Shown one piece after another: positions 1 to 36,886 of a stretch of DNA of 36,886 bases. Under the pieces are notes generated by a model. It worked only from the letters and a program-made list of their open reading frames with translations. It did no database searches and had not been told where the DNA came from. The number at the start of each line of letters is the position of its first letter. Position 1 is the stretch's first letter. Origin of the DNA: Thermoproteota archaeon (GTDB lineage: Archaea > Thermoproteota > Methanomethylicia > Culexarchaeales > B10-G16); assembly GCA_003649185.1 (NCBI GenBank), contig QMRB01000007.1, positions 1-36,886 on the forward strand. Direction: 5' to 3'. The translations under genes and the position numbers were made by a program.

Positions 1-3000
1 ATTGCCGTCGGCATCGGTTGTGCCAGTATAGGACTCGCCATCCGGATAGGTTACAGCAATGTCAGCAGCTTTAAGTACGGTTCCCCTCGGAGTCTTCAAG
101 TTCAATGTTGCATCATAGACTTTACATTTAACTGGATGCTCAACAATGTTCGTATCAACAGTTATATCAGAGTCAAGTATCTCTATGACACCGTCAGTCC
201 AGACAGCCTTTAAGCTATAATCACCCTTCGGCACCAAGGTTGCTGTAAAGGTGCCATCTGCAATTGTCTGCCCACTAATATTATATGTATTTGCTCCCTT
301 GCCAGCAAATGTGTAGTAGACGCCCTTTAATGGTCTACCCACATCATCAACGAGTCTAATTGAGACATCGAAGACATCTGTAAATGCTGTGTAGAAGACT
401 GTCGGAGATAGAATCTTGTACTCTACCATTTCTTTGTCATAGCTGTCATAGACGCTAACACCGTACCAGCGTGCTCTAACAGTGTACTGATAATCGTTAA
501 GAGCGAAAGGCAGATAGACATATCCATCAGAACTTGTATATCCAAATGCAGCTATAGTTCCAGCTTCAGCCACTGTTCCATTAATTGAATTGTCCACAGG
601 CTCATATCTCACTGCATATACAAGTGCCTCTTTCAGAACTTTACCAGTTGCAGACAGCACCTGTAAGCCTATGTATTCGTTGAATGGTAACTCAACTTCT
701 AAGTCATCCTCAGTTACATGCTCGTCAGCAGTGGCTATAACATCGTCAGCCAGCTTAAACTTACCTACAAGGTCGTCTGGCAATTCACCTTCCGCAGGTT
801 CACGGTAAGCCATGAGTCTGTACCAAGTACAGTTACCCCAGAATATGATGTCAAAGGTAGCCTTACCATTACTGTCTGTCAACGTCTCAGTTAAGAACGT
901 CAAATCGCCACCATCATTCCAATAAACCTTAACTGTAAAGTCTTTGAGAGCCTGATCAAGCCAATTCATGACGCTTACAGACATATCATAAGCTGAAACC
1001 TTCATGTCGAAGGTCTGTGTCTCATTATCATAGCTCCATATATCTGCCCAGGCTGTCGCCTCGCCAGTAAAGTTCAATATACCGAGGGATGATGAGCCGC
1101 AGAGGTAATCGTCAAACAGATCCTCAGCTTCATACATTAATTCTCCTGCAATTAAGGAGTCTTCCCAGTTTTCTAAAGTACCATTTATAAACACTTCGCC
1201 TCTCGTCAAACAACCTACAACAAATGGCTCCACACTACTTGGTACATCGGCGGTGAAACCTGGCATCGTAGTTACTACAATGCTAATCGGGGTGCCTATA
1301 ACATCCTTTAGCATCCAAACTGGGATGTACACTAAGTTTTCTGCTGTATAGTTTAGTGAGACAGTGTACAACTGATAAACTTCGGAGGGAACTTCCATTC
1401 CTGTGATTATATCATATATTAGGTCTCTATAGTTGAGGACATCAAAATAAACTTCTACTGGAGGATAGTATCCATAGGCACCTTCAAATGCTGTTTCATT
1501 GAAGAAGGTCATGTTAAATCCTTTCCACATTACTGTGATATTCAGATTGTCCATAGCAGTTTCATGTTTCCAGTCCCAGAGGTCAAAGGATACTTCATAT
1601 ACTCTCCAGTTTATATGTATCTCCGCATAGCTTACACTTGGGTCTGTTAGAACAGGAATTTCAAGGGTATTGTTGAATACTCTTACACCGGCCCAATAGA
1701 CCACTAAATTGTAAGCATTATCAACGCCGCCCACGAACATGTGGGTCTGGTTGAGGCTGTAGAATACAAGTTCATTGTGATCTGTAGTGTTTGGATAAGC
1801 CCATTCACCCTCTACGTACATAATGGTTGTCGCATTACTGTAGGGTAGCGGATCTGGCATACGGTTTCCTGGGCATAAATCATAGAACTTTACGACCAGG
1901 TCGTAGATGTGTACGTGGAATACACCCTCATAGTTTTCTGGTGATAGGACCACTTCATCCTCATATGGTCCTACATCCACATTTTCACTTATGCCAAACC
2001 ATGAATAGTCAGCGTCTGCCCAAGCATCAACACTTATAGCTACACCAACTGGAACTTGCTCATAGCTGACCCATCCCTGCTGGTCAGTGTAGGTCCAACC
2101 TGCTTCATAGAGTTCGTCCTCGTCAGTTATCGTTGCATTGCCCATCCAACTTATAGAAACATTTAAACCATATATTCCATAATCGTCAGTAGCCCACTTA
2201 ACCATCTTGAGATCCATGTTTACAAATGGAAAGACAAATTCAACAGCCTCATAGATATTATCTGTAATATTGAAGACATCGCTCATGCCATATGGTTTGA
2301 ACCACATGTTCTTGTATACCACTGAAACATGCCATACACCGCCAGGCACCTGCACCAACGTTAATGTGCCTGTTGGAGAAGCTGTTACAAGTGATGTTGC
2401 ACCGGATGGATGTTGCAATACCACTGTGGGGCTGACCAGTGGATCACCATTTAAGTCCACTAATGCCAAATGAGCATCATAGACATCACATATTAAATCA
2501 TAGACCACAGAATCGGTATCGTCGAACTCTTTAGTTCCGTCTACATATACATCTACAAGGCCTGGTGAGTTCGTGCTGTTTTCAACTGTGAAGACTGCTG
2601 ATCTCACCAACACCCAGGAGGCCGGATCCTCTGGAGTTATAGACCAATATACATCAAGTGTTGTATCACCGAAAGGCAAATAGTAAACGTTATCAATTGC
2701 AGGTGGAAACTGTACAACTCCACTTGTATTGCTCTCCGTTTCATGGGTTAGAAGATTCGGCCATGTAACTATAACTTTTGCATTTGAAAGAACTCCAGGA
2801 GTTGGCCTCTTATCCTTCAGAGTAATTGTAACGGGTACCAAGTGGCAGTAGATCTTCAACGGATTGGCAGGATCATTATAATCTGTAGGGTCAACTATCA
2901 TTGTGGAGTTAACTGGAATTTCGTGGCTAAGCCAGTATACTGTGATGGCTGAAGTTACATTTGGAAATTGACTTATAGTTACATAGCCACTTTGATTGGT

Positions 3001-3912
3001 AATTGTGGTGGCTAAAAGTTTCGATGGATCATTGGCATCATGAATTGAAACCTTGACGATGCTATATCCGGAGGTTAAAGCTTTCAATTTGTCTTCAAAC
3101 CAATCGTACAGTTGCATATAGAATGGGTGAACATCAACTGTTACATTGAGGTAACCGTATTTGCTTGGCAGTATAGCTGTGGGACCAACGGACAATTTAC
3201 TTGCATCTTTAACTAATGTGAAGTTCATATAGGTCTCTGTCGGCCAAATATCATAGTCGGTGACGTTGGTTCCATCCACATAGGCTGGAGGAACCATTTT
3301 CAGATATTCAACATCCCAATATACACGTAAAGTCCAAGTTTTATTGGATCCCCAAGACCAGTCGTATGGGATTTTGGCTAGAACTTCTTTTGAAGGCTTA
3401 CCGGAAACAGAGTATACGTTTCCGCTGTAATTATAGTAAAATGTTGTGGTAAATCCGCCTAGAAAATCGCCAGCAATATCTTTAGCAGTGAAGTAGACGG
3501 CTAGAACCCTTGTAACTATATATCCGTCCTCAGTACAGTTATATCCTGGCAGAGTGTCAGAAGGTGAGGCAGTTAAGTTGCCGTATGTTAGCCCCTTCGC
3601 CTCATAAACGGTGAAGGCATCTGTTCCTTCAGGATCCCATTTAACGGTGATATTATATTTACCTGTTGTCGGCTTTGTGATAGTAGCGTTTAGCCATCCG
3701 TTACTATCTGTTCTTCCTGAGAAGAGGAGAGTGTTGCCTGTTTCGTTCCATACTTCCACATATGCATTCTCTAATGGGTCTCCCAATTGATCTACGAATC
3801 TTAGGGAAAGGTTTGCTTCGTTTTCTTCTGCTACCGTCACTATTGGATTTGTCATTATCAGTAGTAGTGGCAATAGTATTGCTAATATTGGAATTAATTT
3901 TTTCGAACTCAT
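1..3912 (-). CDS. Large secreted multi-domain surface protein, partial (C-terminus beyond left edge)
   Basis: An open frame of 1304 codons without a stop runs from ATG at 3912 off the left edge. GGAGG lies 8 nt before the ATG. Residues 1-28 form a classic signal peptide: lysines, then a run of I/L/A ending near VTVA. The rest is a string of beta-sandwich-like modules of about 80-130 residues. Each has a pattern of the CNA-B/carboxypeptidase-regulatory type: a gain such as 'DxxGxPL', then 'TDSNG' or 'SDGYV', then 'PxGxY.V.V.W'. NxS/T sequons are abundant, as expected for an N-glycosylated exported protein. Aromatic and acidic residues are frequent and cysteine is rare. No protease or binding motif is visible. 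It may be an S-layer, adhesin or stalk protein, but the anchor would be in the unseen C-terminus. A TATA-like TTAAAAATT lies at about 3977-3988 on the minus strand. Confidence 0.85.
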   Translation of the reverse strand, partial: MSSKKLIPILAILLPLLLIMTNPIVTVAEENEANLSLRFVDQLGDPLENAYVEVWNETGNTLLFSGRTDSNGWLNATITKPTTGKYNITVKWDPEGTDAFTVYEAKGLTYGNLTASPSDTLPGYNCTEDGYIVTRVLAVYFTAKDIAGDFLGGFTTTFYYNYSGNVYSVSGKPSKEVLAKIPYDWSWGSNKTWTLRVYWDVEYLKMVPPAYVDGTNVTDYDIWPTETYMNFTLVKDASKLSVGPTAILPSKYGYLNVTVDVHPFYMQLYDWFEDKLKALTSGYSIVKVSIHDANDPSKLLATTITNQSGYVTISQFPNVTSAITVYWLSHEIPVNSTMIVDPTDYNDPANPLKIYCHLVPVTITLKDKRPTPGVLSNAKVIVTWPNLLTHETESNTSGVVQFPPAIDNVYYLPFGDTTLDVYWSITPEDPASWVLVRSAVFTVENSTNSPGLVDVYVDGTKEFDDTDSVVYDLICDVYDAHLALVDLNGDPLVSPTVVLQHPSGATSLVTASPTGTLTLVQVPGGVWHVSVVYKNMWFKPYGMSDVFNITDNIYEAVEFVFPFVNMDLKMVKWATDDYGIYGLNVSISWMGNATITDEDELYEAGWTYTDQQGWVSYEQVPVGVAISVDAWADADYSWFGISENVDVGPYEDEVVLSPENYEGVFHVHIYDLVVKFYDLCPGNRMPDPLPYSNATTIMYVEGEWAYPNTTDHNELVFYSLNQTHMFVGGVDNAYNLVVYWAGVRVFNNTLEIPVLTDPSVSYAEIHINWRVYEVSFDLWDWKHETAMDNLNITVMWKGFNMTFFNETAFEGAYGYYPPVEVYFDVLNYRDLIYDIITGMEVPSEVYQLYTVSLNYTAENLVYIPVWMLKDVIGTPISIVVTTMPGFTADVPSSVEPFVVGCLTRGEVFINGTLENWEDSLIAGELMYEAEDLFDDYLCGSSSLGILNFTGEATAWADIWSYDNETQTFDMKVSAYDMSVSVMNWLDQALKDFTVKVYWNDGGDLTFLTETLTDSNGKATFDIIFWGNCTWYRLMAYREPAEGELPDDLVGKFKLADDVIATADEHVTEDDLEVELPFNEYIGLQVLSATGKVLKEALVYAVRYEPVDNSINGTVAEAGTIAAFGYTSSDGYVYLPFALNDYQYTVRARWYGVSVYDSYDKEMVEYKILSPTVFYTAFTDVFDVSIRLVDDVGRPLKGVYYTFAGKGANTYNISGQTIADGTFTATLVPKGDYSLKAVWTDGVIEILDSDITVDTNIVEHPVKCKVYDATLNLKTPRGTVLKAADIAVTYPDGESYTGTTDADGN

Positions 3913-4075
3913 ATTTCTTCCTCCAAACACATGGATGGTTTAACCAGTGTTTGGTTACAATTATTTTGTTTTTTGAATTTTTAAGGATTATCATGTTCTA
4001 TATTATTAGAAGTTTTGATTTAAATGTCAAATAAATTAGAATAGAGTTAAAAGGAGTTTTAAGATTCACTGTTTC

Positions 4076-4101
4076 TAAACAAAAGTTTAAAATTTTGTTT
4101 A
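4076..4101. repeat. Imperfectly centred AT-rich inverted repeat in the divergent promoter region
   Basis: TAAACAAAA at 4076-4084 is repeated in inverse as TTTTGTTTA at 4093-4101, around an 8-nt centre. It lies between the divergent surface-protein gene and cofE, where a regulator could bind. In DNA this AT-rich it could also be chance. The rest of 3913-4178 holds only promoter-like AT tracts and no gene that I can see. Confidence 0.3.
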
Positions 4102-4178
4102 AATAGGGAAAATGAAACTGTGATTCAATGCGAAATGAATTTAAGGTTTATAGGTGATTTTGGTTTGGTGGCATAGAT

Positions 4179-5006
4179 TTGCCTAGAAGAGTTGAAATAA
4201 TCGGTTTGGAGGGGATACCTGAGGTTAAAGAGGGGGATGATGTAGCCAGAATCATTGTTGAAACCGCTGAACGTGAGGGGGTTGGGTTAAGGGAGGGAGA
4301 TATCATTGTAATAACACATAAAATAATAAGTAAAGCTAACGGTTTAATTGTTAATTTGAACGATATTAAGCCTAGTGAGAGGGCTGTTGAGATTGGAGAG
4401 ATGACTGGGAAGGATCCGAGGTTCGTCGAGGTGATCCTCCGCGAATCTAAGAGGGTTTTGAAGATTAGGCCTCCATTCATAATTGTCGAAACATATTTCG
4501 GCCATATATGTTTGAATGCAGGTGTAGATAGATCTAATGTTGCAGGTAGAGCGGATATCTGCGCCCTTCTTCCAAGGGATCCTGATAGAGAAGCATATAA
4601 GATAAGGGAGGGGATAAAGAGAATTACAGGTTTAAGGAAGATAGCTGTAATAATAAGCGACACATATAGTAGACCTCACAGATATGCCCAGATAGATATG
4701 GCTATCGGCGTGGCCGGAATGAAGCCGATTAGAGATTACAAGCATAGGGAAGATTCATATGGATATGTTTTGAAATTTAAGATGCAGGCTGTGGCTGATG
4801 AACTTGCCGGGGCAGCGGAACTTGTAATTGGACAGACTGTTGAGAGAATACCTGTGGCAATTATAAGGGGATATGATTGGGAGGAAGATGAGGAGGGATG
4901 TGCAAAGCAAATAAGCCTAATAAAACTTGGATACAACTGCATCTTTGACGATGTGAAACTTATACCTGAAAAGCCGGGGCTTGCTAGAAGGCGGAGTGAA
5001 AGTTGA
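4179..5006 (+). CDS. cofE: Coenzyme F420-0:L-glutamate ligase
   Basis: CofE adds glutamates to F420-0 in a GTP-dependent reaction, giving F420 with a gamma-linked tail. The 275 residues match the usual archaeal length. Family signatures seen are 'GDIIVITHKIISKANG' (about residues 41-56), 'FVEVILRESKRVLK', 'ICLNAGVDRSNV', 'LLPRDPDREA', 'VIISDTYSRPHRYAQ' and 'AIGVAGMKPIRDY' followed by 'VADELAGAAELVIGQ'. The start is TTG at 4179 with GGTGG 7 nt upstream. The stop lies within the start region of the downstream topoisomerase gene, so the two are probably translated from one mRNA. Its presence implies F420-dependent redox chemistry, although no other F420 gene is in the window. There is no fused FMN reductase domain such as the one in some bacterial FbiB proteins. 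Confidence 0.93.
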   Translation: MPRRVEIIGLEGIPEVKEGDDVARIIVETAEREGVGLREGDIIVITHKIISKANGLIVNLNDIKPSERAVEIGEMTGKDPRFVEVILRESKRVLKIRPPFIIVETYFGHICLNAGVDRSNVAGRADICALLPRDPDREAYKIREGIKRITGLRKIAVIISDTYSRPHRYAQIDMAIGVAGMKPIRDYKHREDSYGYVLKFKMQAVADELAGAAELVIGQTVERIPVAIIRGYDWEEDEEGCAKQISLIKLGYNCIFDDVKLIPEKPGLARRRSES

Positions 5007-5019
5007 GGGAGCATCCATT

Positions 5020-6900
5020 TTGCATATATATGAATTTGCAGATGAACTTATAGTTGCTGAGAAGCCTTCAGTGGCTGAAGCCTTTGCCAGAGCACTTTCA
5101 GAAGGTAAGTATAGAACTAAAAGAATGGGAAGAATAAAATTTTATACCTTTGAGAGAGAAGGGAGAAGATGGATATCCATAGGATTGAAAGGCCACATAT
5201 TCAATTATGACTTTGAAGCCCAATATAATTCTTGGAGAGAAGTGGATCCGAAAACTCTCTTCTACATTAACCCTATAAGAGTTATTGAGAGAACTTCAAT
5301 CAGCTATGTGGATGCTTTGAAGAAACTTGCAAGACATGTTGAAACAGTATATTTGGCTTTGGATGCTGATACCGAAGGAGAGAGTATATGTTTCGAAGTC
5401 ATGGACATAGTTAAAAGTGTAAATCCATATGTGGAGTTTAAGCGGCTATGGTTCAACTCCACCGTGAAAGAGGAACTTTTAGATGCGTTTAAAAAGCCTA
5501 GGAAGCCTCAGAGAATGCTGGCTGAAAAATGTTTTGCAAGGATGATAGTCGATTTAACCATCGGCGCAGCCTTCACAAGGCTGATAACCATGTCTATTCA
5601 AAGGAGGAATCCAAGAGCACTTCCATATGGAAGATTCTTAAGCTATGGACCATGCCAAAGTCCAACGCTATATCTAGTTGTGGAAAGAGCTTGGGAGAGG
5701 GAAAAGTTCAAACCTGAAAAATTCTACATGTTAAAGGCAAAGGTCAACATTTATGGAGCCATATATGAGGCAATTCATAAAGCTGGAAGAATAAATGAAA
5801 GAGAAAAAGTCGAAGAGATTTATAGGAAAATAAAGGATGCACGTAGAGCAAAGGTTGAAAAGTTTAGGGTTAAGAAGAGAAAGAAGAAGCCTCCGAAACC
5901 ATTAACAACACTTGAACTTGAAAGCAGGGTGAGCAGATATTTAAACATAAGATCTAAAAATACTTTAGATATAGCTGAAAATCTGTATAGAAATGGATAT
6001 ATAAGCTATCCGAGAACGGAGACTGAAATATATCCTGAAAAATTGAAGCTGAAAAGCAGAATCCAAGCATTCATAAAGAATTCAATATATGGAGAATATG
6101 CTTCTAAGATTCTTGAAAAGAAAATTATAAAGCCTACTAGGGGGAGAAGAGATGACAGGGCGCATCCACCAATCCATCCGACAAGATCTGCTGAGAAAGA
6201 TGAAATTACAAGAAAATTTGGAGGAAAAGCATGGAAAATATATGATTTTATAGTTAGACATTTCTTGGCAACGGTGAGCGATGACGCCGAGGTGGAGAAT
6301 AGAAGATTAGACTTAAACATTAACGGTGAAATCTTCATTTTAAGAGGGAAAACTGTATCGAAAGAAGGATATCTAGCCATCTATCCATTCGAGAAACCTG
6401 GGGAGAATTATATACCAATATTGGAGAGAGGGGAGGAAGTGGAAATTTTAGAGATAAATATTATTGAAGGGGAAACTGAGCCTCCACCATATCTATCAGA
6501 AGCGGAACTGTTGAAGAAAATGGATGAATATGGTATAGGAACAGATGCCACAAAACAGGATCATATACAAACGAACATTGACAGAGGATACTTCTATATA
6601 GAAAGGAAGAGATGTATACCTACCCCTCTAGGAAAAGCCCTCATAGAAGCGTTAAATGATATAGTTCCAGAAGTTGTTAAGCCGGAAGTTAGGGGATTTA
6701 TGGAAGAAATGTTCAACCAAATAGCCGTTGGAAAGAGGAGAATGGAGGAAGTTGTGGAGAAGGCGAAGAAATATTTTCTGGAAAAATATGAGAAATTGCA
6801 TGCTTTAGAAGAAAGATTCGTCGAAAAACTAATACCCACAATTGGGGGAAGCATAAAGGTTAACAAGACAGGGAAGAAGAGGAAATGGAGAAAGTTCTGA
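5020..6900 (+). CDS. topA: Type IA DNA topoisomerase (archaeal topoisomerase III-like)
   Basis: This enzyme relaxes or decatenates DNA by single-strand passage. The Toprim domain opens with 'ELIVAEKPSVAEAFARAL' and carries the metal-binding 'LDADTEGES' (DxDxxxE). The catalytic tyrosine is in 'GYISYPRTET' (about residue 330 from this start). 'DDRAHPPIHPT' and 'GIGTDATKQDHIQT' are further family motifs. About 626 residues is a normal archaeal length. The tail is basic (ending KRKWRKF) and has no cysteine zinc fingers, unlike bacterial TopA. Start choice: TTG at 5020 follows GAGGGAG at 5005-5011. In-frame TTG at 4981 and GTG at 4996 would overlap cofE and are weaker. It is coupled to cofE with a short gap. 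It is separate from the reverse gyrase at 19458. Confidence 0.93.
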   Translation: MHIYEFADELIVAEKPSVAEAFARALSEGKYRTKRMGRIKFYTFEREGRRWISIGLKGHIFNYDFEAQYNSWREVDPKTLFYINPIRVIERTSISYVDALKKLARHVETVYLALDADTEGESICFEVMDIVKSVNPYVEFKRLWFNSTVKEELLDAFKKPRKPQRMLAEKCFARMIVDLTIGAAFTRLITMSIQRRNPRALPYGRFLSYGPCQSPTLYLVVERAWEREKFKPEKFYMLKAKVNIYGAIYEAIHKAGRINEREKVEEIYRKIKDARRAKVEKFRVKKRKKKPPKPLTTLELESRVSRYLNIRSKNTLDIAENLYRNGYISYPRTETEIYPEKLKLKSRIQAFIKNSIYGEYASKILEKKIIKPTRGRRDDRAHPPIHPTRSAEKDEITRKFGGKAWKIYDFIVRHFLATVSDDAEVENRRLDLNINGEIFILRGKTVSKEGYLAIYPFEKPGENYIPILERGEEVEILEINIIEGETEPPPYLSEAELLKKMDEYGIGTDATKQDHIQTNIDRGYFYIERKRCIPTPLGKALIEALNDIVPEVVKPEVRGFMEEMFNQIAVGKRRMEEVVEKAKKYFLEKYEKLHALEERFVEKLIPTIGGSIKVNKTGKKRKWRKF

Positions 6901-6952
6901 TTCCTAAAATATAAATTGATTTTAATATTACTTCATGTAGGGTGATAATTAT

Positions 6953-8236
6953 TTGCCAAAATATGATGCTATAATCATAGGTGCAGGCATTCTAGGACTT
7001 GCCACAGCATACCATATTAAAAGGGAGAAACCAAATCAAAAAGTTTTAGTTATAGATAAAAAACCTGCTGCAGGCCAAGGAAATACTGCTAAAAGTGGAG
7101 GAATGTTTCGAAGCTTCTTCTACTCAAAAACCAACTTCAAATTGGCTAACTCATCAATAGAATTCTATAAAAGATTGGAGGAGAGCGGAGTAGATTTGGG
7201 GATGAGATGGACGGGATATTTATGGCTCTTCCAAGAAGACCAGTATAAAAGGCTTGAAGCAGACTTGAAGGAGATGGAGAGAAGAGGAGGAGAATTTAAA
7301 CTTATAGATAGAAGGGAAATTGAAGAGAAACTTAACATAAATACTAAAGCTGGAGAAAGTGAAGAAGCGGAAATTATGAATTTAAAGAACATAGACGTAG
7401 GGTTGCTGGTTCCGAAAGCAGGGAAAATAGATGTGGAGAAACTTGTAGCATATTATGAGAGGGAATTTCTAAGGATGGGAGGAGAAGTTATTTATGGAAC
7501 AGAAGTAGATGAAATCATAGTTGAACCAGAAATCAAACTTGAACTTCCAGGAGAACCATATTTCTGGCAGGAAGCTAAAGTATCGGGAGTTAGAATGGGA
7601 AGTAAAATAATTAGAGGAAAAAAGATAATAGTTGCCACTGGAGTATGGGCCGATCAGCTATTAGATGGGATAGGAGTAGACTCATATCAAAAACCTAAGA
7701 AGAGACAGATATTCGTCGTTAAGGCTGAAGAAGAGAAACTTAAAAGATTACTATATGCAGAAGGATTTAACCGTGAAGGATGCATACCATTCACAATTCT
7801 TCCATATCCAAGAATATATGTTAAGCCGAGCATAGAGGAGGAAGCCTTCTGGATAGGATATGCAGACGACTTTAACAGACCATTCCAATTGGAGGAGGAG
7901 CCTCAACCTGAAGAAAACTATTACAGATATGGAATATATCCAGTATTATCGGCATATATGCCCCAATTCAAAGATGCAAATCCCATAAATGCATGGGCAG
8001 GACAATATGCAATAAACACCTTCGACGGACAACCAGTAATATTTGGGGAGAGAAATCTAATAGTGGTTGGAGCTGCAAGTGGAAGCGGAATAATGAAAGC
8101 CGATGCAATTGGAAGAATAGCATCAGCCCTATATTTTGGAAGGGAGAAGGCAGAGTTATATGGCGGAGAAGAATTCAAAGTTGAACATTTAGGAATTAAA
8201 AATAGATATGTGGAGAGAGAGGAATTCGTCATTTAA
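6953..8236 (+). CDS. FAD-dependent oxidoreductase of the DAO / sarcosine-oxidase-like family
   Basis: The N-terminus 'DAIIIGAGILGLATAYHI' is a Rossmann dinucleotide-binding GxGxxG fold. It is followed by 'VLVIDKKPAAGQGNTAKSGG', where the acidic D36 region ends the second strand, as in D-amino-acid oxidase and glycerol-3-phosphate dehydrogenase relatives. Near the C-terminus, 'FDGQPVIFGERNLIVVGAAS' then 'GSGIMKADAIGR' is the second FAD-contact motif of this family. Its 427 residues are full length, and it has no signal peptide or membrane segment. The start is TTG at 6953 with GGTGAT 6 nt upstream. The substrate cannot be told from sequence: candidates are a secondary amine, an amino acid or a hydroxy acid. 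It is 52 nt downstream of the topoisomerase gene and may be transcribed separately. Confidence 0.85.
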   Translation: MPKYDAIIIGAGILGLATAYHIKREKPNQKVLVIDKKPAAGQGNTAKSGGMFRSFFYSKTNFKLANSSIEFYKRLEESGVDLGMRWTGYLWLFQEDQYKRLEADLKEMERRGGEFKLIDRREIEEKLNINTKAGESEEAEIMNLKNIDVGLLVPKAGKIDVEKLVAYYEREFLRMGGEVIYGTEVDEIIVEPEIKLELPGEPYFWQEAKVSGVRMGSKIIRGKKIIVATGVWADQLLDGIGVDSYQKPKKRQIFVVKAEEEKLKRLLYAEGFNREGCIPFTILPYPRIYVKPSIEEEAFWIGYADDFNRPFQLEEEPQPEENYYRYGIYPVLSAYMPQFKDANPINAWAGQYAINTFDGQPVIFGERNLIVVGAASGSGIMKADAIGRIASALYFGREKAELYGGEEFKVEHLGIKNRYVEREEFVI

Positions 8237-8251
8237 GTTTTCCTCAGGGAC

Positions 8252-8272
8252 GTTGAATAGCAACGATTCAAC
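8252..8272. repeat. Short hairpin just downstream of the FAD oxidoreductase gene
   Basis: GTTGAAT (8252-8258) pairs with ATTCAAC (8266-8272) over a 7-nt loop. An alternative overlapping hairpin pairs CGTTG with CAACG (8251-8265). It lies 15 nt after the stop codon and may be an mRNA 3' end structure. It lacks an adjacent T-run. Confidence 0.3.
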
Positions 8273-8399
8273 ATGATGCAGACTATTAATTTATTTTACA
8301 TTTTAAAGGCATTTTAATGGACTTCCACCATTCAAAATCGAAAATATTAGAAAACATACTTAAATATTTAAGATAGCTATAGTGAAGCTTTAATGTTTA

Positions 8400-8457
8400 A
8401 GCCTCAGGAGACCGTCGAATCTTCACATTTCAGATTGTCTCTTCGTCATCATCGGCT
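8400..8457 (-). ncRNA. Box C/D guide sRNA (2'-O-methylation guide)
   Basis: Read on the minus strand, the 58-nt element begins AGCC and ends GGCT, a 4-bp terminal stem. Inside are box C ATGATGA (8452-8446), a 12-nt guide, box D' CTGA (8433-8430), a 3-nt spacer, box C' GTGAAGA (8426-8420), a second 12-nt guide and box D CTGA (8407-8404). This is the architecture of archaeal C/D sRNAs that assemble with L7Ae, Nop5 and fibrillarin. By the D+5 rule the D guide would direct methylation of the first C in AGACCGUCG. From memory, that string occurs in archaeal and eukaryotic large-subunit rRNA near E. coli position 2590, matching a methylated C in yeast 25S. I could not assign the D' target (AUUGUCUCUUCG). 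A TATA box sits 29 nt upstream. Confidence 0.87.
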
Positions 8458-8480
8458 AAAACAATTATTAACAATACTGA

Positions 8481-8490
8481 TTAATATAGT
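8481..8490 (-). promoter_or_regulatory. TATA box for the C/D sRNA
   Basis: ACTATATTAA on the minus strand is centred about 29 nt before the predicted 5' end of the sRNA at 8457, the normal archaeal TATA-to-start distance. It also lies just upstream of the plus-strand HEPN gene start at 8508, so the two promoters overlap. Confidence 0.55.
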
Positions 8491-8507
8491 TAAGCGAGGA
8501 AAACGGC

Positions 8508-9047
8508 ATGGTAAGTATAAAAGAGATAGATAGAATTTATGAGGAAGCTTATAATTCACTCTTCAATGCATGGGAAGCCTTAAGGAAGATGAGAGTAGAT
8601 CAATGTTTACAAGATGCAGTTGAAACAATTAAAAAATGTATGCACATATATGAGAAGATATTTTTAGAAAGATATGGAATTAGAGATCCCATGAAGAATC
8701 TTGAGAAAATCCTGAACTTTATCGGAGGGATAAGAAGGCTTGAAAAGAGGAGAATAATCAGAGCATATATTATTAAAAGTATCTGGCTGAATGGAAATGT
8801 GGAGAAGACAATTAAATATGGAAGACTTGGAATGGAGCCGAACATTATTTTTAAGGAGATGGAGGCAAGAATAGCCGTAGAGCATGCATCAGAAATCTAC
8901 CAGTATATATCCTCACTGATTCATGGATTAAAATCTAAAGTGAAAGATGAATCAACTAGGCTTACCGCTACGGGGGGAGCGGATGAAGAGTTCTGGGAGA
9001 ACTATCCATCCACCGCTGGCGAAGACTACGGCAAGCAGCCAATCTGA
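8508..9047 (+). CDS. HEPN-like all-helical protein
   Basis: This is a 179-residue protein, predicted mostly helical. Residues 121-126 read 'RIAVEH', an Rx4H motif like the catalytic motif of HEPN-fold ribonucleases. It is followed by an amphipathic helix ('ASEIYQYISSLIHGL'). The N-terminal half ('EAYNSLFNAWEALRKM', then 'QDAVETIKKCMHIYEKIFLE') fits the paired-helix layout of archaeal HEPN proteins. The start is ATG with GAGG about 8 nt upstream. No MNT nucleotidyltransferase partner is adjacent. From about residue 147 the protein becomes low-complexity-like ('ESTRLTATGGADEEF') and is antisense to the end of the P-type ATPase gene, overlapping it by 96 nt. The tail may therefore not be functional. 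The HEPN call rests on motif and helix pattern only. Confidence 0.6.
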   Translation: MVSIKEIDRIYEEAYNSLFNAWEALRKMRVDQCLQDAVETIKKCMHIYEKIFLERYGIRDPMKNLEKILNFIGGIRRLEKRRIIRAYIIKSIWLNGNVEKTIKYGRLGMEPNIIFKEMEARIAVEHASEIYQYISSLIHGLKSKVKDESTRLTATGGADEEFWENYPSTAGEDYGKQPI

Positions 9048-11654
9048 AAGCGTCATGGGAACAGTGTGGAAAGCCAGTTGGAGGAAGGGAACATAAACAA
9101 TGCTGACCGTTAGAAGTAAACCAATTATAACTGAGCCTAATAGAAATGGATTTCCGGTAAAACCAACCCTAATAAAGTTATGTCTCTCCGAACGGCAATT
9201 CCAAACTACAAATAGCTCAAAGAAGACTGCTTGAAGAAAAGCCAGAGTTCTAGCTTCAGCAACAGTGTCATGGAGAAGATTTAATCCTAGAAGGAAGCAG
9301 GCCATGGTTCCCACATATTGGAGAATTGAAGAGACAGTTATGAATAGACCCATACCGCTCAGTAAACTTTCATTCGGATTACGTGGAGGCCTCTCCATGA
9401 CATCCTTATCAGGAGGATCCATACCTAAAGCGACGGCTGGACCTCCATCAGTTACAATGTTCAGCCATAGAATTTGTAGTGGGAGGAGGGCTGGAGGCAA
9501 TCCTGCAAGCATACATGTGGTGATAACCATGATTTCATCGAAATTGCATGCGAGGAGAAATCTAACAAATTTTCGAATATTATCGTAGATGCCTCTGCCA
9601 TCTCTAACCGCTCTCACAATGGTGGCAAAATTATCATCAGCTAAAATCATATCTGAAGCCTCCTTTGCAACATCTGTCCCTTTAATACCCATCGCTACAC
9701 CAATATTCGCCATTTTCAATGCAGGTGCATCATTAACGCCGTCGCCTGTCATGGCTACTATGTGACCTTTACTCTTCAATGCTCTGACAATTCTAACTTT
9801 ATGTTCAGGTGAAACTCTTGCAAAAACATCTACATCGTCAACAATATTCAATAATTCTTCATCGCTTATTGCATCTAAATCTCTACCCGTCAACACCCTG
9901 AAATTCTTTCCATTCAATAAGCCTATTTCACGTGCAATTGCAACTGCAGTTAATTTATGATCACCAGTGATCATTTTAACTTTAATGCCAGCTTTACGGC
10001 ACTCCATAATGGCTTCTTTAACCTCATCTCTAGGAGGATCGATCATTCCAGCTAAACCTACAAAGATTAAATTTCTTTCAACTGTATCTTCATCCAATTC
10101 GGCGGGTTCCTCTTCGAAAACTCTATATGCAAAAGCGAGAACTCTAAGCGCATTCTTCGCCATAAGGTCAAAGTTTTCTAATATTTTTTTACGGTCAACC
10201 TCTGTTAATGGACGGATAACATCCCCCTCCAATATATGTGTGGATCGCTCTAGAACTATTTCCGGAGCACCCTTCACATAGGCAAAGTAGACGCCGTCAG
10301 GCGATTTATGAATGGTGGTCATCCTTTTCCTCTTAGATGTAAATGGAATAACATGTTTCCTCGGATATTTCTTCAACTCTTCATGCTTGTCAAATCCAGC
10401 TTTATATGCTGCCACCACCAATGCTCCTTCAGTGGGATCTCCAACAACCTTCCAAACACCATTCTCCCTGTATACTTCGGCATGGCTGCATAGAAGCCCT
10501 ATCCTTAAGAGCAGGGATAGTTGGAAATTACTTTTAGGATCTACTTTCACACCGTTTATAATGAAATCTCCGGAAACATCATAGCCCAAACCGGTTACAT
10601 CGACTAGAACACCATTAAGATATATTCTTCTAACAGTCATTTCATTCTTCGTCATAGTTCCAGTTTTATCTGCACAGATCACAGTGGTACATCCCAAAGT
10701 TTCAACTGATGATAAACGTCTAACTATGGCGTTTCTCTTAGCCATATCTTTAACTCCAAGAGCCAATGTAATTGTGACCACTGCCGGTAAACCTTCAGGC
10801 ACCGCCGATACTGCCAATCCCACTGCCAACATGAACATTTCAATAGGATTCTGCCCTCTAAGTTCCCCTAGAATAAAAGTTAAAATACATAGAATAATTA
10901 TGATGATTCCAATCTGCTTTCCAAACTTATTCAACCTTCTCATGAGAGGAGTCTCCTCAACTTCAACCTCCTGCACCATGAAAGCGATTTTACCCATCTC
11001 CGTATTCATGCCTGTGGAGACTACGACGGCTTCACCATAACCCATGGTGACGAGAGTGCCCATGAAAACCATGTTTCTCCTTTCACTGACAGGTGTATCA
11101 TCGGGTAGAAGAATATCGCTATTCTTCCTAACTGGAGTTGATTCGCCTGTCAGCATGGATTCATCGATTTCCAGATTGGTGGATGATATGAGTCTCGCAT
11201 CGGCTGGAACTCTATCTCCAGGTTCAAGTATGATTATGTCGCCTGGAACGATCTTCTCAGCTGGAACCGTTATTTCCATGCCATTTCTTCTCACTCTTGC
11301 CATTGGGGTGGCAAGCTTCTTCAACGCTTCAAGAGCATTTTCAGCTCTATATTCTTGAACGAAGCCCAAAGTTGCATTGAGAATTATTATTGCAGTTATT
11401 GCAATGGAATCTATGATCTCTCCAATCAATCCTGAAACTACTGCTGCAACGATTAAGAGGAGAACGAGAAAATTGGTGAATTGACCTATGAACAGCTGCC
11501 AAGCAGTAACCTTCCTTCTCTCCTTCAAAACATTTAAACCATACTTTTCAAGCCTTAACTTAGCTTCATCAACATCTAATCCTTCAAGAGAAGTTTTCAG
11601 CATGTTCATTGTCTCGTCTGAAGCCAATGTATGCCACTTGACCTTCCCATTCAA
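8952..11654 (-). CDS. P-type cation ATPase, SERCA-like (P2A) class, probable Ca2+ pump
   Basis: This is a full-length P2-type ATPase of about 900 residues. It has the cation-ATPase N-terminal domain, the actuator 'MLTGESTPVRK', the phosphorylation loop 'DKTGTMTKNEMTV' and nucleotide-binding 'KGAPE'. The hinge 'MTGDGVNDAPALKMANIGVA' follows, with about ten membrane helices overall. Ion-site residues resemble SERCA: 'PEGLPAVVT' in helix 4, N and E in 'CNFDEIMV' (equivalent to N768/E771) and 'NIVTDG' in helix 6. There is no N-terminal heavy-metal domain and no CPC motif, which argues against a P1B pump. Its transport direction would be export from the cytoplasm. Start: TTG at 11654 follows GGGTG with 6-nt spacing; GTG at 11663 is an in-frame alternative. 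It converges on the HEPN gene. Confidence 0.93.
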   Translation of the reverse strand: MNGKVKWHTLASDETMNMLKTSLEGLDVDEAKLRLEKYGLNVLKERRKVTAWQLFIGQFTNFLVLLLIVAAVVSGLIGEIIDSIAITAIIILNATLGFVQEYRAENALEALKKLATPMARVRRNGMEITVPAEKIVPGDIIILEPGDRVPADARLISSTNLEIDESMLTGESTPVRKNSDILLPDDTPVSERRNMVFMGTLVTMGYGEAVVVSTGMNTEMGKIAFMVQEVEVEETPLMRRLNKFGKQIGIIIIILCILTFILGELRGQNPIEMFMLAVGLAVSAVPEGLPAVVTITLALGVKDMAKRNAIVRRLSSVETLGCTTVICADKTGTMTKNEMTVRRIYLNGVLVDVTGLGYDVSGDFIINGVKVDPKSNFQLSLLLRIGLLCSHAEVYRENGVWKVVGDPTEGALVVAAYKAGFDKHEELKKYPRKHVIPFTSKRKRMTTIHKSPDGVYFAYVKGAPEIVLERSTHILEGDVIRPLTEVDRKKILENFDLMAKNALRVLAFAYRVFEEEPAELDEDTVERNLIFVGLAGMIDPPRDEVKEAIMECRKAGIKVKMITGDHKLTAVAIAREIGLLNGKNFRVLTGRDLDAISDEELLNIVDDVDVFARVSPEHKVRIVRALKSKGHIVAMTGDGVNDAPALKMANIGVAMGIKGTDVAKEASDMILADDNFATIVRAVRDGRGIYDNIRKFVRFLLACNFDEIMVITTCMLAGLPPALLPLQILWLNIVTDGGPAVALGMDPPDKDVMERPPRNPNESLLSGMGLFITVSSILQYVGTMACFLLGLNLLHDTVAEARTLAFLQAVFFELFVVWNCRSERHNFIRVGFTGNPFLLGSVIIGLLLTVSIVYVPFLQLAFHTVPMTLSDWLLAVVFASGGWIVLPELFIRSPRSGKPS

Positions 11655-11800
11655 AATGAACACCCTGCACAGTTTGAAGCTTATTATTAAATAATTATAA
11701 ATTGTATTTCAATCTTACTGACGGAGAGAAAAGTCCATAAATATTTAATGTAAAGCTATTAAAATGAGGAGGCATCAATAGTATTCGGTGAAGGCTAAAC

Positions 11801-12673
11801 ATGAACTTAAGGGAGAAGGAAATCGTTTTAATGGAGATTCAGCCCCATCCAATAGCATTCATGGATTTATACATTATATTTTTAGTTCCCATTTTAATTA
11901 ACATTTACTTAATATTTAAAGCAAACTATATTGTTGGAAGCATCCTGCAAATTTTAAATGTAGAATTATTGTCGGAAGATCAAATGAAGATGATTATTTG
12001 GACATTAATGAACATATTTCCATTTATAATAATGTTTCTTGTAAAATCGGCGGTTAAATGGTTGCTTATAGGAAGCCTTATGATAATAGTTGCAATAATA
12101 ATTAAAATTCAATATGGAGTATCATGTGAAATTTTGGGAATCATATTCGGAATCATCGGTCTAGGTTTAACAAACATATATCGAAAAGCGCATAAATACT
12201 ATATTACAAATGAAAGAATAGTGATGGAGTTCAAATTTATAAGACATAAACATAGGGAGATTGAACTTAGAGATATAAGGGAACTGATCGTTGAAAAGGG
12301 AATTATAGGAAGAATACTGGATGTTGGAACAATACTGCCCATAACATCTTCAGGTCTAGGAATTGGAGAAGACATTTCGATGATAGGTGGCGCAGGAAAA
12401 ATTAAAAATATAAATATAGGAATTGGAGCTGGAAGGACAATTAAAGTTCCTAGAGGAAGAAGCCCATACACTCTTTTCGGAGTGAAGAAGCCGCTGAAAA
12501 TTAAAGAGCTCATCTCAAAAGAAAAAAGCAAACATGAAGAAGACCACATATTAACCGAGATATCAAATAAACTTGAAAGAATAATTGGAGATGAAGAAAA
12601 AGAAACTGCTACCCTTCATGAGAAGAGGATAGAAGATTCAGGGAGAGAAGGCTTAAATCGATTTCAGCTTTAG
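11801..12673 (+). CDS. Membrane protein with a bacterial-type PH (DUF304-like) domain
   Basis: The 290-residue protein has hydrophobic segments at about residues 20-42, 65-90 and 95-125, so it is probably anchored by three or four membrane helices. The soluble region 'KYYITNERIVMEFKFIRHKH' through 'REIELRDIRELIVEKGIIGR' matches the bPH2/DUF304 pattern: strand, 'ITNERI', basic residues, then 'ELRDI'. A glycine-rich stretch (about 180-215, 'SSGLGIGEDISMIGGAGK') is unusual for the family. The C-terminus is charged and coiled. The function is unknown; PH-like membrane proteins of this type are poorly characterised. The last 65 nt overlap the convergent KITE gene. Start ATG at 11801 with GGTGA 10 nt upstream and a TATA-like ATAAATATT further up. 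Confidence 0.65.
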   Translation: MNLREKEIVLMEIQPHPIAFMDLYIIFLVPILINIYLIFKANYIVGSILQILNVELLSEDQMKMIIWTLMNIFPFIIMFLVKSAVKWLLIGSLMIIVAIIIKIQYGVSCEILGIIFGIIGLGLTNIYRKAHKYYITNERIVMEFKFIRHKHREIELRDIRELIVEKGIIGRILDVGTILPITSSGLGIGEDISMIGGAGKIKNINIGIGAGRTIKVPRGRSPYTLFGVKKPLKIKELISKEKSKHEEDHILTEISNKLERIIGDEEKETATLHEKRIEDSGREGLNRFQL

Positions 12674-13166
12674 CTCTCCACCCAATCCTCAATAATTCTC
12701 CCTCACTCTCCAAATAGCCTAACCTGATAAACCGGTCGATGAGAGAGTCAACCCTCCACCTCGGCAATTTCTCAATAAGAATCGATTCCAATTCCCTCCT
12801 ATTAATGGAACCGCCTTTCGAGTTGATATAGGCTAGAGAAGCTGCCAAAGCTCCTACATCATCTATTCTTAGGCCGGCTGTTAAAACATCAGAAATTTTA
12901 GCGGGCTCCCTAAAAGTTACGAGGAAAATTGCTTTATCATAATCTTCAGCTGTAGGAGATGAAACATCACCTGTAAAAATAGTCTTCACAGTTAAACCGA
13001 ATCTAGCCAACTCCTCATCTACAAGCTTTATAATATTCAAGTAGCGTCTACCCAAGGCACGTTTAAGCTCCCAACCCTTAACTCCCGGACGTCTATGCCT
13101 CTGAATTAAAAGAAGCTGGACAGCTCTTCTCAGCTTGGATAAGTAATCAATTCTCTTTCGACTCAC
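12609..13166 (-). CDS. Tandem winged-helix protein, KITE-like (ScpB/Nse3-type) partner of an SMC complex
   Basis: The 185-residue protein is the last gene of the SMC operon. It appears to hold two winged helices. The first spans about residues 1-80 ('RRAVQLLLIQRHRRPGVKGW' then 'LKRALGRRYLNIIKLVDEEL'). The second spans about 105-165 ('ALAASLAYINSKGGSINRRE' then 'IEKLPRWRVDSLIDRFIRLG'). This two-WH layout and length are those of KITE proteins (ScpB, MukE, Nse1, Nse3), and the order resembles the MAGE domain of Nse3. GTG at 13166 is chosen because GGAGGTGT (13178-13171) precedes it at ideal spacing. An upstream ATG at 13247 would need a 100-nt overlap. It overlaps the kleisin stop by 20 nt, implying translational coupling. 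Assignment is by pattern and operon position, not by strong sequence identity. Confidence 0.6.
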   Translation of the reverse strand: MSRKRIDYLSKLRRAVQLLLIQRHRRPGVKGWELKRALGRRYLNIIKLVDEELARFGLTVKTIFTGDVSSPTAEDYDKAIFLVTFREPAKISDVLTAGLRIDDVGALAASLAYINSKGGSINRRELESILIEKLPRWRVDSLIDRFIRLGYLESEGELLRIGWRAKAEIDLSLLSLNLLSSSHEG

Positions 13167-13944
13167 ATTTACACCTCCTAACCCATTCATCAAAACTGAA
13201 TGAAACAGTAATGGAATATGAGTTTTCAGATTCAATTCGCCTTTCATTTGGAATTATAATATAATCTCTAGAAGATGGATCAAACTCTAAATGTATGTAG
13301 CCGTAAGTGGAGAGAAAAGAGAGCATGTAAGCCTTCAGCAGCGAACTTTCAAAATCCTCTGAACATATAAAATTCCAATAATAAACGCCTCCTTCAACAT
13401 ATTTTTTCTTTAAAGTTTCCCAAAACTTCTCCAACATTTCCGAAAAGGAACCTTTCAAGGCAAGTTTCTCCCTAATTAGATCTTCAATCGAAGTTAATTC
13501 GGTTCCCACAGAAGCCTCTGGAAGACGGCCCCATCTACCCTTAAGTGGAGGAAGATTAACCCAATAATTGGCAGCAGTCTCAAAACCCTTATTGGAGATT
13601 AGAGAAATGGAAACTATAGGCCGCCAAGCTGAAGCAAAAACCTTTGCAAGATTCTTTAAACTCATCGATTTAATCTTCCACTCGATAAGCATTGGATCGA
13701 AATATAAGGTGGAGGATCTACTTTTAATCCAGTCTCCCTGAAGCTCAACTATTCTACTTACATTTTCCAAAGCGTTAAGATCTAAAGCGAGATCTTCAGG
13801 TGACAAGGAACTTTCAATGTAACTTCTTAAAACTTTAAGGTAGCGTGGAACATCAACTTCAAATGGATCGGAACCACGTTTTATAACATATTTGCAGGCT
13901 TTAACTATCCTTTCAATCCTCCTCTTATCAGACTTCTTCCCCAA
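13147..13944 (-). CDS. Kleisin-like (ScpA-type) subunit of the SMC complex
   Basis: The protein is about 265 residues long. Its N-terminus reads 'SDPFEVDVPRYLKVLRSYIE', then 'DLALDLNALENVSRIVELQG', then 'DWIKSRSS'. This is the spacing of the ScpA N-terminal helical domain ('DPw.iDI...YLe', 'DL...aefl..Aa.Ll.iKSr'). The C-terminus 'FESSLLKAYMLSFLSTYGYI' followed by 'HLEFDPSSRDYIII' resembles the ScpA C-terminal winged helix that grips the SMC head. The middle is variable, as expected of a kleisin linker. TTG at 13944 follows GGTGGT and overlaps the SMC stop by 17 nt. The earlier ATG at 13989 is less likely because it extends deeper into the SMC gene and has no good SD. An Nse4-like protein is the alternative reading. 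Confidence 0.58.
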   Translation of the reverse strand: MGKKSDKRRIERIVKACKYVIKRGSDPFEVDVPRYLKVLRSYIESSLSPEDLALDLNALENVSRIVELQGDWIKSRSSTLYFDPMLIEWKIKSMSLKNLAKVFASAWRPIVSISLISNKGFETAANYWVNLPPLKGRWGRLPEASVGTELTSIEDLIREKLALKGSFSEMLEKFWETLKKKYVEGGVYYWNFICSEDFESSLLKAYMLSFLSTYGYIHLEFDPSSRDYIIIPNERRIESENSYSITVSFSFDEWVRRCKCESKEN

Positions 13945-15790
13945 TTTGAACCACCTTCGGCGTGGATCTGCCTCCAACATTCTGAACAAATATTACATGT
14001 ATATTTTTCACATCCATCATAATTGGACTCGGCGTTATAGCTAAACATTGAATTCGCCCATCGCCGGCAAAGGATGATAGAAGAAGTTTAGATATAATTT
14101 CTCTATTTCTAGGATCCATGTGTACATCGAACTCGTCGACCGCTCTAAAAGGCGACTTTATGAAGCTTTGAACAGCTAGAAGAAAAGCCATGACAGCTGT
14201 GGTTCTTTCACCTCCACTCTGAGAGAAACCATTTAAAATTGAAGGTGAACTTCCCTTAAATCCTACGAGAATCTCTAAGCCAGCGTTTTCAACATCCTCT
14301 AAATTAACCAATTTTACATGGCCATATGCACCTATCTCCCTTAATATTTCGACATATACTTTATCAACCTTCGACAATATATTGCTTAAAGCTTTCTTCC
14401 AAGCGTTTACTCGAATATTTAACTCCTCCATCACCATTTTCCTATTTTCCCTTAAAATTTCAACTCTCCTCCTCAAATCTTCAACGGTATTTAAATATGA
14501 TTTATAGAGCTTTTCAGCCTCAGGTGAAACTTTTCCAACAGCATCCAACCTTGCTTTAGTCCATCTTAACTCGTCTAAAACTTCGTTGAGATCTCTGATG
14601 AGCTTCGGCTTCAATCCAGCATTTTCAGCTTCCATTAAAAGTTTTTCCTCTTCTCTTCTCTCATAATTTAACCGATCCTTTAAAGTTTCAATATCCGAAT
14701 TTAAAAGCCCCAATTTATATTTAAGAATACCAGAGTTGACTTTGAGATCTACATACTTCTCCAAAATTTCATTGAACATGTCTGAAAGCTCATTTAAAAG
14801 CTCCTGTAGATGAGTATACCTTTCCAATTCAACATTTAAATCCACATTATATGTTGTTGGTGGAGGCTGATTGGATAATTTAAGGGAGGAGAGAACGTCG
14901 CCTCTACCGATATTTCTGGCAGATTCAACTAAAAGGTTAATGGTTTTCTTTCTTTCAAATTCGAAAACTCTCAAGCGATCTTCAGTCTTCTTCAACTCTA
15001 AATTAATCCTGTTAATTTCATCGCCAATGCTCTGTGATTGAAGAAGAAGCCTTTTCAAATCCTCCTCTAAACCTGAAATTTGCCGCCTCTTCTTCTCAAC
15101 CTTAGCCCACACCAACTCCAAGTTTAGAGATTTGATCTTAGCTGACAGCTCTCTTCGAACTCTAAGCTTCTCATATTCATTTCTCCAATATTCAAGTGTG
15201 CTCTTCGCCCTCTCCAGTAGACTGGAGACATTTGCCTCCTCCCTTGAAATCCCTTCCAATCTCTCCTTCATTTCTAAAACTCTACGTCTATAGCCGCTTA
15301 GTCCAACAGCATCCTCAAACAATTTAAGTTTCTCTTTAGATGACACTATGGCGAACTCTTCAACCATATTTTGATGCATTATTATAAGCATGTTGTCAGG
15401 ATTGAAACCCATGGTTTTAAGAATCTCTTGAACTTCACCTTTAGTTTTAACTTTACCGTTAACTTCAAACCAGTAAGATCCATCTTTACGGAGATATCTG
15501 GATATTCTAATAGTGTTACTTCTTATTTTTCCATATGGTCGACGGCCATTTACAGGTTTATTATCGATGATCACAGCAACTCTAGCTATCTTCGAACCCC
15601 ACCTTATAAGATCACTTAAACGTCTGCCACGTTCAGTATATTTGGTTCCAAGAGCAACTGATATAGCTAATAGGATGGAGGATTTGCCGGCGCCATTGGG
15701 ACCAGTAATAATGTTGAGCCCTGGGTAGAGGGGAATTCTTCCAAACTCATAGGACATGAAATTTTCCAGTATTACTTCTCGAATCAGCAC
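13928..15790 (-). CDS. SMC5/6-like ATPase with short arms and no recognisable hinge
   Basis: The 620-residue ABC-type head protein has Walker A 'GPNGAGKSS' at 30-38 and an SMC-like 'EDAVGLSGYRRRVLEMKERL' at the neck. Coiled coil runs over roughly 165-285 and 320-470. The ABC signature 'SQSGGERTTAVMAFLLAVQS' is near 523, and Walker B 'SPFRAVDEFDVHMDPRN' near 546-562 has catalytic E553. The QSGGER plus PFRxxDEFDVxMD combination is typical of Smc5/Smc6. Rad50 and SbcC have LDEPT instead. The turn between the coils (about 285-315) is only some 30 residues: no SMC hinge domain and no CxxC zinc hook. GTG start at 15790 with GAGGGA 8 nt upstream. First gene of the SMC-kleisin-KITE operon, and likely ATP-driven DNA loop or entrapment activity at the chromosome. 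Confidence 0.85.
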   Translation of the reverse strand: MLIREVILENFMSYEFGRIPLYPGLNIITGPNGAGKSSILLAISVALGTKYTERGRRLSDLIRWGSKIARVAVIIDNKPVNGRRPYGKIRSNTIRISRYLRKDGSYWFEVNGKVKTKGEVQEILKTMGFNPDNMLIIMHQNMVEEFAIVSSKEKLKLFEDAVGLSGYRRRVLEMKERLEGISREEANVSSLLERAKSTLEYWRNEYEKLRVRRELSAKIKSLNLELVWAKVEKKRRQISGLEEDLKRLLLQSQSIGDEINRINLELKKTEDRLRVFEFERKKTINLLVESARNIGRGDVLSSLKLSNQPPPTTYNVDLNVELERYTHLQELLNELSDMFNEILEKYVDLKVNSGILKYKLGLLNSDIETLKDRLNYERREEEKLLMEAENAGLKPKLIRDLNEVLDELRWTKARLDAVGKVSPEAEKLYKSYLNTVEDLRRRVEILRENRKMVMEELNIRVNAWKKALSNILSKVDKVYVEILREIGAYGHVKLVNLEDVENAGLEILVGFKGSSPSILNGFSQSGGERTTAVMAFLLAVQSFIKSPFRAVDEFDVHMDPRNREIISKLLLSSFAGDGRIQCLAITPSPIMMDVKNIHVIFVQNVGGRSTPKVVQIGEEV

Positions 15791-15867
15791 TTATATGTCC
15801 CTCAAACATAAATAATTCTTCCAGAAATATAATTCATATAAGCTTTCTAATTAGCTTGGTGATAATC

Positions 15868-16539
15868 ATGGTTTTATCTGCAAAAATATATGAAGTAAGA
15901 GAGAAGCAGCCTATTAGAAGTTTAGCGCGTAAACTGTTTAACTATAGGGTGGAAGAAGAAGAGGAGGGAAGAAGACTTATCACGGAAATCACGGATTTAG
16001 AGGTAGCTGGAAGAAGGCTTAGAGGAGTATACTCTAAAGACATGATAATATTCATCAATAGAAGAGGTGAGAAGACCCCTACATTAATTACAAGGGAGTC
16101 GCCATTCACATTCACAGAATATGATGATAGACTTCTTTTAACAATAATTGGGAAGAAGAATTGGGCCAACTATGTGGCAAATGAGCTGAGCAAAATATTG
16201 TTTATAACCATTGGAAACATAGTTGAAGTTAAAATTAAAGCTGAAACTTTAAGGAGATATCATGAAGAGAATCCTGAAGGAACAAAAGTAATCTTTTTCG
16301 ATAATGTGGATATACCTAACGTTGATAAGCTCAGCCTATATGGCCCTGACCTCATGAACACAACCCTATACAATCAATACTTATCGCATGGAAATATATG
16401 GTACATTGTAGCAACATCCAGAAAATTCGGATATATTATAGGTATAACTAGAAACTGCGTTATAACCGCGTTCAGCAAGATAAGTGAATATGACTTCATG
16501 AGGTTTATAGAGGAAGAAATATATCCATTGATAAGTTAA
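15868..16539 (+). CDS. Uncharacterised archaeal protein divergent from the SMC operon
   Basis: I do not recognise this family. The 223-residue protein is mixed alpha/beta, soluble, with no signal peptide. Striking internal strings are 'GKKNWANYVANELSKILF', 'EGTKVIFFDNVDIPNVDKL', 'HGNIWYIVATSRKFGYIIGI' and 'TRNCVITAFSKISEYDFMRF'. The strands and conserved-looking D/N residues suggest a real enzyme or binding domain. ATG at 15868 is chosen because GGTGAT (15858-15863) precedes it; an in-frame TTG at 15856 would include the SD site. It shares a 77-nt divergent promoter region with the SMC-kleisin-KITE operon, which makes joint regulation or function possible but unproven. Confidence 0.75.
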   Translation: MVLSAKIYEVREKQPIRSLARKLFNYRVEEEEEGRRLITEITDLEVAGRRLRGVYSKDMIIFINRRGEKTPTLITRESPFTFTEYDDRLLLTIIGKKNWANYVANELSKILFITIGNIVEVKIKAETLRRYHEENPEGTKVIFFDNVDIPNVDKLSLYGPDLMNTTLYNQYLSHGNIWYIVATSRKFGYIIGITRNCVITAFSKISEYDFMRFIEEEIYPLIS

Positions 16540-16602
16540 AATGAAACTGCAAAACTTCTAAATAAAACTTGAAGCATATTCATGGAAAGGGTGAAGAATG
16601 AA

Positions 16603-17025
16603 ATGGCCGTCGAGGCAAATATAGGTAGAATTATAATTTCAAGATTAAGAAGGAAAGGAGACCTATTAAATGAAATTTTAAAAGTTGTAGAGGAAAGAAA
16701 AGTGTCTGCTGGAGCTTTAATGGTTATAGGGGCATTAAGCCATGCAAAATTCGGAATCTATGTGGAAGGAAAGTATGAAGTGAATGAGAGGGAAGGCCCA
16801 TTGGAAATAGTGTCATGTATCGGAAACATTGCGGAAGATGAAAGTGGAAAGATAATTCATGCACATATAAATGTTGCAGATAGAAATGGAAAATGCTATG
16901 GAGGACATTTAATGAATGGATGTATAATCGATCCTACAGCGGAACTCATTATAATAGAGGCGAAGGATATCAGAATCGAGAGAAAACTCGATGAAGAAAC
17001 CGGATTGAAACTATTGAACTTATAA
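16603..17025 (+). CDS. PPC / DUF296 domain protein
   Basis: About 140 residues form a single PPC (PCC/DUF296) domain, a fold found in plant AT-hook proteins and in stand-alone prokaryotic proteins that form trimers. Seen are 'GRIIISRLRRKGDLLNEILK', 'VSAGALMVIGALSHAKFGIY' and 'IIHAHINVADRNGKCYGGHL', in which the histidines match the conserved metal-site histidines of the family. ATG at 16603 has GGGTGA 8 nt upstream, while ATG at 16582 lacks an SD. Its biochemical role is unknown, and a DNA-associated or metal-dependent role has been proposed for relatives. It lies 63 nt after the uncharacterised gene on the same strand and probably shares its transcript. Confidence 0.85.
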   Translation: MAVEANIGRIIISRLRRKGDLLNEILKVVEERKVSAGALMVIGALSHAKFGIYVEGKYEVNEREGPLEIVSCIGNIAEDESGKIIHAHINVADRNGKCYGGHLMNGCIIDPTAELIIIEAKDIRIERKLDEETGLKLLNL

Positions 17026-17036
17026 AATTATTTAAG

Positions 17037-18053
17037 TTAATCCACCAATGGAAGAACTTCAGCATCAAAATGGCGCTCTAACCAATTTGAAAATTCCTTA
17101 GCAAAATATCCGAAAGGATAAATCCTTCTAGCACCTGACCCTTTAACATATGAGACAAGCTGAGAGAAGTCGGCGTGATTGCTAAGAGGAAATGTAGCGT
17201 CGAAACGTCTATAGGGGAAGAGAAGAGACCATCCCGTAGCAATAGCTCTCAACATTCCAAATGAACTTGCCATAACAAGGTTTCGCTTATTGGAAACCAC
17301 TGCTGGAAGACACTTCGACTTAAGAACTTCTAGACCCTCATTTGAAGCAAGATTTAAATATTTCAATTCAATTCCGAAACGCTTATAGATCGTGTTTACC
17401 CGGTCAATTTTCTCGTCGACGAGAACCTCCAAATCTAAATATTTATTTATTAAAGCGATAAGCTCCTGCGCCTTACCAATAGAGTAGGCGATGAAAACGG
17501 GAGGAGTATCAGCCTTGACTGCTCTTTCAATGAAATCAGCTATCTCCTCGTAAATTTTAATCCTATCCGGAAAGGTTATGCCAGGTTTACCGTAAGTAGC
17601 ATCAATGATCAACTCGTCGCATGGAAGGATTTTTCCAGCCTCACTAATTAAAGTTGACTTAAGATTTAAATCGCCAGTATAAACGAGAGTTGAAAATCCA
17701 CTTTCGAATAGGAATTGCGAGGAGCCTAGAACGTGGCCTGAATTATACATTTCCACATCGATTGAACCTAAATTGAAACGCTGAGACATCATAAATCCGG
17801 GATAAATGTTTTTAACCCTTCTACCCGTTTGGGCCTCGTAGAGTTTGATAGTTAAATATGAAGCTAACTTCGGCTTTTCGGATTTAAAGCCAGCAATATG
17901 ATCTCCATGGGCATGGCTGATAAGGATGAAATCACCCTCAGAAATCTTGGATAGAGGATCTAGGGATAAAGAGATATCTCTCAACAATAAAAGGATACCT
18001 TTAAACCAGTATATTGACCAATTTGGAACCATATTGAAAACCTTATTTCTCAA
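17037..18053 (-). CDS. MBL-fold nuclease of the beta-CASP / SNM1-like exonuclease family
   Basis: The 338-residue metallo-beta-lactamase-fold protein carries the metal motifs 'SHAHGDHIAGF' (HxHxDH), 'NSGHVLGSSQF', 'YTGDLNL' and 'DATYGKPG'. The late histidine motif is in 'FPLSNHADFSQLVSYV'. This set is that of predicted mRNA 3'-end/Artemis-type and ligase-associated exonucleases. It is shorter than the ~630-residue archaeal CPSF-type (aCPSF1) enzymes and has no KH domains, so it is not aCPSF1. The TTG start overlaps the stop of the upstream PDCD5-like gene as TTGA. Another start, ATG at 18032, is possible. It is the third gene of an AroM / PDCD5-like / MBL operon. DNA or RNA specificity cannot be read from sequence. 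Confidence 0.85.
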   Translation of the reverse strand: MRNKVFNMVPNWSIYWFKGILLLLRDISLSLDPLSKISEGDFILISHAHGDHIAGFKSEKPKLASYLTIKLYEAQTGRRVKNIYPGFMMSQRFNLGSIDVEMYNSGHVLGSSQFLFESGFSTLVYTGDLNLKSTLISEAGKILPCDELIIDATYGKPGITFPDRIKIYEEIADFIERAVKADTPPVFIAYSIGKAQELIALINKYLDLEVLVDEKIDRVNTIYKRFGIELKYLNLASNEGLEVLKSKCLPAVVSNKRNLVMASSFGMLRAIATGWSLLFPYRRFDATFPLSNHADFSQLVSYVKGSGARRIYPFGYFAKEFSNWLERHFDAEVLPLVD

Positions 18054-18415
18054 ACTCTTCTAAAGTATTCGCTTAAAGGCTTTCTCTTTCCCTTCTCCTC
18101 ATAGTATATTTTTGTAGGCATTCTAATTTTCAACCCCAAGTCTAAGAAGAGCTGATAAAGAGAATATCCTGTGATGATGCTTTTAATCTTTCCCTCCTTA
18201 ACAAGTCTTGCAAGCACATCGACTATTCGTTTCGTCTCTCTGGGAAATTGTTGCTCAGCAACCTTTAAAACTTCCTTTGCCTTCTCGCTGAGAAGACTAT
18301 TTAAAAGCTTTAAAGGATCCTCAGAGATCTCTCTATCGGATTTTTTCAAACGCCTACTCAGCTCGGCCAGTCTCTTCATCTTTAAAAGTTCAAGTTCAAT
18401 GTCACGCTCATCCAT
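18050..18415 (-). CDS. PDCD5/TFAR19-like DNA-binding protein
   Basis: About 121 residues. The helical N-terminal part ('ELELLKMKRLAELSRRLKK') is followed by 'LSEKAKEVLKVAEQQFPRET' and 'KRIVDVLARLVKEGKIKSII', the spacing and sequence type of the archaeal/eukaryal PDCD5 helical core. It differs from the canonical family in a longer C-terminal region ('YQLFLDLGLKIRMPTKIYYE') instead of the short charged tail. It is therefore a relative or variant rather than a clear orthologue. ATG at 18415 is chosen over 18427 because GGTGA lies 5 nt before it. It overlaps the MBL nuclease gene by 4 nt, a sign of tight coupling and possibly a functional pair. Confidence 0.6.
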   Translation of the reverse strand: MDERDIELELLKMKRLAELSRRLKKSDREISEDPLKLLNSLLSEKAKEVLKVAEQQFPRETKRIVDVLARLVKEGKIKSIITGYSLYQLFLDLGLKIRMPTKIYYEEKGKRKPLSEYFRRV

Positions 18416-18458
18416 CACTCTCACCATCTACTATAATTGAAATGGTTCCCCTTAAAAC

Positions 18459-19145
18459 TTAACATTCATTTAGAACGGCTTTTAAACCCGATATAAGTGC
18501 AAACCTTGCAGTTAAAACGGGTATATTGTAAAATGATTTAAATCTAACTGCATCTTTAAAGGTGAAGCCGATGCAATCCATAACTGCTAAATTAACATTG
18601 AAACCCTTAAATTTTTCAGCTACCCTCCTAATATTTTCCACCCGCCTCTCAATGATGTAAGGGGAGAAACTCTCCACAACCACATCGCTACATTCAATAT
18701 GCATCCATTTACGCAAACCCATATTGATCTGCCGTGGAGACGGCATAATTACACCCAATATTATATTTCGATTGGAAATAGATTCAACCATTCCCCTCAA
18801 TATAGGTTCAGGTTTAACTAGAGGAACTCTAGAATAAAGCTCCGGGAAAACTCCTGAACAGAGTAAGCCTATACATTTAACCCCAAGCCTCTCAAGATAT
18901 TTAACCTTCTCCATTAAGAGAGGGATAATACGCTCTCTGGAAAGTTTGACCTCCGAACCATCCTTGAGACGGCTAACATATGTAATTTCGCCTGGAGATG
19001 GTTCAAGCCTTTTAATATCCTCAGAGGATAAACCGTCCAGTGCACCTGCCTCATAAATTTCAAAGTTACTGCCAAGAATTGGAGAGATCTCTGCAGTTAC
19101 ATCTATCCTCGGAGATTGACCTATAGTTAGGAAGCCTATCTTCAA
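18459..19145 (-). CDS. AroM family protein
   Basis: The 228-residue protein opens with 'MKIGFLTIGQSPRIDVTAEI', then has 'EAGALDGLSSEDIKRLEPSP' and 'SRERIIPLLMEKV', all AroM hallmarks. 'GLLCSGVFPEL' and 'GVIMPSPRQINMGLRKWM' also fit the family. AroM is named for its place near shikimate genes in E. coli, but its activity is unknown; the fold resembles Asp/Glu racemase-type proteins. TTG at 19145 is preferred because GGTGG lies 5 nt upstream and this gives the family's usual N-terminus; ATG at 19172 adds nine unusual residues. No aromatic-amino-acid genes are nearby. It heads an operon with the PDCD5-like and MBL genes. Confidence 0.88.
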   Translation of the reverse strand: MKIGFLTIGQSPRIDVTAEISPILGSNFEIYEAGALDGLSSEDIKRLEPSPGEITYVSRLKDGSEVKLSRERIIPLLMEKVKYLERLGVKCIGLLCSGVFPELYSRVPLVKPEPILRGMVESISNRNIILGVIMPSPRQINMGLRKWMHIECSDVVVESFSPYIIERRVENIRRVAEKFKGFNVNLAVMDCIGFTFKDAVRFKSFYNIPVLTARFALISGLKAVLNEC

Positions 19146-19246
19146 TTCATCCACCAACCAGAAATATTTCATTAGTGAAATATAATCGTAATCTTAGGCA
19201 AAGTAAAATTTATTAATCAAGGAGTAAAAACGTTTAGTGATTTGAC

Positions 19247-19414
19247 TTGACCATTCGAATATACTGTGAACGTTGCGGATTCGTATTTTATAGGGGAGAT
19301 GAACTGGCAAATCCCCAAGAAATAATTAGAAGATATGGAAATAGATGTCCAAGATGCTATAAACCATTGATCCTTGACCCTAAAAAGATAAGTATAAAAG
19401 CCAAGCAGAGATAA
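19247..19414 (+). CDS. Small zinc-ribbon protein upstream of reverse gyrase
   Basis: A 55-codon frame begins with TTG and reads MTIRIYCERCGFVFYRG..., with two knuckles, 'CERC' near residues 7-10 and 'CPRC' near 37-40, so a single zinc ribbon. The tail is basic and lysine-rich ('DPKKISIKAKQR'). A weak GTGAT lies about 5 nt before the TTG. It ends 43 nt before the reverse gyrase start, on the same strand, so it probably shares a transcript. Its small size, two CxxC pairs and basic tail suggest nucleic-acid or protein binding; the specific role is unknown. Confidence 0.72.
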   Translation: MTIRIYCERCGFVFYRGDELANPQEIIRRYGNRCPRCYKPLILDPKKISIKAKQR

Positions 19415-19457
19415 GCTTAAAACCAAAATTTAAAACAGAAAGTATGTAGGCCAGAAC

Positions 19458-22400
19458 ATGCAGCAAGAAGTTTACGCAATATTCAGAAAACAGTGTCCAA
19501 ACTGTGGAGGAGACATATCAAATCTAAGATTAGAGCTGAAGATACCATGTGAGAAATGCATTCCAATACCTGACAAAGAGTTACTTCAAAGCTTACCATT
19601 AAATAATGTAAGGGAGACTAGGAGAAGAATACTTGAACTCCTAAAGAAGAATGGAACATTAAATAGATATAATAGAATACTTGAGGTGGAGGAGAAGGTT
19701 GACAGATTAAATGATCTCTTCGAAAAGATCAGTGGAAGCACATTATGGAGTGCTCAGAGAACATGGTGTAAACGGGCATTTGAAGGAAAAAGTTTCTCAA
19801 TAATAGCTCCAACAGGGATGGGGAAAACTGTCTTTGGAATAATGCTTTCACTTTACATTGCAATGGAAAAGAAGAGAGCATATATTATTTTACCGACCAC
19901 TCTACTTGCACAGCAAGTGCATGAAAAAATAGAGGAATATAAAAGTAAGTTAGATTTGAAAATAAAGATAAAAGCATATTATACATCGATAGCTGCAAGC
20001 AGAAAAAAGGATATTTTAAAACAAATCTTCGAAGAAAACTATCAAATTCTAGTAACAACATCAAATTTTCTATCAAGATATTATGAGAAAATGAGGGATA
20101 GAAGATTCGACTTAATATTCGTCGATGATGTAGACAGTTTCATGAAGACGTCGAGAAATGTGGAGAAAGTTTTGAAACTACTCGGATTAGATCAGGAGAT
20201 CATAGAGCTAGGATATGAAGCAATAAATCTGAGAAGGAAAATTAAAAGAATTTATGGTAGGAGAAGGCTGAATAAAAAGGAACTTGAAAATTTAAACAAA
20301 AAACTTGAAAATATAAGAAAAAGGATAGAAGATTACAAAAGGAAGAATAAAATAGGAGTATTAATAGTTTCAGGAGCATCCATAAGGGCGCGGAGAACAA
20401 GAAGAATTCAACTCTTCAGAGAACTTTTAGGATTTGAAATAGGGGGGAGAATGGAGGGTATAAGAAACGTTGAAGACATGTACATAATGGCAAAGAAAGG
20501 GAACATCGCCAAACACGTCTTGAAACTCGTCAAAAAACTTGGAAGCGGAGGACTAATCTTTACACCGATGGATAAGGGAAGAGAATACATGAAGAAGATT
20601 ACAGAAGAATTGGAGAAAAATGGAATAAAAGTTGAAAGCGTGGAAAGGCCTAGAAGAAAGCTATTGATGAAATTTAGAAAAGGTGAATACGACATCCTCG
20701 TAGGTATGGCATCATATAGAAGTCCATTGGCAAGGGGAATAGATCTACCTGAAAGAGTAAGATACGCCATATTTGCGGGAGTGCCGAAAATTAAAATAGC
20801 ACTTAACATAGATGAGTTCAACCCCTTCAAAGCAATAGCCCTCTTAGCAAATCTAAGAGACTTTACAAAGCGGAAAAGTGAGAGAATAAAAATAGATAAC
20901 AAGATTATCGAACTTAGAAGATATTCTTGGATGATCAATGAAAAGCAATGGGAAATGATAAGAGAAGCAATTGAGAAAAAAGTGAAATTGGAAGGATTTC
21001 TAGGCAAAATGCAGAGAATTGTCGAAGAAACAGTAAATCTCATAAAGAATATGCTGAAAAGGGAAGATGTGAGAAAAGGAATAAAGAAAAGCTCCTACTT
21101 AGACATTGAAGAAGGAGAGAAAGTATCAATAATAATACCTGACATAGTCGGATATCTTCAAGGAAGTGGAAGAACATCGAGACTATATGCTGGAGGAATC
21201 TCAAAGGGAATAGCAATAATAATAGTGGACAACGTTAAAGCATTCAACGGATTAAAAAGAGGATTAAAATGGTATTTGGAAGACGTTTCATTCAGCAGAG
21301 TAAATGAAAAGAGAATAAAGGAAACCATGAAGAAGGTGGATGAAGATAGAGAGAAGATAAGGAGGATGAGAAGAGGAGAAATTACAGGAAAGACGAAGGA
21401 AACTGTAAAGACAGCACTGCTAATAGTGGAGTCGCCGAATAAAGCGAGAACTATAGCAAGATTCTTCGGAGTACCGCAAAGAAGAGAGATAAATGGAGTT
21501 ACAATATTTGAAGTTAGTACAGGAGAATACATTTTAAACATAGCATCAAGCAGGGGACATATATTCGACTTGGTAACCGATGAAGGATATCATGGAGTCG
21601 CAACCATATATGGAAAACTCGTCCCAATATATGGTACAATAAAGAAATGCAAAAAGTGCCATCAACAATATACAGACGACGTTAAGAAATGTCCTCTATG
21701 TGGAGGGCCCCTTGAAAACAGAGGAAAAATGCTAGATGTATTGAAAAGGATCGCTGGAGAAGTAGATTACCTTCTGATAGGAACAGATGCAGATTCTGAA
21801 GGAGAGAAGATAGGATGGGATTTATCGGTAATATTGTCACCATACACTAAAAATATAAGAAGAATCTACTTCCATGAGGTAACTCAAAGAGCACTTAGAA
21901 GAGCATTACAAACTCCAACCGGTCTAAACATCAAATTAGTTGAATCACAGATTTTGAGAAGAATAGAGGATCGATGGATAGGTTTCGAGCTAAGCGGAAA
22001 AGTACAGAGAAAATTTAATAGAAGAGATCTATCAGCGGGAAGAGTACAGACACCAGTACTTGGATGGATCGTTAAAAGAATGAAAGAATCGAAGAAGGAG
22101 ATCATGGAATTATTCGAAATAACATTGGAAAATGGATTGAAAATAATATTAAGAATGGAGAAGATGCCGAAGAAGAAGATAAGGGAAATATTAAATGAAA
22201 TTAGAAGATCAAAGATAAACATCATTGAAGTAGAAAAGCTGGAAGTTGAGAGAAAACCGCCACCACCATTCTCCACCGATACTATGCTCGAGGAAGCTTC
22301 ACGAAAGTTAAAGTTTAGTATAAAGGAAACCATGCAATTGGCTCAAGATCTCTTTGAAGCTGGACTGATAACCTATCATAGAACAGATAGCATAAAAGTC

Positions 22401-23162
22401 TCAGCAATAGGAGTGAAGATAGCTCAAGAATATATAGTAGAGAAGTGGGGAAAGGAAAATTTCAAACCGAGAGTTTGGAGCAGAGAGGGGGCACATGAAT
22501 GCATAAGGCCGACGAGAGGAGTTGATGCGGATAGATTGAGAAGTCTCCTGGCCTTAGGAACACTAAGATTACCTAAAAAGTTAACTGGAAGACATATAGC
22601 ACTATATAATTTGATATTTAACAGGTTTATTGCAAGCCAGATGAAGAAGGCGAAAGTATTGAGAGAGAAAGTAAAAGTTGAAGTGATGAATATGAAAATA
22701 GAAGTGGAAAATGATGTGGAAGTATTGGATGCAGGGTTCACTCTAATACTGCCAATAAAATTATCTCAGAAAACTAAACCTGGAAAAATGAATATAAGAG
22801 AAATAAAGCATTGGAGGATAACTGGGAAACCATTATTCTCTGAAGGGGATATAATTAGAATGATGAAGAAGAGGAGAATTGGAAGACCATCCACATACTC
22901 GAAGATAATATCCACTCTACTTGATAAAAGATATGTTATAATGTCTCCTAGAAAGAAGAAGCTCATAGCGACAAGGCTGGGAGAAGAAATATACAAATAT
23001 TTGAATCAAACTTTCAAGAAATATGTTTCAGAGGAGACTACAAGGAAGCTGGAAAAGATGATGGATGATGTTGAAAATGGAAAATTGGATTATATAACAA
23101 TATTGCAAGACTTAAACGAACAGTTGAGGAAAATCTCAGAAAGCTTTAAAACTACTTCTTAA
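19458..23162 (+). CDS. rgy: Reverse gyrase
   Basis: The 1234-residue fusion of an SF2 helicase-like half and a type IA topoisomerase half introduces positive supercoils using ATP. Domains in order: N-terminal zinc finger (C13, C16, C31, C34); Walker A 'APTGMGKT' 117-124 and Walker B 'VDDVD'; helicase motifs through 'YLQGSGRTSRLYAGG'; Toprim 'LLIVESPNKARTIARFFG' with 'TDADSEGEK'. A second zinc finger 'CKKC...CPLC' is near 731-750, and the catalytic tyrosine is in 'LITYHRTDS' (about Y973). 'GAHECIRPTR' and 'GRPSTYSKIISTL' complete the topoisomerase core. All key residues are present and no intein is inserted. Reverse gyrase is the hallmark enzyme of hyperthermophiles. The start ATG has only a weak SD. 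It ends convergently with nucS, overlapping by 11 nt. Confidence 0.97.
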   Translation: MQQEVYAIFRKQCPNCGGDISNLRLELKIPCEKCIPIPDKELLQSLPLNNVRETRRRILELLKKNGTLNRYNRILEVEEKVDRLNDLFEKISGSTLWSAQRTWCKRAFEGKSFSIIAPTGMGKTVFGIMLSLYIAMEKKRAYIILPTTLLAQQVHEKIEEYKSKLDLKIKIKAYYTSIAASRKKDILKQIFEENYQILVTTSNFLSRYYEKMRDRRFDLIFVDDVDSFMKTSRNVEKVLKLLGLDQEIIELGYEAINLRRKIKRIYGRRRLNKKELENLNKKLENIRKRIEDYKRKNKIGVLIVSGASIRARRTRRIQLFRELLGFEIGGRMEGIRNVEDMYIMAKKGNIAKHVLKLVKKLGSGGLIFTPMDKGREYMKKITEELEKNGIKVESVERPRRKLLMKFRKGEYDILVGMASYRSPLARGIDLPERVRYAIFAGVPKIKIALNIDEFNPFKAIALLANLRDFTKRKSERIKIDNKIIELRRYSWMINEKQWEMIREAIEKKVKLEGFLGKMQRIVEETVNLIKNMLKREDVRKGIKKSSYLDIEEGEKVSIIIPDIVGYLQGSGRTSRLYAGGISKGIAIIIVDNVKAFNGLKRGLKWYLEDVSFSRVNEKRIKETMKKVDEDREKIRRMRRGEITGKTKETVKTALLIVESPNKARTIARFFGVPQRREINGVTIFEVSTGEYILNIASSRGHIFDLVTDEGYHGVATIYGKLVPIYGTIKKCKKCHQQYTDDVKKCPLCGGPLENRGKMLDVLKRIAGEVDYLLIGTDADSEGEKIGWDLSVILSPYTKNIRRIYFHEVTQRALRRALQTPTGLNIKLVESQILRRIEDRWIGFELSGKVQRKFNRRDLSAGRVQTPVLGWIVKRMKESKKEIMELFEITLENGLKIILRMEKMPKKKIREILNEIRRSKINIIEVEKLEVERKPPPPFSTDTMLEEASRKLKFSIKETMQLAQDLFEAGLITYHRTDSIKVSAIGVKIAQEYIVEKWGKENFKPRVWSREGAHECIRPTRGVDADRLRSLLALGTLRLPKKLTGRHIALYNLIFNRFIASQMKKAKVLREKVKVEVMNMKIEVENDVEVLDAGFTLILPIKLSQKTKPGKMNIREIKHWRITGKPLFSEGDIIRMMKKRRIGRPSTYSKIISTLLDKRYVIMSPRKKKLIATRLGEEIYKYLNQTFKKYVSEETTRKLEKMMDDVENGKLDYITILQDLNEQLRKISESFKTTS

Positions 23163-23934
23163 AGTATTCAGTAATTTTGATATTTCTAGAATTTTTCTTT
23201 AAAATACTCATACATTTCTTAGGGTCAAGCCGCTTAAACTCCAATCCCAGAGATAAGAGAAGGGGTTGAAGACCTTTACTGAGCTCCGGGGCTACTAGAA
23301 TACCTCGAACCTCTTTAAAACCATATCTACGCCTCACCTCTGAAACATATTTGGAAAGTTGCAGAATAGCGGATTTATCTGCAACGCGTCTCTTCAACTC
23401 TAAAACCACAAGTCTACCTGAGGAATCTACCCCGTAGAGGTCTATGAAGCCGGGTTCAACATGTCTTTCAAAGTCGATGATCTTCAAGCCGGACTCTACA
23501 AGTTCAGGATGTAATCTCACAGCCTTCTGCATGTCCCGCTCACTCGCATATAGGGAAAAATCACCCTCATCGATAAGATTCATAGAAACCGAAAGGAACA
23601 CTCTTTCTAAAAAGATGTCAACTATTTCATGAGGCTTCTTTCTCACAGCCCTCAACCTTAAAGATCCATTGATGAAATCCACATGAAACAGGCATCCTGG
23701 AGGCTGCCAATTTACAGGGGCAACATCCCATGGTCTATGAATTTGAAGTGAACCGTCAGATTTAATCATAATTATACGTTCCCCCAATTCAAGTGTAGAT
23801 GAAGCTCTCCCTCTATAAACAACTCTACATGAAGCTATAATCAGGATTGTAAGCTTCTTCTCCAAACTACTTTTCAAGAAAGCGGAGACTTCACTTGGAG
23901 AGGGATCTGAGAGAAAGCGAATAGGAATCCTCAA
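23152..23934 (-). CDS. nucS: Endonuclease NucS / EndoMS (mismatch- or flap-directed)
   Basis: The 260-residue protein matches NucS in length and layout: an N-terminal beta-rich DNA-binding/dimerisation domain ('IHRPWDVAPVNWQPPGC') and a C-terminal RecB-type nuclease domain. The catalytic core is 'VEPGFIDLYGVDSSGRLVVL' then 'ELKRRVADKSAILQLSKYV', holding the D, the ExK pair and the downstream Q. 'RGILVAPELSKG' is also typical. EndoMS cuts both strands at mismatches and is thought to replace MutS/MutL in many archaea. TTG at 23934 has GGTGGT 4 nt upstream. The C-terminal 'KITEYFKK' resembles a PCNA-interacting (PIP-like) tail, though not a strict match. Confidence 0.92.
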   Translation of the reverse strand: MRIPIRFLSDPSPSEVSAFLKSSLEKKLTILIIASCRVVYRGRASSTLELGERIIMIKSDGSLQIHRPWDVAPVNWQPPGCLFHVDFINGSLRLRAVRKKPHEIVDIFLERVFLSVSMNLIDEGDFSLYASERDMQKAVRLHPELVESGLKIIDFERHVEPGFIDLYGVDSSGRLVVLELKRRVADKSAILQLSKYVSEVRRRYGFKEVRGILVAPELSKGLQPLLLSLGLEFKRLDPKKCMSILKKNSRNIKITEYFKK

Positions 23935-23985
23935 GGAACCACCGTAAAATATAACTTAAAATTACAATTTAAATGTAGAGTCATC

Positions 23986-24522
23986 ATGGAGAAGAAGAAA
24001 ACTCTAGTGAAATACGAAGCAACATCAAGGGGATACGACGAGCTATACGGTGAAGAACAGAGGAAAAAATACTTCAAGGCATTATCAAAAATTAACTGTA
24101 AAGGTATGAAAATATTAGATGCAGGATGCGGAACAGGCCTATTGGAAGAAGAAATTCAAGGAGCATGCCTCTTAGTCGCTGCGGATTTTTCAAGGAACAT
24201 GATAAGGAAGGCTTTGAAAAGGGTTAAGGGAAGATGGGAAGTGGAGTTGCTGATAGCAGACATAGAAAATCCACCCATAAAGGATGAAAGCTTCAACATC
24301 TTCTTTCTAATAACAGTAGTACAAAACCTTACAAACCCTATAGAGGCTATTAAGAAAATTGGGATGAAAATGAAAAAACATGGAATGGGAGTTATCTCCT
24401 TTCCTAAAAGAATCTTCAGTGAAGAAGAGATGAGAATGATCATCTTAAAGTCGGGTTTGAAAATCCATGAAAGAATAGAGGATAAAAATGTAAAGGACAC
24501 TATTTTTATCGTATCAACTTGA
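23986..24522 (+). CDS. Class I SAM-dependent methyltransferase
   Basis: The 178-residue protein has motif I 'KILDAGCGTGLLEEE', the acidic end of strand 2 in 'LLVAADFSRNMIRKALKR', and the post-motif 'LLIADIENPPIKDESFNIFF'. These are the usual SAM-binding loops. The N-terminal 'EATSRGYDELYGEEQ' is typical of UbiE/BioC-like small methyltransferases, but the acceptor cannot be inferred. It is shorter than most and lacks an added substrate domain. There is no SD near ATG 23986. An ATTTAAAT about 20-25 nt upstream suggests a leaderless mRNA. It diverges from nucS. Confidence 0.87.
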   Translation: MEKKKTLVKYEATSRGYDELYGEEQRKKYFKALSKINCKGMKILDAGCGTGLLEEEIQGACLLVAADFSRNMIRKALKRVKGRWEVELLIADIENPPIKDESFNIFFLITVVQNLTNPIEAIKKIGMKMKKHGMGVISFPKRIFSEEEMRMIILKSGLKIHERIEDKNVKDTIFIVST

Positions 24523-24629
24523 AAAGGAAAATAAAATGCTTAACGAATAATATGAAACAGAAAGCAGATGGAAAATCAATAAAAATATAAATTGAAAATA
24601 TGGGAAAAATTAAATTACTTATAGAAAGC

Positions 24630-24637
24630 TATAAATA
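24630..24637 (+). promoter_or_regulatory. TATA box for the SmAP gene
   Basis: TATAAATA preceded by the purine-rich AAAGC fits an archaeal BRE/TATA element. It would start transcription near 24660, leaving about a 30-nt leader with the SD GAGGT before the TTG at 24690. The rest of 24523-24629 is AT-rich and I see nothing else in it. Confidence 0.55.
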
Positions 24638-24689
24638 TTAAGAAGACAAGCTCAATCACGAATAAACGTCTAAATGTGAGGTAAGAATT

Positions 24690-24923
24690 TTGAGAAATCC
24701 GCCCCTAAAACTGTTAAGCCGAGCAATAAACACTAGAATTCACGTAAAACTGAAAAGTGGAAATGAATATAACGGAATTTTAGAAAAATGCGATAATAAC
24801 ATGAACCTCATAATAGTGGATGCTCAAGAAATAAATAATGGAGATCCCGTTGCAAGATATGGAAGAGTACTTATAAGAGGAAACAATATTTTATATATAA
24901 AGCTGGAAACACCCATCATTTAA
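24690..24923 (+). CDS. Sm-like archaeal protein (LSm/SmAP)
   Basis: The 77-residue protein is a single Sm fold. Sm1 reads 'RIHVKLKSGNEYNGILEKCD' plus 'NNMNLIIVDA', with the conserved D-x-x-M/N-N-L. Sm2 is 'GRVLIRGNNILYIKL', where RGxN is the RNA-contact motif. SmAPs form heptameric rings that bind U-rich RNA and take part in RNA stability and processing. The length is normal and there is no extra domain. TTG start with GTGAGGT about 8 nt upstream. It lies 97 nt before the SAM synthetase gene, on the same strand. Confidence 0.94.
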   Translation: MRNPPLKLLSRAINTRIHVKLKSGNEYNGILEKCDNNMNLIIVDAQEINNGDPVARYGRVLIRGNNILYIKLETPII

Positions 24924-25020
24924 AGATTATTAGAAGAAGGAAAACGGCAAAACAATAAGTTAAACTTAATCTAATAGGACAAACTTTAAATTAACAGACG
25001 AACAGTAAAAGCAACAGAAA

Positions 25021-26262
25021 ATGATAGGTGCCAGGGGGATGGTTAAACACGGGGAGATAGTAATAGAGCAATTGAAACAGAAACCTGTAGAAGAACTCTT
25101 CACCGAAGTTGTAGAGAGAAAGGGACTTGGACATCCGGACCACATTATCGATTCATCTGCTGAAAGTGTAAGTTTAGCACTATCCAAATATTACATGGAA
25201 AATTTCGGTACAATTCTCCACCATAATGTAGATAAAGGTCTCCTAGTGGGTGGAAGAGCATCACCAAAATTTGGAGGAGGAAGAGTAGAAGAACCAATTT
25301 ACATAATAATTGCGGGAAGAGCAGTAAATGAAATAATTAGAGATAAAGAGATCATAAGAGTACCAATTGGATATTTAGCTGTAAATGCCATTAGAAGATA
25401 CATTAAAGAAAATTTTAGATTTCTAGATCCAGATGAACATATGATAATCGATTATAAAATAAGACCTGGATCAATGGATCTCATCAAAATATTTGAAACC
25501 GGAAACACAATGCCTTTATGCAATGACACTTCATTCGGAGTATGCTATGCACCGTTAACATCAACTGAAAGACTAGTATTAGAGACTGAGAGGTATCTTA
25601 ACTCTAAAAAAGTTAAAAAGGAGCTTCCTGAGGTAGGGGAAGACATTAAAGTTATGGGGTTGAGGAGAGGTGGAGAAATAGAGCTCACAATAGCAGCAGC
25701 GATGATAAGTAGCTTAATACCCGACCTCGACCATTATCTAAGCGTTAAGGAAGAAGTTAAAAGAAGAGTAGAGGATTTAGCATCAAAAATAACTGATTTG
25801 TCAGTTAAAGTTAAAGTTAACACTGGAGACCAACCAGATAAAAATATTGTATATTTAACAGTTACAGGTACATCAGCAGAGAGCGGAGACGATGGAAACA
25901 CGGGTAGAGGAAACAGGGTTAATGGACTTATAACTCCATGTAGACCCATGTCCATGGAGGCAACTGCGGGGAAAAACCCGGTAAGCCACATTGGAAAATT
26001 ATATAACATTTTAGCTAAAATTACAGCCAATGAAATATATGAGGAAGTTGAAGGGATAAGGGAGGTCTATGTTAAAATTCTAGGTCAAATAGGTAGACCG
26101 ATAGATCAACCGATACACATAAATGTACAGACAGTTTTAGAGCCTGAATATAAGCTGACATCCGAGATGGAAAATGAGATAAAGGGTATAATGAGAGAGC
26201 ATCTTGAAAGAATACAGGAAATAACTAAGCTAATTCTGTCGAGAAAAGTTGACATCTTTTAA
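25021..26262 (+). CDS. S-adenosylmethionine synthetase, archaeal type
   Basis: The 413-residue enzyme is the archaeal class of methionine adenosyltransferase, which makes SAM from ATP and methionine. Recognised strings are 'VVERKGLGHPDHIIDSSAES', 'LHHNVDKGLLVGGRASPKFG', 'TGNTMPLCNDTSFGVCYAPL' and 'GNRVNGLITPCRPMSMEATA'. It is full length, with no missing motif. ATG at 25021 would give a nearly leaderless mRNA from the CTTTAAATT box at 24984-24992. ATG at 25039 matches the usual family N-terminus slightly better and has GGTG 8 nt upstream. It supplies SAM to the many methylation systems, including the methyltransferase at 23986 and the C/D sRNP pathway. Confidence 0.95.
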   Translation: MIGARGMVKHGEIVIEQLKQKPVEELFTEVVERKGLGHPDHIIDSSAESVSLALSKYYMENFGTILHHNVDKGLLVGGRASPKFGGGRVEEPIYIIIAGRAVNEIIRDKEIIRVPIGYLAVNAIRRYIKENFRFLDPDEHMIIDYKIRPGSMDLIKIFETGNTMPLCNDTSFGVCYAPLTSTERLVLETERYLNSKKVKKELPEVGEDIKVMGLRRGGEIELTIAAAMISSLIPDLDHYLSVKEEVKRRVEDLASKITDLSVKVKVNTGDQPDKNIVYLTVTGTSAESGDDGNTGRGNRVNGLITPCRPMSMEATAGKNPVSHIGKLYNILAKITANEIYEEVEGIREVYVKILGQIGRPIDQPIHINVQTVLEPEYKLTSEMENEIKGIMREHLERIQEITKLILSRKVDIF

Positions 26263-26272
26263 CTCCTTAATT

Positions 26273-28288
26273 CTAACTTTTTTTATATTCTTCAAAGAGC
26301 ATTCTAAGACGCCGTTCCTCTTCCAACTCTTTCTTTTGTTTAAGCTTCTCAAGAACAGACGCAACTAAACTTTCAAATCTATCTCTATCGACATATGGAA
26401 AATCATCCCAAAAGTTAATGTTTATCATGTCCCCTGAAATCAGGGGAATCATAAATTCGTCGAAAAGATCAAGAATATGGGGCGGTGGATTTATGGAGGA
26501 GACTATGCATTTAACACCTAACTTTGAAAGTCGCTTTATCGCTTCATAGTCTGCAATACTTAAATCATTAATATATATGGAGTCGCCTCTTGAAATTTTA
26601 TATTTCTTCACAGCATTGTTTACATCATCAGAAGATAGATTTTTCACAGGTTTAAGAACCAGAAGATCCCCTCTCAAAAATTTGATGAAGAAATTACGCC
26701 AATCTTTCATCTTCAAATTTAAATTGGAGAGTTCACCTTCAAGGGAAGAAACAAGTAACTGGAGATCTCTAACTCTAGATTCTAAACTGGAGATCTCTCT
26801 ATCCCTTCTAAGTTTAAATTTAGCTTCATCCTGTAACATCAGCATATTTTTTCTCAATTTTTCAATTTCACCCTCCAAAAAGCTAATCTTCTCCAATAAA
26901 TTATCCCTTTGAAGAAGCAGCTTCTTAACACGCTCCTGTGCAACTTTAAGCTTCTCTCTCAACTTTTTAACAATCTCTGAATCATATTTAGGAGATTCAG
27001 AGATCTTAGATGCCTCTTCGCAGCTTTTAACCTCGGTCTCCAAAGATAAAAGTCTATTTATTGCATCTCTAATGTTGTAGCCCTTAACAATTAATGCACG
27101 CAATTCTAGAGTGGATATATGTGCAGCCCTCTCCCTTGCATGCGCCTCAGCCTGAACAAATTTATTTCTAAAATTCATGAAGGCTTTAACTGCAGCAGCT
27201 AAAGCATCACGCTCATGTGAATTTAAGGAAAGATGAAGATTAAACTCCTCCATATATTTATTCAAAATATTCTTCTTCTCGGAAACTGTGAGATTTCTTG
27301 GAGGATAGAAAACATGTACATTCAATATGGATGCAAGTTTAGAAACAAATGCTGGAGGAGGATGAACATCAGAGGCGATTAGGATAGGATTACCTAAATC
27401 TAGAATTGTGGAAAGAAGTTCACTTCTACTCCAATGGCGTCTACTCTTTATAAAGAGCAGTTTACCATAAAGGTCGAGAACAGCTACACCAGCAACTATA
27501 CCTGGATCAACACCTACAATTAAATAATTTCCAGGCTTCTCCACATATTCAACTTCATCGCTTAAAGGTTTAAATATAAATTTTCTCGAATAAACTCTCT
27601 TAATGGAAACCTTAACATCGCTGCTTTTAACGGATTTGATAAGCCCTCTAAACGTATTTAGAGGAGAGTATACTATGAACAAACAATTATTCAATCCAAA
27701 TCTATTTTTATTGTAGAAGACGTCAAAATCAATGTTATTGGAAGTAAGAATACTTTCAATTTCCTTTGCCACATTATAAATTGCAGTTTTAACTTTACGC
27801 TCATATCTATCCTCACTCATACCTCCTTCTCCAGGCCTTCTCTCCCTAGTTACGAAAATCTTAGTCTCGCCGCTTAGATACATAAGTTCGCATCCCACAC
27901 CCATACTTGCTAATCTAGCTGAAATCTCTGCAGCCATTAGGGAAGAAAGTTTTCCACCTTTAAATAGTCCGAAACGCCTAGCAATATTTGGAAGGGAAAT
28001 GAAACCTTTTGAGGGAGAACCAGTAACCTGTACGATCTTCACTTGGGGAGGAAGCAGCTTGAGAAACCTTAACAGGCCCCTAGATGATCCAAGCTCGAAA
28101 ACATTATCCAATGCCAATATTTTCGGTTTATAAGTCCAGAGAAGTTTAATGAGCTTTCTCCTACTAACGTTAAGAAACTTTGAAATTATATTTTCATCCT
28201 TTAAAATAACAACTGCATATCTAGCTTGACGTGTACTTCTCGGAGAAGACATAGGCATTAAATCTACACCGATAACTTCGTTGACCAA
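26273..28288 (-). CDS. DUF460 protein: RNase H-like fold with a long coiled coil
   Basis: The 671-residue protein is of an archaea-wide family of unknown function. An N-terminal domain ('EVIGVDLMPMSSPRSTRQAR') is followed by an RNase H-like domain beginning 'YLIVGVDPGIVAGVAVLDLY' near residue 255. Its conserved 'HERDALAAAVKAF' supplies a late acidic residue, as in RuvC/YqgF-type folds. A coiled coil spans about 410-545 and a C-terminal domain follows. This arrangement is the known DUF460 architecture. A nuclease or nucleic-acid-binding role is plausible but untested here. TTG start with GGTG 8 nt upstream. It is directly downstream of the RIO2 kinase gene (27-nt gap) and probably co-transcribed, which hints at ribosome- or RNA-related work. 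Confidence 0.88.
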   Translation of the reverse strand: MVNEVIGVDLMPMSSPRSTRQARYAVVILKDENIISKFLNVSRRKLIKLLWTYKPKILALDNVFELGSSRGLLRFLKLLPPQVKIVQVTGSPSKGFISLPNIARRFGLFKGGKLSSLMAAEISARLASMGVGCELMYLSGETKIFVTRERRPGEGGMSEDRYERKVKTAIYNVAKEIESILTSNNIDFDVFYNKNRFGLNNCLFIVYSPLNTFRGLIKSVKSSDVKVSIKRVYSRKFIFKPLSDEVEYVEKPGNYLIVGVDPGIVAGVAVLDLYGKLLFIKSRRHWSRSELLSTILDLGNPILIASDVHPPPAFVSKLASILNVHVFYPPRNLTVSEKKNILNKYMEEFNLHLSLNSHERDALAAAVKAFMNFRNKFVQAEAHARERAAHISTLELRALIVKGYNIRDAINRLLSLETEVKSCEEASKISESPKYDSEIVKKLREKLKVAQERVKKLLLQRDNLLEKISFLEGEIEKLRKNMLMLQDEAKFKLRRDREISSLESRVRDLQLLVSSLEGELSNLNLKMKDWRNFFIKFLRGDLLVLKPVKNLSSDDVNNAVKKYKISRGDSIYINDLSIADYEAIKRLSKLGVKCIVSSINPPPHILDLFDEFMIPLISGDMININFWDDFPYVDRDRFESLVASVLEKLKQKKELEEERRLRMLFEEYKKS
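26278..26284 (+). terminator. T-rich tract after the SAM synthetase gene
   Basis: A run of seven T follows 15 nt after the metK-type stop codon. Archaeal polymerase ends transcription at such U-tracts. It overlaps the C-terminal codons of the convergent DUF460 gene. Confidence 0.4.
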
Positions 28289-28315
28289 GGGCTACACCAC
28301 TATGAATAATTAGAT

Positions 28316-29194
28316 TTAGGAAGCGCCGACAATAAAAGAAAAGGCATCCTTAAATTTTAATTTTAACCCGAAGCGGCGATTGAAAAACATTACAATGTTA
28401 AATATATCCCTTTTCAAAAGCCGCTCAGCACTTGGATGATATATTGAAACTGCTTGAGGCCAGTCGATAATAAGTGGAAGAAAATCCTCGGATACAATTA
28501 CATTGTATTCTGAAAGATCGCCGTGAACGAAGCCTCCAATTCTATAAGTCTTCTTCACCTCCGTGAGGATAGATTTATAAAATGAAATTGGATTCGGAAG
28601 ATAATCGCAAACATATAAGGGGTCACCATAAATGAAGGACATAACGACAACATGCCTATTATAAGTGTAAGGTTTAGGAACTTTAACACCAATGGAATGG
28701 AGATGCTCCAACACTTTATATTCATTCTTCGCAGCAATTTTAGCTTGGAACATCCATGGCAAATTATCTTTATCTTCAAGGTAGGATCTGAATCTCCGAG
28801 TTTTACGGAAGCTGATTCTACCCAACCTATGAAATTTAACGGCAACTCTCTCATTTACAGGTGTAAATCCCTCATATACATCGGCCTCTTTACCTATCCC
28901 TAAAGGTTTTCCTATGCCGATGATGAAGTCGGAATCGACGAGAGCTTTTAAGGCGAGACAGTCATAACCCCAATAAGTTAAAGTGTAGCCTTCATATGAT
29001 ACTAATCGTCTCATCAATAATCCTAAACTACAGAGCTTACTGAGAATTTTTGAAGCCAATTCGACTCTAACTCTAGCTTTACGTGAAACCACATCTATTG
29101 GAACATATTTAAAGGATCTCATTCCAGCTTCAATACTTCTAAGTAGCTTGAAATCCAAAGATGTCAACTGTTTATAAGCCTGAATTGGAAGCAT
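28316..29194 (-). CDS. RIO2-type serine/threonine protein kinase
   Basis: The 292-residue kinase has the N-terminal winged helix (about 1-85, 'LLRSIEAGMRSFKYVPIDVV') that defines RIO2. The nucleotide loop 'GKPLGIGKEADVYEG' and 'VAVKFHRLGRISFRKTRRFR' come next. 'HGDLSEYNVIV' is the catalytic loop with D and N, and 'LIIDWPQAVS' is the metal-binding D of subdomain VII. All catalytic residues are present. RIO2 acts in the maturation of the small ribosomal subunit in eukaryotes and is likely to do so in archaea. ATG at 29194 has no SD and may be leaderless. It sits upstream of DUF460. Confidence 0.95.
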   Translation of the reverse strand: MLPIQAYKQLTSLDFKLLRSIEAGMRSFKYVPIDVVSRKARVRVELASKILSKLCSLGLLMRRLVSYEGYTLTYWGYDCLALKALVDSDFIIGIGKPLGIGKEADVYEGFTPVNERVAVKFHRLGRISFRKTRRFRSYLEDKDNLPWMFQAKIAAKNEYKVLEHLHSIGVKVPKPYTYNRHVVVMSFIYGDPLYVCDYLPNPISFYKSILTEVKKTYRIGGFVHGDLSEYNVIVSEDFLPLIIDWPQAVSIYHPSAERLLKRDIFNIVMFFNRRFGLKLKFKDAFSFIVGAS

Positions 29195-29325
29195 ACAACA
29201 TGATATTGTGATCTATGAATAATAAGGGTTAGGTAATTTTAAATTTGACAAGTTGAAAAAGGGAAATATGGAATAAATGACATTTAAGTTAAAACGATAG
29301 GGATAAAGTTAAAAAACCATGAATA

Positions 29326-29335
29326 AATTTAAATA
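29326..29335 (+). promoter_or_regulatory. TATA-like box for the ArsR-type regulator
   Basis: AATTTAAATA places the transcript start near 29355-29360. That would exclude the upstream in-frame ATG at 29338 and favour ATG 29368. 29195-29325 between this gene and RIO2 is AT-rich with no other feature that I can see. Confidence 0.4.
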
Positions 29336-29367
29336 CAATGGATAATAATTCACTGAAGGGAAGAGAA

Positions 29368-29667
29368 ATGACATCAGAAATACGTGAAGAACAGGGAGTA
29401 TTAATAGTGAGAGGTAAAAACGTAGTGAAAATAGCATCTGCATTATCATCTGAAACAAGAATAAAGATCTTGGAGTTCTTAAAGGGCAAAGAAGTTGATA
29501 TAGGGCAGGTGGCTGAACTGATAAATCAAAGCAAGGCCAATGCAAGTGCACAGATGAGAATACTGGAAAAATATGGACTTGTAAAAACGACATATAAGCC
29601 TGGAAAGAGAGGAGTTAAAAAGGTTTGCACATCTAACATCAGAGAAGTTAGACTTATACTGGAGTAG
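29368..29667 (+). CDS. Winged-helix transcriptional regulator, ArsR-like
   Basis: About 99 residues. The winged helix runs from 'VVKIASALSSETRIKILEFL', the classic ArsR N-terminal helix, through the recognition region 'AELINQSKANASAQMRILEK' to the wing 'GLVKTTYKPGKRGVKKVC'. There is one cysteine and no CxC metal site, so metal sensing is not supported. ATG at 29368 follows the purine tract AAGGGAAGAG and fits the TATA position. ATG at 29338 is an alternative that adds ten residues. The 3' end overlaps the convergent pyrG gene by 14 nt. The target is unknown; autoregulation is the first guess. Confidence 0.85.
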   Translation: MTSEIREEQGVLIVRGKNVVKIASALSSETRIKILEFLKGKEVDIGQVAELINQSKANASAQMRILEKYGLVKTTYKPGKRGVKKVCTSNIREVRLILE

Positions 29668-31302
29668 AAGAACGCTGTAAACTATACTCCAATGCGGCTT
29701 TCACAAATCCGAGATAAGGTGGAGAAGGCTTTCCAGGTCTAGACTTAAACTCCGGATGAGCTTGAGAGCCGAGGAAGAATCTATGCCTAGGAAGTTCTAC
29801 AAATTCTATTCTCTGTCCATCAGGGCTTCTGCCGGAAAAGATGAGGCCGTGACGTTGAAGAAGATCCCAATATGAAGGGTTAACTTCATATCTATGTCTA
29901 TGTCTCTCATAGACAATAGTTTTACCATACAATTTATATGTTAGAGTTCCAGGCTCCAAAATTATTGGATGAGCACCCAACCTCATAGTTCCACCAAGAA
30001 AACGAATATTTCTCTGTTCTGGAAGGAGATCTATAACGGGATTAGCAGTTTCCGGATCGATCTCCGTACTGTTCGCATCGTCAAGTCCAACCACATTTCT
30101 AGCAAATTCTATAATGGACATTTGGAATCCAAAGCAGATCCCTAGGAAAGGTATGTTATTTTCCCTTGCAAATTTCACTGATAATATTTTACCTTCAGAT
30201 CCTCTTGCACCAAATCCTGGAGGCACTAAAATGCCATCATACTTTGAGAGAATATTCAATTTTTCAGGTGATTCTTCAAAGATCTCAGTTTCAATCCAAT
30301 CAATATTCACTTTGGTCTTCAATTTTGCACCTGCATGCTTCAATGCTTCATTGATGCTGATATATGCATCAGCCAATTTGGCGTATTTTCCACATAAAGC
30401 TATTTTAACTTCATGCTCATAATTTAAAAAGGAAGTGACAACACTCTTCCAATAGCTCCAATTAGGCGTATTGGATTTCAATCCAATCCTACTAACAATA
30501 TAATTCCCCATTCCCTGCTCATCTAAAATTAAGGGAACCTTATAAATACAATCAACAGTGTAAGATGTAAATACAGCCTCTTCCGAAACGCTTCCATAAA
30601 GCGCTATTTTATGTTTAGCGGGATTATTTAAAGGAATGCTGCATCGAGCCACAATTATATCGGGCTGTATACCTATTCTACGAAGCTCATTGACGCTGTG
30701 CTGGCATGGTTTAGTCTTCTGTTCACCAGTCACATCTAATATGGGAACTAGGGCAACATGGACGAATAAAGTGTTTTCATATCCCTCCTCCAATCTCATC
30801 TGTCTTATAGCTTCTAGAAACGGTAAACTTTCAATATCCCCCACCGTTCCACCAACCTCTACAATAACAATGTCAACATTGCTTCTCCTCCCGGCCAAAC
30901 GGATCCTCCTTTTAATCTCATCGGTTACATGTGGTACAACTTGTACACAGGCTCCTAAATAGTCACCTCTCCTCTCCCTCTCGATAACTTCTCTATAGAT
31001 TTGCCCAGTAGTGATATTGTTATCCTTGGGTAGATTTATATCTAGGAAACGTTCGTAATGTCCAAGATCCATGTCGATTTCCCCTCCATCTTCTGTAACG
31101 AAGACCTCTCCATGCATATATGGATTCATGGTGCCAGCATCAACATTTAAATAAGGATCTATCTTAATGGCGGTGACGGAGAACCCTCTAACCTGAAGCA
31201 TTTTTCCAATGGAGGCGGCGACAATACCTTTAGGGGGAAGCCTATTCAGCTTCCTTTCCCCACACTTGACAATACGCCTCCAGTTATGAAAATATATTTC
31301 AC
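29654..31302 (-). CDS. pyrG: CTP synthase, reading frame interrupted by a 26-nt BHB-type intron
   Basis: PyrG aminates UTP to CTP using glutamine and ATP. The uninterrupted frame only begins at ATG 31201 ('[20 protein letters not shown]'), lacking the P-loop. The missing N-terminus is upstream in the DNA: GTG at 31302 reads [16 protein letters not shown], then the frame is broken by 26 extra bases (31255-31230), after which GIVAASIGK continues. Joining 31302-31256 to 31229-29654 gives 1623 nt, 540 residues, full family length. GGTGG precedes the start. Glutaminase motifs are '[13 protein letters not shown]' (nucleophile C), 'RHRYEVN' and '[19 protein letters not shown]'. The gene ends convergently with the ArsR gene. 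It is last in the likely KaiC / metallophosphoesterase / nadE / pyrG operon, with an extra TATA-like AATATAAT near 31333. Confidence 0.93.
31230..31255 (-). other. Candidate archaeal bulge-helix-bulge intron (26 nt) in pyrG
   Basis: Minus strand, 5' to 3': exon GGGG, bulge AAA (31257-31255), GGAAGC, loop, GCUUCC, CCCU, bulge AAA (31231-31229), exon GGU. GGAAGC pairs with GCUUCC (6 bp) and GGGG with CCCU (3 G-C plus one G-U), so a 4-bp helix is flanked by two 3-nt bulges on opposite strands. That is the substrate of the archaeal splicing endonuclease. Cutting after the second A of each bulge removes 26 nt and rebuilds the AAA lysine codon of GKG (K16). The outer stem next to the bulges is weak (one U-G, then CAA/UUG), but GGAGGCG in exon 1 and CGCCUCC in exon 2 can close the structure. 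An assembly error or pseudogene would not be expected to give this geometry. Confidence 0.82.
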
Positions 31303-31361
31303 CACAATTACCACCACGCTTAACAAATTATATTAAAGGTGATATGGAAATAAAAATGATG

Positions 31362-32156
31362 CTAGAGGAAAACGTCATTTGGAAGCTGAGCTATTGGAGG
31401 CATCTTTCTCTTATGACTTGATCTTTTAATCAGTTCATTCACCCTTTCAACATCAGATAATGGAACATTTAATTTTGAAGCAGCTTCTTCACAGTTTAAT
31501 TTTTCATCAACCAGTAAATGTAATATTGGATCTATATATTCATATGTAAATCCAATTTCATCTTCAGCCAACTGATCCTTCCATAATCTAGGACTACTCG
31601 GCTTACTTATAATTCTACTTGGAATGTTCAGATATTTAGCGAGATATCTAACCTGTGTTTTATATAGGTCTCCTATCGGAAGCAGATCACATCCGCCATC
31701 CCCATATTTTGTAAAATATCCAATTAATAATTCACTTTTATCACCAGTTCCAACTACAAGCCGCCTCTCATGATTAGCATAATAATATAAAATGCACATT
31801 CGAATTCTAGCTCTCAAATTTCCTATTGACAGTCTATCTATAGATTGAGAACTTGGAATACATTGCATACAACATGAAACTATCGGTTTAATATCTATAA
31901 CATGATACTTTACGCCCAGCAGTTTGCATAGGGCAAGCGCATCATCAACATCTGATTTCGGGGTTACATCGGAGTCTGGTAAAAGCAAACAGAGAACTTT
32001 TTCCGAACCATAAGCCTTTACGGAGAGAGAAGCAACAACACTTGAATCTAAACCACCACTAACACCTAAAACGACGCCGTTAAAGTTGGATGGAAGTGAA
32101 ATTCTAAGAAAATTGCAGATATGTTTCACGGCAAGTTCCTCATCAATCTCCAACAT
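31362..32156 (-). CDS. nadE: NAD synthetase (ammonia-dependent type)
   Basis: NadE converts deamido-NAD to NAD with ATP. The 264 residues include the PP-loop 'VLGVSGGLDSSVVASL', 'LLLPDSDVTPKSDVDDALAL', 'NLRARIRMCILYYYAN', 'VVGTGDKSELLIGYFTKYGD', then 'GGCDLLPIGDLYKTQVR' and 'KPSSPRLW' with 'DQLAEDEIG'. There is no glutaminase (nitrilase) domain, so ammonia is the likely nitrogen source. ATG at 32156 is chosen because GAGGGA lies 6 nt upstream; ATG at 32189 has no SD. It follows the metallophosphoesterase closely and precedes pyrG by 59 nt. An unusual 'CCMQC' cluster near residue 96 could be a metal or disulfide site. Confidence 0.95.
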   Translation of the reverse strand: MLEIDEELAVKHICNFLRISLPSNFNGVVLGVSGGLDSSVVASLSVKAYGSEKVLCLLLPDSDVTPKSDVDDALALCKLLGVKYHVIDIKPIVSCCMQCIPSSQSIDRLSIGNLRARIRMCILYYYANHERRLVVGTGDKSELLIGYFTKYGDGGCDLLPIGDLYKTQVRYLAKYLNIPSRIISKPSSPRLWKDQLAEDEIGFTYEYIDPILHLLVDEKLNCEEAASKLNVPLSDVERVNELIKRSSHKRKMPPIAQLPNDVFL

Positions 32157-32193
32157 GGAGATTCCCTCAATACAGGTCACATCTATCATTTAA

Positions 32194-32958
32194 TTAGAAT
32201 AAAAATTTTGTGAAAAAGCTTGTCAACCTTGTCTGTTTAACTTTTGAAAATGGAAAGTTAAAGGTGATTATCATATTGTTTGCAGGTAGAGAAACATTGT
32301 AAACTGGAACTCCATCGATCCTATCAAAACAATGAATGGAATTATGGGAATGTCCATGAAGAACAAGCGATACTGGATTTTCCCGGATGATCTTCTCCAA
32401 TCTTCTACATCCAAGTTCAGGCCAAGCTCTCGGATTTTCCCCTCTCAACGTGAGATATGTGGGAGCATAATGAGTGAAAAGGATTATATGGTCGCATAGA
32501 TCATTTAACTTTTTAATGAGAAATGCCATTTTATCGACACGTCTTCTATAAATATCTCTAATATTTGGAACATTTTTAAGCTGCCACCTTGTAGGTCGAT
32601 CTAAACATCCTCTACTTCCAATTAAACCTAGAGATAAATCATCAAATTTGAGGATTTCATAGGAGTCGTCAAGCCAAACAATATCTCCATAATTTTTAAC
32701 AAGTTCATCTTTGACTTCATCGAACTCTTCGTTGCCGAAACATGCATAGATGGAAGCTGAAAACCTCCTTTTTATAATATCCAGAACAGGTTTAAGCTCT
32801 TGAAATCTACCTTTATATATTAAATCACCACACAAAATGAAGAGATCTACATTTTCCTTAACATTACTAAGAGAACGAATAAATAAATTTAGAAATTTTG
32901 GAGAATGAATATCTGAGGATGCCGCTATCTTAATGCCCTTCAATTCATCACTTCTCAA
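32194..32958 (-). CDS. Calcineurin-like metallophosphoesterase
   Basis: The 254-residue phosphoesterase carries motif I 'SSDIHSPKF', motif II 'LCGDLIYKG', motif III 'CFGNEEFDEV', 'LFTHYAPT' and 'LHGHSHNS'. In motif III the usual His after GN is Glu, a variant I recall in several archaeal relatives but which lacks the general-acid His of classical enzymes. The substrate is unknown. The TTG start at 32958 overlaps the KaiC-like gene by 11 nt; a second TTG at 32943 would give a start nearer to the first strand. Its pairing with a KaiC-like ATPase suggests a common operon, but I see no proof of a joint role. Confidence 0.87.
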   Translation of the reverse strand: MRSDELKGIKIAASSDIHSPKFLNLFIRSLSNVKENVDLFILCGDLIYKGRFQELKPVLDIIKRRFSASIYACFGNEEFDEVKDELVKNYGDIVWLDDSYEILKFDDLSLGLIGSRGCLDRPTRWQLKNVPNIRDIYRRRVDKMAFLIKKLNDLCDHIILFTHYAPTYLTLRGENPRAWPELGCRRLEKIIRENPVSLVLHGHSHNSIHCFDRIDGVPVYNVSLPANNMIITFNFPFSKVKQTRLTSFFTKFLF

Positions 32959-33667
32959 GCAATTTATTCAAAGGCTCACCTATAACTATGCCTTTACCTG
33001 GAACTATTTCGAAAGTATATATTGTCATATCCATAGGTGACCATCTCATCTTCCTAACATAAATCAACCTGTAAAACTTTTCACCAATCCTTTTAATCTC
33101 TAGAACAATTATACCTGAAGAAATGAATTCTTCAACTCCATATCTGCTCAGAGAATTTGATCCCGTCGGAATATCACATGTAACAACAGTTGTACAGCCA
33201 ATTTCCTCCTCTAAATATGAAACAATCTCCCTAATATACTCTCTAACCCAGAGAAGATCTCCAACTCCTTGAGCCAGGGCAGATATGGGATCTAATACAA
33301 GTCTACTTATAGTTCTTCCCCTAAGATAACGTTGAATGTTTTTAACGAAGGCCTTCGACTCCTTTCCATGCCTAAGATCCTCTGTTCTCAATCTAATCTC
33401 AAAGGGAACGAACTGTCCAGACCTTATATATGGGTTAAAATTCCAGCCCAGATTTAAAGTTCCACTGATAACATTTGCAATCCTATCATCAAAGGATACA
33501 AATGCACATTGCTCACCATTCTTTAAACCTTGAAGGAGGAATTGAAGAGACATAATAGTTTTTCCAGTTCCAGTCTCCCCAGCTATAAGATAGGTTCTCC
33601 CCTTTATGAAACCTCCACCTATAATCTCATCTAGTTTAGGTATTCCAGTGGGAATTCTATCCAGCAA
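32948..33667 (-). CDS. KaiC/RadA-like single-domain ATPase
   Basis: The 239-residue RecA-fold protein opens 'DRIPTGIPKLDEIIGGGFIK', with Walker A 'GETGTGKT' at 30-37, 'GEQCAFVSFDD' (the KaiC 'Y.SFEE' strand) and Walker B 'RLVLDPISAL'. It is a single KaiC domain. Archaeal KaiC-like proteins are signal-type ATPases of unclear role. TTG at 33667 with GAGGTG about 6 nt before it. First gene of the minus-strand operon leading to pyrG, with a palindromic TATA-like element 50-65 nt upstream. Confidence 0.88.
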   Translation of the reverse strand: MLDRIPTGIPKLDEIIGGGFIKGRTYLIAGETGTGKTIMSLQFLLQGLKNGEQCAFVSFDDRIANVISGTLNLGWNFNPYIRSGQFVPFEIRLRTEDLRHGKESKAFVKNIQRYLRGRTISRLVLDPISALAQGVGDLLWVREYIREIVSYLEEEIGCTTVVTCDIPTGSNSLSRYGVEEFISSGIIVLEIKRIGEKFYRLIYVRKMRWSPMDMTIYTFEIVPGKGIVIGEPLNKLLEK

Positions 33668-33718
33668 GATTACACCTCTCCAAAGGATATAACGAATACA
33701 TAAAAAATTTAACTGTAA

Positions 33719-33734
33719 ACTATTTATAAATAGT
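33719..33734. promoter_or_regulatory. Perfect 16-nt palindrome containing a TATA box
   Basis: ACTATTTATAAATAGT is its own reverse complement and includes TTTATAAA. Lying 52 nt upstream of the KaiC-like start, it would place the minus-strand transcript near 33700. Because it is symmetrical it could also drive transcription rightward into the structured GC-rich patch at 33736-33802. It might serve as a repressor operator too. Confidence 0.4.
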
Positions 33735-33767
33735 CATCGGCGGATGAAGAGAAAAAGTTGAAGAGCA

Positions 33768-33802
33768 TTGGCGATGAAACTCGACGGGCGAACCGACGCC
33801 AA
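33768..33802 (+). other. GC-rich stem-loop patch, possible structured RNA
   Basis: TTGGCG (33768-33773) pairs with CGCCAA (33797-33802), enclosing 23 nt in which TCG/CGA or CGG/CCG pairs can form. Just upstream, TCATC and GATGA (33735-33748) form another hairpin with a GGCG loop. The patch is clearly richer in G and C than its AT-rich surroundings, a classic sign of structured RNA in a thermophile. I cannot assign a class: C/D boxes are imperfect and no ACA box is seen. Confidence 0.4.
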
Positions 33803-33841
33803 AATTTAAAACTGGAATCATTAGAAACGTAAAGGTTAAAA

Positions 33842-33850
33842 TTAAATATA
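33842..33850 (+). promoter_or_regulatory. TATA-like box for purA
   Basis: TTAAATATA would start transcription near 33870, just ahead of the SD GGAGG (33882-33886) and the TTG at 33894. Position fits an archaeal promoter. Confidence 0.45.
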
Positions 33851-33893
33851 AAGAATTAAAGGGAAAAGGCCTATAATGTATGGAGGGAATGAT

Positions 33894-34904
33894 TTGACCA
33901 CAACTGTGATTGTTGGCGGATTCTTCGGAGACGAAGGAAAGGGAAAAGTAGTATCCTACTTAGCTTTAAAAGATAATGTGAAAATAGCTGTAAGAACAGG
34001 ATCGGTAAATGCTGGACATACAGTGAACTGGAATGGGAAAACCTACAAATTAAGAATTATTCCAAGCGCATTTATGAATGAAGATTCAAGGCTTCTTATA
34101 GGTGCAGGTGCAAACATAAATGTAAACATATTCTTTAAGGAGATAAGAGAGACTGGGACAGAGAAGAGGGTGGGAATAGATGAACAGGCATCGATAATAG
34201 AGGAGAAACACATCCTCGAAGACAGGGGAAACAGTTATCTATCAAAGACTATTGGAACAACCGGTCAGGGTGTCGGCCCAGCAATAGCTGAGAGGGTTAG
34301 AAGAAAAGCGAAGTTGGCGAGAGATATTCCCGAATTAAATCCATATTTAACGGATGTTGCTGGAGAAGTTAACGAAGCCATAGAAAAAGGTGAAAATGTA
34401 ATATTGGAAGGAACCCAGGGCACATTTCTCTCCCTATATCATGGAACATATCCATATGTAACTGGAAGAGATACAACGGCAGCTGCAATTTGCAGCGAGG
34501 TGGGAGTTGGACCCACAAAGATAGATGACGTATTAATAGTGTTCAAATCGTATGTTACAAGGGTTGGGGCAGGACCACTTCCAGGAGAACTGAGTTTAGA
34601 GGAAGCTGAAAGAAGAGGATGGCTTGAAAAGGCGACGGTAACTGGTAGAATAAGAAGAGCTGCACCATTTAACTATGAGCTGGCTAGAAAGGCTATAATG
34701 ATAAATGGAGCTACACAAATAGCCTTAACAAAAATAGATATAGTGTTTCCAGAATGTAAAGGGATTAAAGACTATGATAAACTCAGTTTAAATGCTAAGA
34801 AGTTCATCGAAGAAATCGAAAATAAGTTGAAGATACCCGTAACCATGATAGGAACAGGTCCAGAAGCAGAGAATATAATTGATTTAAGAAGAGAGAAGAT
34901 ATGA
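33894..34904 (+). CDS. purA: Adenylosuccinate synthetase, short archaeal form
   Basis: PurA joins IMP and aspartate with GTP to make adenylosuccinate on the way to AMP. The 336 residues are typical of the compact archaeal enzyme (bacterial PurA is about 430). Seen are the GTP/IMP loop 'GGFFGDEGKGKVVSYLAL', catalytic 'VNAGHTVNWNGKTYKLRIIP', 'TIGTTGQGVGPA' and 'ILEGTQGTFLSLYHGTYPYV'. 'AGPLPGEL' and 'RIRRAAPFNY' follow, then 'LTKIDI' (guanine recognition NKxD-like). TTG 33894 is chosen because GGAGG lies 7 nt upstream; ATG 33876 precedes that SD. It overlaps the NUDIX gene as ATGA. Confidence 0.95.
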   Translation: MTTTVIVGGFFGDEGKGKVVSYLALKDNVKIAVRTGSVNAGHTVNWNGKTYKLRIIPSAFMNEDSRLLIGAGANINVNIFFKEIRETGTEKRVGIDEQASIIEEKHILEDRGNSYLSKTIGTTGQGVGPAIAERVRRKAKLARDIPELNPYLTDVAGEVNEAIEKGENVILEGTQGTFLSLYHGTYPYVTGRDTTAAAICSEVGVGPTKIDDVLIVFKSYVTRVGAGPLPGELSLEEAERRGWLEKATVTGRIRRAAPFNYELARKAIMINGATQIALTKIDIVFPECKGIKDYDKLSLNAKKFIEEIENKLKIPVTMIGTGPEAENIIDLRREKI

Positions 34905-35270
34905 GAAGGAAGTATCCCGAACAGCCAGTGATGAGTGTAGAGGGAATATTAGTTAAAAATGGAAAGATACTGCCAGTTAAGAGAAATTCTGAACCGAAAT
35001 AAAGGATTCTGGTCAATTCCAGGAGGAATTGTTAATCTTGGTGAAACATTAATAGAAGCTGTGAAAAGAGAAGTTTACGAAGAGACAGGTTTGAAAATTA
35101 AAGCAAATATATTGGAAGACATATTTGAATTAACAGTTAGAGAAAGAGACAAAGTAAAATTTCACTATATCATAATTGATTATAGAGGTAAAATTGTTGG
35201 TGGAGAGTTAAAGGTATCCACAGATGCTGCAGATGTAAAATGGTTCGTAAAGAGCAGCTTAGAAAAATAA
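34901..35270 (+). pseudogene. NUDIX hydrolase with a one-base frameshift
   Basis: The N-terminus from ATG 34901 reads 'MRRKYPEQPVMSVEGILVKN', then 'GKILPVKRNSEP', and hits a TAA. The rest ('NKGFWSIPGGIVNLGETLIE') is in another frame. Dropping one A from the AAA at 34997-34999 restores SEP-NKGFW and gives a 122-residue protein. The Nudix box 'GGIVNLGETLIEAVKREVYE' + 'ETGL' is complete with REUxEE. The resemblance is to ADP-ribose-type NUDIX enzymes. Translation is coupled to purA by the ATGA overlap. Because the frame is otherwise clean and the shift is in a homopolymer, a sequencing or assembly error is as likely as a real mutation. Codon 25 is P where a hydrophobic residue is usual. Confidence 0.8.
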
Positions 35271-35336
35271 AAATTACACAAGTATAACTGGAAAGCTGAT
35301 TAAAAATTAATGGAAAGGGGGAAATAAAGTGACATG

Positions 35337-36886
35337 TCACTCAAAGCCATAGAAAGCGTTGAATAGCACCTTGAAGGTTGCATGTGTCTGAGCCCTGAAC
35401 TGCGGTCTAAATGCATAAAGAATTATCTTGCCCTTCTCCCGTTTAGCTTCTATTAAAGCAGGTTTTCTATATAGATTTTCTTCACCGATAAGCCAACCAC
35501 TCTCCTTTACATCAGCCTCAGGATAAGTTATTGGTGCAGAGAACAATTCATTATAAAAGCTTGGCACTATTTGGAGGATTGGACTGTTATGGAAGAAGAT
35601 GAAGGATCTCTTAGGCATGCCATAGCAGAGCGGATGCTCATTGTCAACTTCAACTCTGAGTATCGATCCTGGACAGAAGAACTTCTTCGGATCAAGATTT
35701 TTGGAAATGTTATTAATGGGTAGCTTAAAGTTTTCAATTGCAAATTCACAGCTTCTGTTAAATGCCAGCATCACTCCGCCATTATTCACAAACTCTTTTA
35801 GTTTTTCGACACCCTCCTTTTTAATGCCACTCATATATTCTGGAGGTATTGGCGGTAGTATAAATGGACGTTTAAATCTTTCAGAGAAAGCTTTCTCAAT
35901 CGCCTCTTTACTTTCCCCTATAATTATTGCTGGAAAATCGTCGGCAAAAATAATTAAATCAACTTTCTCCGATAATTTTCCACTTCTAATATCTTCGTCT
36001 TTTATTATTTTGTATGGGAAGTTATATTGTTCGAGAAGCCATCTCGTCCAACCCTCATCCATATTTCCACCATAATATCTCTGGTAAATTCCTATTCGAA
36101 GTAGCTTGATCTTAGCCATCTTAGCTTTAATCTCGAAATCGATAGGTGTAATTTTTAGATGATATTCATCACTAACTTTTTTAAGCTCCTCCAAAATGCC
36201 CTTCTGGTCTGGAATATAGAAGGAGCCGGCAGGATAAATGTAACCATCCATCGAAAACTTCTCGAGAAGTCTTAAAACACTGTATCCTGAAAGAAGGAGA
36301 CGGTTAACAGCAGCATATGCATCGTTGCAGCTGCAACTTATAATGTATCCATTCGGAGAATAATTGACATTATATTTTGGATATATCACTTCAGAAACCT
36401 TCTCAAATTCTCCTTCAAATTTCTCTTCAACTTCATCCACCTTTACACCCATATAGTCTGGAATTGTGAAGCTTGCAACATCATATGGCCTTAAAGGAGT
36501 CCCATCTCTAGCTCTAGTCCACTCGTTATCAGGATATCTCGTCTTTTCAAGAACATATTTTATGAATGCTCTTGCAGGCTGAGCTGTAAAGATTACATAG
36601 GTTCCTGCTGGATAAACCTTTCCATTAACTTTGAAATCCTTTTTGGCAACATGAACTTCAACATCTAGGTTTAAGAATATTTGTATGAGTTTTAGTGTTG
36701 TTAGTGGGTCGTGTTGGTTGTCTGTTGGGATTATGAAGGCGTATGGTGGCTCCATTAACCCCCTCTCTATATTTCTTTTCGCTTTAATGTACATGTTTCT
36801 TAGAAGCACTTCTCTAGCTTTGGCTGCTAGTTCTAGTGCTGCTAGGTTTGATGTTTTTTGTTGTTTTATTATGTCTTTTAGTCTCC
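35337..36886 (-). CDS. M14-family zinc carboxypeptidase-like protein, C-terminal part (gene runs off right edge)
   Basis: The open frame spans 35337 to the right edge: codons above the GTG at 36809 read on as '...NLAALELAAKAREVLLRNMY' without a stop, so the true start lies outside. Seen strings typical of the large M14 enzymes are 'PPYAFIIPTDNQHDPLTTLK', 'VYPAGTYVIFTAQPARAFIK', 'RPYDVASFTIPDYMGV' and 'RIGIYQRYYGGNMDEGWTRW'. 'LLEQYNFPYKIIKDEDIR' and the C-terminal beta-rich region 'GMPKRSFIFFHNSP' complete the match. The M14 catalytic domain itself (HxxE...H) would be in the unseen N-terminal part, so I cannot confirm that it is active or secreted. The gene is convergent with the NUDIX gene across a 66-nt gap. 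Confidence 0.85.
   Translation of the reverse strand, partial: RLKDIIKQQKTSNLAALELAAKAREVLLRNMYIKAKRNIERGLMEPPYAFIIPTDNQHDPLTTLKLIQIFLNLDVEVHVAKKDFKVNGKVYPAGTYVIFTAQPARAFIKYVLEKTRYPDNEWTRARDGTPLRPYDVASFTIPDYMGVKVDEVEEKFEGEFEKVSEVIYPKYNVNYSPNGYIISCSCNDAYAAVNRLLLSGYSVLRLLEKFSMDGYIYPAGSFYIPDQKGILEELKKVSDEYHLKITPIDFEIKAKMAKIKLLRIGIYQRYYGGNMDEGWTRWLLEQYNFPYKIIKDEDIRSGKLSEKVDLIIFADDFPAIIIGESKEAIEKAFSERFKRPFILPPIPPEYMSGIKKEGVEKLKEFVNNGGVMLAFNRSCEFAIENFKLPINNISKNLDPKKFFCPGSILRVEVDNEHPLCYGMPKRSFIFFHNSPILQIVPSFYNELFSAPITYPEADVKESGWLIGEENLYRKPALIEAKREKGKIILYAFRPQFRAQTHATFKVLFNAFYGFE

Follow-up and report, generated by a model that had tools for sequence, protein, structure and literature searches.

The operon described here lies on the minus strand at positions 12609-15790 of the window (the whole 36,886-nt stretch of DNA analysed) and comprises genes for an SMC ATPase, then a kleisin, then a tandem winged-helix (KITE) protein (Table 1). 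An earlier note, made from the DNA alone, had placed three genes here with overlaps of 20 nt and 17 nt, and three minus-strand ORFs are indeed present; both overlap lengths fit the likeliest starts. Specifically, the kleisin read from the TTG at 13944 overlaps the SMC stop by 17 nt, and the KITE read from the GTG at 13166 overlaps the kleisin stop by 20 nt; homologues of both proteins also start near those points.

Table 1. Features of the operon and its flank, with coordinates in the window
Feature	Coordinates	Strand	Length	Remarks
SMC ATPase ORF	13928..15790	-	620 aa	GTG start; hinge-less, placed on the Smc5/6 branch by profiles and trees; SMC_N 3e-31
SMC Walker A, GPNGAGKSS	15677..15703	-		G30-S37 mostly invariant in 18 homologues
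SMC coiled-coil middle, residues 186-441	14468..15235	-	256 aa	length varies; without hinge, without CxxC
SMC ABC signature, QSGGER	14204..14221	-		invariant in 18 homologues
SMC Walker B / D-loop, SPFRAVDEFDVHMD	14114..14155	-		counterpart in human SMC6 is SPFRCLDEFDVYMD
Kleisin ORF as listed	13147-13989	-	280 aa	
Nse4-type kleisin, likeliest extent	13147..13944	-		TTG start 13944 preceded by ggtgg
Kleisin C-terminal winged-helix domain	13249..13446	-		AlphaFold2 prediction, confident core; matches Nse4 and ScpA C-terminal domains
KITE ORF as listed	12609-13247	-	212 aa	
KITE, likeliest extent	12609..13166	-	about 185 aa	GTG start 13166 behind aggaggtg
Candidate associated gene, divergent, conserved	15868..16539	+	about 223 aa	no match in family searches

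The ATPase motifs of the SMC are intact. Most residues of QSGGER and SPFRAVDEFDVHMD are invariant across 18 homologues, and the Walker B region (SPFRxxDEFDVxMD) is common to the window protein and human SMC6. The arms, at ~128 residues each, are short, with a middle of 217-320 aa versus 811 in a canonical SMC, and neither the window protein nor the set of families shared by the 18 homologues includes an SMC_hinge match. A short coiled coil of this kind is like that of coalescin, and several NCBIfam Rad50 and ASRP models weakly match the N-terminal head, both in line with an ATPase of the Rad50/ASRP (coalescin, Sph) type that does not use a kleisin. This reading is already contradicted, and we regard it as extremely improbable: the ASRP model reaches 35 bits where its cut-off is 300, the CxxC zinc hook that ASRPs have (PMC9389158) is absent from all 20 SMC proteins examined, and kleisin and KITE genes adjoin the SMC. 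Further, placement of the ATPase with Rad50/SbcC by profiles, which the earlier note had named as counting against its own view, did not occur, as Rad50 models scored under 65 bits, far from their cut-offs of at least 700.

Profiles and trees instead point to the SMC5/6 branch rather than to SMC1-4 or Rad50, as the earlier note had argued in setting the protein apart from Smc-ScpAB and Rad50. Against the PDB, the top matches of the SMC profile (A1) were yeast SMC5 (219.5 bits) and human SMC6 (215), ahead of SMC2 (129), SMC1 (119), SMC3 (112), and SMC4 (106), while a canonical archaeal SMC profile gave the reverse order, scoring 463-549 for SMC1-4 (496-549 for the best match of each paralogue), 127 for SMC5, and 120 for SMC6. 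In the head tree, which included four eukaryotic sequences (three limited to the N-head), SMC5 and SMC6 grouped with the mini-SMC and hinge-bearing Asgard forms (97/92) and SMC2 and SMC3 with canonical SMC (100/100); SMC5 or SMC6 entered singly fell into the same larger group (96/91 and 95/92, respectively), within which the branching order of mini-SMC, Asgard forms, and SMC5/6 lacks support. Since moving SMC5 and SMC6 to the side of canonical SMC and SMC1-4 was not rejected by an AU test (p = 0.11), the assignment to the SMC5/6 branch is strong but not final. The same AU result, together with SMC_prok_A as the best NCBIfam model when the SMC sequence is searched singly (175 bits, the cut-off being 729), would suit a reduced or fast-evolving canonical Smc-ScpAB that resembles Smc5/6 through convergence or a long-branch effect. 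We consider this quite unlikely, since the two SMC profiles rank SMC1-6 in opposite order, the accompanying kleisin is of the Nse4 type, several genomes carry a canonical SMC besides the operon SMC, and archaeal Smc-ScpA is generally without a KITE (PMC7055376). A 1120-1188 aa Asgard SMC paralogue was rejected as the nearest relative of SMC5/6 (AU p = 0.012); it ranks SMC2 and SMC3 first. When contigs were scanned for relatives, generic SMCs predominated among the matches listed.

The kleisin departs from the earlier description, in which it was called ScpA-type, an identity ruled out by its sequence matches. Nse4_C was found in 21/23 homologues (best 1.6e-7), the best PDB sequence match of the kleisin profile is the human NSE4-family protein EID3 (E 8e-6), and family searches returned no ScpA-family match. 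The first two ranks of the fold search with the kleisin model are Nse4 chains (yeast Nse4), such that both sequence and predicted fold assign the protein to the Nse4 type. For the KITE, which lacks cysteine, the AlphaFold2 model (pLDDT 83) found Nse1/Nse3 (MAGE) chains at ranks 1-5, followed by JetC (sixth) and MukE. MAGE family matches occurred in 6/23 homologues, and the KITE profile returned nothing useful against PDB sequences. Because MAGE and Nse1 are matched weakly at the sequence level (best 0.0026), identification of the KITE as a tandem winged-helix protein of the Nse1/Nse3 type rests on its predicted fold. The other contrary outcome that had been named, partners whose predicted structures lack kleisin and winged-helix folds, did not arise: both folds were found in the AlphaFold2 models. 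The earlier reading is thus partly supported, its SMC-kleisin-KITE set, Smc5/6 branch, and reduced archaeal system with its own KITE being upheld and its ScpA-type kleisin not.

The three genes are inherited together. SMC, kleisin, and KITE were all present in each of 20 inspected loci (20/20) from many families, and their recurrence together implies that the arrangement is not due to chance. Further, the kleisin accompanied the SMC in 38/39 surveyed relatives having this SMC (the SMC gene of the exception runs off its contig), no surveyed relative had the kleisin without the SMC, and the pairwise distances of the three proteins across loci were correlated (r = 0.81-0.86), with 0/5000 permutations as high. 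Colocation is not universal: in the phylum of genome G402, the mini-SMC gene sits away from the kleisin-KITE pair, yet 5/6 kleisin-bearing genomes searched contain both. Within the phylum of the window, the kleisin was found in 156/398 genomes. Among the surveyed genomes from the window's class, none yielded a canonical full-length SMC, and the genome that carries the window (76% complete) gave no ScpA match; the operon encodes the only SMC-kleisin complex detected in that class.

Counterparts in Asgard archaea bear on where this module came from. At four Asgard loci (L232, L233, L234, and L240), an operon of AAA-SMC (850 aa)-kleisin-KITE was found, in which each of the three subunits is matched by the corresponding family profile, the gene order is the same, and the KITE reaches 97% in profile comparison with the window KITE family. 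They deviate from the window operon in two aspects. First, the Asgard SMC retains its hinge (SMC_hinge 3e-13). Second, an AAA ATPase gene lies immediately upstream, and two of the loci adjoin ubiquitin E1/E2/RING genes. At another Asgard locus (L235), two genes (191 and 323 aa) beside an Nse4-like kleisin resembled a KITE pair, for which profile comparison gave no support. In principle, the archaeal genes might have come from eukaryotes and then have shed the hinge, an SMC, and a KITE, and the tree does not fix the order of eukaryotic, TACK, and Asgard forms. Such an acquisition is nevertheless very unlikely, considering the deep diversity of the family, its spread over three archaeal phyla with hinge-bearing Asgard forms included, and the simpler starting state that one SMC and one KITE represent.

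Relative to the eukaryotic Smc5/6 core (Smc5-Smc6-Nse4-Nse1-Nse3), the operon has in common the SMC branch, the Nse4-type kleisin, and the predicted Nse1/Nse3-type tandem winged-helix KITE, although it is pared down. Each genome has a single SMC from this family in place of Smc5 and Smc6, and the operon has a single KITE gene without a RING in place of two KITEs (Nse1 with a RING) and a hinge-less protein with arms of about 40% of canonical length in place of a hinge and two long arms; none of Nse2 (SUMO ligase), Nse5, or Nse6 (Nse5/6 loader) is encoded in the operon. With archaeal and bacterial Smc-ScpA(B), it shares the SMC-kleisin design and a single SMC gene, whereas those systems have an SMC1-4-type SMC of about 1180 aa with a hinge and a ScpA-type kleisin. 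Wadjet (JetABC) and MukBEF likewise contain the SMC-kleisin-KITE set and the KITE fold, with kleisins and SMCs of other branches; Wadjet additionally has the nuclease JetD, and MukB is far longer. An anti-plasmid or anti-phage role of the Wadjet (JetABCD) or Lamassu kind, in which the SMC motor recognises foreign DNA, draws on the sixth-ranked JetC fold match, on PADLOC matches of the SMC head to mad3 (1e-29) and LmuB (4e-14), which are expected of SMC-type heads, and on the restriction of extrachromosomal DNA by human Smc5/6 (PMC10586767). Defence of this kind seems unlikely here, given that neither JetD nor another effector gene lies beside the operon, that PADLOC returned nothing for the kleisin and KITE, which are nearer to Nse4 and Nse1/3 than to Jet proteins, that the system is usually single copy per genome and coherent across families, and that housekeeping and repair genes are the neighbours. 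A viral or mobile origin was likewise rejected, as one scan of viral contigs with the kleisin profile returned no relative.

The best explanation, which we hold with good confidence, is that the three genes specify the core subunits of an archaeal SMC-kleisin-KITE complex of the Smc5/6 branch. This complex would likely work as a DNA clamp gated by ATP, serving to maintain or repair the chromosome. Two copies of the single SMC would engage head-to-head on two ATPs, assuming that they dimerise without a hinge, and the Nse4-like kleisin would bridge them, its N-terminal helical domain on one neck and its C-terminal winged helix on the other cap, with a KITE dimer on its flexible linker. On ATP binding, as in yeast Smc5/6, DNA would be clamped between the heads, the kleisin, and the KITE, to be released on hydrolysis. 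Since the lack of a hinge precludes a large hinge-closed ring, a head clamp that acts as a short-stroke DNA compactor or holder would be expected, rather than a 50-nm loop extruder.

How Smc5/6 arose, and whether its divergence from cohesin and condensin preceded eukaryotes or took place within them, has been posed as an open question (PMC5228436). Our results suggest that the Smc5/6 core predates eukaryotes and can work in much reduced form. We lean, by a modest degree, toward an archaeal, pre-eukaryotic core of one SMC, an Nse4-like kleisin, and an Nse1/3-like KITE, from which gene duplication produced eukaryotic Smc5/6. In TACK archaea, this core would have lost its hinge and, in some lineages, would serve as the sole SMC-kleisin complex, a head-only DNA clamp. 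Such a clamp, if real, would be a new SMC architecture, and a working hinge-less complex would test which SMC functions require a closed ring and long arms. With a complete archaeal SMC-Nse4-KITE operon and hinge-bearing Asgard counterparts in hand, the origin of Smc5/6 becomes testable with purified proteins and trees. The earlier note was correct that archaeal Smc5/6 relatives had been reported, as regards the SMC subunit: PMC9389158 credits Yoshinaga and Inagaki 2021 with an archaeal "SMC5/6-related" SMC that groups with SMC5 and SMC6, and by the description given there, it very probably belongs to the same family as the operon SMC. The account in PMC9389158 mentions no kleisin for it, and in the literature, with the 2021 study represented by that citing paper, we found no report of a kleisin and KITE, hinge absence, or sole-complex status for this SMC. 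The operon is also a KITE-bearing addition to the SMC complexes of archaea, which are generally held to be without KITEs (PMC7055376).

The operon is a candidate chromosome organiser for this group of archaea, whose surveyed genomes yielded no canonical SMC. A role in chromosome maintenance and repair is probable in this lineage without canonical Smc-ScpA, the repair component being suggested by analogy and by repair-type neighbours. Specifically, an exonuclease related to TIGR04122 is present in the window, and Lhr-type helicases lie no more than about 5 kb away in 7/20 loci. The divergent neighbour, which had no match in family searches, is separated from the SMC by at most about 145 bp in 8/20 loci and is nearby in 2 more.

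The three reading frames that the earlier note proposed lie where it had put them (see table), and the sequence around the junctions indicates probable starts at GTG 15790 for the SMC ATPase, TTG 13944 for the kleisin, and GTG 13166, behind aggaggtg, for the tandem winged-helix (KITE) protein, the last two fitting the proposed overlaps of 17 and 20 nt, respectively. Its reading of the genes as a reduced SMC-kleisin-KITE set of the Smc5/6 branch also held; the set is conserved and its SMC is, besides, hinge-less. The source assembly spans 1.38 Mb and is 76% complete, the window being its contig C7.

Operon genes and neighbouring features in the window
Feature	Position	Strand	Remark
SMC-kleisin-KITE operon	12609-15790	-	
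KITE gene	12609-13166	-	
Kleisin gene	13147-13944	-	
SMC ATPase gene	13928-15790	-	
Divergent 223-aa gene	15868-16539	+	no family match
Exonuclease	17037-18427	-	related to TIGR04122 (ligase-associated DNA damage response)
Reverse gyrase	19458-23162	+	TIGR01054, 1295 bits; close to SMC operon

SMC_hinge had no match in the window SMC and was not among the families common to its 18 homologues, and no CxxC zinc hook occurred in the 20 proteins checked of this 620-aa type (hereafter mini-SMC). Its ATPase motifs are intact. The window SMC has 256 aa between its heads (217-320 in relatives), whereas a canonical, SMC1-4-type SMC has 811 and the Asgard form 472, a 112-aa hinge included. Each mini-SMC arm, at ~128 residues, would extend ~19 nm were it helical throughout.

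Searched against all PDB chains, a profile of 18 mini-SMC homologues ranked yeast SMC5 (219.5 bits), human SMC6 (215), and yeast SMC6 (211) first, followed by human SMC5 (161) and prokaryotic Smc (159), then SMC2 (129), SMC1 (119; human 77), SMC3 (112), and SMC4 (106). A control profile of 18 canonical archaeal SMCs gave SMC3, SMC2, SMC4, and SMC1 496-549 bits (best chain each), SMC5 127, and SMC6 120. Human SMC6 and mini-SMC share a Walker B region (SPFRCLDEFDVYMD versus SPFRAVDEFDVHMD). An ATPase-head tree, in which eukaryotes were represented by four sequences taken from the search results (for three of these, just the N-head), united SMC5 and SMC6 with mini-SMC and hinge-bearing Asgard SMCs (97/92) and placed SMC2 and SMC3 beside canonical SMC (100/100); the same larger group was recovered with SMC5 alone or SMC6 alone. 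Two alternative placements of SMC5/6 were not rejected by an AU test, one beside canonical SMC (p = 0.11) and one beside only the Asgard forms (p = 0.23).

The partners point to the same branch. Pfam Nse4_C matches the kleisin in 21 of 23 homologues (the window's own only at E 0.19), and the best PDB sequences for the kleisin profile were human NSE4-family EID3 (8e-6) and yeast Nse4 (0.002). In its AlphaFold2 model, a disordered linker connects an N-terminal helical domain to a C-terminal winged helix; a fold search with this model placed yeast Nse4 best, then RAD21 and ScpA, with at least eight of the first nine matches being kleisins, at E-values (0.001 and above) that are modest because the linker is disordered. 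For the KITE, support from sequence alone is weak; its predicted tandem winged-helix model (pLDDT 83) matched Nse1-Nse3 structures in the top five places, with JetC, Smc5/6 Nse subunits, and MukE next.

The three proteins are inherited together. Mini-SMC is present in 39 of 61 surveyed genomes (a raw tally of 42 less three weak matches to other SMC-type proteins). Of these 39, 38 also have the kleisin, which no surveyed genome has without mini-SMC; in the remaining one, the contig ends within the SMC gene. All three genes occur in 20/20 inspected loci, with identical order and strand in 19, the exception (L259) having its kleisin-KITE pair 2-3 kb off on the opposite strand, and their pairwise distances correlate at 0.81-0.86. 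The kleisin extends to 156 of 398 genomes and 78 of 163 genera of the phylum, and matches listed for the SMC include records named Thermofilales, Bathyarchaeota, and Thaumarchaeota, which makes the TACK group the window's most probable origin. In another phylum, that of a record named Euryarchaeota, the kleisin occurs in 31/295 genomes; kleisin and KITE stand together at 5/5 loci with no SMC in the flanks, and mini-SMC lies elsewhere in the genome for five of six kleisin-bearing genomes searched.

Among the 40 surveyed genomes of the window's class, the mini-SMC system is the only SMC-kleisin complex found. Full-length canonical SMC was found in none of them, the best matches to its model (E ~1e-25 to 1e-40) being mini-SMC or other short frames, and ScpA was not found in the window's own genome, an assembly 76% complete; since the absence spans the class, with many genomes >95% complete, incompleteness of a single assembly cannot explain it. 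Canonical SMC does occur elsewhere in the phylum, in other classes, some of which have it together with the mini-SMC system.

By inference from the parts and from yeast Smc5/6 structures, the complex may work like the Smc5/6 core: ATP would drive head engagement of an SMC homodimer, which the kleisin would bridge asymmetrically, and together with a KITE dimer they would form a DNA clamp. We do not file it as a member of eukaryotic Smc5/6, because it lacks the second SMC, second KITE, and hinge found there. According to PMC9389158, which cites Yoshinaga and Inagaki (2021), archaea have an "SMC5/6-related" SMC that groups with SMC5 and SMC6; KITE is generally missing from archaeal Smc complexes, with no smc, scpA, or scpB detected in Crenarchaeota (PMC7055376). 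Whether Smc5/6 split off before cohesin and condensin was left open (PMC5228436). In the open-access literature searched, neither an Nse4-type kleisin nor an Nse1/3-type KITE was found described as an archaeal partner of mini-SMC, and within that scope this partnering is provisionally new.

In four Asgard genomes, one operon encodes an SMC of the 850-aa type, a kleisin, and a KITE that match the mini-SMC-system profiles, with an AAA ATPase gene directly upstream in 3/3 loci reaching that far; the one such SMC tested has a hinge. Given this hinge-bearing version, hinge loss in TACK archaea would be the simpler reading. At two of these loci (L232:624-4052 and L233:9830-12895), ubiquitin-system genes (E2, E1-like ThiF, UEV/RWD-RING, and M48-RING) adjoin the operon. 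Two further Asgard genomes (L235:5827-12638 and L236:3-6150) have the order AAA, SMC (1057/1071 aa), winged-helix protein, and Nse4-like kleisin; the L235 operon encodes an additional 191-aa protein, and profile comparison did not support KITE identity for its two small proteins. Another SMC paralogue in Asgard archaea, 1120-1190 aa long (L237, L238, L241, L243, L296, L302, and L303), is neither canonical SMC nor part of the Smc5/6-type group.

Lhr-type helicases and, in the window, the TIGR04122-related exonuclease are neighbours that hint at a role in DNA repair. Such a helicase (~950 aa) lies no more than ~5 kb from the operon in seven of 20 loci (L252, L254, L255, L256, L259, L260, with one on each side, and L262). 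The exonuclease gene overlaps a gene for a PF01984 double-stranded DNA-binding protein. The divergent 223-aa gene stands beside the operon in 8/20 loci and near it in two more. Reverse gyrase is a hyperthermophile marker.
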